Part shown: piece by piece, positions 1 to 64,000 of the stretch
Numbering within the stretch: the first letter of the stretch is position 1
Layout: the number at the start of each line of letters is the position of its first letter
DNA from: Nesterenkonia aurantiaca
GTDB lineage: Bacteria > Actinomycetota > Actinomycetes > Actinomycetales > Micrococcaceae
Length of the DNA stretch: 64,000 nucleotides
NCBI RefSeq assembly: GCF_004364585.1
Contig: NZ_SOAN01000002.1
Location: 189,000 to 252,999 of the forward strand
Direction: 5' to 3'
Notes under the pieces: generated by a model
The model's database searches: none
The model's input: only the letters and a program-made list of their open reading frames with translations
What the model was told of the DNA's origin: nothing
Position numbers and translations under genes: made by a program

Positions 1-896
1 TGAAGTCCCGCCTCCACCCGGTCCAGGACGCTGCGGCCTCCCGGATGGACCGCCCACCGGGCGGGCGCAGGCTGATCACCGAGGAAGCGGTCGACGGCGG
101 CGCGGATCTCCCGGCCGATGATCCTCGGCACCTCGGCGGAGAGCCGCATGTTGAACCCGTGGTCCCCGATGGTCCAGACCATGTCCGATTCGCCCTCGCT
201 GGTCAGGGCGGTGCCGAACCTCTCCAGGGTGATCCCGCCGGGGGTGCCGAGGTTCTCGTCGGCGGTGACCACCGCCGCGGCGGCGCCGTCGGCGAAGACC
301 GAGGCGGCGACGATCTGTTCGGCGTCCGAGGCGTCGCGGATATGCAGCGAGCACAGCTCCACGCAGGCCACCAGCACAACGGCCTCGGGCTGCGCGGCGG
401 TGATCTGGGAGGCGGTGCGCAGCGCCGGAAGCGCTGCCGCGCAGCCCATGAATCCCAGGTGGCTGCGTTCCACGGTCGGCGGCAGGCCAAGATCACGGAT
501 CAGCCGGAAGTCCAGGCCCGGAGCGAAGAACCCGGTGCAGGAGACGGTCACGACGTGGGTCACCTGGCTCGGTGCGAGTGCCGCCTCGGTCAGGGCGCGG
601 CGCCCGGCCTCGGTCGCCAGTTCCGGGGCGCTCTGCCGGTAGAGCTCGTTGCGGGTCCCGGTGGTGGGCGAGAGCAGCGTGGCGCCCTCGCCGACGAAGA
701 CCCCGTCCGGGGTGCCGCCCAGACCCGTGAGCACCGAGTGCCTGGTCTCAATGCCGGCGGCGTCGAAGGCGGCCCCGATGAGCCGGCGGGTCAACCGGGT
801 GGCGTCGGGCTGGTCCGCGAAGAAGGCGCGCAGATCTTGCTGGGGCACCGAGGTCGCCGGAAGTGCCGTGCCGATGGAGAGGATGCGCGCGGGCAT
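1..896 (-). CDS. Type III polyketide synthase (chalcone synthase family), C-terminus cut by window edge
   Basis: Type III PKSs condense acyl-CoA starters with malonyl-CoA in the cytoplasm. The reading frame opens at ATG (complement of 894-896) and runs off the left end, so about 298 residues are visible out of the usual 350-400. It begins MPARILSIGTALPAT. The catalytic cysteine is in HLGFMGCAAALPAL and the catalytic histidine in WAVHPGGRSVLDRVEAGL, the family signature. The Asn of the Cys-His-Asn triad would lie beyond the edge. The starter unit and product cannot be inferred. Bacterial homologues make pyrones, alkylresorcinols or tetrahydroxynaphthalene, and the downstream partner genes that would discriminate are outside the window. 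Confidence 0.9.
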   Translation of the reverse strand, partial: MPARILSIGTALPATSVPQQDLRAFFADQPDATRLTRRLIGAAFDAAGIETRHSVLTGLGGTPDGVFVGEGATLLSPTTGTRNELYRQSAPELATEAGRRALTEAALAPSQVTHVVTVSCTGFFAPGLDFRLIRDLGLPPTVERSHLGFMGCAAALPALRTASQITAAQPEAVVLVACVELCSLHIRDASDAEQIVAASVFADGAAAAVVTADENLGTPGGITLERFGTALTSEGESDMVWTIGDHGFNMRLSAEVPRIIGREIRAAVDRFLGDQPAPARWAVHPGGRSVLDRVEAGL

Positions 897-1073
897 GTCA
901 CCACTAAACCATGGTCACGAGCCTCTCCGCCGCAGAGGTTGCGCAGAAGCCCAGGAAGTCACGAAGAACACCTGCCGAAGAGAGGCGCCGGGCAGGGGAT
1001 GGGCCCGCGACCTCAGCGACCGGGCGGGGGGAGGTGCCCGCGGTCCACCCGACGCCGCCGGGTGGAGGAGGAC

Positions 1074-1625
1074 TCACCGGGGCTGTTCGGCCTGATCCTC
1101 CCGGACCACGGGTTCCTCGAACGCGGCAGGATTCATCCCGATGATGTAGGCGGCCTGAGCGATATGCGCCACCGCGTCCAGCGAGATGCTGATAAGCCGC
1201 GCCGCCCGGGTCACCGGCGGGTCCCACTGGGGATCGATGATCTGCTCCAGGTCCGCGTCGCCCAGCGAGTCCAGGTAGGACAGCTGGGCCTCGACGACGG
1301 CGCGCAGATGCTCCAGCAGCAGGTCCGGGTCACCGGCCCGGATCCGCCGCGCCTCGGCGCTGGTGTGGCCGAATCCCATCTCGTGGTCTGCCAGTTCCAG
1401 GCCGAACCGCTCCGCGAAGCCCTGCGCCGTCCACACCGTCTCCGCTCCGGAGAGCCCGGCGAGCTGCTCATCGATCTCTCGGGCGGAGTGCCAGAGCAGC
1501 CAGGCGATGGAGTTGTGGTGCTGCGGATGTGCGTTGAGCAGCTCGGGCGTCAGTGCTGGGCGCAGCGCCTGTGCCTCCTCGAGCGGGCGGCGCGCGATGT
1601 CTTGGAGAATCTCGATGCTGCTCAT
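1074..1625 (-). CDS. DinB-family (DUF664-like) putative metal-dependent protein
   Basis: This is a four-helix-bundle protein of the DinB/YfiT fold. The metal-ligand histidines expected for the family are visible in HNSIAWLLWHSAREID near the N-terminus and in DAVAHIAQAAYI near the C-terminus. I chose the internal ATG (MSSIEILQDI); a GTG nine bases upstream is also possible. Actinobacterial relatives include mycothiol-dependent transferases and many uncharacterised stress-linked proteins, so no reaction is assigned. It follows the small open frame at 1653-1754 on the same strand and is separated from the PKS by 177 bases. Confidence 0.75.
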   Translation of the reverse strand: MSSIEILQDIARRPLEEAQALRPALTPELLNAHPQHHNSIAWLLWHSAREIDEQLAGLSGAETVWTAQGFAERFGLELADHEMGFGHTSAEARRIRAGDPDLLLEHLRAVVEAQLSYLDSLGDADLEQIIDPQWDPPVTRAARLISISLDAVAHIAQAAYIIGMNPAAFEEPVVREDQAEQPR

Positions 1626-1652
1626 GGTGATCACCTGTTCTTCGAGGGCGGG

Positions 1653-1754
1653 CTATCCGGCGAGGAGTGCGCGGACGTGTTCGGTGCGCACCCCCGGGTT
1701 GGCGAGGTCGTGGAGAGGCTCGGGTCTGCGGCCACCGGTGACGACGACGCTCAT
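1653..1754 (-). CDS. Possible 33-residue small ORF upstream of the DinB gene
   Basis: A short frame starts at ATG (complement of 1752-1754) after a purine-rich GGAGAAG stretch and encodes MSVVVTGGRRPEPLHD and so on, ending ALLAG. It stops 27 bases before the DinB-like start on the same strand. It could be a leader peptide, a remnant or chance. No family is recognised. Confidence 0.2.
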   Translation of the reverse strand: MSVVVTGGRRPEPLHDLANPGVRTEHVRALLAG

Positions 1755-1876
1755 GACTTCTCCGCGAGGTCTGGGCGCCGTGGTGGTGCCTGCCTGAGGG
1801 TCAACCGGGCTGGGAGGTGATGGTTTCCCGGCGGCTCGGCATGCCGCTGGGGATGCCGCAGGGAGGCCGGACGGGG

Positions 1877-1941
1877 CCTGACCGGGGCTCCGACCCGGGG
1901 CCCCGACCCGGGGCCCCGACCGGGTGCCCTGACCGGGGCTC
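1877..1941. repeat. GC-rich tandem repeat of about 13 bp
   Basis: About four degenerate copies of a unit like CCCGACCCGGGGC are arranged head to tail just beyond the stop of the 1946-2632 hydrolase. The units are rich in short palindromes, so the stretch may fold and act as a transcription stop for that gene. Confidence 0.5.
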
Positions 1942-1945
1942 GCGA

Positions 1946-2632
1946 TCAGGCTCCGGATCGGTCATCGAGAGCACCGATCGCGGCGGCGACGACCTCCGGG
2001 TCGGTGAGCATCGGCAGATGACCCGCGCGCACCTCGAAGGTCTCGGTGGGGTGCAACCGAGTCGCGAAGCGCCGCTGCAGGGTGCTGGGGATCTCGGCGT
2101 CCTCGGTGGTCACCACGTAGCCACGCGCCGGAAGTGCGGACAGGGCGGCTGGGTTCGCGGCGCGGCTGGTGAAGTACTCGCGCGGCTCGGGGGAGAAATC
2201 CGCCACGAGATGCTGCGTGGTGGTCTCACCGAGGCCTGTGCCGAGGCCGGTTCGGATCGCAGCCTCCGACGGCCTGGTCCCCGCCACCTGCATGACGAGG
2301 GGCAGGATCAACCGCTGCGGGAACGGCAGCGAGGAGACGAAGGAGGCGTCCGCCCGCGGGATGAGGGCGGCGATGGCGAGCACCCCGGTGATGCGGTCCG
2401 GCGCGGCGAGGCGGGCGAGCTCGGCGGCGACCACACCGCCGGAGGAATGCGCGACCAGCAGGAACCTCTCGACAGGGGCCGCCTCCAGGGCCGTTCGGGC
2501 GTAGTCGCTGACGGTCTCTCCGCTGCGCGGACGCGGAGCGACACTGGACGGTGCTTCCACGCGGGAGCGGACTGCGTCCCAGATCCAGGTGGGAAGTCCG
2601 GCGCCGGAGAGGAACAGCAGGGGAGTGGTCAT
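1946..2632 (-). CDS. Alpha/beta-fold hydrolase
   Basis: A 228-residue cytoplasmic hydrolase of the compact alpha/beta fold (EstC/YdeN-like size). The N-terminal strand MTTPLLFLSGAGLPTWIWD leads into the oxyanion region. The nucleophile elbow is LLVAHSSGGVVAA, and the catalytic His is probably in VRAGHLPMLTDPE close to the C-terminus. Substrate is unknown; esterase or aryl-ester lyase activities occur in such proteins. It is divergent from the phnDCE operon. Confidence 0.8.
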   Translation of the reverse strand: MTTPLLFLSGAGLPTWIWDAVRSRVEAPSSVAPRPRSGETVSDYARTALEAAPVERFLLVAHSSGGVVAAELARLAAPDRITGVLAIAALIPRADASFVSSLPFPQRLILPLVMQVAGTRPSEAAIRTGLGTGLGETTTQHLVADFSPEPREYFTSRAANPAALSALPARGYVVTTEDAEIPSTLQRRFATRLHPTETFEVRAGHLPMLTDPEVVAAAIGALDDRSGA

Positions 2633-2682
2633 GGGGTTGATGCTAGGAACCCGCGCTCGGCAGCGGAAGGGTCAGTCTGCCC

Positions 2683-2709
2683 CGGTCTCGCACATCTCGC
2701 GGGAGACCG
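2683..2709. repeat. Inverted repeat in the divergent promoter region before phnD
   Basis: CGGTCTC and GAGACCG form seven-base arms around a 13-base spacer between the divergent hydrolase and phnD genes. It could be a regulatory site for either gene; nothing else supports this. Confidence 0.3.
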
Positions 2710-2920
2710 CCGGTCGATAGGAGGGTTCCGGTCCGAGGCAGGGCCGACCCGGGAACGGCGCAGCGGCTGCCGCGGGATGAGGATTCGGTTCGCCGTGTGA
2801 TCTGAGCAGTCCTTCAGGGATGTGGCCGGCTGTTCGATCCTCGTTCACCGACCAGCGGCATCCCGGTCATATCGGTACGTGAAGGTCGGGGCAGCCCATG
2901 CAAACACCGAAGGGATTCCC

Positions 2921-3895
2921 ATGCCTGACCACTCCGCGCCGCGAATGACGTCCGCTGTCTCACTCCTCGCCCTCGCTGGGTTGGCTCTGGCTGCGTGTAG
3001 CAGCGAACCAGACGCCGCCGCTTCAGAACCATCCGGGGAGGGTCAGGAGGCATGCGGAACCGCGCCGCTGCGCTTCTCCGACACCGGAGTGGAGGGCCTG
3101 GAGGTCCTTCAGGTGGAGTTCGAAGACTTCCGGGCCGCCTTGGAGGAGGCAACAGAGCTGGAGATCGAATTCCAGCCGATGTCTTCGCGCACCGCTGCTG
3201 CCACCGCGCTGGAGTTCGACGACCTCGACGTGCTGCTGACCGGACCCGCGGAGTACGTGGTGCTCAAGCACGACGCCGACGCGCTGCCCATCGTGGGTGT
3301 CACCCGAGAGAACTACCAGGCCGCGATCTTCACCCGCACGGACTCCGACGCCGAATCCGTCGAGGACCTCGCCGGCGGGCAGATCATCACCAAGGAGGTC
3401 GGGTCCACCTCGGGGCACCTCGGCCCGCTGGAGATGCTCGACTCCGCCGGCCTTGACCCCACGGTGGGTGATGTTGAAGTCATTCCGCTCGCGGACACCC
3501 AGCTTGAAGCGTTCGCAGGGGGCGACGGCGACGCGCTGGGCAGCGGCATCTCCGACTTCGAAGAACTCCAGGACATGATGGGCGAAGACGAGGTCCAGAT
3601 GCTCGAGGAAGGACCGGATCTTCCCAACGACCTGTTCGTCGCTCGCACCGGACTCGGCGAGGAGTGCTCCGACTACCTCAAGGCGTCCTTGCTGGAGAAC
3701 CAGGAGGTGCTCCTGGAAGCCATCGTAGGGACCGGGGAGAACGACAAGTACATCGGCTCGGAGTTCGTCGACGCCCAGGATGGTGACTACGACCCAGTAC
3801 GCCGGTCATTCGAGGCTGCCGGGTACTCCGACTACTCGCAGCTGCCTGACGAGAATGAACCAGCTGAAGCAGACGACGACGCCGAAGAAGACTGA
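2921..3895 (+). CDS. phnD: Phosphonate/phosphite-type ABC transporter substrate-binding lipoprotein
   Basis: Periplasmic-side binding protein of the PhnD family, anchored as a lipoprotein. The signal peptide ends in the lipobox LALAACSS. The binding domain begins CGTAPLRFSDTGVEGL and contains LLTGPAEYVV and GQIITKEVGSTSGHLGP, as in PhnD/PtxB proteins. The C-terminus is an acidic tail (EPAEADDDAEED). The ATG at 2921 was chosen because it begins the lipoprotein signal, with AAGGGA upstream. The TGA overlaps the ATG of phnC (ATGA), so the three genes form one translationally coupled operon. No C-P lyase or phosphite dehydrogenase is present, so the oxidation state of the phosphorus substrate is open. 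Confidence 0.88.
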   Translation: MPDHSAPRMTSAVSLLALAGLALAACSSEPDAAASEPSGEGQEACGTAPLRFSDTGVEGLEVLQVEFEDFRAALEEATELEIEFQPMSSRTAAATALEFDDLDVLLTGPAEYVVLKHDADALPIVGVTRENYQAAIFTRTDSDAESVEDLAGGQIITKEVGSTSGHLGPLEMLDSAGLDPTVGDVEVIPLADTQLEAFAGGDGDALGSGISDFEELQDMMGEDEVQMLEEGPDLPNDLFVARTGLGEECSDYLKASLLENQEVLLEAIVGTGENDKYIGSEFVDAQDGDYDPVRRSFEAAGYSDYSQLPDENEPAEADDDAEED

Positions 3896-4713
3896 TGCGG
3901 GTGCGCGATGTCTCCGCACAACCTCCGGTCATTGACGTCTCCGGTCTCGCGAAGCGGTTTCCCAACGGCACCCAGGCGCTGACGGAGATCAACTTCCAGG
4001 TCAACGCCGGTGAGACGGTAGTGCTCCTCGGGGCGAACGGTTCAGGCAAGTCGACCCTGCAGAAGTGCCTGACCAAGCTGGTCGAACCCACGCACGGTTC
4101 GGTCCGGGTCCTCGACACCGAGATCACCACCGCCGGTACTCGCGAGATCACCGCACTGCGGCGCCAGGTCGGAGTGGTGTTCCAACGCATAAACCTGGTG
4201 CGAGAGCTTTCGGTGATGACCAACGTCATCCACGGATCGTTGGGCCGGGTGGGCAGCCCGCGGAACTGGTTCGCCGGGACCGCCCGCAAGGACCAGCGTG
4301 AGGAAGCCATGGAGGCCCTGGATCGCGTGGGACTGGCCCATGTGGCGCAGCGCCGGGCCGACGAACTCTCCGGCGGTCAGCAGCAACGTGTCGCCATCGC
4401 GCGGATGCTGATGCAGCAGCCCAAGGTGGTTCTCGCTGATGAGCCGGTGGCCGCACTGGACCCCAGGGCCGGGAGGTCGGTGATGGACCTTCTGTGGGAG
4501 ATCACCGAGGAGCGAGGTCTGACGCTGCTCTGCACCTTGCACCAGTTGGAACTCGCCCGGGCCTACGGCCGCCGCGTGATCGCGCTTCGCGACGGAGCGA
4601 TGGATATGGACACGGTGATGTCCAAGGTGGCGGATGAACAGTTCCAGGGGCTCTACACCACCGAGGACCAGGAAGAGTCTCCGTCTCACGTGACCTTTGA
4701 GGGAGCAGCGTGA
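3895..4713 (+). CDS. phnC: Phosphonate/phosphite-type ABC transporter ATP-binding protein
   Basis: Cytoplasmic ATPase of the PhnC family, 272 residues, energising import through the PhnE permease. Walker A is GANGSGKST, the Q-loop region GVVFQRINLVRELSVMTNV is typical of PhnC, the ABC signature is LSGGQQQRVAIARML, and Walker B with the catalytic Glu is VVLADEPVAALD. It starts inside the phnD stop codon and overlaps the next start as TGATG, which supports tight coupling. Confidence 0.92.
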   Translation: MRVRDVSAQPPVIDVSGLAKRFPNGTQALTEINFQVNAGETVVLLGANGSGKSTLQKCLTKLVEPTHGSVRVLDTEITTAGTREITALRRQVGVVFQRINLVRELSVMTNVIHGSLGRVGSPRNWFAGTARKDQREEAMEALDRVGLAHVAQRRADELSGGQQQRVAIARMLMQQPKVVLADEPVAALDPRAGRSVMDLLWEITEERGLTLLCTLHQLELARAYGRRVIALRDGAMDMDTVMSKVADEQFQGLYTTEDQEESPSHVTFEGAA

Positions 4714-5576
4714 TGACGCATCCCAGCACCGAGGCGGCCATGCGGACACCCCCGGCGGCTGAAGGGCGACCCGCGGCTCCGCCTCGGAGCAAGCCTCCCC
4801 GCTGGTCCACCAGTGTGATCGTGGTGCTTCTCCTGGGGCTGGCGGTCAACGGACTGATCCGGATGGACATCTCGATCGAACGCCTGTTCCGGGCACCCGA
4901 GAACGTCTGGCGGTTCCTCTCCGGGGCGTTTCCGCCTGATGCGCAGCGGTTCCCCAACTTCGCCGAGGCGATGCTGGAGACCATCGAGATCGCGCTGATC
5001 GGCACCATCATCGGGGTGGTGCTCAGCGTGCCTGCTGCCCTTCTGGCCGCGCAGAACACCACCCCATGGAAGCCTTTGGCGCATGCGGTGCGGTTCGTGC
5101 TCACGTCGCTTCGTGCCATCCCCGATCTCGTCTGGGCCCTGATCTTCGTCATGGCCGTCGGCCTGGGCCCGCTGGCGGGAATCCTTGCGATCGCCGTGGA
5201 CGTGATCGGCTTCGCCGGACGATTCTTCGCCGAGCGGATCGAGGAGGTCGAGCGTGGACCCATCGATGCGCTGCGCTCCACCGGGGCCAACGAGATCTCG
5301 ATCGTGGTCGGGGCCGTCCTGCCAGCCTCGTTCGCCTCGTTCACCGCGACCAGCCTCTACTGTCTGGAGAAATCCATCCGCGGCGCCACCGTGCTGGGGA
5401 TGGTCGGTGCTGGCGGCATCGGCGGTGAGCTGACCACAGCGTTCAGCCTGCGGCAATTCGACACAGCCTTCGCGATCATCCTGATGATCCTGGTCGTGGT
5501 GCTGCTCGCCGAGCAGCTCAGCGCCATGGTCCGGCGCAGGATGCTGGGAGCGGACCAGCTCACGCGCGCGGTCTGA
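4713..5576 (+). CDS. phnE: Phosphonate/phosphite-type ABC transporter permease
   Basis: Inner-membrane permease. A proline-rich cytoplasmic N-terminus of about 30 residues precedes the first membrane segment (VIVVLLLGLAVNGLI). The binding-protein-dependent permease core includes TIEIALIGTIIGVVLSVPAALLA and the coupling region near EEVERGPIDALRSTGANE. The ATG at 4713 overlapping the phnC stop is preferred over a GTG three bases earlier. The last membrane segment is FAIILMILVVVLLAEQL. It completes a single-permease PhnDCE importer. Confidence 0.9.
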   Translation: MTHPSTEAAMRTPPAAEGRPAAPPRSKPPRWSTSVIVVLLLGLAVNGLIRMDISIERLFRAPENVWRFLSGAFPPDAQRFPNFAEAMLETIEIALIGTIIGVVLSVPAALLAAQNTTPWKPLAHAVRFVLTSLRAIPDLVWALIFVMAVGLGPLAGILAIAVDVIGFAGRFFAERIEEVERGPIDALRSTGANEISIVVGAVLPASFASFTATSLYCLEKSIRGATVLGMVGAGGIGGELTTAFSLRQFDTAFAIILMILVVVLLAEQLSAMVRRRMLGADQLTRAV

Positions 5577-5708
5577 CCTGTCATCTCCAAGCGGGCGAGC
5601 GGGTTTCGGGTGTGTCGGGTGTTGCTCCGGCCACGGGACGCCGAACGTGCTGGAATGGGCGAAGCAGGGGGGTTTCGAATGCCGAGCCTATGAACGGGAG
5701 TCCGTGCA

Positions 5709-6407
5709 ATGCAGACCGCGCCCTACGACAGCTTTGCCGCAGCCTACGCGGCGGACAACGAATCAAATTTCGTGAACGGGCACTACGAACGCCCCGCGAT
5801 GATCGATCTGGCCGGTGACGTCGAGGGGCGCCGAGTGCTCGACGCCGGCTGCGGATCCGGGCCGCTCGCCGCCGCGCTGATCGAGGGTGGCGCCGACGTC
5901 GTCGGGTTTGATCTGAGCCCGGCGATGGTGGAGATCGCGAGGCAGCGACTCGGTGCCGACACCGACCTGCGCGTGGCAGACCTCGGCGAGCCCCTGCCCT
6001 ACGCGGACGACTCCTTCGACGACGTGGTCGGATCCCTGGTGCTGCACTACCTCGAGGACTGGTCAGCGCCCCTGGCGGAGCTGCACCGCGTGCTCAAGCC
6101 CGGAGGGCGGCTGATCCTCTCGGTGAATCACCCCTACGTCTACATGCTCAACTACCCGAAGGCCGACTACTTCGCGACCACCCAGTTCTCCGATGAATTC
6201 ACCTTCGCAGGCCAGGAGGCGACGCTGACGTACTGGCACCGACCCCTGCCCGCGATCACGTCGGCCTTCACGGAAGCCGGGTTCGACATCGCATCGGTCT
6301 CCGAGCCGCCCTACGATCCCGACACGCCGCTCGAGCTGATCCCGCCACCGCTGGTCGGACGGTCCTTCATCTGCTTCATGTTCTTCGTGCTCGAGGCACG
6401 GACCTAG
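5709..6407 (+). CDS. Class I SAM-dependent methyltransferase
   Basis: Cytoplasmic methyltransferase of the Methyltransf_11 type, 232 residues. SAM motif I is VLDAGCGSGPLAAALIEGGADVVGFD, motif II/III lies in DSFDDVVGSLVLHYLEDW, and the post-motif HRVLKPGGRLILSVNHPY is clear. A GGGAG ribosome-binding site precedes the ATG by eight bases. Its substrate cannot be inferred. The family is common next to metabolic or stress genes without conserved partners. Confidence 0.85.
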   Translation: MQTAPYDSFAAAYAADNESNFVNGHYERPAMIDLAGDVEGRRVLDAGCGSGPLAAALIEGGADVVGFDLSPAMVEIARQRLGADTDLRVADLGEPLPYADDSFDDVVGSLVLHYLEDWSAPLAELHRVLKPGGRLILSVNHPYVYMLNYPKADYFATTQFSDEFTFAGQEATLTYWHRPLPAITSAFTEAGFDIASVSEPPYDPDTPLELIPPPLVGRSFICFMFFVLEART

Positions 6408-6445
6408 GGGGCTCGAACTCAGGGGTTCGAGGCTCGGTCGCCTCT

Positions 6446-7126
6446 TCACCCCTCGGTTCCCGCGAGGATCTCTGCGAGGCCCACCAAGTCCTCGACCTCG
6501 ATCTCCGCAGTTCTGAAATAGCTCGGGTAGGCGGCTCCGGTCCGGTTGATCCACGCCGTGCGAAGTCCCGCCGCGGCGGCGCCATGGATGTCCCAGGGGT
6601 GCACCGCGACCAGCATCAGCTCATCGACGCGCCGCCCGGTCTGCTGGGCGGCGTACTCGTAGGCCTCCCGGGCGGGCTTCCACCGCGGTGCCTCTGCGAC
6701 GCTGAGACACCGCGAAAAGTGCTCGCGCACACCGCCGCGAGCAAGCAGCGATTCCGCGATCTCCGCCGAGCCGTTGCTCAGCGTGACCAGCTCTGCGGTC
6801 CGGCTCAGCGCGGCGACGGCCGGCGCGACATCGGGGTGAAGCTCAAGGCTCGTGAAGACCCCCAGGATGCGCTCCACCGCCTCGTCCTGGCCTTGCGCTC
6901 CAGGGGTCGCTGCCAGGTGGCGTCTCAGGGTGTCCCCAGCGAGCGCCACGAAATCCGGGTTCTCTCCGGTGGCGGTCAGCGCAAACCCGTCACGGAGCAC
7001 CTGCGCGAACCACAGTGGGGCGCCCGTGGCGGGCAGTCCCGATGCTTCGAACGCGGCGGCGAGAGGTCCCATGTCGGAGAGCGTCTCGTTGACGTCGAAA
7101 AGCACCACGGGCGGCGAGGTAGTCAT
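6446..7126 (-). CDS. HAD-superfamily haloacid dehalogenase type II
   Basis: A 226-residue HAD hydrolase resembling L-2-haloacid dehalogenase. The nucleophilic Asp is in VLFDVNETLSDMGPL, motif II in VTLSNGSAEIAESLL, the motif III lysine in PRWKPAREAYEYAA and motif IV in VAVHPWDIHGAAAAGL. The HPWD context is that of type II dehalogenases rather than of phosphoglycolate phosphatases. The start at 7126 (MTTSPPVVLFD) puts the nucleophile at the usual distance from the N-terminus. It converges with the methyltransferase and is divergent from the TVP38 gene. Confidence 0.85.
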   Translation of the reverse strand: MTTSPPVVLFDVNETLSDMGPLAAAFEASGLPATGAPLWFAQVLRDGFALTATGENPDFVALAGDTLRRHLAATPGAQGQDEAVERILGVFTSLELHPDVAPAVAALSRTAELVTLSNGSAEIAESLLARGGVREHFSRCLSVAEAPRWKPAREAYEYAAQQTGRRVDELMLVAVHPWDIHGAAAAGLRTAWINRTGAAYPSYFRTAEIEVEDLVGLAEILAGTEG

Positions 7127-7226
7127 GGCACTCTTCCTACCACGGGCTGGGCTCCCAGGGCCCGGCATCCAGGCCGAGCCACCCGCACACAGGTGAGCTG
7201 CCGCTGGGCTCCAGTACGCTCGAGGA

Positions 7227-7952
7227 GTGACTGACCAGGAGCCGGACCGCCTCAGCTCCGCGACCCCAGATGGCCCGGACTCCGCTGCGGCGGCATCGAG
7301 TGGCCGCCGAGCTGCGGTGACCAAAGCCGCGCTGCTGGTGCTGGCGCTGGCTGGGTTCACCGCAGCTGCTTTGCTGCTCCCCCTTCCTGCGCTGGAGGAG
7401 ATCCGATCCCTCGTCGCCGGGGCAGGCTGGTGGGGCCCATTCGGATTCGGGATCGGCTACGCCGCACTGACCCTGGCGCCGGTGCCGAAGAACGTGCTCT
7501 CCATCGGTGCCGGAGTGCTCTTCGGCTTCGGCCCAGGACTGCTGATCGTCTACGTCGCCGCGATGGCCGGAGCCTCGGCCGCCTTCTGGCTGGGCCGGGG
7601 ACTGGGTCGCGAGGCGGTCGAACGGTTCACCGGCACCCGGGTCGCAAAGGTGGAAGCGGTCCTGGACCGCCACGGGTTCGCCGCCGTCGTGGGCGTCCGG
7701 CTGGTCCCGGTGCTGCCCTTCACCGCGATCAACTACTCGGCCGGCCTGACCTCGCTGGGCTGGTGGCCCTACGTGATGGGCACCCTGATCGGGATCATCC
7801 CGGGCACCGCCAGCTACCTGGCGCTGGGCGCCTACGGCTTCGAGTCGGGCGCTCGGGCCGAACTGGCGGCCGCCGCACTCGGAGTCCTGACCCTGGCCGG
7901 GATCGCCTACGCGGTGCGAGTCCGCAGAAGGAGCACCACGACAGATGTTTGA
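7227..7952 (+). CDS. TVP38/TMEM64 family (DedA-like) membrane protein
   Basis: Integral membrane protein of about 241 residues. The SNARE-associated/VTT core includes GPFGFGIGYAALTLAPVPKNVLSIGAG and the characteristic second re-entrant stretch RLVPVLPFTAINYSAGLTSLG. Relatives act as phospholipid scramblases or small-solute transporters. The GTG start is poorly supported because GAGGA abuts it; a GTG at 7317 would remove about 30 hydrophilic residues. Its 3' end overlaps the next gene by eight bases, so the two are probably co-translated and both act in membrane lipid handling. Confidence 0.85.
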   Translation: MTDQEPDRLSSATPDGPDSAAAASSGRRAAVTKAALLVLALAGFTAAALLLPLPALEEIRSLVAGAGWWGPFGFGIGYAALTLAPVPKNVLSIGAGVLFGFGPGLLIVYVAAMAGASAAFWLGRGLGREAVERFTGTRVAKVEAVLDRHGFAAVVGVRLVPVLPFTAINYSAGLTSLGWWPYVMGTLIGIIPGTASYLALGAYGFESGARAELAAAALGVLTLAGIAYAVRVRRRSTTTDV

Positions 7953-8568
7953 CGCGAGACTCCGGTCTGCGCTCACCCCCGCAGCAGACGCCGCCGCCCG
8001 CGTCCTGGACGTGCCCTGGGTGACCCCGAACCGACTCACCGCATTGAACCTGGTGGCGGGTCTGGCCAGCGCCGCGCTGGCCGCGACCCAGCTGTGGATC
8101 CCGGCGCTGATCCTGTGGCTGCTCTGCCGACTCGCGGACGGCCTGGATGGGCCGCTGGCGCGGCGTCGTGCGCTGGGGTCATCGCCGGCCTCCGGGCAGG
8201 GCGGCTTCTTCGACATCTGCGCGGACTTCATCGTCTACGGGGCGACGGTGATCGGCGTGGCGATCGGCGCGAACGAGGCCTTCGACGCACCCTGGCTGCC
8301 CTTTCTGCTGGTGCTCTTCGCCTACTACATCAACGGCGGCGCCTTCCTCGCGTTCTCCTCCATCGCGGAGAAGCAGGGCAGAACGCTCGACGACGGCCGG
8401 TCGCTCTCCTTCCTGGGCGGTCTGGCGGAAGGAGCCGAGACCGTGCTGGTGCACAGTCTGTGGCTGATCTTCCCCTTCGCAGCCGCCCCGATCGCGGCGG
8501 TCTGGGCGCTGCTGGTGTGCCTGAGCGCGGCGCATCGCGTCGTCCTGGGCTACCGGTCGCTGGGCTGA
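7945..8568 (+). CDS. CDP-alcohol phosphatidyltransferase family protein
   Basis: Membrane enzyme transferring a phosphatidyl group from a CDP-alcohol to an acceptor. The motif D-G-x2-A-R-x-n-G-x3-D-x3-D is seen in ADGLDGPLARR followed by GGFFDICADF. Multiple membrane segments follow (VIGVAIGANEAF, PFLLVLFAYYINGGAFLAF). GGAG precedes the ATG. The acceptor alcohol is not decidable: PgsA, archaetidyl and inositol types share the motif. It overlaps the TVP38-like gene upstream, and its last 19 bases overlap the convergent oxidoreductase. Confidence 0.88.
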   Translation: MFDARLRSALTPAADAAARVLDVPWVTPNRLTALNLVAGLASAALAATQLWIPALILWLLCRLADGLDGPLARRRALGSSPASGQGGFFDICADFIVYGATVIGVAIGANEAFDAPWLPFLLVLFAYYINGGAFLAFSSIAEKQGRTLDDGRSLSFLGGLAEGAETVLVHSLWLIFPFAAAPIAAVWALLVCLSAAHRVVLGYRSLG

Positions 8569-10046
8569 GACTTCGGCCCGCGGCGTCGTCGCCGGACCAG
8601 CCCGGCAAGGGCGCCGGTCGCGGTCTTGACCGCAGGGGAGTCCAAGCCGCCGCTGGCATGAGCGACCGCGGCGTTCCACAGCGCATCGTTGTAGGTCGGG
8701 TAGGCGTGGGTGACCCCGGCGAGCTGACGGGTGGTCAGCTTATTCGCGACGGCGAGGCTCAGCTCCCCGAGCGACTCGCCGGCCCGCGGACCCACCAGGG
8801 TGCCCCCGAGGATCCGGCCGCGCCGGCCGATCACCAGCCGGGCGAACCCCTCGGCGGCGTCCTCGGTCAGCGCCCGGTCGGTGTGTTCGAGCGAGACCGT
8901 CGAGGTCCTCACCCCCGGGCCGGTGGCCGCGGTGTGACCCACGGCGGCCACCTCCGGGGAGGTATAGGTGATCCGCGGGATGGTGCTGCTGACCCGACGC
9001 CGCAGACCCAGCAGCGCATTGGAGGCGGCGGTGCTGGCATGGACCCCGGCCAGGTGGGTGAACTTCGGGTGCGCGGTGACATCCCCGGCGGCGAAGATGG
9101 AGTGGTTCGAGGAGCGCATCGTGGCATCCACGACCACGTGGCCCGCGTCATCGCACTCGACCCCGAGCCGCTGAAGGCCCAGCCCCTTCGTGCGCGGGGT
9201 GCGCCCGGTGGCGATCAGGACGACCTCGGCCTCCAGCCGTCGGCCCGCCGCGGTGGTGACCACCTTGACGCCGGCGCTGACAGTTCCATCACGCCCGTCG
9301 GTGGCGGCGTGCACGCGGGCGGGCTGATCGTGGAGGAGCACCTCGACGCCGTCGCGTTCCAGGCTGGCCTGGACCAGGGCAACGGCCTCGGGGTCCTCTC
9401 TGGGCAGCAGTCCAGAGCGGGCCAGCAGCGTCACCTCGGAGCCGAGTCGGGCGAAGGCCTGGCCGAGCTCGCAGGCGATCGGGCCGCCGCCGATCACCAC
9501 CAGTCGCGGCGGCAGCTCGGTGAGATCCCAGATCGTGTCCGAGGTGACGTATCCGGTGTCCTCCAGACCGGGGATCTCCGGCACCGAGGGGAAGCTGCCC
9601 GTCACCACCAGGGCCTGACGGAAGCGGATCCGCTGAGCCGCGCCATCGATGGAGCCGGCGGTCCCGGCCATGCCCGCGGCAGCAGCGTCCGAGATCTCGG
9701 CGAGGCCCGGGGCGACGAACCGGGCGGTCCCGTGCATCACGGTCACGCCCGCCTGTTCGAGGGCCGCTGGTGAATCAGCGGGCTCTATGGTGGTGATGGT
9801 CGCGCTGATCCGTTCCCGGACCTTGTCGAAATCGGGCTCGATGCCCGCGGCCTCGCGGATCATTGCCGCCCGCGCAGCCGCGGAAAGGATGGTCTTCGAG
9901 GGCACGCACCCTGTCCAGAGGCAGTCACCGCCGGTCCGGTGCTGCTCGACCAGCACCGTCCGGGCGCCCAGCCGCGCCGCCGTCTTCGCGCCGACGATCC
10001 CGGCGGTGCCGCCGCCGATGACCAGCAGATCGATCAGGTCATCCAC
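8550..10046 (-). CDS. FAD-dependent NAD(P)-disulfide oxidoreductase (mercuric-reductase/lipoamide-dehydrogenase-like)
   Basis: Cytoplasmic flavoprotein of 498 residues with class I disulfide reductase layout. The FAD motif is LLVIGGGTAGIVGAKTAARLG, the redox pair is GGDCLWTGCVPSK (Cys-x4-Cys), the NAD(P) motif is LVVIGGGPIACELGQAFARLG, and the second FAD motif is SIFAAGDVTAHPKFTHLAGVH. The C-terminal dimer motif reads HAYPTYNDAL, so Tyr replaces the catalytic His of HPTxxE in true glutathione and lipoamide reductases. The C-terminal cysteine pair of MerA is absent. Start chosen at GTG (10046) because AAGGAG lies six bases upstream. It is divergent from the methyltransferase at 10155. Confidence 0.85.
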   Translation of the reverse strand: MDDLIDLLVIGGGTAGIVGAKTAARLGARTVLVEQHRTGGDCLWTGCVPSKTILSAAARAAMIREAAGIEPDFDKVRERISATITTIEPADSPAALEQAGVTVMHGTARFVAPGLAEISDAAAAGMAGTAGSIDGAAQRIRFRQALVVTGSFPSVPEIPGLEDTGYVTSDTIWDLTELPPRLVVIGGGPIACELGQAFARLGSEVTLLARSGLLPREDPEAVALVQASLERDGVEVLLHDQPARVHAATDGRDGTVSAGVKVVTTAAGRRLEAEVVLIATGRTPRTKGLGLQRLGVECDDAGHVVVDATMRSSNHSIFAAGDVTAHPKFTHLAGVHASTAASNALLGLRRRVSSTIPRITYTSPEVAAVGHTAATGPGVRTSTVSLEHTDRALTEDAAEGFARLVIGRRGRILGGTLVGPRAGESLGELSLAVANKLTTRQLAGVTHAYPTYNDALWNAAVAHASGGLDSPAVKTATGALAGLVRRRRRGPKSQPSDR

Positions 10047-10154
10047 GGTGAGCTCCTTCAGCAGCGGGAAAGCGAGGACCGGCGCCAGCACATACCCTGG
10101 GCGGTGAACCATGGGCGCCGTCGTGCCCAGCGTACGCGGGAGAGGAGCCTGGCC

Positions 10155-10820
10155 TTGAAGAGATCCAGCGCCGAGAAGTACACGGCGTTCGCCCCCTTCT
10201 ACGATCTGCTCTCCGCCGAGCACCCCGTCTACGGTGCGGGACGAAGCCGGCTCGTCGGATCCCTGGCGCTGAGCGCAGGAGACCAGATCCTGGACCTCGG
10301 CTGCGGCACCGGGCTGAACTTTCCGCTGCTGCAGAACCGGGTGGGCCCGGGCGGGAGGATCGTGGGCATCGATCGCAGCGCCCAGATGCTCGCCCAGGCC
10401 AGGAAGCGGGCACAGCGCCAGGGCTGGGACAACGTGATCCTGCTCCAGGCCGACGCCACGACCATGGTCGCCTCCGAGGTCTCAGCGCAGATCGCCGAGG
10501 CCGGAGGACATGGCCTCTCTGGCATCGGTCTGGCCACCTACTCGCTGTCCCTGATGTCCCCGTGGGAGCGGGCCTGGGAGAACCTGTGGCAGCTCACCAG
10601 TCCCGAGGCGCAGCTGGGAGTCCTGGACATGCAACGGCCCAGCGGACTCAGCACGCCGATGATCCCGCTGGCCCGGGTCGCCTGCTGGCTGGGAGGCGCC
10701 GACATCGAGGTGCACCCCTGGACGGCGGTGGGACGAGACTGCGTCGATGTGCGGGCCGACTCGGCGCGCGGCGGTCACCTTCAGGTGCGCACCGGGGTCA
10801 AGCCCGCGGGTCGACGATGA
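10155..10820 (+). CDS. Class I SAM-dependent methyltransferase (UbiE-like)
   Basis: A 221-residue methyltransferase beginning KRSSAEKYTAFAPFYDLLSAEHPVYG, a typical Ubie/Methyltransf_25 opening. Motif I is ILDLGCGTGLNFPLLQNRVG, followed by GRIVGIDRSAQMLAQARKRA. The TTG start at 10155 is supported by AGAGGAG seven bases upstream and by the domain start. Acceptor unknown. Its final 23 bases overlap the 3' end of the convergent alcohol dehydrogenase. Confidence 0.82.
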   Translation: MKRSSAEKYTAFAPFYDLLSAEHPVYGAGRSRLVGSLALSAGDQILDLGCGTGLNFPLLQNRVGPGGRIVGIDRSAQMLAQARKRAQRQGWDNVILLQADATTMVASEVSAQIAEAGGHGLSGIGLATYSLSLMSPWERAWENLWQLTSPEAQLGVLDMQRPSGLSTPMIPLARVACWLGGADIEVHPWTAVGRDCVDVRADSARGGHLQVRTGVKPAGRR

Positions 10821-11862
10821 TCTTGACGTGCGCCTCGTTGTTGGTGATCAGCTGCTCGAAACCTTCAGAGACCAGCCCGTCGAGGCCGATCCTGCCGGTG
10901 ATGAACGGACCGAGGTCGATCTTGCCGTCCTCCACGAGTTCGATCACGCGTTGGTGGTCGTTGGAGTAGCCGATGGTTCCCAGCAGCGCGATCTCCTTGA
11001 GCACCAGCTTCGGCATGTCGACCGCGGGCTTGTGCCCCCAGATCGAGACGTTGACGATGACTCCGGCCGGCCGCACTGCATCCAAGAGCATGTCCAGGAC
11101 CACCGGGACCGAGGAGCATTCGAAGCCGACGTCGGCGCCCCGACCCTGGGTGCGCCGGCGCACCTCCTCGGCCACATCGACCTCGCGGGGATCGAAGACC
11201 TCATCGGCGACGCCGGTCTCCCGCGCCTTGGCCTTGCGAGCCTCGGAGAGCTCGGAGATGAAGACCGTGAGCCCTTCGGCCTTGAGCACCGCGGCGGTGA
11301 GCAGGCCGATGGGGCCCGCCCCGCCGACGATCGCGATGTCACCGGTCTTGGCGCCGGACCGGACGAAGGCGTGGTGGCCCACGGCCAGAGGCTCGATCAG
11401 CGCAGCGTGATCGAGCGCCACGTGGTCCGCGATCGGGTGGACCCAGCGCCGTTCGACCACGATCTTCTCGCTGAGTCCGCCGCCTCGGCCGCCGAGGCCG
11501 ATGAAGTTCATATCCGGGGAGAGCTGGTAGTCGACCCCGGGCCTGGCCTCGACGTCCTCACGGATGATGTAGGGCTCGACCACGACCTTCTGGCCGGGGG
11601 CGAGATCCGTCACGTCCTCGGCGACCTCGGTGACGGTTCCGGAGAACTCATGTCCGAGCGTGACCGGGGCGGACTCGCCCGAGATCGGGTGCGGGTGTCC
11701 GTGGGCCGGGACGAAGATCGGGCCTTCGAGATACTCGTGGAGGTCGGTGCCGCAGATGCCGCACCAGGCGACATCGATGGCCACGTGTCCTGGCTTCAGC
11801 GCAGGCTCCTCGATCTCCTCGATGCGGATGTCTTTGCGGTCGTAGTAGCGTGCTGCGCGCAT
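10798..11862 (-). CDS. Medium-chain alcohol dehydrogenase, 2,3-butanediol dehydrogenase-like
   Basis: Zinc MDR enzyme of 354 residues, probably interconverting acetoin and 2,3-butanediol with NAD. Catalytic zinc ligands are Cys34 in CGICGTDLHEYLEGP and His71-Glu72 in LGHEFSG. The Rossmann motif is IVGGAGPIGLLTAAVLKAEG. The four-cysteine structural-zinc loop normally present around residues 97-119 is absent: the segment VEPYIIREDVEARPGVDYQL contains no Cys. AGGAG lies nine bases before the ATG. It could also act on another vicinal diol or sorbitol-like substrate. Confidence 0.82.
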   Translation of the reverse strand: MRAARYYDRKDIRIEEIEEPALKPGHVAIDVAWCGICGTDLHEYLEGPIFVPAHGHPHPISGESAPVTLGHEFSGTVTEVAEDVTDLAPGQKVVVEPYIIREDVEARPGVDYQLSPDMNFIGLGGRGGGLSEKIVVERRWVHPIADHVALDHAALIEPLAVGHHAFVRSGAKTGDIAIVGGAGPIGLLTAAVLKAEGLTVFISELSEARKAKARETGVADEVFDPREVDVAEEVRRRTQGRGADVGFECSSVPVVLDMLLDAVRPAGVIVNVSIWGHKPAVDMPKLVLKEIALLGTIGYSNDHQRVIELVEDGKIDLGPFITGRIGLDGLVSEGFEQLITNNEAHVKIIVDPRA

Positions 11863-12017
11863 GGCGAGGGTCTCCTGAGGGCTGATCCGAGCGGGGTCGA
11901 GACTCTCGCAGACTACTCCTCGCACCCTGGCAGAGCACCAGGTCTCGCGCAGGGAAACTCTTCTGCACCCCAAGAGAGAAGGTATGGCTCCTCACAGGAT
12001 TCGTGATCGTGGTGTGC
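11863..12017. other. Intergenic DNA upstream of the dehydrogenase
   Basis: Holds the dehydrogenase promoter region and leads into the ABC-ATPase remnant. In the remnant frame a hydrophobic stretch (VWLLTGFVIVVCF) begins near 11985 and might be a fragment of a permease N-terminus. No other gene is seen. Confidence 0.4.
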
Positions 12018-12125
12018 TTCATCCTGCTCATCAGCCACGACCTGGCAGTGGTGGGGATGCTCGCCGACCACATCCGGGTGCTCTACCGGGGTCCGCGCGG
12101 CAGAAAACCCAGCGTTTTGGTGTAG
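12018..12125 (+). pseudogene. Remnant of a peptide/nickel ABC transporter ATPase (Dpp/Opp type)
   Basis: The plus-strand frame reads [20 protein letters not shown] then VLYRG, ending in TAG after RGRKPSVLV. This is the H-loop region of DppD/OppD-type ATPases ([23 protein letters not shown] in the family). Walker A, signature and Walker B are all missing, so only about 30 residues survive. It lies between the dehydrogenase and the MFS gene with no peptide-transporter neighbours, which points to a deletion scar. Confidence 0.7.
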
Positions 12126-12127
12126 CG

Positions 12128-12139
12128 TAACGGTCGTTA
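12128..12139. promoter_or_regulatory. TetR-type operator candidate in front of the MFS gene
   Basis: TAACG-GT-CGTTA is a perfect inverted repeat with a two-base centre, the usual geometry of short TetR-family operators. It sits 28 bases before the MFS start. A TetR gene is the next gene downstream (convergent), so it is the natural candidate regulator. Confidence 0.55.
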
Positions 12140-12166
12140 TTGTTTTCGATCTTCTGGGGGCCCACA

Positions 12167-13333
12167 GTGCGGACCTTTGTAGTCAGCGGCATGGCCCTGA
12201 TCGCCGCGACCTATGGGCTGGCGCGCTTCGGGTACGGGCTCTTCCTGCCCCGGTTCACCGAGACCTTCGAGATGAGTTCTGTGGTGTCCGGCTCGATCCA
12301 GGCAGGCAGCTTCCTCTCGTTCTGCATCGCCGCCGTGATGGCCACCCGTCTGGGCGCTCGGCCCCGTCTGGTGGTCACCTGTGCCGGTGCGACGGCTGGG
12401 CTCGGAGCCGTGGGGGTGGCCGTATCTCCGCATGTCCTCGTCTTCGCCGTGAGCGTGATGATCGCGGGTGCCGGTGCAGGGTTCGCGACACCCGGACTCG
12501 TGGCCCTGGTGGAGTCCAATGTCCCAGCTCAGCGCCGGGAAAGTGCCCAGACGGTGGTCAACGCGGGAACCGGTGCGGGGATCGTGGTCGCAGGTCTGCT
12601 GATGTTCCTCACCCTGGGTCAGTGGCGTCTGGGCTGGTGGATCATCGCCGCAGTCGTCGCGGCGGTCACGCTGGCCGTGCTGAGGACGGACAGGTCCTCT
12701 CGGGCGCAGCCACGCGAGCAGCAGGAGGCCACACCTCAGACTCGCACCCGGCGCGCCGGTCTTCTGGCGGCTCTGAGATGGCCGATCACGGCCGCGCTGC
12801 TGGCCGGAGCCTCCAGTGCCGCCATCTGGACCTTTGGGCGTTCCATCATGGCGGAATCCACGGAGGGGGGAGAGGCGTACTCGATCCTCGCCTGGATGGT
12901 CCTGGGAGCCTTCGGGATCTTGGGCGCGCTTGCCGGCAAGATCACCCGAGCGGCCAGCGTCGCGGTCGCGTGGAATCTCACCACGGTGGCGATGGCCCTC
13001 TCGACGATCGCTCTGGGGCTCGCCCCGGGGGTGCCGGTTTCGGCATACCTCGCCGTGGCCGTCTTCGGTGCGGGCTACACCGCGATCTGTGGCGTCTTGA
13101 TCATCTGGGCGGGTCGCATGGTTCCGGATCAGGCCGCTGCCGGCACTGCGGTGCTGTTCATCGCGCTCGCCGTCGGCCAGGCGATCGGATCTGTTGTCCT
13201 GGGGGTCTTGTTGAGCCTGGGTTCGGAGGCCCTGGCCTTCGGCGTCGCGGGTGTCCTAGGGGTGCTGGCTGTTGCGCCCACCATGGCAAGAGCCGCGACG
13301 GCGTCTCCGGAGCGTGCTGCGCTCAGCTGGTGA
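12167..13333 (+). CDS. MFS transporter, YbfB/YjiJ-like
   Basis: Twelve-helix major facilitator of about 388 residues. The first helix carries ALIAATYGLARFGYGLFLPRF, the hallmark opening of YbfB/YjiJ-type MFS proteins. Helix 4-5 has GAGAGFATPGLVALVESNVP. A hydrophilic central loop (RTDRSSRAQPREQQEATPQ) separates the two halves. GTG at 12167 is chosen with GGGGG upstream; longer TTG starts would add residues not seen in the family. Substrate unknown, export likely, with TetR control suggested by the 12128-12139 palindrome. Confidence 0.85.
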   Translation: MRTFVVSGMALIAATYGLARFGYGLFLPRFTETFEMSSVVSGSIQAGSFLSFCIAAVMATRLGARPRLVVTCAGATAGLGAVGVAVSPHVLVFAVSVMIAGAGAGFATPGLVALVESNVPAQRRESAQTVVNAGTGAGIVVAGLLMFLTLGQWRLGWWIIAAVVAAVTLAVLRTDRSSRAQPREQQEATPQTRTRRAGLLAALRWPITAALLAGASSAAIWTFGRSIMAESTEGGEAYSILAWMVLGAFGILGALAGKITRAASVAVAWNLTTVAMALSTIALGLAPGVPVSAYLAVAVFGAGYTAICGVLIIWAGRMVPDQAAAGTAVLFIALAVGQAIGSVVLGVLLSLGSEALAFGVAGVLGVLAVAPTMARAATASPERAALSW

Positions 13334-13357
13334 GCTCCAGTGACGGGGTCGCCCGGT

Positions 13358-13939
13358 TCAACTCTGGGTGTAGGCCTGAACCGCCGCGCCGGCCAGGCGC
13401 TTTCCAGCAGTGATCGGGCTCCGGGGGTGACCGCGCAGAAACGCGGTGAGGGCCCCGTTATAGGCCAGCAGCACTGCGTCGGCGAGGTCTTGCGCGTGGT
13501 CACCGGCCAGCGGGCGGGAGAGGTGGAGCAGCCTGGTGCGGAGCAGGGCGGTGTCCGCGTCCAGGACCTCTCTGATCTCTCCGGTCTCCGGCATCATCTC
13601 GGTGGCGGTCGCCAGGAAGGCACACCAGCGCTCGGGGTGCTGCGGGGTCTGCGCGTAGGCGGCACGGGCGTCGAAGACTGCCAGCAGTCGTTCGGTGTCA
13701 TCGTTCGCGGAGATCACGTGCTCGTCCCAGGTGCTGCGCCAGTCCGCGAAGCGGACCCGGAGGGCTTCAGCGATCAGCGCGTCCTTGCTGCCGAAGTGTG
13801 CGTACAAGGTGGCCGGGGAGACCTGCGCCTGACGGAGGATCTCATCCACCGGCGTGGCGCGGATGCCCTCTTCGAAGAGTATGCGGTCAGCAGCCTGGAG
13901 CAGTCGTGTGCGCGCGGGAACCTGCTGAACGGTGCTCAT
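13358..13939 (-). CDS. TetR/AcrR family transcriptional regulator
   Basis: A 193-residue repressor. The N-terminal HTH is clear in LLQAADRILFEEGIRATPVDEI then LRQAQVSPATLYAHFGSKDALIAEAL. The C-terminal ligand domain is helical and family-variable. It converges with the MFS gene across a 24-base gap, and the palindrome before the MFS gene is a plausible target. The inducer is unknown. Confidence 0.88.
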   Translation of the reverse strand: MSTVQQVPARTRLLQAADRILFEEGIRATPVDEILRQAQVSPATLYAHFGSKDALIAEALRVRFADWRSTWDEHVISANDDTERLLAVFDARAAYAQTPQHPERWCAFLATATEMMPETGEIREVLDADTALLRTRLLHLSRPLAGDHAQDLADAVLLAYNGALTAFLRGHPRSPITAGKRLAGAAVQAYTQS

Positions 13940-13982
13940 CAGGCCATTCTAGGCCGTCAGCTGCGCAGGCATCTCCGTGCGC

Positions 13983-14729
13983 TCAGCGCCCGACCCGCTC
14001 GACTCCCTCGAGGATCGCCTCCTGCACCTGGGCCTTGCCCAGGGGCAGGAAGTGCCCGCGGCTGCCCAGCTGCACATTATGCGCGGCCTCGAGGTGGCTT
14101 CCACCGGGGATATGCGGGTCGAATCGCCCGTAGATGGACACGATCCTGCGATTCACCTCAAGGCTGGCACCGAGCGCGGCGAGTTCTGGGGAGCGCGGCA
14201 GGAAGAGCCGGAGCGCCGGAAGCGGCAGCAGTCGGGCCAGCGGTGACCCCTCGAACGGGGTGTTCAGCGTGACCAGTCCGAGGATCAGTTCGGTGTCGAT
14301 ATGCCGGGTGAGCAGCAGCTTCCCGATCAGTCCACCCTTGCTGTGCGCCACCAGCACGCAGCGTCCGATGCCTTCCCGTCGAATGTGTCCATCCACCAGG
14401 TCCGCCATGTCTTCGATGGTGCCTCCGTTGTAACCCAGGTCCACCACGGCGTGCACGTCGTAGCCCGCTTCCCGCAGCACATCGGCCACCGGGAGCATGA
14501 AGGACCAGGTCTCATAGATCCCCGGCAGCAGCAGCACGGAAGGCTTCTCCGACCCGGGCCTGCGGTAGACCTGCGGGTCCGGACCGCGCAGCAGCCCGGA
14601 AGCCTGCCAGCGCAGCGCGTAGGCGTAGTCACGCGCCCAGGCGCCGAGGTTGAGGCCGAGCTCCGAGACCACCCGCAGGGGCCCCCGCGCGCCGGAATAC
14701 CCCGCGTCCATGCCCGGGCGTCGAATCAT
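13983..14729 (-). CDS. Alpha/beta-fold hydrolase (lipase/triacylglycerol-lipase-like)
   Basis: A 248-residue hydrolase without an obvious signal peptide. PSVLLLPGIYETWSFMLPVADVL leads to the oxyanion region, and the nucleophile elbow is CVLVAHSKGGLIGKLLL. The acid and His are probably in IYGRFDPHIPGGSHLEAA and LGSRGHFLPLG. The start ATG overlaps the stop of the upstream hydrolase as ATGA, so both are translated from one message. Confidence 0.82.
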   Translation of the reverse strand: MIRRPGMDAGYSGARGPLRVVSELGLNLGAWARDYAYALRWQASGLLRGPDPQVYRRPGSEKPSVLLLPGIYETWSFMLPVADVLREAGYDVHAVVDLGYNGGTIEDMADLVDGHIRREGIGRCVLVAHSKGGLIGKLLLTRHIDTELILGLVTLNTPFEGSPLARLLPLPALRLFLPRSPELAALGASLEVNRRIVSIYGRFDPHIPGGSHLEAAHNVQLGSRGHFLPLGKAQVQEAILEGVERVGR

Positions 14730-15529
14730 GCGGGCATCGACTGCTGGTCCGGGCGCTCGTCGTCGAGCGCCGCCAAGAACGGCGCACACGCCGAGGCGAG
14801 CTCCTGCGCGCGGTTGATCTGCAGCGCGTGCGGAGCATCAGAGATCTCCACCAATCTCGCGTCCGGGGCGAGTTCCGCCAGCTGCCGCGCCCAGTCGGCC
14901 GAGGCGATCGGATCCTTCTCGCCACGGACCACCAGCCCGGGGATGGTGCAGTGCTGGATGGCCTCCTCGGTCCGGTGGCTGAGCATGTGCCGGACGGTGT
15001 CGAGGTAGCGCAGCGGACCCATCCGCAGGTAATTGCGGAACACGATGACGTTGTTGCGCGGCGGTTCGCGCAGGGTGTCTCGCATCAGCCGCGAGCTCTG
15101 GCCCAGGAAGCTGCGCGCGGCCGGATCCGTGGTGGGCCCGATCAGCACATAGCCGGCATACAGCTCGGGGTGGGTGGCGACGGTGTCAGCGGTGATCTGG
15201 CACCCCATCGAATGCCCGACGACGACGGGGCGGTCCAGCTCCAGGAGTGTGGCCACCCCGGCGACCACCTCGCCGAGCTCCGAGATGCTCAGTGCGCGGT
15301 CCGGGTTGGGAGTCTTGCCATACCCGGGCAGATCCACCGCGTAGACATCGTGGGTGGCTGCGAGCGCGTCGGCAAACGGCAGGAAGTACTCGCCAGACAT
15401 CCCCAGCCCGTGCACCAGCAGGATCGGTGGGCGCTGTGTCGTGCAGGTGCTACGGACGTCCACGGCGTGCTCGCCGACCTGCAGCCGCCGGGTGCGCAGC
15501 CCCACACCGGGCGTGCTTCGCTGGATCAT
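14726..15529 (-). CDS. Alpha/beta-fold hydrolase
   Basis: A 267-residue hydrolase of the epoxide-hydrolase/MhpC-like group. Oxyanion motif ILLVHGLGMSGEYF, nucleophile elbow VVVGHSMGCQITADTVA, acid in VVRGEKDPIASADW and catalytic His in ISDAPHALQINRAQE. AAGGGG lies five bases before the chosen ATG (MIQRSTPG); a longer form would add an unsupported basic leader. It is the first gene of a two-hydrolase operon. Substrate unknown. Confidence 0.85.
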   Translation of the reverse strand: MIQRSTPGVGLRTRRLQVGEHAVDVRSTCTTQRPPILLVHGLGMSGEYFLPFADALAATHDVYAVDLPGYGKTPNPDRALSISELGEVVAGVATLLELDRPVVVGHSMGCQITADTVATHPELYAGYVLIGPTTDPAARSFLGQSSRLMRDTLREPPRNNVIVFRNYLRMGPLRYLDTVRHMLSHRTEEAIQHCTIPGLVVRGEKDPIASADWARQLAELAPDARLVEISDAPHALQINRAQELASACAPFLAALDDERPDQQSMPA

Positions 15530-15652
15530 CGGGCCCCTTGAATTCGTCGAGTGATGCGGGAAGCGCGCATTCCGGCGCATCTCCGGCTTTCCATCGTAGC
15601 GAGGCGGGGCACCTGCCGAGGCGGGGTCCCGCATCGCTGGCGCGTCTGGCAG

Positions 15653-17752
15653 CTACTTGCTGCCGCCGGTGAGCCCAGAGGTGCTCGCCTCAGGCGAGAG
15701 ATCAAGACGGCGCAGCAGCTGGGCGTTCAGGGCAACCACGACGGTGGAGGCCGACATCAGGATCGCGCCGATGCTCATCGGGAGTACGAATCCCACGGGG
15801 GCCAGCACGCCAGCAGCAAGCGGCACTGCGGCGATGTTGTAGCCGGCAGCCCACCACAGGTTCTGCTTCATCTTATTGAAGCTGGCCTCGGACAGTCTGA
15901 AGACGGAGAGCACCGAGCGGGGGTCTGAGCTTGCCAGGATGACTCCAGCGGATCCTATGGCCACGTCGGTGCCGGCGCCGATGGCGATGCCGACGTCGGC
16001 CTGGGCCAGGGCGGGAGCGTCGTTGACGCCGTCGCCGACCATAGCCACCTTCATGCCCTCGGCCTGGAGTTCCGCGACCTTCGCCGCCTTGTCCTGCGGC
16101 CGGACCCCCGCGAAGACTCTGTTGATGCCCAGATCCTTGGCCACAGTGTCGGCCACAGCCTGGGCGTCCCCGGTGATCATCACGACCTCGACGTGTCTGG
16201 CGTGCAGCGCCTGGACGGCAGCGCGGGACTCGGCGCGGGTCTCATCCGCAAGCCTCAGCGCTCCCATCACCTCACCGTCCGCCAGGACGTGCAGGATGAT
16301 CGCGCCTTCTTCGCGCCACCGCTCGGTCACCGGGAGCGTGGCCTGTCCGCGCTGATCCAGCAGATGCGGACCGCCGACCTCCACGATGCTGCCAGCCACT
16401 TCCGCGCGGACCCCGACGGCGGGAGAGGAGGTGAAGTCCTTGGCCTTCGGCACGCTCAGCTCACGGCTCCTCGCCGCGCCCATGATCGCTCTTGCCAAGG
16501 GGTGCTCGCTGTCTGATTCGGCGGCGGCCGCGAGGGCCAGGACGTCGTCCTCCCTGCGACCCGTCACGGGGTGGACCTCCGTGACCGTGGGCTCCCCCTT
16601 GGTGAGTGTGCCGGTCTTGTCGAACAGCACGGCATTGACCGTGCGCATTGACTCCAGCGCCAGCCTGTCCTTCACGAGCACGCCTGCTCGGGCGGCTCGT
16701 TCGGTGGCGATCGAGACCACCAGGGGAATCGCGAGGCCCAGGGCGTGGGGACAGGCGATCACCAATACGGTGATCGTGCGGACGACTGCGGCGTCAGGCA
16801 TGCCGAGCGTCGCCCAGGTGATCGCGGTGAGGACCGCGGACCCCAGAGCGAACCAGAACAGCCAGCCCGCGGCGGTGTCGGCGACGCGTTGGGCCCTGGA
16901 AGAAGATGCCTGTGCGTCCGAGACGAGCTTCTGGATTCCGGCCAGGGCGGTGTCTTCTCCGATGGCGGTGACTCTCACGCGCAGCCCGGAGTCCGTGGCC
17001 ACTGTGCCGGCGACGATCTGCTCGCCGATGCTGCGGTGGACCGTCTTGGATTCACCGGTGACCATGGATTCGTCCATGGAGGCGCCTCCGTCGATGATCA
17101 TCCCGTCGGCCGGGACAGACGAGCCCGGCCTGATGATCACCACATCGCCGACGACCAGATCGGCGGGAGCGACCTTCACGACGTCGTCACCGTCGAGCTT
17201 CTCGGCCTCATCCGGCAGCAGCGCAGCCAGGGAGTCCAGCGCCGAGGTGGTCTGCGCCAGCGAGCGCATCTCGATCCAATGGCCCAGCAGCATGATGACC
17301 ACGAGCAGGGCCAGTTCCCACCAGAAGTTCAGCTCGTGATCCAGGATGCTCAGCGTTGCGCCCCAGGAGGCGAGGAATGCCACGCTGATCGCGAGCCCGA
17401 TGAGCAGCATCATCCCGGGCTGCCGACTCCGGATCTCTGAGACTGCGCCCGTCAGGAAGGGGCGGCCGCCCCAGAGGTAGATCACGGTGCCCAGGACGGG
17501 GGACACCCACCACACCCAGGAGGCTCCTGGAAGCTCGTAGCCGAGGAGGTGCGCAAACATCTCATTGAAGCCCACCACGGGTATGGCCAATATCGCCGTG
17601 ATCCAGAACAACCGACGGAACTGACCGACGTGGTCCCCGTGGTCTCCGTGGTCTCCGTGTCTGTGTTCTGAGTGTCCAACGTCCGCCTGGTGTGCAGCGT
17701 CTACATCGGGATCTGGCGCAGTCTCGTGTGGTGCTCGCGGTGAATGGTCCAT
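15653..17752 (-). CDS. copB: CopB-type copper-translocating P1B ATPase
   Basis: Membrane pump of 699 residues. The cytoplasmic N-terminus is His-rich (GHSEHRHGDHGDHGDHVGQ), typical of CopB rather than CopA, and has no CxxC domain. The metal-site motif in helix 6 is CPH (VIACPHALGLAIPLVVSIAT), the actuator motif is MVTGES, the phosphorylation loop is LFDKTGTLTKGEP and the hinge is MVGDGVNDAPALAQADVGIA. CPH pumps export Cu(II)/Cu(I) or Ag(I). The start at 17752 coincides with the expected +1 of the promoter at 17760-17788, so the mRNA is probably leaderless. Confidence 0.92.
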   Translation of the reverse strand: MDHSPRAPHETAPDPDVDAAHQADVGHSEHRHGDHGDHGDHVGQFRRLFWITAILAIPVVGFNEMFAHLLGYELPGASWVWWVSPVLGTVIYLWGGRPFLTGAVSEIRSRQPGMMLLIGLAISVAFLASWGATLSILDHELNFWWELALLVVIMLLGHWIEMRSLAQTTSALDSLAALLPDEAEKLDGDDVVKVAPADLVVGDVVIIRPGSSVPADGMIIDGGASMDESMVTGESKTVHRSIGEQIVAGTVATDSGLRVRVTAIGEDTALAGIQKLVSDAQASSSRAQRVADTAAGWLFWFALGSAVLTAITWATLGMPDAAVVRTITVLVIACPHALGLAIPLVVSIATERAARAGVLVKDRLALESMRTVNAVLFDKTGTLTKGEPTVTEVHPVTGRREDDVLALAAAAESDSEHPLARAIMGAARSRELSVPKAKDFTSSPAVGVRAEVAGSIVEVGGPHLLDQRGQATLPVTERWREEGAIILHVLADGEVMGALRLADETRAESRAAVQALHARHVEVVMITGDAQAVADTVAKDLGINRVFAGVRPQDKAAKVAELQAEGMKVAMVGDGVNDAPALAQADVGIAIGAGTDVAIGSAGVILASSDPRSVLSVFRLSEASFNKMKQNLWWAAGYNIAAVPLAAGVLAPVGFVLPMSIGAILMSASTVVVALNAQLLRRLDLSPEASTSGLTGGSK

Positions 17753-17759
17753 ACCCGCA

Positions 17760-17788
17760 TGTATACCCCCAGGGGGTATAAGGGTCAA
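17760..17788 (-). promoter_or_regulatory. copB promoter with CsoR-type operator in the spacer
   Basis: Reading the minus strand, TTGACC (17783-17788) and TATACA (17760-17765) are separated by exactly 17 bases. The perfect 19-bp palindrome TATACCCCCAGGGGGTATA (17762-17780) overlaps the -10 end and fills most of the spacer. Its GTATACCCCC-type arms match the known CsoR operator pattern (inverted G/C tracts flanked by TAT/ATA). The ATG of copB starts seven bases after the -10 box. No csoR gene is in the window. Confidence 0.8.
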
Positions 17789-17806
17789 GATCTGATCGCG
17801 GCGTGA

Positions 17807-17823
17807 GCTTCATCGAATCTTCA
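17807..17823 (-). promoter_or_regulatory. CopR-type direct repeat upstream of copB
   Basis: On the minus strand TGAAGA-TTCGA-TGAAGC, two copies of TGAAG with an 11-bp period, lies 19 bases upstream of the copB -35 box. The same arrangement occurs at 19499-19515 and 20777-20793. It resembles the tandem TGAAGATTT repeat I recall for the Corynebacterium CopR response regulator. Confidence 0.6.
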
Positions 17824-17901
17824 GGGAATCTGAGGCCCTTCGCGGACCCATCACCGATAGTGTTGATGGCTGGCCATTTCATCCTCGGAGGAGATCTACT
17901 G

Positions 17902-18753
17902 ATGCAGCGCGTGAACCGCAGACGTCTCATCGCTGGGGGTCTGGGCGTGCTTGGAGCGGGTGCCCTGGCGGCCTGCTCGCGGGATGTTCAGTCGGAGGCC
18001 CCGGCCCCCGAATCGACGGCATCGCTCTCCCATATCCATGCGATCGTCCGCGATCCCGTCGATTCTTCGGTCGTGCTGCTGGCAGCGCACGAGGGTCTTT
18101 TTCGACTCAGCGATCAGCAGCCGATCGCCGTCGGCCCCGAGATCGATCTGATGGGCTTCACCGTCACCCCAGACGGGCGCTACCTTGCGTCTGGACACCC
18201 TGGACCGGGGGTCGACCTCCCGGAGCCGCTCGGACTCATCGAGTCCACGGATCGGGGCGAGAGCTGGAACGTGATCTCCCGAGGAGGCGAATCCGACTTC
18301 CACGCGCTGGCCTCGACTTCCGATCGCGTGCTCGGCTTCGACGGGGAACTGCGACTCAGCGAGGATGGTCAGACATGGACGACCCTGGCCATCGGTTCCA
18401 TGCCCGCCTCCGTCGCCATCGCCGAAGCCAGCGGAACCATGCTGGCCGCGACCGAGGACGGCGTTCTACGCTCAGAGGACGGAGCCTCATGGGACCGCCT
18501 GGACACGCCGCAGCTGATCCAATTGCTGACCTGGGTCGATGAACAGACGATCGTGGGCGCCAGCGTCGAGGGACACCTGCTGATCAGCCACGACGCGGGG
18601 GGCAGCTGGACGGTCAGTCAACAGTCGCTCGGAGAGATCTCTGCACTGGGCGCGGGTCTGACCGTCGAGGGTGCTCTCGAGGTGCTCGTGGTGGCGGGAG
18701 CGTCGGTGCTTCGCACTCTCGACGGCGGGGAGACCACCGAGCGGCTTCTCTGA
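17902..18753 (+). CDS. BNR/beta-propeller-like lipoprotein (F510_1955-type), copper-island associated
   Basis: Exported lipoprotein of 283 residues. The N-terminus MQRVNRRRLIAGGLGVLG carries a twin-arginine-like signal, and the lipobox is ALAAC. The mature domain begins SHIHAIVRDPVDSSVVLLAAHEG and has repeated Asp-box/BNR-like loops (ESTDRGESWNV, LSEDGQTWTTL, RSEDGASWDRL, SHDAGGSWTVS), implying a small beta-propeller. GGAGGAG lies upstream of the ATG. Proteins of this kind often sit beside DUF305 and copper genes; their biochemical role is not established. It is divergent from copB. Confidence 0.8.
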   Translation: MQRVNRRRLIAGGLGVLGAGALAACSRDVQSEAPAPESTASLSHIHAIVRDPVDSSVVLLAAHEGLFRLSDQQPIAVGPEIDLMGFTVTPDGRYLASGHPGPGVDLPEPLGLIESTDRGESWNVISRGGESDFHALASTSDRVLGFDGELRLSEDGQTWTTLAIGSMPASVAIAEASGTMLAATEDGVLRSEDGASWDRLDTPQLIQLLTWVDEQTIVGASVEGHLLISHDAGGSWTVSQQSLGEISALGAGLTVEGALEVLVVAGASVLRTLDGGETTERLL

Positions 18754-18762
18754 GCCGCTCGG
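18737..18762 (+). terminator. Hairpin terminator at the end of the propeller lipoprotein gene
   Basis: CCGAGCGGC and GCCGCTCGG pair perfectly over nine bases around an eight-base loop that contains the TGA stop. It lies between two convergent genes, so it may work in both directions. There is no long T-run. Confidence 0.55.
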
Positions 18763-18774
18763 CGGACACCTCCC

Positions 18775-19416
18775 TCAGAGGTTGGTCAGCAGTTCTTCCA
18801 TCTGCTCGATCTCAGCCTGCTGAGACTCGATGATGGTCTCCGAGAGCTCCAGGGCTTCGGGGTTCTCGCCCTCCTGGAGGTGCTGCTCCGCCGAGGAGAC
18901 GGCGCCTTCATGGTGGACGATCATGTGCTCCAGGTACATCGTCGAAGCAGTCGAACCGGTGGACGCATCGAGCTCGTCGAGGTCTTCCTCACTCATCATG
19001 CCTTGATGGCCCATCCGGTTCTCGCCCATGTCCCCGTGGTCCATGTCCTCCATGTCCCCCATACCCCCCATGCCGTTGCCTGCGTCGTTCTCACCCCAGG
19101 CGTCCAGCCAGGATTCCATCTGTTCGATCTCCGGGCCCTGTGCGTCGCGGATGTCCTCGGCGAGGTTCGCGACCTCGGGCTCGACGTCGTCCTTCTCGAG
19201 GAGCATCTCGGACATGTGGACCGCCTGCTGGTGGTGCGGAATCATGCCGGAGAGGTAGTCGACATCGGCGTCGTTGTACTCCGCTGAGGTCTCCTCCGTG
19301 GCCTGCTCCTGATCGGACGGGGTTTCGCCGGGCTGGTCCTCGGAGGCGCCACAACCGGCCAGCACGGCTGTGAGCGCAAACGCGCCGATGAATGCTGCGG
19401 ATGTCCTGGTCTTCAT
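18775..19416 (-). CDS. DUF305 lipoprotein (ferritin-like four-helix, copper-associated)
   Basis: Secreted lipoprotein of 213 residues; signal ends AVLAGCGAS. Two DUF305 half-motifs are present: YLSGMIPHHQQAVHMSEMLLEK and MYLEHMIVHHEGAVSSAEQHL. Each has the HHxxAV His pair thought to bind metal. Between them is a Met/His/Asp-rich linker (MGGMGDMEDMDHGDMGENRM) suited to binding copper or silver. GGAG is six bases before the ATG. The 19499-19515 repeat lies 83 bases upstream. Probably a periplasmic-side copper binder working with CopB. Confidence 0.88.
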   Translation of the reverse strand: MKTRTSAAFIGAFALTAVLAGCGASEDQPGETPSDQEQATEETSAEYNDADVDYLSGMIPHHQQAVHMSEMLLEKDDVEPEVANLAEDIRDAQGPEIEQMESWLDAWGENDAGNGMGGMGDMEDMDHGDMGENRMGHQGMMSEEDLDELDASTGSTASTMYLEHMIVHHEGAVSSAEQHLQEGENPEALELSETIIESQQAEIEQMEELLTNL

Positions 19417-19498
19417 GGTCTGCTCCTGGGTTGAGATCATCAGTGCCTTGCTCAGGAGTCAACCGCACGGCTGGTCCCGGTATTGCCGAGAAGCGCGA

Positions 19499-19515
19499 TC
19501 TTGAAGAAACCTTCA
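19499..19515 (-). promoter_or_regulatory. CopR-type direct repeat upstream of the DUF305 gene
   Basis: On the minus strand TGAAGG-TTTCT-TCAAGA: the first half is canonical and the second degenerate, with the same 11-bp period and orientation relative to the gene as the other two sites. Confidence 0.45.
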
Positions 19516-19584
19516 TCAAGTGCAGACCGGGTCTTGATCGGACCCTGCCGCCGTGACCCTGCCGCCGTGCCCTTGATGCTCGGC

Positions 19585-20676
19585 TCAGCGCGGACGCCGG
19601 GACAGTCTGGGTGCCCGCAAGAGAACCTCGAGGGGCCCTCGGGTGAAGCGCTGCCGCCAGAGCCAGGCGAACGCCATCAGCGCGAGGACTGTGGAGGCGC
19701 TCGCGATCACGCCCTGGAGCAGTGTGTCCGGTCCCGGGCGGACGATGAGTGCGAGGATCAGCAGGTGCCCGACGTAGGCCGTCAGGGCCAACTGGCCCAG
19801 GAAGACCAGCGGAGACGCCAGCGGGTGGGACCACGTGCGGATCTTCAGGCACGCGCCGAGGACGAACACCGCGGAACCCGTGCCACCGATCACCCACAGC
19901 GGCATCTGGGAATGGGCCACTGAGCTGAAGAGTCGCTGCCAGGCCAGGTGGCTCGTGGATTCACCGAAGATCGCGACCAGAAGGAGAGACGCCCCGCGGG
20001 CCCCGATCGCTCCAACGGCGCCCCAGATGATCAGACGGGTGCTGACCCTCGAGTCCGTGAGCTCCAGGCGTCCCAGCCAGATCCCGAGGATGAAGGGCGC
20101 GGCCCAGACGATCAAGGGGTAGGGGCCGGTCAGGACGATGCCGGTGAAGATCTCCCACAACGGGTCGGAGGCCGAGACCGGATCTCGATCGAAGCGTCCG
20201 TCGGTCTGAGACTGCACCGCGAGCCAGATCAGCGGGCCTATGAGGGCGCTGAGGCCTGCGGTGAGAAGCAGGGTCCTGTTGGCCGCCCGGAGGAGTGGAA
20301 TGCAGAAGAGGATCAACAAGGCATAGATCTGCAGAATGACCGAGACGTCGTGGGCGAGTTCCTGGAGTGCCAGGCCGCCGAGAAGCAGCAGGGCACACCG
20401 CCAGAGCAGCGATACCCAGGGCAGCGGGTCGTGCTGTTCGCGAGAGCGTCGCGTCATCAAGGAGATGCCGATGCCGCCGAGCAGGACGAAGAGCAGCGAG
20501 GCCCGACCGTACGGAACGCGGTAGATCAGCTCCAGGAACTCGTCGTCCCCGCGGGGACCAGTGTTGACCGCGATCATGCCGATCACTGCCAGGCCGCGCG
20601 CCGCGTCCAGAGCAATCATCCGCTGGGCGCCGGAGCGAGGCGGCCTCACTCTGGAGGTCTTTCGCTGAGACAACAC
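19585..20676 (-). CDS. Acyltransferase-like multispanning membrane protein (DUF1624/DUF418 type)
   Basis: About 363 residues with roughly ten membrane segments. The N-terminal signature MIALDAARGLAVIGMIAVNTG matches the heparan-alpha-glucosaminide N-acetyltransferase-like (DUF1624) opening. The C-terminal part LVFLGQLALTAYVGHLLIL is DUF418-like. Such proteins are thought to move acyl groups across the membrane onto envelope glycans. Start is GTG or the following TTG. A perfect TGAAGG repeat lies 101 bases upstream, overlapping the end of the sensor-kinase gene, so it is probably copper-regulated. Confidence 0.75.
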   Translation of the reverse strand: MLSQRKTSRVRPPRSGAQRMIALDAARGLAVIGMIAVNTGPRGDDEFLELIYRVPYGRASLLFVLLGGIGISLMTRRSREQHDPLPWVSLLWRCALLLLGGLALQELAHDVSVILQIYALLILFCIPLLRAANRTLLLTAGLSALIGPLIWLAVQSQTDGRFDRDPVSASDPLWEIFTGIVLTGPYPLIVWAAPFILGIWLGRLELTDSRVSTRLIIWGAVGAIGARGASLLLVAIFGESTSHLAWQRLFSSVAHSQMPLWVIGGTGSAVFVLGACLKIRTWSHPLASPLVFLGQLALTAYVGHLLILALIVRPGPDTLLQGVIASASTVLALMAFAWLWRQRFTRGPLEVLLRAPRLSRRPR

Positions 20677-20776
20677 TCCCGCTCCCTGTCTGATCTGTGG
20701 GTGGGCACCCTGACTGCGACCACGCGGCTCCCGACTCTATCCATCCACCCTTGAGAGGGTCCTCGGAGACACGGAT

Positions 20777-20793
20777 CCTTCATGGAACCTTCA
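20777..20793 (-). promoter_or_regulatory. CopR-type direct repeat upstream of the acyltransferase-like gene
   Basis: On the minus strand TGAAGG-TTCCA-TGAAGG is an exact repeat with an 11-bp period. It overlaps the stop codon of the sensor kinase and faces the next minus-strand gene. Confidence 0.6.
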
Positions 20794-21919
20794 GAGATTC
20801 GGGGGCGCTCTGCGGCAGCTCGACGGTGAAGACTGATCCGCTGCCCGTCCCCTCACTGAAAACCCCGACGGATCCGTGATGGGCGGTGACGATGGAACGC
20901 ACGATCGCGAGCCCGATGCCGGAGCCACCGTGGCTGCGCTCGCGTGCACTGTCGGCGCGGTAGAAGCGTTCAAAGATGTGCGGAAGATGGACCGCATCGA
21001 TTCCGTGGCCGTTGTCCGCGACCTCGAAGGACACGGATGATCTCGAAGTGCGGGCACTGAGGAGCACTTCGTCCTCGGGGTCGGTGTGATGCAGCGCGTT
21101 GTCCAGAAGGTTGGTCAGGACTTGACCGATCCGGTCGCGATCCACACTGATCGTCGTGGCGCGTGCCCGCGGGCCGGCCTTGATGATGAGATGCACGCCG
21201 GCGCTCTCATAGCGGGCCCGAATCTGGCCAGATGCGGCATCGAGAAGCTCGCCGACCTCGATGGGGGCGGGACGCAGGTTCAGGCGCCCCTCCTCGGCAG
21301 CGCTGACGAGGGAGATGTCCTCGGCAAGGCGTTTGAGTCGTTCAGCCTGCTCTCTGAGCATCCCCAGCGTCTGTTCGTCGGCGTGAGCGATCCCGTCCTG
21401 CATCGCCTCGAGATAACCATCGATGGTGGCGACGGGTGTGCGCATCTCATGAGCAAGGTCGGAGAGAAGCCGCTGACGTGTGAGCTCTGTGCGGTCAAGC
21501 TCTGCGGCCATGCCGTTGAAGGCGGCCATCAGTTCAGTGAACTCCGCTCCGATGCTGCTCTCGGGGACCCTCGCGGAGTAGTCGCCCTCTGTGATCTCTC
21601 CGACGGCAGCGCGGATCTTGCCGATCGGCCGAACCAGTCGACGCACCAGGATCACGGTGACCACGAGGGAAGCCCCGAAGGCGGCCAGGAGGGCCAGCAG
21701 GAGGGAAAGTCTCCAGGCCGCGTCGAAGGCCTCTTCTGCGTGTGCGACGACCCCAGGATCAGGGTCACCGGAGTCGACCATCTCCATATGGTCATCGAAG
21801 ATCACCGGTCCCACGACGAGAGCGACGGCCCAGGCCGTCACCACCGCCACGCACAGCACCAGGATGAGCGCCGCCAGAATCCGGGTGCCCAGCCCGCTGA
21901 GACGTCTCTGCCGGATCAT
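20780..21919 (-). CDS. copS: Sensor histidine kinase, CopS-like
   Basis: Membrane sensor of 379 residues. TM1 (ILAALILVLCVAVVTAWAVALVV) and TM2 (LSLLLALLAAFGASLVVTVIL) flank a short external loop containing DDHMEMVDSGDPDPGVVAHAEE, whose His/Met/Asp residues could bind copper. A HAMP domain follows (RRLVRPIGKIRAAVGEITEGDY). The phospho-acceptor His is in SDLAHEMRTPVATIDGYLEAM. The ATPase has LTNLLDNALHHT, DNGHGI and GGSGIGLAIV. Its ATG overlaps the stop of the regulator gene. The copper assignment rests on the neighbourhood and the repeat boxes. Confidence 0.82.
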   Translation of the reverse strand: MIRQRRLSGLGTRILAALILVLCVAVVTAWAVALVVGPVIFDDHMEMVDSGDPDPGVVAHAEEAFDAAWRLSLLLALLAAFGASLVVTVILVRRLVRPIGKIRAAVGEITEGDYSARVPESSIGAEFTELMAAFNGMAAELDRTELTRQRLLSDLAHEMRTPVATIDGYLEAMQDGIAHADEQTLGMLREQAERLKRLAEDISLVSAAEEGRLNLRPAPIEVGELLDAASGQIRARYESAGVHLIIKAGPRARATTISVDRDRIGQVLTNLLDNALHHTDPEDEVLLSARTSRSSVSFEVADNGHGIDAVHLPHIFERFYRADSARERSHGGSGIGLAIVRSIVTAHHGSVGVFSEGTGSGSVFTVELPQSAPESLKVP

Positions 21920-22599
21920 CGCTGCGGCCCCGCCTTGTACCCGATGCCCCGGACGGTGTGGATGAACCGTGGGTTCGTGGGATCCTCTCCCAGCTTCCGG
22001 CGAAGATGCCCGATATGGACGTCGACCAGGTGGTGATCGCCGAACCAATCATCGCCCCACACCTTGGCGATCAGCGCGCTTCGAGAGAGCACCACCCCGG
22101 GCTCCGAGAGCAGAGCGGCCAGCACCTCGAACTCGGTCAAGGTGAGATCCACCGGCTGCCCGCGGAGCCGGACTTCGCGCCCCGCAAGATCCACGTGGAG
22201 ATCCCCCAGCTGATAGGTGTCAGGGTTCGTGGCGTGGGCGCCTCGGGGCCTGCGCAGCATCGCCTTGACACGGAGCACCAGCTCCCTGGGGCTGAAGGGC
22301 TTGGTCACATAGTCATCTGCGCCGACGGAGAGTCCGATCAGACGGTCCACCTCTTCAGCGCGGGCGGTGAGCATGATGATGTAACAGTCCGAGAACATGC
22401 GGATCCGGCGGCAGGCCTCCACGCCGTCCATGCCCGGAATGCCGAGGTCGAGGATGACGACCGCGGGGTTCGCTCGGCGAACGATATCCACAGCGTGGAC
22501 GCCGTTTCCGGTCGCCTCCACGCAGAACCCCTCGCGGAGAAGGTACTGCTCGATCAGGTGGACCAACGGCGCCTCGTCATCCACCACCAGGATCTTCAT
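21916..22599 (-). CDS. copR: OmpR-family response regulator, CopR-like
   Basis: A 227-residue regulator. Receiver domain: acidic pocket VVDDEAPLVHL, phospho-Asp in VVILDLGIPGMDGVE, Lys in YVTKPFSPRELVLRV. The winged helix is in DLTLTEFEVLAALLSEPGVV and HLVDVHIGHLRRKLGEDP. The start MKILVVDDE has AGGA upstream. OmpR-type regulators bind direct repeats with an 11-bp period, matching the three boxes at 17807, 19499 and 20777. It is first in the operon with the kinase. Confidence 0.85.
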   Translation of the reverse strand: MKILVVDDEAPLVHLIEQYLLREGFCVEATGNGVHAVDIVRRANPAVVILDLGIPGMDGVEACRRIRMFSDCYIIMLTARAEEVDRLIGLSVGADDYVTKPFSPRELVLRVKAMLRRPRGAHATNPDTYQLGDLHVDLAGREVRLRGQPVDLTLTEFEVLAALLSEPGVVLSRSALIAKVWGDDWFGDHHLVDVHIGHLRRKLGEDPTNPRFIHTVRGIGYKAGPQR

Positions 22600-22737
22600 G
22601 GGACCTTCCTGGAGGGCAGACATGGACCCGATCCTAGATCAGCGAGGACTCCGAGTCTCGTCGGCGTCTGCCCCGCACGATGCTGACGCGCCCCGGCACC
22701 CGTCTCATCGACGCCGGCACAGTGGGGCTTCCGGGCC

Positions 22738-23469
22738 TCAGCCGTGACGACGGATCGGGGCGAGGCCGTTCTCGGGCTCCGGCTGGTGGAACTCCCGGAT
22801 CAGCGGGGCCAGCAGGCCGGGCTTCTCCACGATCGCCCCGTGAGTGGCGCGAGGGATGACGGCGAGCTCGCCGTCGGGCAGCGCCTCGAGCATCTCGATC
22901 AGGTGCGGCCAGCGCACCTGATCGTCGTCGCCGACCACGATCAGCACCGGCAGGCGCAGCCGCAGGAGGTCCTGTGTGCTCAGATCAGGCTCCCGGTGGT
23001 GCAGCTGCTGGGCCTTCTGCACGACGACGGGCCAGTGCTGCCCGCCGTCGGGGGATATCGCGGCGTAGGCCTCGCGCATGAACTCCGGCGGCTCCCCCTC
23101 CAGCACTCCGTCGAGCCAGCCGGACCGGTGGAAGGCGGCGCCGCCGAAGACCAGGCTGCGCACCAGCTCAGGTCTGCGCAGCGCAAGGTGCAGGCCGACG
23201 ATCGCGCCGTCGCTCCACCCCACGATGTGGGCGGGTGTCGTATGGGTCTCAAGGACCTGCGCCACCGCCTCGGCCATCTGAGTGAAGGACCAGGCGCCGT
23301 CGACGTCGGGGGAGCGGCCATGGCCCGGGCGATCCACCAGCAGCCGACGGTAGTCGGGCAGCTGCGCGCTGAGCGGGGCCGTCGCGGTCGAATCGGTTCC
23401 TCCGGGGTGCAGGAGCAGCAGCTCCTCGCCCACACCGGTCTCGGAGAACCAGGGGGTGCGCGACGTCAT
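22738..23469 (-). CDS. Alpha/beta-fold hydrolase
   Basis: A 243-residue hydrolase. ELLLLHPGGTDSTATAPL gives the oxyanion loop (HPGG rather than HG), the nucleophile elbow is HIVGWSDGAIVGLHLAL, the acid is in VVGDDDQVRWPH and the His in IPRATHGAIVEKPGL. The GWSDGA elbow is common in a group of actinobacterial esterase-like proteins without a defined substrate. It lies 17 bases downstream of the GH9 gene on the same strand and is probably co-transcribed with it. Confidence 0.82.
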   Translation of the reverse strand: MTSRTPWFSETGVGEELLLLHPGGTDSTATAPLSAQLPDYRRLLVDRPGHGRSPDVDGAWSFTQMAEAVAQVLETHTTPAHIVGWSDGAIVGLHLALRRPELVRSLVFGGAAFHRSGWLDGVLEGEPPEFMREAYAAISPDGGQHWPVVVQKAQQLHHREPDLSTQDLLRLRLPVLIVVGDDDQVRWPHLIEMLEALPDGELAVIPRATHGAIVEKPGLLAPLIREFHQPEPENGLAPIRRHG

Positions 23470-23486
23470 GATCGGAAGCTCCTCAT

Positions 23487-25547
23487 CTAGGGGTCGTTCG
23501 AGGGCTCGGCCCGGCCCATGTCGTCGAGCCAGCTCGCATGCCAGGCCAGAGCGGCATTCCAGTTGATCGTGGTCTCGTTGGTGGACCAGGAGTCCGGGGC
23601 GTCGACGTAGCAGAACTGCGGCGGGCAGCCATCGAGGTCCTCCTGGGCCGTGGGGTCATCGAGGGTGGAGTTGGCCCCGCCGGCGAGCTTGCCCGCAGGG
23701 AACGGCGGCAGCCGCTCGTGATCGGCCGCGTACCAGCGGCTGTGCATGTTCTCGGAGGAACGCGTGCCGTAGCCGGAGACGTAGGAGTTGTTGATCGCAT
23801 TGCGGCCCAGGACGTAGTCGATGGCCTCGATCCCTGCATCGCGGTACCGGGTCTCGCCGGTGAGGTCGAAGGCGGTGGCGATCACCGCGGCGTTGTTGAG
23901 CACCATGTGATTCGACCCCCAGTCGTAGTCCTGCGGGCCGTAGGGGTGCCCGAAGGGCTGATCCGTCTGGATCCTGCTGTAGCCCTCGGCGGCCTGGATC
24001 ACCGACTCGACGACAGCCTCGCGGTCCACCAGATCACTCTCCACGGTGGCCAGGTCCAACCGCGCGGCGGCTGCGGTGTTCTGCCAGTCGAATGCCGGGG
24101 TGCCGAAGACCTGGTCCTCGGCGCCGCCGACATGATGCTCGCTGCGCAGCACCGCGTCCTCGTAGATCGCGGAGCCGGTGCTCAGATACAGCTGGGCGGC
24201 CGCCCAGTAGAACTCATCGGTGAACTCGTGATCGTTGTACGGACCACCGCCGGCATCCGGGTCCGCAGTATCGGTGCTCCGGTAGATGTCGGAGTGTGCG
24301 ACGGCGGCGTCCCAGGCAGATTCCGCGGCCTGGAGCAGCGCCTCGGCGAACGCGGCGTCGTGCTGCTCATAGATGCGTGCCCCGTGTGCGGCGGCGGCTG
24401 CGAGGTTCAGCGTCGCGGCGGTGGAGGGCCGGTGCAGATAGCGCGGCATCGGGTCCTCGTGCGGGAGGGTGTCCGTCCCGGTCCAGGCGATATCGTGCAT
24501 CTTGTGGTGGGCCATCCCGCCGGCGTTGATCTCGACGCCGTCGATGGTCATCCAGGTGTCCGCGGGAACCTGCATGGTGAGCATCCATTCGAGGTTCCAG
24601 CGGACCTCGTCGAGGATATCGGGCACCCCGTTGCCCCGCTCGGGGATCAGCAGGGTCTCATCATTCAAGGCCTGGTCCACGGTGGTCTCCGCGTTCCGGC
24701 TTCGCTCATAGGTGGAGAGCAGCTGCCACACCGAGATGCCGGAGTTCACCACGTACTTGCCCTGGTCGCCCGCGTCATACCAGCCGCCGGTGACGTCCAG
24801 GGCGTAGCCCTCTGGGCAGCGCCAGGCGTTGGGGCCGCCGTAGACGTCCGCGCTGGCGCGCTGCTGCGCACCGTTCCACTCGAAGCGCTCCACCGGCAGG
24901 CAGGGCACCTGCAGATCCCCTCGGTTAGGGGCGTCGGCGTCTGGCAGCTCCGCCTCGGGTGGGAGGAACTCCGAGAGGTGCCCGGCGGGACGCTCGTACT
25001 CCTGCCGATGCAGGACGCCGTCGACCTCGATCGGTTCGATCGCAATCCCGGAGCGCTGGGTGTAATAGACGTTGAGCGCATCATGGCGCAGCGAGCTGTA
25101 GAGGTCCTCCGCGATGTCGAAGGGGTAGCTCGGCTCACCCTCGGCGCTCAGCGTGTAACCAGACCCGGAGTCGGTGTGCTCGGTGAAGTCGATGGTGTGC
25201 ACGGTGAGCCCCGCGGAGGGGTCGAATCCTTCCGGGGAGGAGGTCCCCTCCGCGGCGAGCTCGCCGTCGTCGTCGCGCAGCTGCCAGCTCACGGCCTCGT
25301 GCTCCTCGGTCACCAGCGTGGCGCGTTTCGGACCGTCGGGCAGGTAGCCGAGCTGATTGACGCGCACGCGGGGCCCGAGCTCCTGCCCGAAATCCGCGGC
25401 TGTGGAGGTGGCTGAATGCTGGCCTGCGGGACCTTCCCCGGCCTGGGAGCTCTCGTCGGCGCAGCCCAACAGGGCGACAGTGACGAGGAACGTCGCTGCC
25501 CCCAGGACAGGGCGGGAGCCGTCGCCCGGTGTTGCGCTGGGGTGCAT
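23487..25547 (-). CDS. Glycoside hydrolase family 9 lipoprotein (cellulase-like)
   Basis: Exported 686-residue enzyme. A lipoprotein signal (ATFLVTVALLGC) is followed by a Ser/Thr/Gly-rich linker and a CelD-type Ig-like domain starting RVRVNQLGYLPDGPKRATLV at about residue 60. The GH9 (alpha/alpha)6 catalytic domain begins near residue 190. The base/nucleophile Asp pair lies in VTGGWYDAGDQGKYVVNSG and the acid Glu near the C-terminus in STNETTINWNAALAW. GH9 inverts beta-1,4-glucan or exo-glucosamine bonds. Cell anchoring and no carbohydrate-binding module suggest oligosaccharide processing at the surface. AGGAT precedes the chosen ATG. Confidence 0.9.
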   Translation of the reverse strand: MHPSATPGDGSRPVLGAATFLVTVALLGCADESSQAGEGPAGQHSATSTAADFGQELGPRVRVNQLGYLPDGPKRATLVTEEHEAVSWQLRDDDGELAAEGTSSPEGFDPSAGLTVHTIDFTEHTDSGSGYTLSAEGEPSYPFDIAEDLYSSLRHDALNVYYTQRSGIAIEPIEVDGVLHRQEYERPAGHLSEFLPPEAELPDADAPNRGDLQVPCLPVERFEWNGAQQRASADVYGGPNAWRCPEGYALDVTGGWYDAGDQGKYVVNSGISVWQLLSTYERSRNAETTVDQALNDETLLIPERGNGVPDILDEVRWNLEWMLTMQVPADTWMTIDGVEINAGGMAHHKMHDIAWTGTDTLPHEDPMPRYLHRPSTAATLNLAAAAAHGARIYEQHDAAFAEALLQAAESAWDAAVAHSDIYRSTDTADPDAGGGPYNDHEFTDEFYWAAAQLYLSTGSAIYEDAVLRSEHHVGGAEDQVFGTPAFDWQNTAAAARLDLATVESDLVDREAVVESVIQAAEGYSRIQTDQPFGHPYGPQDYDWGSNHMVLNNAAVIATAFDLTGETRYRDAGIEAIDYVLGRNAINNSYVSGYGTRSSENMHSRWYAADHERLPPFPAGKLAGGANSTLDDPTAQEDLDGCPPQFCYVDAPDSWSTNETTINWNAALAWHASWLDDMGRAEPSNDP

Positions 25548-25815
25548 CGGAGATCCTTGGTTCGGCGGGGGACGGCCCGCATCGGTGAACACTCAGCAGC
25601 GGCACTGGTCCTGAGGCTCCTGAGAAGCAGTTTTGGGTACCGGCGGTTCAGAAGTCAAAGGGTCCGGGCCGAGACTGACGTGGCGGTCGGCGTCGGGGCG
25701 CACCGCAGCTGCCGCGACCCTGGAACGCAGCACGGGAACCTGCCGAGAAATAAACCTCGCCCCAGGTGGTGTTCCCCGGACGAGAGCACCCACGATCTTG
25801 AGGATTTCTGATCTT

Positions 25816-26805
25816 ATGCGCGACCTTCACCAGCTGTTGAACAACACCATCGGCTTCGGCACGGCACCTCGGGGCAACATGTTCCGTGAGATCCCCGAAG
25901 ACGAGGCGCTGAACACCGTCGAAGCCGCCTGGGAGGCCGGCATCCGCTACTTCGACACCGCCCCCTTCTACGGCGCCGGTCTCGCCGAGAAGCGCCTCGG
26001 CGCCACCCTCGGGCAGAAGCCCCGGGACGAGTTCCTCCTGAGCACCAAGGTCGGACGCTACATGTCCGATGAGACCGAGGAGAAGGAGGGACTCTTCGCC
26101 GACGGCCGCAGCAACAAGGTCATCACGGACTACACCGCCGAGGCGACGCGGAAGTCGCTGGCGCAGTCGATGCAGCGCCTGGGCACCGACCGGCTGGACT
26201 TCGTGTTCGTCCACGACATCTCCCAAGACTTCCACGGCGACGAATGGATCGCGAAGTTCGAAGAGGCCCGCACCGGAGCCTTCCGCGTCCTCACCGAGAT
26301 GCGCGAGCAAGGCCTGATCAAGGGCTGGGGACTCGGCGTCAACACCACCGAGCCGATCGAGCTGGCCATGCAGCTGGACGAGACCCCGCCGGACCTGAGC
26401 CTCTCGGCCACCCAGTACACGATCCTGCAGCACGAGAAGGCGTTGGAGCGGATGATGCCGAACGCTGAGGCGCAGGGCGTGGGAATCATCGTCGGCGGGC
26501 CCTACAACTCCGGAGCACTCCTGGGTGGGGACTACTTCGACTACGCCGAAGCTCCGCAGTCGGTGAAGGATCAGGTGACGGCACTCTCTGCCGTGGCGGC
26601 CCGCCACGAGGTGGACCTCAAGGCGGCCGCGCTGCAGTTCTCCACCGCGCACCCGGCGACCGTCGCGGTGATCCCCGGTTCCAGCCGACCCGGCCGGATC
26701 TCGGAGGACCTCGCCGCACTCTCGGCGACGATCCCCGGCGCATTCTGGGACGAGCTGGTCCAGGAGGGTCTGATCTCTGCGAAGGCGCCGCTGCCGCAGG
26801 GCTGA
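25816..26805 (+). CDS. Aldo/keto reductase
   Basis: A 329-residue (alpha/beta)8 NAD(P)H oxidoreductase of the D-threo-aldose/fucose 1-dehydrogenase-like group. The catalytic tetrad is visible: Asp and Tyr in YFDTAPFYGAGLAEKRLG, Lys in LLSTKVGRYM, His in FVFVHDISQDF. The cofactor end reads VAVIPGSSRPGRISEDLAAL. The ATG at 25816 starts directly at the family N-terminus. It is divergent from the GH9 gene, so a role in sugar oxidation is possible but unproven. Confidence 0.88.
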   Translation: MRDLHQLLNNTIGFGTAPRGNMFREIPEDEALNTVEAAWEAGIRYFDTAPFYGAGLAEKRLGATLGQKPRDEFLLSTKVGRYMSDETEEKEGLFADGRSNKVITDYTAEATRKSLAQSMQRLGTDRLDFVFVHDISQDFHGDEWIAKFEEARTGAFRVLTEMREQGLIKGWGLGVNTTEPIELAMQLDETPPDLSLSATQYTILQHEKALERMMPNAEAQGVGIIVGGPYNSGALLGGDYFDYAEAPQSVKDQVTALSAVAARHEVDLKAAALQFSTAHPATVAVIPGSSRPGRISEDLAALSATIPGAFWDELVQEGLISAKAPLPQG

Positions 26806-26843
26806 TCGCGGCGGCGGCACGCGTGATCCGGTAGTCCGAGGGG

Positions 26844-26874
26844 TCGCGGGAGGCAATGTCACATTGCCTCCCGC
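26844..26874. terminator. Bidirectional hairpin between convergent genes
   Basis: A 15-bp perfect inverted repeat with arms CGCGGGAGGCAATGT and its complement is separated by a single C. It sits between the convergent aldo/keto reductase and SDR genes. RNA from either strand would fold with a slightly opened loop; a role as a shared terminator is likely. Confidence 0.7.
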
Positions 26875-26880
26875 GGCCTG

Positions 26881-27717
26881 CTAGGTCTTCTCTGGAGCGC
26901 GCCCGTCGAACCGAGGGTCTCGTCCGTAGTCCTGGAGGCGAAGGTCCAACGCCGCCTGGACCTGGTCGGGGGCATCGTCTCCGAGGAGCAGCCGCAGCCG
27001 AGCGTCGTCGGGATCCTTCACGTGGGCCAGAAGTGCGGCGGCGATCTCGGAGGCGGGTGTGCCGTCGTCGGCATCGCTCACGGGCCACGGCACGGTCGGG
27101 CTGCCGAAGAGGGTCTCGCGCAGACCGTCGTAGGCGGCGACCGGGGTGCTGAAGCGCATGCTCGCTCCGGCCCAGTCGGTGGCGATCGCGCCAGGCTCCG
27201 CGAGCGTCACCCGGATGCCGAACTGCGCGACCTCGGCGGCCATCGCCTCGCTGAAGCCCTCGAGTCCCCACTTGGCAGCGTTGTAGAGCCCCAATGTGGG
27301 CATGGTCCCGACGGCGCCCACGGTCGAGATCTGGATGATATGGCCGTGGCCTTGTTCACGCATCACCGGGATCGCGGCCTGGGACAGCCACAGCGGTCCC
27401 AGCAGATCTGTCTCAAGGATCTCGCGGGCCTCCTCCTCACTGACCTCTTCGATGGCGCCGATCAGCCCGTAGCCGGCGTTGTTCACGACGACGTCGAGGC
27501 TCCCGAACCGCGCGACGGCGTCCGTCACGACCTGGTAGGCGGCGGCGCGGTCCCGGACATCAAGTTCCCGCAGCAGGAGCCGATCCGAATAGGGGAGGTC
27601 GTGCGCGCCGCGGACGGTGGCGACGACGGCGTGCCCCGCATCCAGGGCAGCCATCGTGATAGCCCGGCCCAGGCCGCGGCCTGCGCCGGTGACGAGCCAG
27701 GTCTGTTGGGAGGTCAT
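26881..27717 (-). CDS. Short-chain dehydrogenase/reductase
   Basis: Classical SDR of 278 residues. Cofactor motif LVTGAGRGLGRAITMAALDAG (NADP-type spacing), NNAG motif in DVVVNNAGYGLIGAIEE, catalytic Ser in IIQISTVGAVGTMPT and the YxxxK pair in LYNAAKWGLEGFSEAM. Note N in the stretch LGLYNAAKW: the Tyr-x3-Lys spacing is kept. The C-terminal extension is typical of oxidoreductases acting on small carbonyls. No operon partner; substrate unknown. Confidence 0.87.
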   Translation of the reverse strand: MTSQQTWLVTGAGRGLGRAITMAALDAGHAVVATVRGAHDLPYSDRLLLRELDVRDRAAAYQVVTDAVARFGSLDVVVNNAGYGLIGAIEEVSEEEAREILETDLLGPLWLSQAAIPVMREQGHGHIIQISTVGAVGTMPTLGLYNAAKWGLEGFSEAMAAEVAQFGIRVTLAEPGAIATDWAGASMRFSTPVAAYDGLRETLFGSPTVPWPVSDADDGTPASEIAAALLAHVKDPDDARLRLLLGDDAPDQVQAALDLRLQDYGRDPRFDGRAPEKT

Positions 27718-27768
27718 GGACCCAGGATAGTGAGCAGCTGCGCCGCGACCGACTGTTTCTCCTGCGCA

Positions 27769-27810
27769 GTTGAGTTTTCCGGCGGCTATGTTCCGACCGG
27801 AGAACTCAAC
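27769..27810. repeat. Long inverted repeat between the SDR and PAP2-like genes
   Basis: GTTGAGTTTTCCGG and CCGGAGAACTCAAC pair over 14 bases with one G-T position around a 14-base loop. It lies 87 bases past the stop of the PAP2-like gene and 52 bases before the SDR start. It may be a terminator or a small intergenic palindromic element. Confidence 0.5.
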
Positions 27811-27896
27811 CAGCCAGGAGGGGTGGGGGAGCTGGGGTTTAGTGACGGTTCACAACTGTGAGCCTCCCCGTCGGGCACCGCGCAGCGTGGCTGGCC

Positions 27897-28643
27897 TCAA
27901 CCCATCGGAACACCCGCGCCAAGGAGCAGCACCCCGGCGGCGAGGAAGCCGAGCGTCGAGCCAGCGATGACTTCGCTCCGGGAGTGGCGGCCCAGATGCA
28001 CCCGCGACCAGATCACCAGCGCCCAGACCGGAATCGTCGCGAGCAGAACCCACCAGGAGAACGCGCTGGCGATGACCACGGCGGTGAGCGCGGAGATCAG
28101 CGCGTGCAGGCTGATCTTGAAGACGGTGTTGATCACCGCGACCACCGCCACCAGGCCGACGGCGATGAAACAGGCCCAGCTGACCCAGGCGCTCTCGGTC
28201 ACGAGCAGGGTTGCCGCTGCGCCCAACAGGGTGGAGGCCATGACGATGGCGTAGAACAGGTGGCGCTGCGCCCTGTTGACGATGAACTTATCCGTTGCCC
28301 GGCCGCGCAGGGTCATCGCAATCGCGACAGCCTGGGGGATCACGGCGAACGCGATCACCGAGATGACCGTGGTCACCACCCAGTTGGGGTCTGTGACCAC
28401 TGCCAGCGAGACCAGCATCAACGCGATCAGCACCGGTGGAGAGAAGACCTCGGACCCGACCCAGGCCGCACGGCCCAGGATGTGCTGCGCGGCCGAGAGA
28501 CTCGGGCGCTCGCGGGTGCCGGCACCGTCGCCGGCACCGTCGCCGGCACCGCCGTCGGGTCCCGCGTCCTGCGCACCGAGAGCGGAATCGTGGTCGGCCT
28601 CGGGACTCACGCGTGGCACAGTCAACGCCCTCCTGTTGCTCAT
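27897..28643 (-). CDS. PAP2-like membrane phosphatase family protein
   Basis: A 248-residue membrane protein with a cytoplasmic Gly/Asp/Ala-rich N-terminus (about 45 residues, GAGDGAGDGAG repeats) and about six helices. PAP2 traces are K-x6-R in KFIVNRAQRH, a weakened central motif KISLHALIS where PSGH is expected, and SRVHLGRHSRSEVIAG where SR-x5-H-x3-D would be, with Glu at the last position. It may dephosphorylate lipid phosphates, but two departures from the active-site consensus leave activity uncertain. Confidence 0.7.
   Translation of the reverse strand: MSNRRALTVPRVSPEADHDSALGAQDAGPDGGAGDGAGDGAGTRERPSLSAAQHILGRAAWVGSEVFSPPVLIALMLVSLAVVTDPNWVVTTVISVIAFAVIPQAVAIAMTLRGRATDKFIVNRAQRHLFYAIVMASTLLGAAATLLVTESAWVSWACFIAVGLVAVVAVINTVFKISLHALISALTAVVIASAFSWWVLLATIPVWALVIWSRVHLGRHSRSEVIAGSTLGFLAAGVLLLGAGVPMG
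28518..28553. repeat. 12-bp tandem repeat inside the PAP2-like gene
   Basis: Three copies of GCCGGCACCGTC (the third with one change) encode the GAGD repeats of the protein's N-terminus. Such in-frame repeats can vary in copy number without breaking the frame. Confidence 0.7.
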
Positions 28644-28784
28644 CCGGTGCTGGTTCGTCAGCTGGTCCCCGAACCGGGTTCAGGGTCGACCGAGAGTCTG
28701 ACACATCAGGGTCGAGTTCACCCAGGTCAGCCGTGGCCCTGTGTGGCTGACCATCCGTACCCAGGAGCACCTTATGATCCGGTT

Positions 28785-29141
28785 ATGGGACGACCCCTCA
28801 CCGAGCGCGAACGAGACGTGCTGACCTTCATGATCGAGAGGGCAGTTCCCTTCGCAGATGACCGACCCGTGCCTGCCGGCTCACGGGAACGATGGCGCCA
28901 GTCGGTCCCCAGCACCACGGCGGGTCGGGGCTGCGCGTGCGGGGCGTGCCCCTCGATCGACCTCGAGGATCAGCACGGTCAGACGCCGGACGGCGGAGAC
29001 AGGATCGTGCTGAGCGCCCACCATCCGAAGGCCTCGCTGCTGCTGTTCATCGACGAGGACCGGCTCAGCTACCTCGAGCTGGCGCCACACGGCGATGAGG
29101 TGTGGGATCACTTCCCGCCGGTCGCGGAGCTGAGTCTTTGA
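28785..29141 (+). CDS. Small conserved-looking protein with CACGACPSIDL motif
   Basis: A 118-residue soluble protein. It starts MGRPLTERERDVLTFMIERAVPF and carries a Cys cluster GCACGACPSIDLEDQ near the middle, followed by a beta-rich C-terminus (DRIVLSAHHPKASLLLFID, LSYLELAPHGDEVWDHFP). I recall similar about 110-residue actinobacterial proteins with this C-x-C-G-x-C-P motif but no known function. The last 34 bases overlap the 3' end of the MMPL gene on the other strand. The start is not well marked by a ribosome-binding site. Confidence 0.65.
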   Translation: MGRPLTERERDVLTFMIERAVPFADDRPVPAGSRERWRQSVPSTTAGRGCACGACPSIDLEDQHGQTPDGGDRIVLSAHHPKASLLLFIDEDRLSYLELAPHGDEVWDHFPPVAELSL

Positions 29142-31399
29142 CTCGATGCTGCGCCGTGGTTCTTCGCCAACTTCGAGGGCCACCAGACCGCGGGCCCGAT
29201 GTCGCGCACCAGTGCCGGCACGAGCAGCGCTCGCACCAGGAACGTGTCCAGCAGGACGCCGAAGGCCACGATGAAGGCGATCTGCGCCAGGAACAGGATC
29301 GGGATCACCGAGAGCGCCGCGAACGTCGCGGCGAGCACGATGCCGGCTGAGGTGATCACGCCTCCCGTGACGGTCAGCCCGCGGATGACGCCGCGTCGCG
29401 TCCCATGGGTCAACGACTCCTCTCTGACTCGGGTCATCAGGAAGATGTTGTAATCGATGCCCAGCGCGACCAGGAACACGAAGCCATAGAGCGGCACGGT
29501 CGGATCGGCCCCCGGGAACTCGAAGACGCCGTTGAAGACCAGCGCGGAGACGCCCAAAGCGGTGGCGAAGGACAACACGGTCGTGAGCACCAGCAGCACC
29601 GGCGCCAGGATCGAGCGCAGCAGCAGCATCAGGATGAGCAGGATGACGACCAGCACGATCGGGATGATCAGGTTTCGGTCGTCGATCGCGGCATCGTTGG
29701 TGTCGATCGCCGTGGCGGTCACGCCACCCACCAGCACCTCGGAGTCGGCCTCGGCATAGGTGGCTCGCAGCTCGCGGACGGTGTCCTGCGCGGGTGCAGA
29801 ATCCGCGGGATCGGTCAGCGTGGCCTGAAGCATGATCGACCCGTCGATCACGAGCGGATCCGAAGCAGGCGTCCCCGGAGGGCCATAGGCGCTGACCCCA
29901 TCGGAGTCGACCGGGGCGGAGCCGGCCTCGTCCTCGGTCATCACGGTGACTCCGTCGACCCCGCTGTTGCCCAGCAGGACATCAGCTGCGGTCTGGAGCG
30001 AGTCCTGATCGGTGACCACGTAGGCAGGGCTGCCGGAGCCGCCCGGGAAATGCTCGCCCAGGGCGACCTGGCCATCGCGCGCCTCGGACTCTCCCAGCAC
30101 CAGCTCCGACTGCGGCACTCCCTGGGCATCCAGCTGCGTGACGCCCACGGCGCCCAGGAACAGCACCAGAGTCGTGGCGATCCAGATGCGGCGGGGCCTG
30201 CGCTCCACGAGTCGTCCGGTGCGCGCCCAGATCCCGCGGCTGGGGATCCCGTCCTCGGCGGCGACGACCTCGGGCTCGAACCGGGGGCGGCGGGGCCAGA
30301 AGGCGGCACGGCCGAAGACGAAGAGGATCGCCGGGAGGAAGGTGAGGGCGGAGGCCATCGCGAAGAGAATGCCGATCGAGGCGACCGGACCCAAGGTGCT
30401 GTTGGACTTCAGGTCGCTGAGCAACAGGCACAGCAGGCCCGCGATGACGGTGCCTCCAGAGGCCAGGATCGGTTCGAAGGATCCGCGCAGTCCCTTCCAG
30501 GTCGCGGTCCACTTGTCCTGGTGGGCGCGCAGCGCCTCCCGGTAGCGCGCGACGTAGAGCAGCGAGTAATCGGTGGCCGCGCCGATCACCAGGATGAACA
30601 GGATGCCCTGGGTCTGCCCGCTGAGCAGCAGGATGTCCGCATACGCCAGCCACCAGATGGTCAGCAGTGAGACACTGAGCGCGAAGATGCTCGTCGCCAA
30701 CACGGCGATGGGCAGCAGCAGCGACCGGTAGACCACGATCAGGATCAGAAAGACTGCGGCCAGCGAGACGGCGAGAAGGATCCCGTCGATGCCGGCGAAT
30801 CCGGCGGCGAGGTCCGCGGTGAACCCGGCCGGCCCGGTGACGAAGACCTCGACGTCGGGAAGTTCGGCACGCAGACTCTCCGAGATCTGACCCACGACGT
30901 CTCCGAGCTCCTCCTCGGACCCGATCGGCACGAACGCCTGGACGGCCAGTCCGTCCTCGGACAGGATGATCGGGGAGAGGTCCTCCTGCACCCCGGCGAT
31001 CGCGGGCAGCTCTCCGACGGCCTCGTCGATCGCGGTGACCTGTGAATCGCTGAGCTCCGTGTCAGAGGCGACGACGACGACGGCGGGGATGGTGTCTGAA
31101 TCATTGAACTCACCCAGCAGCTCCTGCACCGCGGTCGCGTCCGCGGACTCTGGCAGGTAGGTGGTCTGATCATTGGAGGAGACCTCCGCGACCCTTCCGA
31201 AGAATGGCCCGCCGATGGCGGTGCCGGTGAGCCAGATGAGGATCAGCGCGGCGGGGAGGAACACCCTCAGCCAGCGCGGAACGCCGCCCCGGTGAGGGCG
31301 GCCGCCGCTGCCTCCGCGGACATCATCTCCGCCGCCGTCGCTCGGGATGCCCGCGCCGGGCGTGGGTGAGGTGCGGGTGTCCGTGACGGTGCGCGGCAT
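29108..31399 (-). CDS. MMPL-family RND-type exporter
   Basis: About 763 residues, with two MMPL halves of six helices each and two large external domains. Signature helices: VIGAATDYSLLYVARYREAL in the first half and FLVALGIDYNIFLMTRVREES in the second, both with the Asp-Tyr pair thought to relay protons. The start at 31399 (MPRTVTDTRTS) has AGGAG seven bases upstream. It is divergent from a MarR regulator, an arrangement typical of drug or fatty-acid-responsive efflux. Cargo unknown. Confidence 0.88.
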   Translation of the reverse strand: MPRTVTDTRTSPTPGAGIPSDGGGDDVRGGSGGRPHRGGVPRWLRVFLPAALILIWLTGTAIGGPFFGRVAEVSSNDQTTYLPESADATAVQELLGEFNDSDTIPAVVVVASDTELSDSQVTAIDEAVGELPAIAGVQEDLSPIILSEDGLAVQAFVPIGSEEELGDVVGQISESLRAELPDVEVFVTGPAGFTADLAAGFAGIDGILLAVSLAAVFLILIVVYRSLLLPIAVLATSIFALSVSLLTIWWLAYADILLLSGQTQGILFILVIGAATDYSLLYVARYREALRAHQDKWTATWKGLRGSFEPILASGGTVIAGLLCLLLSDLKSNSTLGPVASIGILFAMASALTFLPAILFVFGRAAFWPRRPRFEPEVVAAEDGIPSRGIWARTGRLVERRPRRIWIATTLVLFLGAVGVTQLDAQGVPQSELVLGESEARDGQVALGEHFPGGSGSPAYVVTDQDSLQTAADVLLGNSGVDGVTVMTEDEAGSAPVDSDGVSAYGPPGTPASDPLVIDGSIMLQATLTDPADSAPAQDTVRELRATYAEADSEVLVGGVTATAIDTNDAAIDDRNLIIPIVLVVILLILMLLLRSILAPVLLVLTTVLSFATALGVSALVFNGVFEFPGADPTVPLYGFVFLVALGIDYNIFLMTRVREESLTHGTRRGVIRGLTVTGGVITSAGIVLAATFAALSVIPILFLAQIAFIVAFGVLLDTFLVRALLVPALVRDIGPAVWWPSKLAKNHGAASSQRLSSATGGK

Positions 31400-31517
31400 G
31401 TTCTTGTCTCCTGACGAGTGATTTCTTTGGTGGAAGAATATACTGTCCTGAGGGATAAAGTACACCAATGGATAATAAACGCCGCAAGGTCCGGTTGCGC
31501 ATCGTAAGGTGGTCAGC

Positions 31518-32096
31518 ATGGCAGCAGGAGAGACCGAGCCGGATCCCGTATCAGAGAGCCTGTATGAGGTTGATGCCACGGATCCCCTTCAGCGACTCGT
31601 GGATCGATCCGAGGTGCCTTCCGAGGACGTTGCCCAGATCGGTCGGCTCATGCGAGCACTCTCCGACCTGCGGACGGCGGAGCAGCGCCTGTCCGAGGCC
31701 TCGCAGCAGTACATGAAGCTCAGCCAGCTGGACATGGGTGCGATCCACTACCTGATCGTGGCGGAGAACCGTGGGGCGACGGTGACGCCCGGGATGCTCG
31801 CAGCAAGTCTGGAGATCTCTGCGGCATCGACCACCAAGCTGTTGAACCGACTTGAGCAGGGTGGACATGTCACTCGCGAAGTGCATCCGACTGACCGTCG
31901 GGCCTTCGCCGTTCGGGTCACGCCGGAGACGGCGGAGGCCGCGATGGAGACCGTCGGGCGGCAGCAGGCCAAGCGGTTCCACTCTGCCGCCGCGCTGAGT
32001 GCCCGGGAGCGAGAGGTGGTCATCGGCTTTCTCCAAGACATGACACAGCAGCTCTCCTTAGACGACGTCGCCTGGGCGAAGGGTGAGGGTGCCTGA
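31518..32096 (+). CDS. MarR family transcriptional regulator
   Basis: A 192-residue regulator. The winged helix spans MLAASLEISAASTTKLLNRLEQGGHVTREVHPTDRRAFAV, with the wing DRR motif. The N-terminus is longer than usual by about 40 residues. AAGGTGG precedes the ATG. It is transcribed away from the MMPL exporter and probably represses it. Confidence 0.87.
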   Translation: MAAGETEPDPVSESLYEVDATDPLQRLVDRSEVPSEDVAQIGRLMRALSDLRTAEQRLSEASQQYMKLSQLDMGAIHYLIVAENRGATVTPGMLAASLEISAASTTKLLNRLEQGGHVTREVHPTDRRAFAVRVTPETAEAAMETVGRQQAKRFHSAAALSAREREVVIGFLQDMTQQLSLDDVAWAKGEGA

Positions 32097-32132
32097 GCTT
32101 GCCGCGTCACATCTCCACGCCGTCACAGTGGG

Positions 32133-32142
32133 CGATATATCG
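32133..32142. promoter_or_regulatory. Palindrome upstream of the PadR gene
   Basis: CGATATATCG is a perfect 10-bp palindrome 47 bases before the PadR start, in a region with TATA-rich promoter-like sequence. It is a candidate autoregulatory site. Confidence 0.45.
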
Positions 32143-32189
32143 TTAAGTCTGATCGGACCCATCGTGGGTGCGGCGCTTAGGAGGCTGTC

Positions 32190-32765
32190 ATGACTGGATC
32201 ATTTTCAGGCGACTCACACGCCCGGGGCATCTTCGGAGACCGCCGGCACGCTGCAGGGGGTCCGCCGGCGGACCTCTGGGACGCCATGGATCAGCTGCGC
32301 GGTGCTTTCAAGGACAAAGCGGCCCCGCGCGCGAACCGTGGAGATGTGCGCGCAGCGGTGCTCGCGCTTCTGGCCGAGCGCTCCATGCACGGATACCAGA
32401 TCATCCATGAGATCGAACAGCGCAGCGGTGGCGCGTGGAAGCCCAGCCCCGGCTCGGTCTATCCCACTCTGCAGCTCCTGGCCGATGAAGGACTGATCCA
32501 CGCCGAGTCAGAGGGTGGACGCAAGACATATTCGCTCACCGAGGAAGGCCGAGAGGCCGCGGCCGCCGCTGAACAGTGGCCCGCTCAGTGGCAGGGTGCT
32601 GAGCATCGCGGCCATGCGGTCCGAACCCTCTCCAAGGCGGGCATGGAACTGGCGCAGGCAGCCGCGCAGGTGGGCCGTTCCGGAACACCCGAACAGATCC
32701 ACCAGGCGGAGCAGGAGATCGACCAGGTGCGCCGGAAGCTCTACGCCATCCTCGCTCAGGACTGA
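32190..32765 (+). CDS. PadR family transcriptional regulator
   Basis: A 191-residue regulator. The PadR winged helix is in LALLAERSMHGYQIIHEIEQRS then PSPGSVYPTLQLLADEGLI, followed by the wing GGRKTYSLTEEGREA. The C-terminal helix (PEQIHQAEQEIDQVRRKLYAIL) is for dimerisation. TAGGAGG lies well placed before the ATG. It precedes the ABC1 kinase gene by 25 bases and probably controls its own operon. Confidence 0.88.
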   Translation: MTGSFSGDSHARGIFGDRRHAAGGPPADLWDAMDQLRGAFKDKAAPRANRGDVRAAVLALLAERSMHGYQIIHEIEQRSGGAWKPSPGSVYPTLQLLADEGLIHAESEGGRKTYSLTEEGREAAAAAEQWPAQWQGAEHRGHAVRTLSKAGMELAQAAAQVGRSGTPEQIHQAEQEIDQVRRKLYAILAQD

Positions 32766-32790
32766 ACCGCGTGCTTGAGGCAGGTGACGC

Positions 32791-34524
32791 GTGGGGCCGC
32801 AGCCTTCAGGGCATCGAGTGAGTCCAACGGCTAAGTCGCTGCGCAATCGGTACCGCCGAATTCTGCGGTTCGCGGCTCTTCATCTGGTCCAGGTGTGGTG
32901 GTTCGAACTGTTCCTGCCACGAATCGGCCTGGCTCAGCTCGCCGCGGTCGGCCGAGCTCGGCGCATGCGGCGGCTTGCTCAGCGCTTCCACCGCCTCGCG
33001 GTGGATCTCGGCGGGCTGATGATCAAGGTCGGCCAGTTCCTCTCCTCGCGACTCGACGTGCTGCCCCCCGAGATCACCAAGGAGCTGGAAGGGCTGCAGG
33101 ACGAGGTCAGTCCTGTCGACTTCGCTGAGATTCGAGCCGCTGCCGAAGAGGAGCTTGAGGTCCCGCTGGAGCGTGCCTATGCGTCCGTGGACCCGGAGCC
33201 GCTCGCTGCCGCCTCGCTGGGCCAGGCGCACCGCGCGGTAGCTTCGGCCGAGGACGCTGAGGTCGCCGGTTTCGATGCAGCGGTCGTGAAGATCCAGCGC
33301 CCCGGGATCGGTGAGATCGTCGACGTCGATCTGGCGGCACTGCGCCGAGTGAGTCGATGGCTGTCCCGGATCAAGCTGGTGAGCAACCGGGTGGATGCGC
33401 CGGCCCTGGTGGAGGAGTTCGCCACCACCAGCATGGAAGAGATCGATTACCTCAACGAGGCTGCCAATGCTGAACGCTTCGTCGCGAACTTCGACGGGGA
33501 TCCGCGCGTCTCTGCGCCTGAGGTGATGTGGGAACGCACCACCCGTCGAGTTCTGACCCTGCAGGACGTGACCGCGATCAAGATCAACGATGTGCCGCGG
33601 CTCAAGGCCGCGGGGATCGACCCGACGGCGGTCGCCACAGAATTCGCGAACGTGATGTTCGACCAGATCTTCGTGCACGGGTTCTTCCATGCCGACCCGC
33701 ACCCCGGGAACATCTTCGTCACGCCGACTCCTTCTGGCCGTGAGCTGCCGGCAGAAGCCGGAGCATCGCCGGGCTGGCATCTGACCTTCATCGACTTCGG
33801 CATGATGGGCGAGATTCCGGACACGCTGCGCGACGGGCTGCGCCGGGTGTTCATCGCCGCTGCCTCTCGAGACGGAAAAGGCCTGGTCGACGCCATCCAA
33901 GAGGTGGGTGTGCTGCTCCCGTCCGCGGACACCGCGGAGCTTGAACGAGCCATGACCCAGCTCTTCGCCCGCTTCGGCGGCATGGGCTTCGCCGAGCTCA
34001 AGGAGGTCGACCCTAGGGAGTTCCGGGACTTCGCCAAGGAGTTCGGTGACCTGGTCCGTTCGCTGCCCTTCCAGCTGCCGGAGAACTTTCTGCTGATGCT
34101 GCGCACGGTGTCGCTGATCTCGGGCGTCTGCAGCACCCTGGATTCCCGGTTCAATCTCTGGGACGCCATCGAACCCTATGCCGAGCAGCTGATCCGCGAC
34201 CAAGGCCGCCCTGCGGTCCAGGACGCCGCCCGTCAGGTGGCGACCACCGTGACGACGGCGCTGCGGCTCCCGGGCCGGCTCTCCGACGTCGTGGGTCGCA
34301 TCGAGGAAGGCCGGATCGCGGTGCGCACCCCGGATCTCGATCGGCGCACCGCGGCTCTGGAGCGCGTGGGACGGAGGCTGGTCTCGGCGGTGCTGTTCAC
34401 CGGGCTGCTGGTCACCGGGACCCTGCTGCGATCCGAGGACGACGTGATCGGATCGGTGATCATGGCGGCCTCCCTGATCCCGCTCCTGCATGCGGTCTTC
34501 CCGTCCCGGCGAGGCAGGATCTAG
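32791..34524 (+). CDS. ABC1/UbiB/ADCK-family atypical kinase
   Basis: Membrane-attached protein-kinase-like ATPase of about 570 residues. Family motifs in order: KxGQ in MIKVGQFLSSRLDVLPPEI, the Ala-rich loop AAASLGQAHRAV, the Lys in AVVKIQRPGI, ExD in EIDYLNEAANAERF, the catalytic loop HGFFHADPHPGNIF and DFG in FIDFGMMGEI. Two C-terminal helices (LVSAVLFTGLLVTGTLL, VIMAASLIPLLHAVF) anchor it. Relatives support ubiquinone or isoprenoid lipid metabolism. Start is GTG at 32791 or 32818, both weakly supported. It follows PadR in the same direction. Confidence 0.88.
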   Translation: MGPQPSGHRVSPTAKSLRNRYRRILRFAALHLVQVWWFELFLPRIGLAQLAAVGRARRMRRLAQRFHRLAVDLGGLMIKVGQFLSSRLDVLPPEITKELEGLQDEVSPVDFAEIRAAAEEELEVPLERAYASVDPEPLAAASLGQAHRAVASAEDAEVAGFDAAVVKIQRPGIGEIVDVDLAALRRVSRWLSRIKLVSNRVDAPALVEEFATTSMEEIDYLNEAANAERFVANFDGDPRVSAPEVMWERTTRRVLTLQDVTAIKINDVPRLKAAGIDPTAVATEFANVMFDQIFVHGFFHADPHPGNIFVTPTPSGRELPAEAGASPGWHLTFIDFGMMGEIPDTLRDGLRRVFIAAASRDGKGLVDAIQEVGVLLPSADTAELERAMTQLFARFGGMGFAELKEVDPREFRDFAKEFGDLVRSLPFQLPENFLLMLRTVSLISGVCSTLDSRFNLWDAIEPYAEQLIRDQGRPAVQDAARQVATTVTTALRLPGRLSDVVGRIEEGRIAVRTPDLDRRTAALERVGRRLVSAVLFTGLLVTGTLLRSEDDVIGSVIMAASLIPLLHAVFPSRRGRI

Positions 34525-34544
34525 GTCTGCGCTGAGCGCGGACC
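34524..34544 (+). terminator. Hairpin terminator after the ABC1 kinase gene
   Basis: GGTCTGCGC and GCGCGGACC pair over nine bases (one G-T) around a TGA loop, starting at the last base of the stop codon, between convergent genes. No T-run. Confidence 0.55.
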
Positions 34545-34558
34545 CGAGCCGCAGCTCG

Positions 34559-35986
34559 TCAGCTCCAACCGGTCACCTGCGCGAAGACCAGGAAGCTGAT
34601 GGCGACCAGCGTCCAGAGTCCGAACAGCGGCAGATAGAACCGCAGCCACTTCTCCCAGCGGACACCGCCGATGGCCAAGGCGGCCATAAAGTACCCCGAG
34701 GTGGGATAGAGGATGTTGGTGAGTCCATCGCCGAGTTGGAAGGCCAGCACGGCGGTCTGCCGGGTGACCTCCAGCAGATCCGCGAGCGGAGCCATGATCG
34801 GCATCGTGACCACGGCTTGGCCGGAGCCTGAGGGCACCACGAAGTTGAAGCCGGTCTGTACGGCGAACATGCCGACGGCGGCGAGTTCGCCGGGCATCCC
34901 GCTGACGGCGCTCCCCAGAGAGTGCACGATCGTGTCAAGGATCTGGCCGTCCTCCAGGACCACCGCCACGGAACGGGCGACGCCGACGATGATGGCGGCC
35001 TCCAGCACGCTGCGCATGCCCTCGGAGAAGGAGGCGGAGATCGCCGAGGGGTTCAGCCCGCTGACCAGGCCTATGATCAGCATCATCAGCAGGAACATCC
35101 CCGCCATCTCGATCATGAACCACCCCTGCGAGGAGACGCCCCAGATCGTGACACCGAGGACTGGCGCCGAGAGCAGCAGCGACACCTTCTGCCGCCGATT
35201 CATCCGCTTCGCCTCACCATCCGCTCCGGAGGCATAGAGGCGCTGCTTCTCCAGCTCATCCTCCTCCCCGTACACCAGGCTCTTCGCGGGGTCCTGCTCC
35301 ACGCGACGGGCATAGCGGATGACCCAGAATGAGCCGAGTGTGATCATCGCCAGGAAGAGCGCCCCGCGCAGGCCCGCACCGGAGAAGGTCTCGATGCCAG
35401 CGATCTGCTGGGCCAGGCCGGTGTTGATGGGATTGAGCACGCCAGAGGTGAAGCCCGCCGTGGTGCCCACGAGCGCAATGGCCACCGCCACCATCGAGTC
35501 GTACCCCAGAGCGATGATGACCGGAATGAGCACTGGAATGTAGACCAGTGCCAGTTCCTGAGTGCCGATGAGGGAGGCCAGGGCTGCGAAGACCGTGATC
35601 AAGACGGGAATCAGCAGAAGCCGGCGATTGGCGAAGGCTCGAAGCAGCCTGTCGAGCGCGTTCTCGATGATCCCGGTGCGCCGGATGACCATGAAGACGC
35701 CTCCGATGATGAACGTGAAGAACACCACCTCCCCGGCATCGACGAGGCCGCGGGGGACCGCGGTCGCGAAATCAAGGAACGACGTCGGCGTCGCCTCCAC
35801 CGGTCCATAGGAGTCCGGGTTGATGACCTCTCGGCCGTCTGGACCTTCCACGCGCTCGAACTGGTTCGAGGGGATGACGTACGTCGCGAGGGCGGCCAGC
35901 GCGGAGAGGACGAAGAGGATGACATAGACGTGAGGCATCTGGAAACCGCGTCTGACGGTGCGTGCTGGCGTATCTGTTGCAACCAT
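34559..35986 (-). CDS. YfcC-family transporter
   Basis: A 475-residue membrane transporter with about 12 helices of the YfcC/DcuC-like ion-transporter superfamily. Recognisable parts: FQMPHVYVILFVLSALAALATYVIP at the start, VGTTAGFTSGVLNPINTGLAQQIAG with the conserved NPxNTxxAQ, and FNFVVPSGSGQAVVTMPIMAPLADLLEV with the re-entrant SGSGQ loop. Likely imports basic amino acids, peptides or C4-dicarboxylates; which is unknown. Start at 35986 is a best guess because no ribosome-binding site is clear. Confidence 0.85.
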   Translation of the reverse strand: MVATDTPARTVRRGFQMPHVYVILFVLSALAALATYVIPSNQFERVEGPDGREVINPDSYGPVEATPTSFLDFATAVPRGLVDAGEVVFFTFIIGGVFMVIRRTGIIENALDRLLRAFANRRLLLIPVLITVFAALASLIGTQELALVYIPVLIPVIIALGYDSMVAVAIALVGTTAGFTSGVLNPINTGLAQQIAGIETFSGAGLRGALFLAMITLGSFWVIRYARRVEQDPAKSLVYGEEDELEKQRLYASGADGEAKRMNRRQKVSLLLSAPVLGVTIWGVSSQGWFMIEMAGMFLLMMLIIGLVSGLNPSAISASFSEGMRSVLEAAIIVGVARSVAVVLEDGQILDTIVHSLGSAVSGMPGELAAVGMFAVQTGFNFVVPSGSGQAVVTMPIMAPLADLLEVTRQTAVLAFQLGDGLTNILYPTSGYFMAALAIGGVRWEKWLRFYLPLFGLWTLVAISFLVFAQVTGWS

Positions 35987-36135
35987 CCCCGAGACGTTAC
36001 GGAGCCGGTGTTTCGCGCGTGTCACGACCGAGTGAACTCACTCTGGACCGGTCTGGCTGACCCATGGGCGACACGCGATCGGGTCGCGAGAGTGGCATTT
36101 CCTCGGGCCGCGGCCTCCCCGCTGGCACAGACGAT

Positions 36136-36654
36136 CTATCGGGAATTCGCCCTTCCGCGCATCCCGGTCGGCTGCGTCCAGAGATGGTCTGCCGCCGCGG
36201 CCGGTTCCAGGGATTCTTGGGAACCGGCTGCTGGGGAGGATCCACCGAGTGCCTGCCAGTGTGCCTCTATCCTCCGGTCCCGTGGGTGACGCAGAACCAG
36301 CTCCACGGCGCGTCGAGCGCTCGAGAGAGCAGCATTCGTCGACTCGGTGAAACGCATCCCTGCGACGAACTGCGGCCCGTGTGCCCGATCAGACTCCAAC
36401 GCATTGAAGTGCGCCGCGCGTGCATCCATATACCGCTGCAGGGGCAGCAGGGAACTTCTCGTGAGCAGCAGACCCTGCCGGCACGGAACGCCGCGCCTCA
36501 GAGCGAGTTCCAACAATCCTTCACTCATCTTCAGCTGATGCTCCTCGTACCACCGGAGGCCTTCTACGTCATCGGGGTCCTCGGTGCCCAGAAAGAGCTC
36601 AGGGAACTGATCGGTCCAGCGGATCCTGGCGAATGGGGTTATGAGTCGAATCAT
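36136..36654 (-). CDS. Hypothetical protein
   Basis: A 172-residue frame starting MIRLITPFARIRWTDQFPELFL after AAGGAA. The first two thirds read like a real soluble helical protein (DPDDVEGLRWYEEHQLKMSEGLLELAL, ALSSARRAVELVLRHPRDRR), whereas the last 30 residues are low-complexity. No family is recognised and codon bias is weaker than in neighbours. It stands alone between YfcC and the sigma-factor operon. Confidence 0.45.
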   Translation of the reverse strand: MIRLITPFARIRWTDQFPELFLGTEDPDDVEGLRWYEEHQLKMSEGLLELALRRGVPCRQGLLLTRSSLLPLQRYMDARAAHFNALESDRAHGPQFVAGMRFTESTNAALSSARRAVELVLRHPRDRRIEAHWQALGGSSPAAGSQESLEPAAAADHLWTQPTGMRGRANSR

Positions 36655-37034
36655 GAGTCAGCGTTCCTTACTATGATCCGTTGCGGATCAGGTCAGCGCG
36701 GCCCTCGTACGCGGGTTCCCGTGTGGGGCCGATGTGCCGGTCGGGGATCCGGTGTCCGCGTCTATGGAAGGCATCTGCTGTGATGCGGAGCTCACAGTGA
36801 AAGCCGTCCACGGTGCGGGTCACTCCTGCCGGGTGATGCTCATGACGGGCCGCCGTCGGTGGTGCAGCTGCCGCCGGTGGCCATGGGGTTGCTCCTGAAG
36901 CTGAGTGCCTCGGCATTGAGGTGTTGCTGGTGCAGTGCCGCTCGTTCCCGAGGCCTGATCGCAACACTCCTCTCCCGGGGAGAGCGAGTCAAGGGCAAGA
37001 ACGCGGGAGGCGTCCCCACCGGTGTGGGGTGCAG
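36655..37034. other. Intergenic stretch without a convincing gene
   Basis: Only weak frames are seen. One minus-strand frame (36671-36967) has a low-complexity PPAAAAPPTAA segment and no family resemblance. The region may contain decayed coding sequence. Confidence 0.4.
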
Positions 37035-37316
37035 CTATGGGGCAGGCTTCCCGTTCTCCTCCGAGCGAGTCAGTCGGTCGGCTTCGGAGGTCTCGGCAAG
37101 TATGCGCTCCTCAAGGCCCGGAGGTGGGGATTCCTCCCGCCAGGCCACCCCCGTCGCCTCCATGCGCGCGGCCGTAGCCCGCAGCTCTGCGAGCTCTGCA
37201 TCGATCGAAGGGTCTGCTGCCCGGGTTCGGTCGAACTCGCGCCGCTCATCGTCACTGAGATCCCCCACCAGCGCACCGGCGATGAGCTCCTCGCGACGTG
37301 AAGGCGTTTCTGTCAT
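37035..37316 (-). CDS. Short anti-sigma factor-like protein
   Basis: A 93-residue acidic protein starting MTETPSRREELIAGALVGDLSDDERREFDRTRAADPSIDAELAELRATAARM. This is the RskA-type N-terminal sigma-binding helix bundle. No membrane helix and no HxxxCxxC zinc site follow, so it would be soluble, unlike full-length RskA. It overlaps the sigma-factor stop as ATGA, which supports the pairing. It may be a natural minimal anti-sigma or a truncated one. Confidence 0.65.
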   Translation of the reverse strand: MTETPSRREELIAGALVGDLSDDERREFDRTRAADPSIDAELAELRATAARMEATGVAWREESPPPGLEERILAETSEADRLTRSEENGKPAP

Positions 37317-37828
37317 CGTGCGCCACTACTTCCCAATGCTGTCCGCATAGATCTCAACCCGTAATACATGCGCGTCCGCAACGTCGCGACCGGGACACCC
37401 GTCTGTTCCGATAGGTCCTGGTAGCTTCCACCGAGCAGCTGTACGGCGGCGATCACCTGACGGTGCTCAAAGGTAAGCGTAGCGAGGGACTCATAGAGGG
37501 CCAACCGCTCGACTATCAGCAGGTCCTCCGTCACAGGCTCACTGGCCCACTCGATCTTCCCCGCATCAGAGGGCTCTGGGCGCCGGGCGCGAGATCTCAG
37601 CGCATCGATGACGAGGTTTCGCGCTATCGCGAACAGCCAGGTCCGAACTGAGCCACGCGAGCTGCTGTACCGCTCTCGGCTGCGCCAGGCACGAATGAAG
37701 GTCTCCTGCACGCAGTCTTCGGCCTCGACTCGATCACCCAGTGCATTGAGTGCGAACGAGAACAGCACTCTGCCGTGTGCGGCGTAGGCTTCTTCAGCGT
37801 TGAACGTCATCTCAGCCTCTGCACGCAT
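37313..37828 (-). CDS. ECF RNA polymerase sigma factor (SigK/SigL-like)
   Basis: A 171-residue sigma-70 factor with only regions 2 and 4. Region 2: FSFALNALGDRVEAEDCVQETFIRAWRSRERY, then GSVRTWLFAIARNLVIDALRSRARR. Region 4: LATLTFEHRQVIAAVQLLGGSYQDLSEQTGVPVATLRTRMYYGLRSM. Two starts, 37828 and 37810, are possible; a G-rich site supports the first. It is coupled to the anti-sigma gene. A DosR-like palindrome lies about 215 bases upstream. Confidence 0.87.
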   Translation of the reverse strand: MRAEAEMTFNAEEAYAAHGRVLFSFALNALGDRVEAEDCVQETFIRAWRSRERYSSSRGSVRTWLFAIARNLVIDALRSRARRPEPSDAGKIEWASEPVTEDLLIVERLALYESLATLTFEHRQVIAAVQLLGGSYQDLSEQTGVPVATLRTRMYYGLRSMRTALGSSGAR

Positions 37829-38042
37829 GGGGAGCACCCCCTCGAGGGGCCAGTGGATCCAGCGCACAGGCGGCATCCAAGCTTAAGTTGCGGTTCGCGG
37901 TGGGTGGAACAAGCATAGAAACGGATCCTCGCTGCTCTCAGGGTCGTGTCCGGTGCAAAGAGACTCTCTGAGGGCGACTTGGTGATTCAGCTTTGGATAG
38001 GCATTACTTGAACATTCAACTATCACTCCGTCAGTCCGTGAA

Positions 38043-38056
38043 GGGACCTTGGTCCC
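38043..38056. promoter_or_regulatory. DosR-box-like palindrome upstream of the sigma-factor operon
   Basis: GGGACCTTGGTCCC: six-base arms around TT, differing at two positions from the mycobacterial DosR core GGGACTWWAGTCCC. It lies between the tandem USP gene and the sigma factor. Confidence 0.5.
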
Positions 38057-38113
38057 ATACCGGCCTTGCCTGAGACCTCGCGGCGAAGGCCCTGGGACAG
38101 CGTCAGGGTGGTT

Positions 38114-39121
38114 CTAGCGGATAGGCCCTGGCTGATCACGGAGCCGGTCATCCTGGAGGTCTGGAACAACCATGACTGGACCGGTCGCCCGCAGGAGCAC
38201 CCCGCGGGAGACCGATCCCAAAAGATTGCCGCTGAACGTTCCCCTACCTCGTGTGCCGACCACCGTCAGCTGTGCCTCCTGGGCGGACTTGCTCAGCTGC
38301 GTCACAGGATCCCCAGGCTTGACCGAGGCGGTCACGGCCAACGAGGGAAAATGCCTGTGCAGCCAGGCCGCCTCTGCCTGAAGCGAGCGCTCCAGCTGTG
38401 ACTGTCTCCGGCTGATGATGTCTTGGTCGAGGGGGTCCAGATCCGGGTACCAGTCCCACCAGCCCTCCAGCGAGGGCAGCGTCATCAAGAGGTGCAGGGC
38501 GACACCACGGTCTTGAGCCGCTCGGGCCGCATGCAGGGCGGCGACGCGACTCTGCGCAGAGCCGTCGATGCCCACGATCACTGGACGTGAGTCTGCCTGA
38601 GGGGCGAAACGCGCAGCCCCTTCTGCGACGTTGATCGCATAGTGCCGGGGCACCACAATAGTGGGGCAGTGCGCGTGGGCCGGCAAAGCGGAGGCCACCG
38701 AGCCCAGGATTCTTCCGAGGAATCCGCCGCGTCCCCTTGCTCCGAGAATCGCAAGTTCTGCCACCGTGGAGAGCTCCGCCAGCACAGCAGCAGCCTCGCC
38801 TTGTTCGGTCCGGTAGGTGACCTTGCCTGGGTAGGCCTGAAGGTACCTCCGGGCATCATTGAGGACTATTCCTGCCGCATCGATGGCGGCCTGAGTTTCG
38901 AACTTCTCCGGCAAGGCGCCGAGGGTGGTGTAGACGGGAATGGGGCCGCTGACCGCGGTGATCACCGTCAGCACACGTCGGCTGCGTTGAGCCTCCAGCG
39001 CGCCGTAGTGCAGCGCCAGAAGAGACCGGGTAGAGCCGTCGAAGCCGACCAGCACACCTAGGCCCTGGGCCGCGAGGTTGAAGGCGCGGGGTCGGGGAGC
39101 TGAGTGAGTGTCGATGTTCAT
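38114..39121 (-). CDS. Tandem universal stress protein (two Usp domains)
   Basis: A 335-residue cytoplasmic protein made of two UspA folds. Domain 1 starts LGVLVGFDGSTRSLLALHYGALEA and ends with the ATP motif GARGRGGFLGRILGSVASALPAHA. Domain 2 starts VIVGIDGSAQSRVAALHAARAA and has GTRGRGTFSGNLLGSVSRGV. Both keep G-x2-G-x9-G(S), so both should bind ATP. GGAGG precedes the ATG. In mycobacteria such tandem USPs are members of the DosR dormancy regulon. Confidence 0.9.
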   Translation of the reverse strand: MNIDTHSAPRPRAFNLAAQGLGVLVGFDGSTRSLLALHYGALEAQRSRRVLTVITAVSGPIPVYTTLGALPEKFETQAAIDAAGIVLNDARRYLQAYPGKVTYRTEQGEAAAVLAELSTVAELAILGARGRGGFLGRILGSVASALPAHAHCPTIVVPRHYAINVAEGAARFAPQADSRPVIVGIDGSAQSRVAALHAARAAQDRGVALHLLMTLPSLEGWWDWYPDLDPLDQDIISRRQSQLERSLQAEAAWLHRHFPSLAVTASVKPGDPVTQLSKSAQEAQLTVVGTRGRGTFSGNLLGSVSRGVLLRATGPVMVVPDLQDDRLRDQPGPIR

Positions 39122-39269
39122 GTCTTGCCTCCGTGAGGGGGAGAACGTTGGGAACGGGGAAGGGATTGTCCGTTGCGTGGTCGCCGAGTCTGGTGCCATG
39201 GCTCGACGCGAGCTCTGAACTGGTACTCAAGGATCCGCGCTGCGTGACGGACCTCGCGGTCCGGGCTGC

Positions 39270-40424
39270 TCAGGGAACCGTTGTTGCTAAAGCCGGTTCG
39301 GCATACGGCTCGGGAGGGACCCGCCGAGGCCGCCTGTCATAGAAGTCCAGGAGCTGCGCACCAAGGCCGAAGAGGACCATCGCCAGCCACACCGCAATGT
39401 TCAGCCACGGAACATGCAGCGCGACGATCAGGATCACCCCGCCCACCAGTGCCATGACCACAGGGCGCTGAGAGTCCCGGAACACAAGGCGTCCGATGGC
39501 GTAGGAGCCGGAGGCGAATGTCGCCAGAGTCATCAGCGCCCATACCAAGATCCCAGCCAGGGCCAGCGGGGCCCCGATGATGGTGATCATGAGAAGCAGG
39601 AGCGCCACGGGAACCGCGACCGCCGCCACGAACCCCACCAGGAGCGCCTTCCACGGAGAACGCTTCAGCTGGTTCGTCACCTCCGTGAGTCGGCGCGGGA
39701 ACACCAACACGGCGACCAACGTGATGAGGCTCAACGCGACCAGAGCGTAGAGCAGCCCGAGAGCCCAACCGAGGAAGACGCCCCAGGGTGAGGGCTCTGC
39801 CTCAGGAGCCGGATCGGGGGCGATGCGCTCGACCGAACCAGCGACCGCACCGTCAGTGATCGAGGCGCTCTGGTCGCTGTAGTAGGTCACGTCTCCACCG
39901 ACGGACCCATCGATGGAGAAGTCTTCGGCGCTGATCACCAAGTCTCGCTCGATGCTTCCGTCGATGCTGACTTCACCGGCAGCACCGACGAGATCGGCTC
40001 CGAGGGACCCCTCCTCGGTGAGATTCACACTGGCGGCGAACACCGTGCCGCTGCGTTCAACCTCACCGCTGATGACCACATCTTGGGCTGCAAGACGCAC
40101 GTTGCCATCGACTGTGCCGGTGATATTGATCGTCTGGGCCGCCACGATGACGTCGCCGGTGACGTCGCCGCTGACGGTGACGTTCTGGCCGGCCACGTAG
40201 ACATCACCCTGGATCGTGTCTGAGACGTCGATGACGGAACCGCTGTAGAACTGTGGTCCCTCACCGTCGCCGTCTGTCACCTCGCTGGTGGTTGAGCTGG
40301 GTGTGGAGGGTGAGTTGATCGGTGTTGACGCTGCACCGAAGGCCCCTGCCGCAGACCCGATGAGCAGGACCCCTGCCATCACGGTGCTGGCGATAAGGCG
40401 CCCGGGCTTTATAGGTGCGCTCAT
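39270..40424 (-). CDS. Bactofilin-like (polymer-forming) membrane protein
   Basis: A 384-residue envelope protein. A signal/anchor helix (LIASTVMAGVLLIGSAAGAFGA) leads to an external right-handed beta-helix of about 140 residues built of repeating short strands (GDVYVAGQNVTVSGDV, GDVIVAAQTINITGTV, GNVRLAAQDVVISGEV), as in polymer-forming bactofilin domains. Four C-terminal membrane segments follow (WGVFLGWALGLLYALVALSL to LNIAVWLAMVLFGLGAQLLDF). Bactofilins are normally cytoplasmic, so this is an exported, membrane-fused variant. A DosR-like box lies 160 bases upstream. Confidence 0.75.
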   Translation of the reverse strand: MSAPIKPGRLIASTVMAGVLLIGSAAGAFGAASTPINSPSTPSSTTSEVTDGDGEGPQFYSGSVIDVSDTIQGDVYVAGQNVTVSGDVTGDVIVAAQTINITGTVDGNVRLAAQDVVISGEVERSGTVFAASVNLTEEGSLGADLVGAAGEVSIDGSIERDLVISAEDFSIDGSVGGDVTYYSDQSASITDGAVAGSVERIAPDPAPEAEPSPWGVFLGWALGLLYALVALSLITLVAVLVFPRRLTEVTNQLKRSPWKALLVGFVAAVAVPVALLLLMITIIGAPLALAGILVWALMTLATFASGSYAIGRLVFRDSQRPVVMALVGGVILIVALHVPWLNIAVWLAMVLFGLGAQLLDFYDRRPRRVPPEPYAEPALATTVP

Positions 40425-40583
40425 GATTGGTGCCTCTCTCAGGCCATTGGGGTGAGTCATTGCGCGGGCTTTGAGAGACCTCGCGCGCTTGAGACACCAC
40501 GGTGCTGCGAGATGGCCACGGAACGGAGCATCCTCGTCGACCTTCTCCGACCTCATTCTGTGGTGGAGAGCGAAGCGTGTGTA

Positions 40584-40597
40584 GGGCCTTTAGTCTC
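40584..40597. promoter_or_regulatory. DosR-box-like site upstream of the bactofilin-like gene
   Basis: GGGCCTTTAGTCTC differs from the mycobacterial DosR core GGGACTWWAGTCCC at two of 14 positions. It lies in the 211-base gap between regulator 1 and the bactofilin-like gene. Confidence 0.5.
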
Positions 40598-40635
40598 ATC
40601 AGCCGCGGGGCGGGGAAGAGCCCGAGGGCGGGGGT

Positions 40636-41310
40636 CTAACCTTCGGAGTCTCCGACGCTCATCGTGGCGCCATAGACGGCGACCTGGGTGCGGCGGTCCA
40701 TCCCGAGCTTCGCCAGCAGCCCTGAGACGTAGTTCTTCACGGTCTTCTCCTTCAGGCCCAGGCGGTGTCCGATCTGCCGGTTGGTGAGTCCTTCGGTGAT
40801 GAGCGCCAGAACCTGGTTCTCCCGCAGGGTCAGGTCAACCCACGGGACGCGCGTGGACTTCTCCTGAGCCGCCGCCTGTGCCTGCTTGGTCAGGGATGAG
40901 TGCACCCGTTGGGCCAGGTCGCGGGTCACCAGGTTCTCACCCTGAGAGACTCGAAGGATCGACTCGATCAGATGCCGGCCTCGGATGTTCTTGAGCACAT
41001 AGCCCGAGGCGCCGGCGACCACAGCGGCGATGCTTGCCGCGTCGTCGTCGTAGGCGGTGAGGATCAGGCAGTGGATCTCCGGGTGCGCCGAGCGGATCCG
41101 GCGGCACAGCTCTATGCCGTTGCCGTCCGGCAGATGGACATCCAGCACGGCGACATCGGGCAGTGTGGCTTTGATTCGGGCGAGGGTCCCGCGTGCGGTG
41201 GCAGATTCACCTACGACTTCCAGGCCTGGTTCGGCGTCGATGAGTCCGGCGATGCCGCTGCGAACGATCTCGTGGTCATCGACGAGGAAGACACGCGTCG
41301 ATCTGGTCAT
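40636..41310 (-). CDS. NarL/LuxR-family response regulator, DosR/DevR-like (copy 1)
   Basis: A 224-residue regulator. Receiver: VFLVDDHEIVRSGIAGLIDAEPGLEVVGE, phospho-Asp in VAVLDVHLPDGNGIELC, Lys in GYVLKNIRGRHL. LuxR HTH: LTLRENQVLALITEGLTNRQIG then HRLGLKEKTVKNYVSGLLAKLGM, the DosR type with its long linker. The ATG overlaps the stop of kinase 1. About three quarters of positions match copy 2 at 43204 by eye. Controls hypoxia/dormancy responses in relatives; here inferred. Confidence 0.88.
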   Translation of the reverse strand: MTRSTRVFLVDDHEIVRSGIAGLIDAEPGLEVVGESATARGTLARIKATLPDVAVLDVHLPDGNGIELCRRIRSAHPEIHCLILTAYDDDAASIAAVVAGASGYVLKNIRGRHLIESILRVSQGENLVTRDLAQRVHSSLTKQAQAAAQEKSTRVPWVDLTLRENQVLALITEGLTNRQIGHRLGLKEKTVKNYVSGLLAKLGMDRRTQVAVYGATMSVGDSEG

Positions 41311-43007
41311 GTGAGTCTCGGAGAGTTGACGGGGGCGTGCCAGCGGCTCCGGGTTCCTCCGGAGCTGCGGGGACATAGTTGGAAATCCCCTCCGTGGGCA
41401 TGCGCCCTGGCCCTGAGGTTCTTGGTGCCGCTGTTGAGCACCGAGTTCGGGGAGATCCCTACCCCGTCATCGTCGATGGTGATCGTGATGTCGGTCTCTG
41501 TGGCGCTGACCTCCACCCAGACGGTCTCGGCGTGGGCATGGCGTGCGACATTGCTCAGCGACTCACGAAGGACAGCGACGGCGTCATCGGCGAGGGAACC
41601 TTCCAGGATCAGGTCGACGGGTCCGGTGAACGTCAGACGCGGAACCGTTGACAGAGTGGGTGAGAGTTCGGAGACGACCTCGAGGAGCTGGTGTCTGACA
41701 TTCATCTGCGGTGCTTGAGTCTGGAGAGCGAAGATCGCGGTGCGGATATCGGCGATCGCCGCGTCGATCTGCGCCACGTGGGGCTCCAGCCGGGCTGCCT
41801 GCTGCGGATGGGCTGATGCCAGCGCTTGCAGTCCCATCCCGGCTCCGAAGAGTCTCTGGATGACATTGTCGTGGAGATCTCGCGCGATGCGGGACCTCTC
41901 TTCGACCATTTCCAGGTGCTCTCGGTCTACCCGTGCCCACGCCAGGGCAACAGCGAGACCAGCCTGGGTGGCGAACTCTGTGAGCAGCTCGAGATCATCT
42001 GCGCTGAAGCGCGGCTCTGTCGCGGAGCGGGTGGCGCATAGGGCGGCCACCCGGTCGCCGGCGACGACGAGAGGTACCGCGATCATCGACGCGCTGGGGA
42101 TATCCTCGGCGAACGGAACTGGTTCGTCTGCCTCCAGGGGAGTGATTCCGGGCTCTCCATTCATGGCTCGTGAGAGGACACAGTCCATCCAGGGAACTGA
42201 GGCGCCCTCAAGCCGTGCCGCGCGTGCCCCCCGAGCGGTATCGACGAAGAGCGCCTGGCCCACCGCTTCGGAGACCACGACACTGACCAGCTGCGCCCCG
42301 GTGAGTGAAACCACGCTCTCCGCGAGGACCCCGAACACCTCGTCGCCTTCCGCATTCAACAGCCTCGCCGCGACGTCCCCCAGCGCGGCACTGAGCTCCT
42401 GTGCCCGGCGGGTTCGTTCGTACAGGCGTGCATTGTTGATCGCGGTCGCTGCGGTGGCCGCCAGCGCCTGAACCAGAGCCTCATCATTGGCGGTGAACGA
42501 CTTCTCGGAGGAATTGGTGAGATAGAGGGCACCATAGGTGCCGCCGCGGATCATGATGGGGACCCCGAGGAACGCCTGCATCTCCGGGTGAGCAAGCGGC
42601 AGGCCGACGGAGCGAGGATCATCAGACAGGTTCCTGATCCTGATGGGCTCGCTCCCGGTCAGGACGGCGCCTAGAACGCCGAGTCCCCGTGGCGGGGCAC
42701 CCATCTGCTCGACGAGCTCTGGGGACATCCCCACGTGGATGAACCGCTCTAATGCCCCTTCGTCATCTACCACGCCGAGGGCAGCGAATCTGGCGTCCAC
42801 GAGGGTTCGGGCCGACTCTGCGAGGTGGCGGAGGACCTGGTCGAGGTCTAGGTCCTCTGTCACAAGCTGACTCGCCTCGAGCAGGCTCAACAGACCGTGA
42901 TGGTCCGTCAGGAAGCGGTCACTCCGGACCGCACTGGCGTGGTTCGTCTCGCCCGCGTCGTCAACATGGCGATCTGGGAGCTCCGGAACGGAAGGGTGAT
43001 CGAGCAT
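41307..43007 (-). CDS. GAF-domain sensor histidine kinase, DosS/DevS-like (copy 1)
   Basis: Cytoplasmic kinase of 566 residues with GAF-A, GAF-B, HisKA_3 and ATPase domains. GAF-A ends GLPLAHPEMQAFLGVPIMIRGGTYGALYLTN. GAF-B has SASMIAVPLVVAGDRVAALC. The phospho-His is in RIARDLHDNVIQRLFGAGMGLQ and the ATP site in LRESLSNVARHAHAETV and DDDGVGI. In DosS/DosT a haem-ligating His lies near the HHPPM motif; here one of the two His residues is Ala (AHPEM). The start is uncertain because no ribosome-binding site is clear. Confidence 0.85.
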   Translation of the reverse strand: MLDHPSVPELPDRHVDDAGETNHASAVRSDRFLTDHHGLLSLLEASQLVTEDLDLDQVLRHLAESARTLVDARFAALGVVDDEGALERFIHVGMSPELVEQMGAPPRGLGVLGAVLTGSEPIRIRNLSDDPRSVGLPLAHPEMQAFLGVPIMIRGGTYGALYLTNSSEKSFTANDEALVQALAATAATAINNARLYERTRRAQELSAALGDVAARLLNAEGDEVFGVLAESVVSLTGAQLVSVVVSEAVGQALFVDTARGARAARLEGASVPWMDCVLSRAMNGEPGITPLEADEPVPFAEDIPSASMIAVPLVVAGDRVAALCATRSATEPRFSADDLELLTEFATQAGLAVALAWARVDREHLEMVEERSRIARDLHDNVIQRLFGAGMGLQALASAHPQQAARLEPHVAQIDAAIADIRTAIFALQTQAPQMNVRHQLLEVVSELSPTLSTVPRLTFTGPVDLILEGSLADDAVAVLRESLSNVARHAHAETVWVEVSATETDITITIDDDGVGISPNSVLNSGTKNLRARAHAHGGDFQLCPRSSGGTRSRWHAPVNSPRLT

Positions 43008-43203
43008 GGAGACGGACTCATTACTGCCATCAGGGCCTATCCGGTGCGAAGGCGCCCTGAGGGCGATTTTGCGATTCACGACTTTGCAGGACGGTGCCCC
43101 TCGACTACAACACTGAACTGCGGCTGAAGGGAAGCGTCCGGGGCCGACTGGGGCCCAGGCGCTCAACGGGGCCGCCGTTTTGGAGCTGGGGTGACTCAGC
43201 TCT

Positions 43204-43869
43204 TCAACGTGTGGGGTCTTCGGTGCTCAACCTGGCGCCATAGACGGCAACCTGGGTGCGGCATGTCATGCCCAGCTTCGCCAGCAGGCCTGAGACGTAG
43301 TTCTTCACGGTCTTTTCCCTCAGGTTCAGCCGCTGCCCGATCTGCCGGTTGGTGAGGCCTTCCGTGATCAGTGCCAGGACCTGGGTCTCACGCAGGGTCA
43401 GCCTCACCTGTGGGTCCCGACTCGACTTCTCCTGCGCTGCCGCTTGTGTCTGCCTGGTCAGGGAGGAACGAACCCGGTTGGACAGATCACGGGTGACCAG
43501 CGTCTGCCCTTGGGAGACCTGGAGTATCGACTCGACCAGATGTCTGCCCCGCACATTCTTCAGCACATAGCCCGAGGCGCCGGCGACGACGGCGGCGATG
43601 CTGGCCGCGTCATCGTCGTAGGCGGTGAGGATCAGACAGGGGATCTCCGGGTGCGCCGAGCGGATGTGCCGGCATAGCTCTATGCCGTTGCCGTCCGGCA
43701 GATGGACATCCAGCACCGCGACGTCGGGCCGTGTGGCCGTGATCCGCTCGAGGGCACCCCGTGCGGTGGCCGATTCTCCGACGACCTCCAGACCTGGTTC
43801 GGCGTTGATGAGCTGGGTGATGCCGCGACGCACGATCTCGTGGTCATCGACGAGGAAGACCCGGGTCAT
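43204..43869 (-). CDS. NarL/LuxR-family response regulator, DosR/DevR-like (copy 2)
   Basis: A 221-residue paralogue of the 40636 regulator. Phospho-Asp in VAVLDVHLPDGNGIELCRHIR, Lys in GYVLKNVRGRHLVESIL, HTH LTLRETQVLALITEGLTNRQIG then QRLNLREKTVKNYVSGLLAKLGM. The recognition helix differs only slightly from copy 1, so both may bind the same box. Its ATG overlaps the stop of kinase 2 (ATGA). Confidence 0.88.
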   Translation of the reverse strand: MTRVFLVDDHEIVRRGITQLINAEPGLEVVGESATARGALERITATRPDVAVLDVHLPDGNGIELCRHIRSAHPEIPCLILTAYDDDAASIAAVVAGASGYVLKNVRGRHLVESILQVSQGQTLVTRDLSNRVRSSLTRQTQAAAQEKSSRDPQVRLTLRETQVLALITEGLTNRQIGQRLNLREKTVKNYVSGLLAKLGMTCRTQVAVYGARLSTEDPTR

Positions 43870-45575
43870 GTGGAGCTCGGGGCGTTCACCGGGGCGTACC
43901 AGTGGGCTCTGGTGCCTCCGGAGCTGCGCGAGGTCAGCTGGAATTCGCCGCCATGAGCGCTGGCCCTGGCGTGCAGGTTCTTGGTCCCGCTGCGGCGGGA
44001 CAAGGAGGAGGAGAGCCCCAGGCCGTCGTCCTCGACGGTGATGGAGACCTGGGCTTCTGCGGCGTTGATCTCTACCGAGACGGTCTCAGCCTGGGCGTGG
44101 CGTGCGACATTGGTCAGTGACTCCCGAAGCACGGCGACGGCGTCATCGGCGAGGGTGCCTTCCAGGATCAGGTCGACGGGACCGATGAAGACCAGACGGG
44201 GAATCGTGGAAAGCCTGGGGGAGAGTTCGGACACCACCTCCAGGAGGCGATGTCTGGCATTCTGTGTAGGTGCCTGAGTCTGCAGCGCGAAGATCGCGGT
44301 GCGGATGTCAGCGATCGCGGCGTCGATCTGAGTGACGTGTGTTTCGAGGGTGGCTGCCTGGGCAGGCCGCGATGATGCCAGGGCCTGCAGCCCCAGTCCC
44401 GTGCCGAAGAGCCGCTGGATGACGTTGTCGTGAAGGTCTCGGGCGATGCGGGCGCGTTCTTCGACCATATCCAGTCGCTGCCGATCCACTCGGGACCAGG
44501 CAAGTGCCACAGCGAGACCGGCCTGGGTGGCGAACTCTGTGAGCAGTTCAAGGTGACCTTCGGTGAAGGGGGATTCCTCTGCGAAGCGGGTGGCGCACAG
44601 GGCGGCGACCCGGTCTCCGGAGATGACCAGAGGCACTGCCATGATGGAGGCGCTTGGGACATCACCGATGAAGGGAGCCGGCGCGTCCCCGTCCCTCGGC
44701 GTGATGCCGGGCTGTCCCTTCATTGCGCGGGAGACGACGGAGTCGGTCCACGGCATGGTGGTGCCTTCGATCGAGAATGCGCCCTCTCCTCGAGCCGTCT
44801 CGACACGGAGCTTGCTGCCGACGGCTTCGGAGACCACGACGCTGACCAGTTGTGCCCCGGTCAGTGACGCAACGCTCTGGGCAAGCACGCCGAAGGCGTC
44901 GGTATCGGGTGATGCCAGCAGCGCGGAGCTGACCTCACCCAGTGCGGCGCTGAGTTGCTGTGCCCGTTGCGCCTCGCCGTAGAGTCGTGCGTTGTTGATC
45001 GCAGTAGCCGCTGCCGTCGCGAGCTCCTTGACCAGTTCCTCGTCCTCTTGGGTGAAGGGACCGCCGGATCGGTTCGTGAGATAGAGATTCCCGAAGGTCA
45101 CTTCGCGGATCTTGATGGGCACGCCCAGGAAGGTGTCCATCGGTGGGTGATGCTCGGGAAAGCCGACTGCTCGAGGGTCTTTGTTGAGGTCCGTGAGTCT
45201 GATCGGGCATGAGGTGTCGGTGACGGCGCCAAGGACCCCGTGGCCCTCGGGAAGATGACCGATCTTCGCCACCAGCTCTTTTGGCATTCCGACGTGAATG
45301 AACTGCTCCAGCTGACCTTCCGGGTCAATGACGCCCAGTGCGCCGTATTGCGCATCCACCAGGGTGAGTGCGGATTCGGCTATCTGACGCAGCACATTCG
45401 AGAGGTCCAGTTCGCCGGTGACCAGGAGGCTTGCCTCCCAGAGGCCGCGCAGGCCCGGCTGCGCACCCATCATCCGGTGATCTTGCGCATCGACCTGCGG
45501 ATTCGAGTTTCGGCGTTCGGTTTCCGGCCGGGGTGCTGAATCTGAGCGTGGAATGAACACGATTAAACCCATCAT
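43866..45575 (-). CDS. GAF-domain sensor histidine kinase, DosS/DevS-like (copy 2)
   Basis: A 569-residue kinase with the layout of copy 1. GAF-A ends GFPEHHPPMDTFLGVPIKIREVTFGNLYLTN, keeping both His of the HHPPM motif known near the haem ligand of mycobacterial DosS. Phospho-His in RIARDLHDNVIQRLFGTGLGLQ; ATPase motifs LRESLTNVARHAQAETV and VEDDGLGLS. The first ATG overlaps a TATAAT sequence, so the real start may be GTG at 45560 (MFIPRSDSAP). First gene of a four-gene tandem kinase-regulator array. Confidence 0.87.
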   Translation of the reverse strand: MMGLIVFIPRSDSAPRPETERRNSNPQVDAQDHRMMGAQPGLRGLWEASLLVTGELDLSNVLRQIAESALTLVDAQYGALGVIDPEGQLEQFIHVGMPKELVAKIGHLPEGHGVLGAVTDTSCPIRLTDLNKDPRAVGFPEHHPPMDTFLGVPIKIREVTFGNLYLTNRSGGPFTQEDEELVKELATAAATAINNARLYGEAQRAQQLSAALGEVSSALLASPDTDAFGVLAQSVASLTGAQLVSVVVSEAVGSKLRVETARGEGAFSIEGTTMPWTDSVVSRAMKGQPGITPRDGDAPAPFIGDVPSASIMAVPLVISGDRVAALCATRFAEESPFTEGHLELLTEFATQAGLAVALAWSRVDRQRLDMVEERARIARDLHDNVIQRLFGTGLGLQALASSRPAQAATLETHVTQIDAAIADIRTAIFALQTQAPTQNARHRLLEVVSELSPRLSTIPRLVFIGPVDLILEGTLADDAVAVLRESLTNVARHAQAETVSVEINAAEAQVSITVEDDGLGLSSSLSRRSGTKNLHARASAHGGEFQLTSRSSGGTRAHWYAPVNAPSST

Positions 45576-45579
45576 TATA
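45574..45579 (-). promoter_or_regulatory. Possible -10 box (TATAAT) of the kinase/regulator operon
   Basis: A consensus TATAAT on the minus strand overlaps the first ATG of kinase 2. If used, transcription would start near 45567 and only the GTG at 45560 would be available as start, giving a nearly leaderless message. The -35 is not clear. Confidence 0.45.
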
Positions 45580-45835
45580 CCAAATAGCCATACAGTGTAT
45601 TTTGATATTTAAAGAAGAATTATGAAATTATGATGCGGGCGGTTCCAGGGATCGCCCCGGAGTCCAGGTGTCTGGTTCGAGATTTCAACCGGGGCTGCCA
45701 TCTCGATCGTGGTCCCATTATGTCTGGAGGACCCTCCGGAGAGTCTTCGAAATCATGCGTTGTATTGATCGAAAAGACTTCACTAGGGTCCTAAGACTCT
45801 ACTTCGAATGGTGCGCAAGCGCATACGGTCCGCTT
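45580..45835. other. AT-rich divergent promoter region
   Basis: About 255 bases between kinase 2 and the second tandem USP. It is unusually AT-rich around 45590-45640 compared with the rest of the window. It contains the DosR-like site at 45786 and an imperfect GAC-CTCCGGAG-GTC palindrome near 45733-45748. No gene is seen. Confidence 0.5.
45786..45799. promoter_or_regulatory. Degenerate DosR-box-like site upstream of the second tandem USP
   Basis: GGGTCCTAAGACTC matches the core seen at the other sites in the island at 11 of 14 positions and lies 36 bases before the USP start, a position expected for activation. Confidence 0.35.
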
Positions 45836-46924
45836 ATGACTCCTCCACGTGACGCAAGTGAGCCCCGCACGCCGGCTGTTCTGGTCGGGATCGATGGTTC
45901 GGAAGACAGCGAGCGAGCCTTTCGAGCAGGGCTCAGGATGGCTGAGCGCCGTGGATTGCCGCTGAGGTTGGTGGGCACCTTCGCTCGCCCGGTGGTGAGC
46001 GACGCCTACGCCATCCCGCTGATGGGTGAGTTCGTCGAGACGGCGCTCAAAGAGACCCAGAAGATGCTCGACGGCTACGCGGCACAGGCAGAACAGTCGG
46101 GGATCGAGGTCACCACCCACGCGGTCGAAGGCGACCCGGGCGCGACACTGGTCGATGAGAGTCGCTTCGCCGAGCTGGCAGTCGTGGGAAAGCGTGGACG
46201 GAACAGATTCGCAGGTCGAGTCTTGGGCAGCGTCTCGGCCAAGCTGTCCGCGCACGGAGGCTGCCCGACCCTGGTCATTCCGGCCAAGTGGGAGAGCGAG
46301 TCCGCCGAGGAGCTGCTTGCCCCATCGCAGGAGCATCCGCTCGGGGATGGGATGGCGGCCGAGCCCCTGACTCAGATGGAGGAGTCCGCCCCGAGAGAGC
46401 ATTCCCGTCGTGAGTTCGCCAACGTGGCGCAGGAGCTCAACTTCGACTCCGAGGTCGTCGTCGGCGTGGACAGCTCCTCAGGCCAGGTCGTGGACCTGGC
46501 GGCGCAGACCGCGCAGCTGCTGGAGCGGCCTCTGACCCTGGTGTCGGCGGCTCCATTGAATGCCAAGGGTCATTGGTACCCCAACACGGTCGAACACAAT
46601 CTCGAGCTCCCGAATCTGCGTCGGCCCTATATCGAGAACCTCCAGAAGCTGGTCCTTGAAGTTGGGGAGAAGTTCCCGGCGCTCAGCGTGCGGTGGCAGT
46701 TCTTCGATGGCTCACCAGCAGGCGTGCTCTCCGAGGCGTCCAGGACCGCCGAGCTCGTGGTGATCGGCACCCGAGGTCATGGCGGGTTCGCGGGCCTGCT
46801 GCTGGGCTCGGTGAGTCAGGCAGTCCTGAACCGTTCGGCCTGTCCCGTCCTGGTCGTTCCGACCTCAAAGGTTGAAGGTTCCCGGGCGAAGCTGCGAGTC
46901 GGGACCACCCGGTCAGATGCATGA
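45836..46924 (+). CDS. Tandem universal stress protein (second copy)
   Basis: A 362-residue protein with two Usp domains. Domain 1: VLVGIDGSEDSERAFRAGLRMAE, ATP motif GKRGRNRFAGRVLGSVSAKL. A 50-residue acidic linker follows. Domain 2: VVVGVDSSSGQVVDLAAQTAQL, ATP motif GTRGHGGFAGLLLGSVSQAV. No ribosome-binding site is seen before the ATG, which suggests a leaderless message or a different start. It is divergent from the DosS/DosR-like operon and likely one of its targets. Confidence 0.87.
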   Translation: MTPPRDASEPRTPAVLVGIDGSEDSERAFRAGLRMAERRGLPLRLVGTFARPVVSDAYAIPLMGEFVETALKETQKMLDGYAAQAEQSGIEVTTHAVEGDPGATLVDESRFAELAVVGKRGRNRFAGRVLGSVSAKLSAHGGCPTLVIPAKWESESAEELLAPSQEHPLGDGMAAEPLTQMEESAPREHSRREFANVAQELNFDSEVVVGVDSSSGQVVDLAAQTAQLLERPLTLVSAAPLNAKGHWYPNTVEHNLELPNLRRPYIENLQKLVLEVGEKFPALSVRWQFFDGSPAGVLSEASRTAELVVIGTRGHGGFAGLLLGSVSQAVLNRSACPVLVVPTSKVEGSRAKLRVGTTRSDA

Positions 46925-46942
46925 GCGGATCGCCCCACACGG

Positions 46943-46969
46943 TGGAGCCCTCCTTGGCGATGGGCTCCA
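46943..46969 (+). terminator. Hairpin after the second tandem USP
   Basis: TGGAGCCC and GGGCTCCA pair over eight bases around an 11-base loop, 19 bases after the USP stop and before the PPOX gene. It may separate the two transcripts. Confidence 0.5.
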
Positions 46970-47032
46970 GAGCAGAAGCCGCCCGCTCCGCGGTCCTGGA
47001 GATTTGGAAGCTGCAGAAAGAGAGATCGGCTG

Positions 47033-47491
47033 ATGCTGTTTGAACACGCAGAGAATGAGCCAGTGCTCATCCTCGATGCTGACCAGATCTGGAATCTTCT
47101 GGAGACCGCCAGTCACGGGAGACTCGTCCTCGTGGTGGGATGGAGGCCAGACATCTTCCCGATCAACTATGCGGTGGCCCCCGACCGCACCCTCATCTTC
47201 CGAACTGCGCCGGGAACCAAGCTGGCCGAGCTTGCGATCAACGAAAAGGTGCTGTTCGAAGCGGATCAGATCTCCTCAGACGACGCTTGGTCCGTGACGG
47301 TCCGCGGAGAAGCGCATTGGCTGCAGAACTCGGCGAGTATCGAACAGGCAGAGGCGTTGGGTCTGCGACCGTGGGTTCCCACCGTGAAGGACCACTACGT
47401 GAGCATCACCCCCACGGAGGTCAGCGGCCGACACTTCCAGTTCGGCCCGCATCCGGAGCGCGAGCTGGGAGAGGGCTCCGAGGGCGGCTGA
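47033..47491 (+). CDS. Pyridoxamine 5'-phosphate oxidase (PPOX)-family flavin-binding protein
   Basis: A 152-residue split-barrel protein. The family core is seen in LLETASHGRLVLVVGWRPDIFPINYAV, IFRTAPGTKLAEL and WSVTVRGEAHWLQ. Members bind FMN, F420 or haem and reduce or sense small molecules. Similar proteins (Rv3129/Rv3131-region type) belong to the mycobacterial DosR regulon, so its place beside a USP in this island is coherent. GAGAG lies upstream of the ATG. The cofactor is not decidable from sequence. Confidence 0.83.
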   Translation: MLFEHAENEPVLILDADQIWNLLETASHGRLVLVVGWRPDIFPINYAVAPDRTLIFRTAPGTKLAELAINEKVLFEADQISSDDAWSVTVRGEAHWLQNSASIEQAEALGLRPWVPTVKDHYVSITPTEVSGRHFQFGPHPERELGEGSEGG

Positions 47492-47630
47492 TCCACCATC
47501 GCTGGACCCCGGGTATCCGGATCTCCGATCGCGGCTGACGCTTTTCGGATGTGGGTGCATACGGGGTGAGCGGGCTCGCCTGGCGCTCAGCTGGGCGGGT
47601 GCCCCGCTGGGTGGGCATCATCCAGCTGAT

Positions 47631-48791
47631 TCAGTACCGCACGGGGTCAGGTCGATGGCTGCTCGCCAGAGGTGGGCGTTCGGTGTCGGCGATCGCCCCT
47701 CCCGAGTGATTGATGACACCGGTGAGACCTGAGAGCTGCGCCATCTTGCGTTGCCGGGTGGCTCCGGTTCCCTGGGCCAGGAACAGCTCCAGCCCGGAGC
47801 GGACCAGTTCTTCGTCGCCGAACTCGACCAGGTAGGGCCATGCCTGATTGAACGCCTGCCACACCACCACGTCGGCGAGGACCGGAGCCCCGGTGAACGG
47901 GTCGAGCAACCGACTGCTGAGGCCGAATTTCGCGGCCTGCCAATGAGCGACGTCCAGGAGCTCAGGTTCAGGTTGAACCCGCGAGGGTTGGTCGATCGCG
48001 GCGCAGACCAGCGCTCGGATCAACGTTGCAAGAACCACGGCGTCGAGCACCTGGAGCTGAACGTCGCAGGCTCGAATCTCGATCGTCGGGTGAAGCTGCG
48101 AGAGCCGGGCCAACCAGCTGATGCCACCGCGGTCGGCCACCACATCGGAGTTCACCAGAGCATCGATCCGATTCTCATAGTCGGTGAAATCACGGAAGGC
48201 AGGTGGCACCCCGTTGACCATCCAGCGCCGGTAATGGATGGATCGCCAGCTGGCGAAGCCAGAGTCGAGACCTCGCCAGAAGGGCGAGTTGGCGCCCAGC
48301 GCGGTCAGCAGTGGAAGCCACCGGCGAATCCCGTTCAGTGCTCGGATTCCGGTCTCGGGATCTGGGACGCTGACATGGACGTGCATCCCGTTGATGTATT
48401 GATCAGCAGCAATCCCTGGTGCCAGATCTGTCATCTGCCGGTACCGGGGGTCGTTGCTGACCGCGGCGCCGAACTCCGCAATGGTGGGAGCGGTCCCGAT
48501 GGGCGCGGCAATCAGTCCGAACCCTTCCGCCACGGATGCGAGGTTCTGTCTAAATCTCAGCAGAGCCGTGGTGGCAGCTGGCGCGTCCTGCAGCACTGCA
48601 GATGCGTGCTCGACCTGACAGGAGAGCCATTCCTGAGAGGTTGCGCCCTGGCCCGGCCTGATGTCCTGCAACGCGTTGGATTGGTGCACGGTCGGGGTGG
48701 CGGGCAGCATCAGCTCCCGGTCGATGAGCAAGAACTCTTCCTCGATCCCCATCGACACCGCGGGGGAGAGACGAGCGAAACTCTCAGACAT
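47631..48791 (-). CDS. GCS2-family carboxylate-amine ligase (YbdK/EgtA-like)
   Basis: A 386-residue ATP-dependent ligase of the glutamate-cysteine ligase 2 family. The N-terminus SMGIEEEFLLIDRELM holds the metal/ATP Glu residues; QYINGMHVHVSVPD and HPTIEIRACDVQ are typical for the family. It joins glutamate to an amine such as cysteine, but actinobacteria make mycothiol and the true product of YbdK-type enzymes is often unclear. The stop-proximal sequence SGLTGVINHSGG is clear. No ribosome-binding site marks the start. Confidence 0.87.
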   Translation of the reverse strand: MSESFARLSPAVSMGIEEEFLLIDRELMLPATPTVHQSNALQDIRPGQGATSQEWLSCQVEHASAVLQDAPAATTALLRFRQNLASVAEGFGLIAAPIGTAPTIAEFGAAVSNDPRYRQMTDLAPGIAADQYINGMHVHVSVPDPETGIRALNGIRRWLPLLTALGANSPFWRGLDSGFASWRSIHYRRWMVNGVPPAFRDFTDYENRIDALVNSDVVADRGGISWLARLSQLHPTIEIRACDVQLQVLDAVVLATLIRALVCAAIDQPSRVQPEPELLDVAHWQAAKFGLSSRLLDPFTGAPVLADVVVWQAFNQAWPYLVEFGDEELVRSGLELFLAQGTGATRQRKMAQLSGLTGVINHSGGAIADTERPPLASSHRPDPVRY

Positions 48792-48945
48792 CACTCGGGA
48801 CCGCTGGTTCGGGGGATCGGGATGACTCTTTATGAGGGCAGGCGAGTGTCGGGCCTCTCGAGATCCTCCCCAGGGCGGGGCATGCGAGGAGGTGCAAGGG
48901 TGGAGATGTCACCGTGATGTCCTATCCATGTGATGTCGGAGTGGT

Positions 48946-49170
48946 TCAGCGCCGGCGGATCTTGAGGCGATTGTCGACGTGGGTCACGGCCGGGGAAGCC
49001 GCCACCGCGAGCCCGGCCTGTTTCCTCTCGTCTCGAGACTTCACGAATCCTCGGAGGACGGCGGTGCTTTGGACCCGGGTGACGAAGACTCGGCTTGCAG
49101 GGGGTGAAAGTGCGCGGCTCAACGGACTCCCAGGTCCGACGCTGAGGATGGCGGGGACCGATGGGGGCAC
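48946..49170 (-). pseudogene. BON-domain protein fragment
   Basis: A 74-residue frame whose second half reads VQSTAVLRGFVKSRDERKQAGLAVAASPAVTHVDNRLKIRRR, matching the end of a BON (phospholipid-binding, OsmY-type) domain, where V-x-V-x-N-x-L-x-I closes the fold. The first strands (GxVxLxG) are not convincing and there is no signal peptide or partner domain (CBS, LysM). It is either a very short BON protein or a decayed copy. Stress-island BON proteins often accompany USPs. Confidence 0.45.
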
Positions 49171-49348
49171 CGCGTCGCAGAAATCTGAACCAGAGCCCCC
49201 GGCGCTTCGAGCTCGACGGGCGAACGTATCTCATGGTCGGTGACGGGCGTCGCGCCCGGCCCGGTAGTCCTCATAGTTGTAGCCCTTCAATCATTGCCCG
49301 CGTCTTGTCTTGTGGCTCCACCGTCGTATTGTTTGCGCGATCTGTGCA

Positions 49349-49362
49349 GGGCCATTGGTCCC
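49349..49362. promoter_or_regulatory. DosR-box-like site upstream of the second HAD gene
   Basis: GGGCCATTGGTCCC shares 12 of 14 positions with the 38043 site and both contain TTGGTCCC. It is 182 bases before the HAD start and 178 bases from the BON fragment on the other side. Confidence 0.4.
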
Positions 49363-49385
49363 GCACGCTCGACCCACACCCCCAT

Positions 49386-49409
49386 CCGCACCCGCACCTG
49401 CACCCGCAC
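49386..49409. repeat. Hexamer tandem repeat (CCGCAC)4
   Basis: Four head-to-tail copies of CCGCAC, the third with one substitution, in the HAD upstream region. Short enough to be slippage-prone. Confidence 0.6.
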
Positions 49410-49544
49410 CGTGCACTGCAGGGTCCATTCGCTCTCTGCTTCCTGGCCCGGAGGCGAAGTCCCGGGCGTGTGCCCTGCACGCTGCGCTGGGGATAGCATG
49501 TGGACACCAGACGGGTCTGACACCCCATGGAAAAGGAGTCCCGC

Positions 49545-50210
49545 ATGACTGGTCGTGTTGAAGCGGTTGTTTTCGATGTTCTGGAGACTCTCCTGGACCT
49601 GGACCCTCTCGGTGCCAGGCTTGAGGAGGTCGGGCAGCCTGCCTCGGTGCTGGGTCCGTTCTTCATGCGGTTCCAGCGGGACGCTATGGCGTTGACGCTT
49701 GCCGGTGATGTCGCAGACTTCACCCGGACGGCTCGTCAGTCGCTGCGCACCGAGACTAAACAGGCGCTGTCGGATACGGATATCGACTACGTCATGGGAG
49801 GCTTCGCCAGCGTTCAAGCCTTCCCCGATGCACTCCCCGCGCTGCGCAAGCTCTCCGAGGCCGGGATCACGGTCGGCTGTCTGACTGTCGGTGATCCGGA
49901 GAACACCCGTTCGTTCTTGGCCGGAGCGGGACTCGAGTCCTATGTGGACGAGGTGGTGACCTCAGATTCAGTGGGAGTGTGGAAGCCTGCACCAGAGGTC
50001 TACCACCACAGCGCGAAGGCGCTGAATTGCGAGATCGATCGCATGGCGCTGGTGGCGGTGCACGCATGGGACTGCCACGGCGCCAAGAAGGCCGGGGCCC
50101 TTGCAGGCTGGTGCTCGCGGCTCGAGGGTGAGCCCGGTGAGGTCTTTCTCCCGGCCGACGTCCGCGGCGAAGACCTGATCGACGTCGTCGACGGGCTGCT
50201 GGCCCTCTAG
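49545..50210 (+). CDS. HAD-superfamily haloacid dehalogenase type II-like protein
   Basis: A 221-residue HAD hydrolase. Nucleophile in VVFDVLETLLDLDPL, motif III Lys in VGVWKPAPEVYHHSAKAL, motif IV ALVAVHAWDCHGAKKAG. Motif II is altered: the usual LSNGS is replaced by LTVGDPENT, so substrate recognition probably differs from the 6446 paralogue. AAAGGAG lies six bases before the ATG. Confidence 0.83.
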   Translation: MTGRVEAVVFDVLETLLDLDPLGARLEEVGQPASVLGPFFMRFQRDAMALTLAGDVADFTRTARQSLRTETKQALSDTDIDYVMGGFASVQAFPDALPALRKLSEAGITVGCLTVGDPENTRSFLAGAGLESYVDEVVTSDSVGVWKPAPEVYHHSAKALNCEIDRMALVAVHAWDCHGAKKAGALAGWCSRLEGEPGEVFLPADVRGEDLIDVVDGLLAL

Positions 50211-50295
50211 CTCCTGAGGTGAGCGGGTCGCTACGCCCCGCGTGCGATCGAGTCTCGCCCCATGGCGAGTCAGGAGCCGCAGCGAACAGCGCGCC

Positions 50296-50790
50296 TCAGG
50301 GGATATCTGCCGGGAGGGAGCGCCCGGGGGCGCGGATCGCGGACTGTCGTTCCCATAATGCGCCGGTGACCCGCCACAGGACATCGGTCGCCGTCGTCAC
50401 ATCCTCCTGTGGGAGTCCGTGGGTGGCTCGTGCCACCATAGCGATGAAGTCGGCGTGGATCGCAGAGATGGTCCGGTGTCCCTCGCTGGTCAGCTGCAGT
50501 CGCACGCTGCGCCGGTCCTCCGGCTGGGCGACGCGTTGAAGAAGCCCCGCGTCGACGAGGCGTCTTGAGATGCCGGTGACCGCTCCGCTGCTCAAAGCGA
50601 GATGGCCAGCCAGCTCCTTGGGGGTCAGGTCTCCCGACTCGGCAACGCGGAAGAGGCCTCGGAGGTCCGTGGGGGAGAGGGAGTGCTCCTCTGCGAGGCG
50701 CTGCCGCTCTTCCTCCAAGCCCCTCAGGAGGTGGATGGCAGCGTTGGGAAAGCCTGTCAGCGCATGCCTGTCTTGCTGGTCCTGGGCCAC
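50296..50790 (-). CDS. MarR family transcriptional regulator (divergent from the rhodopsin)
   Basis: A 164-residue winged-helix regulator: LSPTDLRGLFRVAESGDLTPKELAGHLALSSGAVTGISRRLVDAGLL then RVAQPEDRRSVRLQLTSEG. GTG start with GGAGGAG just upstream. The only shared intergenic region with the rhodopsin gene contains a perfect 13-bp palindrome, so the protein most likely controls both genes. The ligand is unknown. Confidence 0.87.
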   Translation of the reverse strand: MAQDQQDRHALTGFPNAAIHLLRGLEEERQRLAEEHSLSPTDLRGLFRVAESGDLTPKELAGHLALSSGAVTGISRRLVDAGLLQRVAQPEDRRSVRLQLTSEGHRTISAIHADFIAMVARATHGLPQEDVTTATDVLWRVTGALWERQSAIRAPGRSLPADIP

Positions 50791-50893
50791 CTGCTCCTCC
50801 TATCGAGACTATGACATGTTCGCTACGCGTTCGGACATCGTGTTTCGCCTGATCCTACGACAGCAGGATGGCCGAGAGTCGATATATAGTTTA

Positions 50894-50906
50894 GTATCTA
50901 AGATAC
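50894..50906. promoter_or_regulatory. Palindromic MarR operator candidate between MarR and rhodopsin genes
   Basis: GTATCTAAGATAC is a perfect palindrome of six-base arms around one A. TATAGT (50885-50890) just before it is a plausible rhodopsin -10 box, placing the palindrome over the start of transcription, a repressor position. Confidence 0.65.
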
Positions 50907-50964
50907 CCACTGAAGTATCGCCGCGGCCTGCAAAGTGGAGCGCGGCCTGTCCGATGGAGGACCC

Positions 50965-51783
50965 GTGATACCCGAATCCCTGACACAAGGACAGTTCGAC
51001 ACCGTCTACAACTTCCTGTCCCTGGTCATCGCCTCGCAGCTCTTCACTGCCCTGTTCCTGCTCATCTGCTTGCCCCGGATCCTGCCCCGCTACCGGCAGG
51101 CCATCACCGTGGCCATCGTGGTCTGCGGCATCGCGGCATACCACTACCTCCGCATCTTCGACTCCTTCAAGGATGCCTTCGTCACTGACGCCGTCGGTGG
51201 CGACGGCATCTACACCCAGGCGGCAGGTGCCTCGTTCAACGAGGGCTACCGGTACGTGGACTGGCTCTTGACGGTGCCACTGCTGCTGGTCGAGCTGATC
51301 GCGGTGCTCGCATTGGCCCGAGCCTTGCAGTCCAAGTTGCTGTGGCGGCTGGTTCCTGCCGCGGTCCTGATGATCGCTCTCGGGTATCCGGGTGAAATCA
51401 GCGACGACAACATGGTGCGGGGGATCTTCTTCGGGCTCTCGATGATCCCGTTCCTGTATATCCTCTACGTGCTGTTCGTCCAGCTGACCGCCTCGCTCGA
51501 CCTGCAACCGGCGGGTGTCCGTCGTTCGCTGAGCAATCTGCGCTGGCTTCTGCTGGGCAGCTGGGCGGTCTACCCCATCGCCTACCTGCTGCCGATGCTC
51601 AATGTCTCTGGGGCGGATGCCTGGGTTGGCATGCAGATCGGGTACTCGGTGGCTGATATCACTGCCAAGGCTGTATATGCGCTGATCATCTACCGGGTGG
51701 CCCGGATCAAGTCATTCGCGGAAGACCCCGCCTTCGCGGAGCGTGAGATGTCCCACGGCGCCTTCGCGAGGGAAACCGTCTGA
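50965..51783 (+). CDS. Microbial rhodopsin, xanthorhodopsin-type light-driven proton pump
   Basis: A 272-residue seven-helix retinal protein. Helix C has YRYVDWLLTVPLLLVE: Asp99 (acceptor), Thr103 and Glu110 (donor) give the proton-pump DTE motif, with Leu107 at the spectral-tuning position that gives green absorption in proteorhodopsin. His60 in AAYHYLRIF matches the His that partners the acceptor. The retinal lysine is Lys235 in YSVADITAKAVYAL, with Asp231. Helix F has WAVYPIAYLLP. Phe156 stands where Gloeobacter rhodopsin has Gly178, so the carotenoid-antenna opening is probably blocked. GTG at 50965 with GGAGG upstream was preferred over GTG at 50935. Confidence 0.95.
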   Translation: MIPESLTQGQFDTVYNFLSLVIASQLFTALFLLICLPRILPRYRQAITVAIVVCGIAAYHYLRIFDSFKDAFVTDAVGGDGIYTQAAGASFNEGYRYVDWLLTVPLLLVELIAVLALARALQSKLLWRLVPAAVLMIALGYPGEISDDNMVRGIFFGLSMIPFLYILYVLFVQLTASLDLQPAGVRRSLSNLRWLLLGSWAVYPIAYLLPMLNVSGADAWVGMQIGYSVADITAKAVYALIIYRVARIKSFAEDPAFAEREMSHGAFARETV

Positions 51784-51918
51784 CGCCGGCATGATTGACC
51801 GCGTGGTGGCCCTCCAGCAAGTCGGGCAGCAAGGCACGACATGCTGGGGGCGACTGCCTCTCGGGGGTTGCCCGCAGGTCAAGATGCCACCTCTTCATGC
51901 GGCAACCCCGAATGGCAT

Positions 51919-53583
51919 TCAGCGGCTTGGGGGGAGATGTAGGACCCGGTCGAGCCTTTGCAGGGTCTCGCTTCGGTGTGAGGCCACGAGTACTGTGCCT
52001 TCATAATCCGCGATGACGTTAGAAATGATGCGTTCGGTCTCCGAGTCCAAGCTGGCAGTCACCTCGTCAATGAGAAGGATCTTTGGTCTCCGGATGAGGG
52101 CGCGGGCAAGGCAGAGCCGGGCTTGTTGTCCCCCTGAGAGCCGCAGGCCGTTTTGACCGATATGGTCCTCGAGGGTGACCCACTCCAAGGCCTTCACCCT
52201 GTCCAGTACAGCCAGGAGTTCGGCGTCGCGTATCGGATCGGCACCTCGCAACAGGTTCTCCCGCACCGTTCCGTGGAACAGGGTGGCATCCTGGTCGACA
52301 ACGGCGATGGCTTTTCGAAGGCAGGGATCTTCGATGTTTCTCAGAGAGATCTCTGCGCCGGATCTGGGGACGAGCTCGATGCTGCCATGGGTGGGGTCCC
52401 AGAGACGAGCAGCCAAGGTGATGACGGTGCTCTTCCCCGACCCGGAGGGACCGGCGATGCCGACATGTTCCCCGGCCGTGACTTCTGCAGACCAGGAGGA
52501 GAGCACGTCGGTCTGGTCGTCATAGCTGAAGGACACGTGCTTGAAGCGCAGTCCCAATGGCCCTGACGGGAGACTCTTGGACCCCGGGGAGCGGTCAACG
52601 GCTGGGGGCCGCTGGATGCCGTGTGCGACTCGGTCGGCGCTTGCTGTGAGCGGATGCAGCTGAGTCACCGTGGTGGTCGCCTCAGTGACGGCAGTGACGC
52701 CGGCCAACGACAGAGCGATCAAGGCCGGAAGAGCGGCTGCGGTGAATCGAGGTTCGTTCGGATCGCTGAAGAGGCCCGCGGCCGAGGCGCTGGTCGCGAT
52801 GACTCCCATCATGACGGCAGTCACGGTGAGATCGCGGATCGCTGTGATGAGTTCAGCGAGAAGTGCGCGTCTGCGGCTGATAGCCGTGGCTCGGTCGGTG
52901 GTGGCGAGAGCTTCAGCGGTGATGGGGCGGATGAGTCCGAAACTGAGGACTTCTCGCAACGCTCCGAGCGCGTCGACGAGCTCGGTGGAGAGCTGGTTGC
53001 GGAAGAGCTGTTCCTTAGCTCCGAGATCGCGCATGCTGCGTCTGCCGAGCAGGACGCTTGCCGCGATCGTGATCGCTCCTATGGTCATCACCAGTCCGGC
53101 TTCGGGCAGAAGGAGCGTTGCGGTGAAAAGGGTGGTGAGGAAGACGGTGAGGGAGGTCGCGATTCGAGCGAGGGTGTGGGCGTAGAAGAATTCCAGCTTC
53201 TCGATGTCGTCCATGACCACGCTCGCGGTCTCTCCGGAGTGTTCTCGGCGTCGTGCGGGAACACTGTGCGAGTAGGAGTCGAAGAGCGCCATGCGCAGAC
53301 GCGCCAGAACCCGGTAAGCCAGGGCATGGGAGATGTCCATTTCTCTCCACGTCAGGATCGTCCTGGCCAAGACCAGTCCGATGAGTGTCACCCACATGGT
53401 TGGACCGGGAGGGCTCGCCTCGACGATGGCGTGGCCTACGGCCCAGGCGGTGAGCACTACGATCGCGGTCAGCGTGAGCGCACTGGCGGTGCCGATGAGG
53501 TAGCTGGTGATCATGCCCCGTCTTTCAGCGCGCAGCACGGGGAGCAGCGAGAAGAAAGCGTTGGGTGAGGAAGGGTGTATCAC
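51919..53583 (-). CDS. Half-ABC transporter (CydC/exporter-like), ATPase fused to membrane domain
   Basis: A 554-residue type IV ABC half-transporter: six helices (LIGTASALTLTAIVVLTAWAVGH onward) then an ATPase with Walker A GPSGSGKST, signature LSGGQQARLCLARAL and Walker B ILLIDEVTASLD, H-loop ASHR. The GTG start overlaps the stop of the partner gene (GTGA). The pair could be CydDC-like (thiol/haem export) or like IrtAB/YbtPQ, which are exporter-fold siderophore importers; proximity to a FecCD-type system keeps both open. Confidence 0.85.
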   Translation of the reverse strand: MIHPSSPNAFFSLLPVLRAERRGMITSYLIGTASALTLTAIVVLTAWAVGHAIVEASPPGPTMWVTLIGLVLARTILTWREMDISHALAYRVLARLRMALFDSYSHSVPARRREHSGETASVVMDDIEKLEFFYAHTLARIATSLTVFLTTLFTATLLLPEAGLVMTIGAITIAASVLLGRRSMRDLGAKEQLFRNQLSTELVDALGALREVLSFGLIRPITAEALATTDRATAISRRRALLAELITAIRDLTVTAVMMGVIATSASAAGLFSDPNEPRFTAAALPALIALSLAGVTAVTEATTTVTQLHPLTASADRVAHGIQRPPAVDRSPGSKSLPSGPLGLRFKHVSFSYDDQTDVLSSWSAEVTAGEHVGIAGPSGSGKSTVITLAARLWDPTHGSIELVPRSGAEISLRNIEDPCLRKAIAVVDQDATLFHGTVRENLLRGADPIRDAELLAVLDRVKALEWVTLEDHIGQNGLRLSGGQQARLCLARALIRRPKILLIDEVTASLDSETERIISNVIADYEGTVLVASHRSETLQRLDRVLHLPPSR

Positions 53584-55226
53584 GGGACGATGCGATCCAC
53601 ATGGTCATTGTCCAAGTGCAGGACGGATTCGACGTCGAGAAGACTTTCGGGACGGTGGCTGATCATCAGGACGATCCGGTCGGCTGCGACCCGGTGCAGG
53701 GTGTGGATCACTTCAGCGGCCCGGACAGCATCCAGGGCACTGGTGGGCTCGTCCACCAGCAGAACGGGTCGTCGGGCAAGCAGCGCCCTGGCGAGTGCAA
53801 GCCTCTGACGCTGTCCGCCGGAGAGGCTCAGCCCTGCTTCGGTGACCTCCGTGTCGAAACCCCGCGAGAACGAGAGGATCTCGTCGAGGATTCCGGATGC
53901 CGCGCAGGCGGTTTCGAGTTCGGTGTCGGAACGCGCACCAGTGACAGTGAGATTCTGGCGGATGGTGCCGGTGAAGAGGACCGGACGTTGAGACACCACG
54001 GCGAGGTCGTTGCTGTGCAACGTTTGGCCATCGAGCAGGATCTCACCGCTCTCAGGGGTCAGGAACCCCAAGAGGAGATCAAACAATGTCGACTTGCCGG
54101 CCCCGGATGTGCCCACCACAGCGCTGAGGGTTCCCCGGCTGACTGTATGTGTGATGTCTTCGAGCACCGGGAGGTCTGTGCCTGGGTAGCGGTAGGTCAA
54201 CGCCTGGATGCGGAGTTCTCGGGCTGTAGCTGGAGATTCTGACCCGATCGGAGTCTCCGGCCGGGCATGTTCTTCGGATCCGTTGAAGGCGCCCAGCCGA
54301 ATGAGTTCGGGCACGGCTGTCAGGCCCATGAAGCCGGCGTGCCAGTGCCGGGAGAGATCGCGGATCGGACGAAACGCCTCAGAAGCCAGGAGGAGGACCA
54401 GATACGTCTCCAGTGCTGGAGGCTGTCCGGTGGTTGCGTGGAGGGCCGCTGTGGTTCCGGCCGCGACTACTCCGGCCTGAATGGCGAAGTCCGTCACGCC
54501 GGTTTCTGCCAGAGATACTCTCATCACCCGTTCTGTCGCGGAACGGAGCGCTTCTGATCGGTCGTGGAGACGATGCCGAGTCTCTGGCACGGCACCAAGG
54601 ACGCGAAGGGTGGCCATGCCGCGCAGGGATTCCAGGAGGTCTGCGCTCAGATCCTCGTAGGAATCCCAATGGTTGAGTCCCCGCCGGGCTGCGACCTTCT
54701 TCCACAGCAATGGTCCCGTGAGCGCCAGTACAACCGCGAGTCCTACCCATACCCCAGCCCACGGGTTCAGGATTGCCACGGTGATCACGACCAGTGGGCA
54801 GGCGAGGACCACTTGGGCGGTGGCCGGGATGTACTTCGACACGTAGGCGTCGGTGCCATCGATCCCATCTCCGAGGCTGGCTCTGATGGCACCGTCTCGG
54901 GCAGTGGTGTCATGGAGGCGCGGGGCCACGAGGGCAGCGGGGATCGCTTGTTCTCGGAGGCGACGCCGGACGAGTCCTCCGAGTCTGGCCGCGGAAGAGG
55001 CTTGCACAAGAGACAGCAGCAGGCGGAGCACAGCGATTCCGAGAATCATGCCGAGTGCGAGCCACACCTCGTCGGTCTGCCCGCTGATCACACTTGCGAG
55101 GGTCCAGGCGATGGCGAGGGCTTGAGCCGCGTGTGTCGCGAACACCAGGACGAGCCAGATGATGCTCCAGGCAAGAGGAGCGGGGAACTTCGCGGCCTCG
55201 CGCCAGAGTTCAGGGACGATCATCAT
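53580..55226 (-). CDS. Half-ABC transporter (CydD/exporter-like), partner
   Basis: A 548-residue half-transporter with an N-terminal membrane domain (LAWSIIWLVLVFATHAAQALAIAW, VLACPLVVITVAILNPWAG) and an ATPase: Walker A GTSGAGKST, signature LSLSGGQRQRLALARALL, Walker B VLLVDEPTSALD, H-loop ISHRPESLL. It starts ATG-ATG with no clear ribosome-binding site, so it may be leaderless. Forms a heterodimer with the downstream half. Divergent from the metal-chelate importer, with a shared 25-bp palindrome in the gap. Confidence 0.86.
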   Translation of the reverse strand: MMIVPELWREAAKFPAPLAWSIIWLVLVFATHAAQALAIAWTLASVISGQTDEVWLALGMILGIAVLRLLLSLVQASSAARLGGLVRRRLREQAIPAALVAPRLHDTTARDGAIRASLGDGIDGTDAYVSKYIPATAQVVLACPLVVITVAILNPWAGVWVGLAVVLALTGPLLWKKVAARRGLNHWDSYEDLSADLLESLRGMATLRVLGAVPETRHRLHDRSEALRSATERVMRVSLAETGVTDFAIQAGVVAAGTTAALHATTGQPPALETYLVLLLASEAFRPIRDLSRHWHAGFMGLTAVPELIRLGAFNGSEEHARPETPIGSESPATARELRIQALTYRYPGTDLPVLEDITHTVSRGTLSAVVGTSGAGKSTLFDLLLGFLTPESGEILLDGQTLHSNDLAVVSQRPVLFTGTIRQNLTVTGARSDTELETACAASGILDEILSFSRGFDTEVTEAGLSLSGGQRQRLALARALLARRPVLLVDEPTSALDAVRAAEVIHTLHRVAADRIVLMISHRPESLLDVESVLHLDNDHVDRIVP

Positions 55227-55249
55227 GAGCTGGCACTCACTGTAGAGTA

Positions 55250-55274
55250 ATTGCTAACGAGAAGCATTTGCAAT
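55250..55274. promoter_or_regulatory. Imperfect 25-bp palindrome between divergent ABC operons
   Basis: Arms ATTGC-t-AA-c-G and C-a-TT-t-GCAAT pair at eight of ten positions around a five-base centre. It sits in the 118-base gap between the exporter-like pair and the importer, 24 bases from the minus-strand start. A metalloregulator site is likely but it is not a recognisable DtxR/IdeR box. Confidence 0.55.
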
Positions 55275-55344
55275 ACGGTAGCCGAGTGCTTCTTCGCTTC
55301 CCAACTCGTGTGGCCTGTGGCTCCCTTGAGGCGTCTCTTGGACC

Positions 55345-56502
55345 TTGCACTCTGTGAAGACTTCCCTGAGTCTCAAGTTCATCCGGAGTCGCAACGGAGC
55401 TCGATCCGATGTGCCCTTGGAAGACCAAAATCCCGACGCGAATCGACCACCTCGGCGAGGTCAGCTGGCGACGAGAATCCTCGTCCCGACCCTCTCCGTC
55501 CTCCTGGTTGCAGTCGTGGTGGTCTCCACCAGTGTCGGAACAATCCCCGTAGCCCCCCTCGAAGCGATGAAGATCATCGTGGGGCACATGGTTCCAGGTA
55601 TGCCCTGGATGAGCGATGGGACCCTGACCCCCTTGCAGGACAGCGCCGTGTGGCAGTTCCGGCTGCCACGGATCCTCTTAGCTGCCCTGACTGGTGCCGC
55701 CCTGGCCCTGGCGGGGGCGCTGCTGCAGGCCGTGGTGCATAACTCCCTGGCGGAGCCCTACATTCTGGGAGTCTCCGCGGGGGCAGGAGTTGGGGCGGTG
55801 TCGTTCATCGTCCTCGGCGTCGGTGTCAGCTCCTTAGGCATCGGGGCCTCAGCCTTCGTGGGGGCGCTCATCGCGACAGCAGCCGTATACCTGTTGGCGC
55901 GGAAGAACGGCCGGATCGCTCCGCAGCGCCTGATCCTGGCCGGGGTCGCGCTGGGGTCGCTGTTCAGCGCCATCACGAGTTATCTGACGATCTCCACCGA
56001 CGCCCAGAACGTCTTCAGCATCATGTTCTTCCTTCTGGGATCCGTCTCGGCCGCCACGATGCAGAGTCTCGCCCTGCCTGTCGTGGCCCTGGTCGGAGTA
56101 GGGATCTTCACGGCGTTGCGCGCCCGGGCGCTGAACGCGTTGCTCGTCGGGGATGACGCGGCCAGCTCCTTGGGCATCAACGTCAACAGGCTCCGCACCA
56201 CAGTGCTCATCGCAGCGGCCCTGCTCACCGGCGCCGTCGTCGCGGTATCGGGCGGCATCGGATTTGTCGGGCTGATCATTCCTCACATCGCACGCATCAT
56301 CGTGGGCTCGGACCACCGCAGGATGCTCCCCGTGGCAGTCCTCTCCGGGGCCGTGTTCCTCACCACCTGTGACCTGCTGGCCCGGACACTGGCAGCTCCG
56401 TCAGAAATCCCACTGGGAGTGCTCACCGCCCTGGTCGGCGCACCCTTCTTCCTCTGGCTGCTGCGCCGCGACCGTGCCGACAGCGTTGGGGGCGGACGAT
56501 GA
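55345..56502 (+). CDS. FecCD/BtuC-family metal-chelate ABC permease
   Basis: Membrane permease of about 385 residues with ten helices. FecCD signatures: FRLPRILLAALTGAALALAGALLQAVVHNSLAEPYILGVSAGAG and GGIGFVGLIIPHIARIIVGSDHRRMLP. The start is uncertain (TTG at 55345, GTG at 55354 or GTG at 55411); the first helix begins around ATRILVPTLSVLLVAVVVV. It overlaps the ATPase start as ATGA. Imports iron-siderophore, haem, cobamide or a related cofactor. Confidence 0.88.
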   Translation: MHSVKTSLSLKFIRSRNGARSDVPLEDQNPDANRPPRRGQLATRILVPTLSVLLVAVVVVSTSVGTIPVAPLEAMKIIVGHMVPGMPWMSDGTLTPLQDSAVWQFRLPRILLAALTGAALALAGALLQAVVHNSLAEPYILGVSAGAGVGAVSFIVLGVGVSSLGIGASAFVGALIATAAVYLLARKNGRIAPQRLILAGVALGSLFSAITSYLTISTDAQNVFSIMFFLLGSVSAATMQSLALPVVALVGVGIFTALRARALNALLVGDDAASSLGINVNRLRTTVLIAAALLTGAVVAVSGGIGFVGLIIPHIARIIVGSDHRRMLPVAVLSGAVFLTTCDLLARTLAAPSEIPLGVLTALVGAPFFLWLLRRDRADSVGGGR

Positions 56503-57329
56503 AGGTCACCGTTGATCACCTCGACGCCCACCGCGGCGGGCGCAGGGTCATCAAGGACGTCTGCCTGGAAGTTCCCACTGGCGCGGTCCTTGGCCTGATC
56601 GGCCCCAATGGCAGCGGAAAATCCACGCTGCTGCGTGCCCTCTGCGGCATCGACACCCCCTCCGGGGGCACCGTCCGTTACGACGGCATTCCGATCGCCA
56701 GTCTTGGCCGGCGGCAGCTGGCCCAACGGGTGGCCTTCATGACCCAGGAGCACAACGAAGAGTTCGACATGCCCGTTTTGGAACTCGTGCTTCTGGGTCG
56801 CATCCCTCACGGCAAGGGCTTCGGACGGGACTCGGATGCCGATATCGCCCACGCGCAGCGGGCCTTGGATCAGGTTGGAGCGCGGCATCTAGCCCAGCGG
56901 TCGTTCTCGGCCCTCTCCGGGGGAGAGCGACAACGGGTCCTATTCGCCCGGGCCTTGACGCAGGACACTCCGGTGTTGGTGCTGGATGAACCCACGAATC
57001 ACCTGGACATCGCGCACCAGCTTGAGCTCCTCGATCTCATCCGCGCCACAAACCGGACGGTGATGATCGCTCTCCACGACCTCAATCTCGCCGCCCGCAG
57101 CTGCGACGAGATCGCGGTTCTGGCAGACGGATCGCTGGTCAGTCACGGTTCTCCCGAGGACGTGCTCGGCACTGAGCTCATCCGCCGTGTCTTCACCGTG
57201 GAGTCCACCGCCGTGACCCACCCCGCGACGGGTCAGCCTCACTTCCTCTTCGACGTCCGCACACCGCGAGATGAACCCCAGCAGAGCAACGCTCTGACCA
57301 CCACTCCGAAAGGACTCTCCACACCATGA
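56499..57329 (+). CDS. FecE/BtuD-family ABC transporter ATPase
   Basis: A 276-residue ATPase. Walker A GPNGSGKST, Q-loop VAFMTQEHNEEFDMPVLELV, signature LSGGERQRVLFARAL, Walker B VLVLDEPTNHLD, H-loop IALHDLNLAAR, all of the siderophore/vitamin B12 importer class. Its start overlaps the permease stop and its stop overlaps the binding-protein start, so translation is coupled throughout. Confidence 0.9.
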   Translation: MKVTVDHLDAHRGGRRVIKDVCLEVPTGAVLGLIGPNGSGKSTLLRALCGIDTPSGGTVRYDGIPIASLGRRQLAQRVAFMTQEHNEEFDMPVLELVLLGRIPHGKGFGRDSDADIAHAQRALDQVGARHLAQRSFSALSGGERQRVLFARALTQDTPVLVLDEPTNHLDIAHQLELLDLIRATNRTVMIALHDLNLAARSCDEIAVLADGSLVSHGSPEDVLGTELIRRVFTVESTAVTHPATGQPHFLFDVRTPRDEPQQSNALTTTPKGLSTP

Positions 57330-58375
57330 ACACCGTCCCCGCCACCGCTTCACGATCACCACGGTCCAGGGCTCTCACCGCCTCCGCCGCGCTGGCGGCG
57401 CTGCTGCCGCTGACCCTCGCCGGGTGTGGGGGAGGCGTCTCCTCAGACGGCGCTGAGACCTCTGAGACCACGGCGGCCGATGAGACCGTCGCCGTCGAGA
57501 ACTGCGGACGAGAGCTGTCCTTCGACGCCGCGCCCACCAGTGTGGTCGGGATGATGCCCTCCCAGACCGAGCTCCTTCTGCGTCTCGGAGTCACTGCAGA
57601 GTCGCTCGTGGGGCAAGCCCAGACCGAGACCTCACCACTGCCCGAGGATGTTGCCGACCAAGCCAGTGATATCCCGGTGCTCAGCACAGACATGCCACCC
57701 GCCCGAGAGGATCTGCTGGCGACCAGCCCGGACTTCGTCGTCTCGCCGACTGAATATGAGTTCACCGCAGAGCAAGGCTTCGCGAGTCTCGACCAGTTGG
57801 CCGATAACGGTGCACAGGCTTACGTCGCGACCGGAGGTTGTGCTGATCGGCGCAACACCGCAGAGGTCACCGACGTCATGACCGACATCACCAACCTGGG
57901 CGAGATCATGGGTGTCCCGCAGGAGGCCGCGGCACTGAACGACGACGCCGAGGCTCGTCTGGCTGCCGTCGAGGACGCGATCGCGGAGCAGGACCGGCTG
58001 TCGGTCGCACAGGTCTACGTCGAAGGCAACTCCTTGGGCGCCATCGGGGCGGGGGTTGAGGCAGACATCATTCTCCAAGCCGGAGGGGAGAACGTCTTCG
58101 ATCCCGACGCCCCCGAATTTGAAGCGTTCTTCGCCACCGAGGTCAACCCCGAAGAGATCATCGAACGAGACCCGGAAGCGATCGTCTTCGGCACTTCGGG
58201 GCCCGAGAATGAGGAACAGACCCGGGAGTACCTGACCACTACATTCCCCGGTACCCCCGCGGTGGAGAATGATCGGCTGATCGCGGTAGACCAAAGTGAT
58301 CTCTACCCGGGAACGCTGGGCAACATCGATGCCGTGGAGACCATCGCCGTCGAGCTCTACCCCGAGGCGTTCTAG
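57326..58375 (+). CDS. FecB/BtuF-family substrate-binding lipoprotein
   Basis: A 349-residue cell-surface binding protein. Lipobox TLAGCGGG, acidic linker, then the type III binding fold: NCGRELSFDAAPTSVVGMMPSQTELLLRLGV, DIPVLSTDMPPAREDLLATSPDFVV and NPEEIIERDPEAIVFGTSG. The ligand is not decidable. A free Cys pair (NCGREL and TGGCADRR) resembles actinobacterial binding proteins of the F420-precursor or haem-like subgroup. Last gene of the operon, followed by a strong hairpin. Confidence 0.87.
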   Translation: MNTVPATASRSPRSRALTASAALAALLPLTLAGCGGGVSSDGAETSETTAADETVAVENCGRELSFDAAPTSVVGMMPSQTELLLRLGVTAESLVGQAQTETSPLPEDVADQASDIPVLSTDMPPAREDLLATSPDFVVSPTEYEFTAEQGFASLDQLADNGAQAYVATGGCADRRNTAEVTDVMTDITNLGEIMGVPQEAAALNDDAEARLAAVEDAIAEQDRLSVAQVYVEGNSLGAIGAGVEADIILQAGGENVFDPDAPEFEAFFATEVNPEEIIERDPEAIVFGTSGPENEEQTREYLTTTFPGTPAVENDRLIAVDQSDLYPGTLGNIDAVETIAVELYPEAF

Positions 58376-58397
58376 GAGGTCCCGGTCGCGACGCTGG

Positions 58398-58439
58398 CCG
58401 CCTCGATCACGGGGTGCTTGTTGCCGTCGATCGAGGCGG
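58398..58439 (+). terminator. Rho-independent-type terminator of the importer operon
   Basis: CCGCCTCGATC and GATCGAGGCGG form an 11-bp stem with a 20-base loop, followed by TCTTCTTCT. It is 22 bases past the binding-protein stop. Confidence 0.7.
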
Positions 58440-58916
58440 TCTTCTTCTGCGGTGACGGGCCCCGCGGATCTTGTCACAGGGGTCAGGCGCTGACATGGGA
58501 GTGACATTTCGCTGAGACGTGGTCTGTCTCACGAACTTGTCACAATCCTCAGAAGAAGTCGTTCCTGAGGGTCTACATCAACGGATTCGCAACCTTCTGC
58601 CTCGACCGCAGCTGATTGGTCGTGCCGGACGCGACCGCCGATAGCAGCAGTCAAAGTGCTCTGACTGTCTTCCATAGAAGCAATACAGTGCACTGATCGG
58701 GATCGTGTGCAACGGAGGAGCTTCGATTCCGATGAGGCCTCTTGAATGTGAAGTAAATGCCCGGCGTCGTCATGATTCTCCTATGGTTTGAGTCTCTCTG
58801 GAAGTAGGGTTCAGTGCATGGTTCACTCGTGATCATGGGATGAGGATTTGGATGCGAAGCTCTACCTGCCGATCTTTTGTTGCCTGGCCGATGTCACCCG
58901 CAAGGGGAGCGAGCCC
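58440..58916. other. Long intergenic region before the iron-enzyme operon
   Basis: No convincing gene. It is AT-richer than its surroundings after 58650. It contains an inverted repeat TGAGAC-GTGGTCT-GTCTCA (58513-58531) and two copies of TTGTCACA (58474 and 58538 regions), either of which could be regulatory. Confidence 0.4.
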
Positions 58917-59858
58917 ATGTTGAGTCCGCAGGGTCGAGGCGCCCTGAGTGAAGCGGTCCTGGAGTCGATGCGTTCGGGGAAGACGTCTCACCTGGTTGAC
59001 GCGCCAGAACCGGATGGTGCCGAGGATGCTCAGCTAGCGCTGTGGGTCCTCTACGAGCAGCATTACCGAGGCTTCGAGGACGTCTCGGGGGAACTGGAGT
59101 GGGATCCGCACCTCATCAGCGTCCGACGTGGCCTCGAGCAAGACTTTGAGCGGACCCTGCGCGCCCGAATGCCCGAGGTGCCGAGAGAGGGTGACTTCGC
59201 TGAGACGTTCTTCGCGTTCGTGGCTGAGCACGACGGCCCGTCGCTGGCGACTCACGTGCAACGGAAGGCGACCGAGGATCAAGTGCGCGAGCTGCTGCGG
59301 CACCGTTCGATCTACCATCTGAAGGAGTCGGATCACACCACATGGGTGATTCCGCGGCTGTCTGATCGGGTCAAGGCCGCCGTCATGGAGCTGCAGTTCG
59401 ATGAATACGGCGATGGTGACCCGAATCGTCTCCACGCCCACCTGTTTCGCCGCGGCCTGGCGGACAGCGGCCTGGATTCTGGTTACGGGGCATACATCGA
59501 CGAGGCGCCGCTGGAGGTCCTCGAGGAGAACAACGCGATGTCCCTGTTCGGCCTCAACCGTCGGCTGCGTGCCGCGTCCCTAGGCTTCCTGGCAGCGTTC
59601 GAAGCCACCAGTTCCGGCCCGTCGCGCCGGATGGCAGGCGGTCTGGAGCGGCTTGGCTTCCCTGCGTCCATGATCGGGTACTACACCGAACATGTGGAGG
59701 CTGACGCGGTGCATGAGCAGCTGGCTGTGCGCACGATCTGCGGAGCCCTCCTGGAGGAGGAGCCGGAGCTGCACGATGACGTCTATCTCGGCGCCTGGAC
59801 CTCGCTGGACCTAGAAGACCGCTACGCCGCGAGGATGCTGAAGCAGTGGGCGGCATGA
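58917..59858 (+). CDS. Haem-oxygenase-like iron-containing redox enzyme (HDO superfamily)
   Basis: A 313-residue helical protein of the haem-oxygenase-like di-iron oxidase/oxygenase group. Likely metal ligands: Glu/His in VLYEQHYRGFEDV, Glu and His in VMELQFDEYGDGDPNRLHAHLF, and the late motif YYTEHVEADAVHEQLAV. Relatives include N-oxygenases and desaturase-like enzymes. The ATG at 58917 has GGGGAG well placed; a TTG at 58848 would add 23 residues. Its stop overlaps the start of the CDGSH gene, so the Fe-S protein may deliver electrons or iron to it. Confidence 0.82.
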   Translation: MLSPQGRGALSEAVLESMRSGKTSHLVDAPEPDGAEDAQLALWVLYEQHYRGFEDVSGELEWDPHLISVRRGLEQDFERTLRARMPEVPREGDFAETFFAFVAEHDGPSLATHVQRKATEDQVRELLRHRSIYHLKESDHTTWVIPRLSDRVKAAVMELQFDEYGDGDPNRLHAHLFRRGLADSGLDSGYGAYIDEAPLEVLEENNAMSLFGLNRRLRAASLGFLAAFEATSSGPSRRMAGGLERLGFPASMIGYYTEHVEADAVHEQLAVRTICGALLEEEPELHDDVYLGAWTSLDLEDRYAARMLKQWAA

Positions 59859-60067
59859 GCGAGAATCCCGAACCTGGCCGCCCGGATGTGATCTTCTGTC
59901 CCAATGGACCGATGCTGCTGCGAGGTGATCATGCGGTTCGGGACGAGGACGGCGACGATCACCGGACAACGCGTCCGGTCAGCGCCGTCTGCCGGTGCGG
60001 CGGATCGAAGATCAAGCCCTGGTGTGATGGCACGCACAAGGCCATGCGCAAGCCTTCACGTGACTGA
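59855..60067 (+). CDS. CDGSH-type iron-sulfur protein
   Basis: A 70-residue protein with the single CDGSH motif AVCRCGGSKIKPWCDGTHK, that is C-x-C-x2-S-x3-P-x-C-D-G-x-H, which ligates a labile [2Fe-2S] cluster with three Cys and one His. The N-terminal half (VIFCPNGPMLLRGDH) resembles the extended bacterial CDGSH form. ATGA overlap with the iron enzyme makes it a likely redox partner. Confidence 0.9.
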   Translation: MSENPEPGRPDVIFCPNGPMLLRGDHAVRDEDGDDHRTTRPVSAVCRCGGSKIKPWCDGTHKAMRKPSRD

Positions 60068-60078
60068 GCAGGCTGGTA

Positions 60079-60702
60079 TCAGCGGGTGATCCGCACCAGC
60101 ACGCCACGTTCGTAGACGCGGGTCTCGACCACTCGCACGGAGCCTGACAGAGACTCTGCGGCATAGGTCGCGATCGTCTCCGACTGTGCGGTGTTCCCGA
60201 GCTGGAGCAGCCCGGAACCGCCTGCGGAGAGATGGCGGTCGATGAGATCGACACAGGTGCGCGCGAGGTCGAGGCCGTCGTCCCCGCCGTCAATGGCGAG
60301 GATCGGGTCCTCGGGGAACATTGAGGTGTCCGCTGAACGAACCCACGGTGGATCAGCCACGATCAGACTGAACCGCTCTTCCGGAGTCAGGGCGGTGTCA
60401 ATCCCGTTGAGCCGAAACTCGACCCTGGACTCCAGGCCGTTCGCAGCGGCGTTCTCCTGGGCGAACTGTTCTGCGACCGGGTTGACGTCGACCATGACGA
60501 GGTGGCGGTTCGAGCTGAGCACGGAACCGAGCCCGATGTGCCCGACGCCGGCGCAGAGCTCCAGAACCGGGCCGGGCGGTGCGTCGAGCAGCAACTCAGC
60601 GGCCCACCCAGACTGGGCCTCGGTCCAGGGCCTAGGTTCCAGCACTCGGTCATCGAACGAGATGGCGAGGCCGCGGAAGGTCAGGTGTCTCATGATCTCC
60701 AT
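60079..60702 (-). CDS. HemK/PrmC-like class I methyltransferase
   Basis: A 207-residue methyltransferase. SAM motif I is VLELCAGVGHIGLGSVLSSN, the acidic loop is LVMVDVNPVAEQFA, and the catalytic motif is IVADPPWVRSAD, a DPPW variant of the NPPY motif of N5-glutamine or nucleobase methyltransferases. Convergent with the iron-enzyme/CDGSH pair across 11 bases. Target unknown. Confidence 0.82.
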   Translation of the reverse strand: MEIMRHLTFRGLAISFDDRVLEPRPWTEAQSGWAAELLLDAPPGPVLELCAGVGHIGLGSVLSSNRHLVMVDVNPVAEQFAQENAAANGLESRVEFRLNGIDTALTPEERFSLIVADPPWVRSADTSMFPEDPILAIDGGDDGLDLARTCVDLIDRHLSAGGSGLLQLGNTAQSETIATYAAESLSGSVRVVETRVYERGVLVRITR

Positions 60703-60737
60703 TGTCTCCCAATCGGGTCCTGGTCAGTGTCGGATCC

Positions 60738-62204
60738 TCAGGTTCCACAGAAGGTTCGGTAGGGACCGAAGCTCGCCGGTGGCGGGGACGCATAGCGAGA
60801 GTAGCCTTCGCGCTCGCGGTAGGGATCCGTCACGACCTCCAGCAGCTGGTGGAAAGGTGAGAAGTTGCCGTCGGTTGCCGCGTCGAGGGCTTCCTCGACC
60901 AGGTGGTTTCGCGGGATGTAGACAGGGTTGACCCTGGCCATCTGATCAGCATCCGGGGAGAGCTCGCGCCAGCCCTCCAGCCAGGCATCGAGCGCCTCGA
61001 GATTGAGGGCCTGCTCTCGAACAGGTTGTACGTCACCGGAGGTAGCGTGGTTGAGTGCCCGGAAGAACGAGGTGTAGTCGAGCGACTGCTCCTTCAACAG
61101 GGTCATGACGTCATTGATCACCGGTGAGCTGACCTCATCATCCAGGTCCTGCGGCAGCCCGAGCTTGGATTTCATGCCGTGCGACCAGGCAGCACTGTAC
61201 TCATCGCGGAAGCCGCCCAGGGCTTCCTGTGCCAGGGCAATGGCTTGATCGTCGTCGTCGTCGAACAGGGACAGCAGGGTCTCGGCGAAACGGGCGAGGT
61301 TCCATTCAGCGATCGCCGGCTGGTTCCGGTAGGCGTAGCGGCCGTTCTGGTCGATGGAGCTGTACACCGCGGCGGGGTCAAAGGCGTCCATGAATGCGCA
61401 GGGGCCGTAGTCGATGGATTCCCCGGAGATCGTCATGTTGTCGGTGTTCATCACGCCGTGGACGAATCCGACCAGCATCCATTGGGCCATCAGTTCGGCC
61501 TGGGCCGAGACCACCGATGCGAACAGTGCGAGATAGGGGTTCTCAGCGTTCGTCGCCTCAGGGGCATGCCGGGCGATCGCATGGTCGGCCAGACGGCGGA
61601 CCAGTTCGGTGCCACCGGCGGCTCGGGCGTACTGGAAACTGCCTACGCGCAGGTGGCTCTCAGCCACCCGGGTGAGAACCGCACCGGGCAGCGGTCTCTC
61701 GCGCTGCACGAGGTCACCGGTGGTGAGGACCGCTAGCGCCCGAGTGGTAGGAATTCCCAGGGCGTGCATCGCCTCGCTGATGACGTATTCGCGCAGCATC
61801 GGACCCAGCGCAGCCTGACCGTCGGCGCCGCCGCGCGCGAAGGGGGTCCGTCCCGATCCTTTGAGGTGGATATCGCGCAGCTGGCCACCGCTGTCGGTGA
61901 GCTCGCCCAACAACAGGGCCCGTCCGTCGCCCAGACGCGGGGAGTAGGAACCGAACTGGTGGCCAGCGTATCCCTGGGCTACTGGCGTAGCGCCGCGGGG
62001 CACTCGGTTGCCGACCAGCAGACGGACACCATCTGGGCTCTGCAGGTCTGCGGGGTCGAGCCCCAGGTGATGAGCCAACGGCTCGTTGAGCACGATCATG
62101 CGCGGAGCGGTGGCGTCTTGAGCCGACCAAGGGATCGACAGCTCCGGGAGCTCCTGCGCGAAGCGGCGATCCAGTGGGATCTCGAATTCTGCTGGGGTAC
62201 TCAT
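60738..62204 (-). CDS. selO: Protein adenylyltransferase SelO (YdiU family)
   Basis: A 488-residue pseudokinase that AMPylates redox proteins. Family hallmarks: [43 protein letters not shown]-like stretch, [22 protein letters not shown], and [26 protein letters not shown], which holds the metal-binding Asn and Asp. The C-terminus is YRTFCGT: the penultimate-region Cys replaces the selenocysteine of animal SelO. Full length compared with E. coli YdiU. Confidence 0.93.
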
Positions 62205-62343
62205 CGGGCGAAACCTCGCGCCTTCCGCATCAGCGAACAGGTCTTCTCAGGACACTATTACTATCCCAGATCGACAAGCCGAGTCGTTCGAATCGTTGCG
62301 GTGCAAGGCACTGACGCTGATTCAGCAGCACAGCTGAGGGACC

Positions 62344-62745
62344 TCAGCGGGGGAGGACGGACGGGGTGCCCGGTCGATTCGATGTGAAGAGGGTCAGGTG
62401 CCAGAGTCCTGGTCGCTTTCGAGAGGGGTCGATCAGCCCCTGTGCTCGGCGCTCGAGCAGCGTCTCTCGGACTCTCCAGGAGACCGGTGTCCTGCCTGCT
62501 GCCACATCGTCTTGCCAGGGCGCCGCCGCGGCGTCGACATCGACGCCGATCGAGGCCATCGTCGCTCTGTCCCGGAGGTCCGCGATGTGTGAGGCCGCAA
62601 CCTCGAAGGAGAGCACCTTCCGATCAGGCGACGCGGAATTGGTATGGGCGAGCATCGCGACCGCAACACCCTCTCGCGACGAGCTGAGGTAGAGGGTGGC
62701 TGTCTCTCTCGAGGCTTTGCGCCTTCCATCCGAAGTACACAGCAC
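62344..62745 (-). pseudogene. N-terminally truncated RES-domain (NAD-degrading toxin-like) fragment
   Basis: A 133-residue frame matching the middle and end of the RES fold: ETATLYLSSSREGVAVAML corresponds to the family's xxIYLADSxxxAxxE strand, VLSFEVAASHIADLRDRA to the VLDLTD strand, and ERRAQGLIDPSRKRPGLWHLTLF to the G-x-L-x-P-S terminal motif. The N-terminal 45 or so residues, including the catalytic Arg and the GGRWN loop of MbcT-type toxins, are absent; a stop closes the frame 14 codons upstream. No Xre-type antitoxin is adjacent. Probably decayed. Confidence 0.6.
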
Positions 62746-63005
62746 TCCTGCTGTGTCGGAGCGGTCTGGATGGTGAGTGTGAGATCACTGTGCTGTGCGT
62801 CGTCTCGGCCAGAGTGCGCGACGAGCCTCGTGCAGCCATCATCGGGCTGCGCGCCGTCGCCGGACAACGAAAAATCGGCCATCCGTTGCTGACATCATCA
62901 TGTTGAGGATCGCCGTCTCCTCAGCGGTGTTCCGCGCTTTCCCCACCTGACTCACCACACGGTGCTGCCAGCGCCATCAAAGGTTCGTCCACAAGGAGAC
63001 ATCAC
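62746..63005. other. Intergenic stretch before the terminal SDR
   Basis: About 260 bases with no convincing gene. It should have held the missing N-terminus of the RES protein; neither of the other two frames restores it. The SDR's AGGAG lies at its end. Confidence 0.4.
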
Positions 63006-63848
63006 ATGACCGGAAAGACCATCGTCCTCACAGGTGCCAGTGACGGGATCGGAGCAGCTGCGGCCCGCCAGCTCGTCGCTGACGGGCACACGGTCGCCCT
63101 TGTGGGGCGCTCGAAACAGAAGACTGAAGCTTTGGCTCATGAGCTCAACGCCGACTTCTTTGTCGCGGACTTCATCAGGTTCTCCGAGGTCAGGGCACTC
63201 GCGGAGCGTCTGAAGGACAGCTACCCCCGGATAGACGTTCTGATCAACAACGCCGGGGGCATCTTCGGGGACCGGTCCCGCACGGTCGATGGGTTCGAAA
63301 AGACGCTGCAGGTGAACCACCTCGCACCGTTCCTGCTCACCAACCTCCTGATGGAGACTCTGACGGCGAGCAATGCCTCCATCATCAACACCTCAAGTGT
63401 GGCAGCGCGCGTCTTCGGGAAGATTAACCTCGATGACCTCAACAATGAGCGGAAGTACTCCGCGAACAAGGCCTACGGGGACGCGAAGCTGGCCAACATC
63501 CTCTTCACCAAGGAACTCGACCGGAGGTTCTCCGACCAGGGAATCTCTGCAGTCACCTTCCATCCCGGAAATGTCCAGACGAGCTTCGCCTCAGACACCA
63601 CCAGCGTGATGCGCTTCATCTACCAGACGCCGCTTGGCCGTCTGGCCGGTCTCATCAGCCCGGAACAGAGCGCGGTCCACCTCGTATGGCTCGCCGATGG
63701 CGCCCCGGGCCGAGAGTGGGTCTCGGGTGAGTACTACGAGAAGCAGAAGATCGCCAAGACCAACCCTCAGGCCGCAGACGGGCAGCTGGCAGTTGGACTG
63801 TGGGACAAGAGCGCTGAACTTGTGGGGATCTCCACGACTGCGCTATAG
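63006..63848 (+). CDS. Short-chain dehydrogenase/reductase (retinol-dehydrogenase-like)
   Basis: A 280-residue SDR. Cofactor motif IVLTGASDGIGAAAARQLVADG, NNAG in DVLINNAGGIFGDR, catalytic Ser in IINTSSVAARVFGKINLDD, and Y-x3-K in NKAYGDAKLANILFTKELDRR. The YGDAKLAN context resembles the retinol dehydrogenase/WWOX-like SDR group. GGAG is placed well before the ATG. The substrate is not assigned. Confidence 0.87.
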   Translation: MTGKTIVLTGASDGIGAAAARQLVADGHTVALVGRSKQKTEALAHELNADFFVADFIRFSEVRALAERLKDSYPRIDVLINNAGGIFGDRSRTVDGFEKTLQVNHLAPFLLTNLLMETLTASNASIINTSSVAARVFGKINLDDLNNERKYSANKAYGDAKLANILFTKELDRRFSDQGISAVTFHPGNVQTSFASDTTSVMRFIYQTPLGRLAGLISPEQSAVHLVWLADGAPGREWVSGEYYEKQKIAKTNPQAADGQLAVGLWDKSAELVGISTTAL

Positions 63849-64000
63849 CTCCTGGTCGGGCAGCAATTTCGTCTTGAACCGCATGTGAGTCTTGAGGGGT
63901 CTGCTGACGGTGCGGTTGACTTCCTGACTACTAAGAAAGCAGAGAGGGTCTGCCGCACGAACAGGTGACATCTCCAGGAATACTTCCCACCTCGTCAAAG
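63849..64000. other. Right window edge, no gene identified
   Basis: About 150 bases with no convincing open frame; nothing more can be said without flanking sequence. Confidence 0.4.

Follow-up and report, generated by a model that had tools for sequence, protein, structure and literature searches.

The stretch of Nesterenkonia aurantiaca DNA analysed here (64,000 nucleotides, hereafter referred to as the window) carries a gene for a rhodopsin of the proton-pumping type and, divergently oriented from it, a gene for a regulator of the MarR family. A promoter region shared by these two genes had been proposed in a preliminary description of the locus, and it corresponds to the 174 bp lying between them. 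The features of the locus are the following:

50296-50790, minus strand: gene of the MarR-family regulator, divergent from the rhodopsin gene (Pfam, fold, neighbour in 34/81 loci)
50791-50964, no strand: gap of 174 bp with both promoters (sequence)
50851-50863, minus strand: conserved GATCCTACGACAG, containing TAGGAT (minus strand) as a candidate -10 element of marR (alignment, inference)
50885-50890, plus strand: TATAGT, candidate -10 element of the rhodopsin promoter, kept in three Nesterenkonia (inference)
50890-50902, no strand: operator-like site TTTAGTATCTAAG, ranked first in the window by models trained without Nesterenkonia (start at 50891 at width 15); with the 17-bp model, the site spans 50890-50906
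50894-50906, no strand: palindrome of the preliminary description, GTATCTAAGATAC, 6+1+6, overlapping the operator-like site (sequence)
50909-50914, no strand: ACTGAA, possible outer half-site facing TTTAGT at 50890-50895 (alignment, inference)
50956-50960, plus strand: GGAGG, Shine-Dalgarno-like, likely ribosome binding site of the rhodopsin gene (sequence)
50965-51783, plus strand: rhodopsin gene of the proton-pumping type, starting at GTG (Pfam Bac_rhodopsin, E 5.8e-38; invariant D/T/E/K)

The rhodopsin reading frame is already open from a GTG at 50935 (the long frame), and the start region around the GTG at 50965 is kept in relatives. Numbered from the latter codon, D99, T103, L107, E110 and K235 are each invariant in 81/81 related rhodopsins, so that the full DTE motif, the retinal Lys235 and the Leu107 previously announced for this protein are all present at their expected positions. 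A leucine at the place of L107 has a green-tuning role. The DTE motif, the retinal lysine and the leucine at the green-tuning place are common to the window rhodopsin and the xanthorhodopsin-like proton pumps, from which it differs by a phenylalanine in place of the antenna-site glycine and by its dedicated MarR partner. The solved structures best matching it are 9hfk and the Gloeobacter rhodopsin 6nwd, psXR and Kin4B8 being also among the nearest. Gly153 of Kin4B8 is described as the glycine opening the carotenoid-antenna fenestration (PMC13093654). The equivalent place (51430-51432 in the window, residue 166 of the long frame), in a register fixed by a conserved Ser three residues further on, is occupied by Gly in 77 of the 81 rhodopsins and by Phe in the other four (the window, L005, L006 and L007). 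The lineage of Nesterenkonia and Ornithinimicrobium has probably lost the carotenoid-antenna site. CryoRhodopsins are defined by an arginine at the place of bacteriorhodopsin T46 (PMC12227055), and the match of CryoR2 to the window rhodopsin is far weaker than the best structure match (4.4e-18 vs 6.8e-74). Beyond the rhodopsin gene, two ABC transporter genes at 51919-55226 point convergently at it and may be CydDC-like, judged by their arrangement; no terminator-like site was found in 51700-52000.

The regulator contains a winged-helix domain, as it matches the Pfam MarR family with an E-value of 5.5e-15 (55.4 bits for a cut-off of 24.6). Its structure model (pLDDT 91) has a MarR fold, the 50 matches listed being mostly MarR-type structures with Z of 14-16. 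The protein is devoid of cysteine. FabT and Rv0880, two members of the MarR family, are among its best family, profile and fold matches, but it lies far under their curated cut-offs (41 of 200 bits and 29 of 220 bits, respectively), and no cut-off of a named family was reached in an NCBIfam scan of the protein.

The genomic context of related rhodopsins was compared over 81 loci, consisting of the window and the best 80 of 258 loci found with the rhodopsin as query, the closest of these 80 being from Nesterenkonia. A gene of the same MarR family lies divergently beside the rhodopsin gene in 34 of the 81, which makes it the commonest neighbour, and the pairing is not confined to the window. The outer neighbours of the pair differ between loci; those of the window MarR are HAD-type hydrolase and ABC transporter genes. 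The MarR-linked rhodopsins are distributed over at least 11 genera and three actinobacterial families (Nesterenkonia, Ornithinimicrobium, Arthrobacter, Pseudarthrobacter, Cryobacterium, Subtercola, Frigoribacterium, Glaciihabitans, Lacisediminihabitans, Microbacterium and Rathayibacter), genera being taken from record titles, of which some (e.g. Planococcus, Acidobacteria) may be mislabelled. An alignment that took in 28 of the 34 rhodopsin-linked MarRs revealed R44, F47 and H112 to be common to all 28.

The pair also appears to have been inherited as a unit. On a quick rhodopsin tree with midpoint root, the MarR-linked loci are confined to one side of a single branch (SH-aLRT 93), where they represent 34 of 39 members, compared with 0 of 42 on the other side. 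The five MarR-less members of the former side are L008, L011, L017, L035 and L057; in L035, from Subtercola vilae, a Fur-family gene is found at the divergent position (7344-7859). Among 30 Nesterenkonia genomes, the rhodopsin occurs in three and a close MarR in exactly these three (E ≤9.8e-86, the next best being at 1.4e-9), some weak MarR match being present in 29 of the 30. In the family (395 genomes), a rhodopsin match was obtained in 11 genomes and a close MarR in five (E <1e-30, the next best being at 2.1e-16), all five among the 11; one of the six rhodopsin-bearing genomes without close MarR, G299, has just a 59-residue rhodopsin match. Pairwise distances of the MarRs and of the rhodopsins are correlated over 33 loci (Mantel r 0.65), none of 2000 permutations reaching as high a value. 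Since Nesterenkonia groups with Ornithinimicrobium, a member of another family, in the MarR tree and the rhodopsin tree alike, and since the distances are correlated, a joint transfer of the two genes would be the simplest reading.

The surroundings of the pair are rearranged even between close relatives. The same stress-protein/GCS2 block adjoins it in the window (41307-51850) and in L006 (5555-15048), with the pair in opposite orientation, and in L005 the flanks correspond, in inverted orientation, to DNA located some 10-12 kb further downstream in the window. Either a local inversion or repeated insertion could account for these arrangements. A search for plasmid carriage retrieved just two distant Polymorphobacter records.

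According to the preliminary description, rhodopsins of bacteria mostly come under light or carotenoid regulators. In seven of the 81 loci (L028, L031, L040, L041, L042, L044 and L083), the gene lying divergently beside the rhodopsin gene belongs to a TetR cluster, so that the MarR clade is not alone in having a local one-component regulator. TetR_N was confirmed by Pfam in the one gene of this cluster that was scanned. These rhodopsins, from Mycolicibacterium, Mycobacterium and Rhodococcus, resemble the MarR-linked ones in having a divergent one-component regulator beside them, and differ by the regulator family, by another palindrome (TGAAC-N5-GTTCA, near -67 in 3/7 loci) and by a BCD-cluster gene downstream of the rhodopsin in 5/7. 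The genomic context thus points to the TetR-cluster gene as a second, separate local regulator of rhodopsins.

Within the 174-bp gap, candidate promoter elements could be proposed by alignment for both genes. The GATCCTACGACAG stretch is kept in the three Nesterenkonia and has one change in L007. A simple scan of the gap for a consensus sigma-70 promoter found none. The perfect 13-bp palindrome reported earlier is exact in the window, and no other site within one mismatch of it was found in the 2.95-Mb genome. Taken alone, it is weak evidence, as the palindrome pattern at up to two mismatches occurs once in the window for 0.43 expected by shuffling. Moreover, its perfect symmetry is lost in the two nearest species, which have GTATCTAATATAC (L006, 5/6 arm pairs kept) and GTATGTCAAATAT (L005, 4/6) at the same place against 6/6 in the window, and only 2/6 arm pairs are kept in L007 (Ornithinimicrobium). 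The nearby ACTGAA likewise reads ACTAAA in the two nearest species. When the perfect palindromes of the rhodopsin upstream regions were listed, none was shared, and a degenerate motif was searched for instead.

This search for a palindromic motif in the MarR-linked gaps resulted in yTTASTNASTAAr. The motif set comprised 33 of the 34 gaps (L079, with the same protein as L078, was dropped), training was performed on 30 of them, leaving out the near-copies L018, L056 and L019, and the control set was formed by 46 of the 47 upstream regions of MarR-less rhodopsins, L050 having too little upstream DNA. Widths from 11 to 22 were tried, and 13, 15, 17 and 21 were taken to held-out tests in which each genus group was left out, with a threshold of p 0.05 against local shuffles. 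At these four widths, 24, 24, 23 and 27 of the 33 gaps were significant, compared with 1, 2, 0 and 3 of the 46 controls, for which about 2 are expected by chance; an earlier control run at width 13 gave 0/46. The nine non-significant gaps at width 13 are L010, L015, L019, L026, L045, L046, L048, L049 and L062. Width 13 is the sole one at which all three Nesterenkonia reach p 0.05: the sister species L005 and L006 miss it at 15 and 17, L005 also at 21, and the window gap at width 15 had a p of 0.02 in the first run and of 0.058 in a rerun.

For models trained without Nesterenkonia, the gap site comes out on top in the entire window at each of the four widths, with a clear separation from the next site at width 13 (9.6 vs 6.4) and just 6.7 vs 6.5 at width 15. 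With a model trained on these same gaps, sites scoring at least 8 number 27 in the gaps (22/32 loci) versus four elsewhere in 469 kb. Five Cryobacterium gaps (L012, L020, L023, L024 and L038) contain two sites about 16 bp apart. The likelihood of the palindromic motif ranged from 123 to 214 and that of a mirror-symmetric control motif from 99 to 180, for 34 to 56 with shuffles. As the mirror-symmetric control is also well above the shuffles, part of the motif signal is explained by AT-rich repetition, and likelihood alone was not relied on.

The conserved cross-genus site starts at 50890, 4 bp to the left of the palindrome GTATCTAAGATAC, and overlaps it by 9 bp. It is possible, though doubtful, that the palindrome at 50894-50906, in the register of its own symmetry, constitutes the operator, the shared TTTAG on the left being then part of the promoter or a spacer. 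That register is the more symmetric one in the three Nesterenkonia (6, 5 and 4 of 6 arm pairs, for 4, 4 and 3 in the motif register), but in L007 the relation is reversed, with 2/6 against 5/6 arm pairs for the motif register, and the models trained without Nesterenkonia pick a start at 50890 (widths 13, 17 and 21) or 50891 (width 15) rather than that of the palindrome. In either register, the predicted operator can be placed at 50890-50906.

We consider it likely that the two genes constitute a cassette in which the rhodopsin is controlled by its own MarR repressor acting on the predicted operator, probably autoregulated and released by a ligand. Comparison of the loci reveals that the two genes are paired, that their gaps share an operator-like motif and that these features are inherited jointly, whereas repression, autoregulation and ligand release are suggested by the general behaviour of the MarR family. 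According to this model, the rhodopsin gene and marR would be transcribed apart from one short gap, where a MarR dimer would most likely bind 50890-50906 (core TTTAGTATCTAAG), beside or over the rhodopsin promoter. Bound MarR would repress the opsin gene and probably marR too, and binding of a small molecule to MarR would cause its release from DNA. MarR could alternatively act as an activator. The dedicated MarR control put forward in the preliminary description thus receives good support from the conserved neighbourhood, the co-presence of the two genes, their correlated distances and the shared motif, but not from the exact palindrome, which is not conserved. That MarR controls other genes and that the pair is merely carried together appears very unlikely: paired genes can indeed travel together, but this pair is kept in at least 11 genera while its outer neighbours change, and the motif is largely confined to the MarR-rhodopsin gaps. 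A direct contact, by which the rhodopsin in light would bind MarR and modify how the latter binds DNA, so that the pump would itself act as sensor for its synthesis, is highly improbable. It has a parallel in the Gloeobacter rhodopsin, a near solved relative of the window rhodopsin, for which binding to the regulator GvTcR and a light-dependent change in the activity of this regulator are reported (PMC11217422). This system is likewise a functional pairing of a proton-pumping rhodopsin with a helix-turn-helix regulator, but GvTcR belongs to another family (ArsR-like) and acts through contact between proteins, and the accessible text of this report mentions neither a divergent MarR nor a shared operator (PMC11217422).

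As for the signal that would release MarR, the closest precedent is CrtR of Corynebacterium glutamicum and its actinobacterial orthologues, described as MarR-type repressors divergent from crt operons, released by GGPP, with light-induced carotenoid genes (PMC5401885, PMC7432914, PMC6739363). CrtR shares with the rhodopsin-linked MarR the divergent gene, the single short shared gap and a small regulon (PMC5401885, PMC7432914, PMC6739363). This precedent of a divergent actinobacterial MarR released by GGPP (PMC5401885, PMC7432914, PMC6739363) raises the idea that the rhodopsin-linked MarR likewise has GGPP, or else another isoprenoid pyrophosphate, as its inducer, which would tie the opsin to carotenoid flux or, via flux, to light. 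We regard it as unlikely, since CrtR controls crt operons and is described as requiring TTAA in its site, unlike the motif of the rhodopsin gaps, and since the rhodopsin-linked MarRs branch apart from the one crtE-linked MarR examined. The latter, from Cryobacterium adonitolivorans (L118), was the one homologous MarR retrieved when six crt regions were searched by tblastn with the 34 rhodopsin-linked MarRs, and served as a stand-in for C. glutamicum CrtR. It lies across a 96/100 branch from the rhodopsin-linked MarRs, in a tree which carries a long-branch warning, was built with seven MarRs from family genomes as outgroups (E between 2e-16 and 9e-13) and places two very long-branched other MarRs among the rhodopsin-linked ones. 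By eye, R44, F47 and H112 are absent from the L118 protein. An operator in crt clusters was also sought: no site scoring at least 8 was present in the six crt regions scanned, the best reaching 7.6. The window marR is not beside crtE or a crt operon, the crt cluster of this genome being on another contig.

A special form of the preferred explanation, a MarR-repressed cassette released by a ligand, is that MarR monitors the availability of chromophore: it would be released by retinal or an apocarotenoid, and opsin would be made only when it can be filled. Such sensing is plausible and made attractive by the lack of both known retinal-forming enzymes in 21 cassette genomes, that of the window among them: neither BCD/Blh nor an RPE65 homologue was found in the window genome, the same BCD/Blh search being positive in 17/42 genomes, and BCD is absent in 21 of the 32 MarR-linked genomes (window included), with RPE65 in 0 of these 21. 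Some blh-less rhodopsin carriers have been described that presumably depend on exogenous retinal (PMC12422013). Phytoene synthase was detected in 56 of 59 rhodopsin genomes, and the three in which it was not detectable (G397, G399 and G416, with loci L007, L009 and L033) are all MarR-linked. The link is unspecific, however, BCD being present in 11/32 MarR-linked genomes and missing in 4/10 MarR-less ones; its absence is therefore not confined to the cassette, and as a mark of MarR-linked genomes it is unsupported (21/32 vs 4/10). Also against this form, the window genome has carotenoid genes, phytoene synthase being grouped with a CrtI-like oxidase, a UbiA prenyltransferase and two small membrane proteins in what looks like a C50 carotenoid cluster, and a blh-less actinobacterium is reported to produce retinal by an unknown route (PMC7734400). 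On balance, a transferable cassette whose MarR senses retinal or an apocarotenoid and switches the opsin on only with its chromophore, as an opportunistic pump in bacteria unable to make retinal, seems rather unlikely.

A literature search, carried out mostly by titles and abstracts and covering subscription journals thinly, gave no paper, among those listed, that connects a MarR with the gene of a microbial rhodopsin. PMC6669644 was considered as a possible prior report of the pairing and set aside, its MarR being described as belonging to a crt cluster. Polar Nesterenkonia are reported to be enriched in rhodopsin, with no regulator of it in the accessible text (PMC8875376), and in two freshwater actinobacteria rhodopsin expression rises in the dark, with no MarR in the part of the report available (PMC8591293).

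The circumstances under which bacteria make rhodopsin are poorly known, and the existence of rhodopsin carriers devoid of blh remains puzzling. A regulator that is conserved and specific to the opsin, together with its predicted operator, represents a direct handle on rhodopsin control, and the inducer of MarR would reveal the signal by which these actinobacteria invest in light harvesting. If this inducer were retinal, the persistence of the pump in retinal auxotrophs, which are unable to fill it by themselves, would be explained, and a genetic switch responsive to retinal would be at hand.
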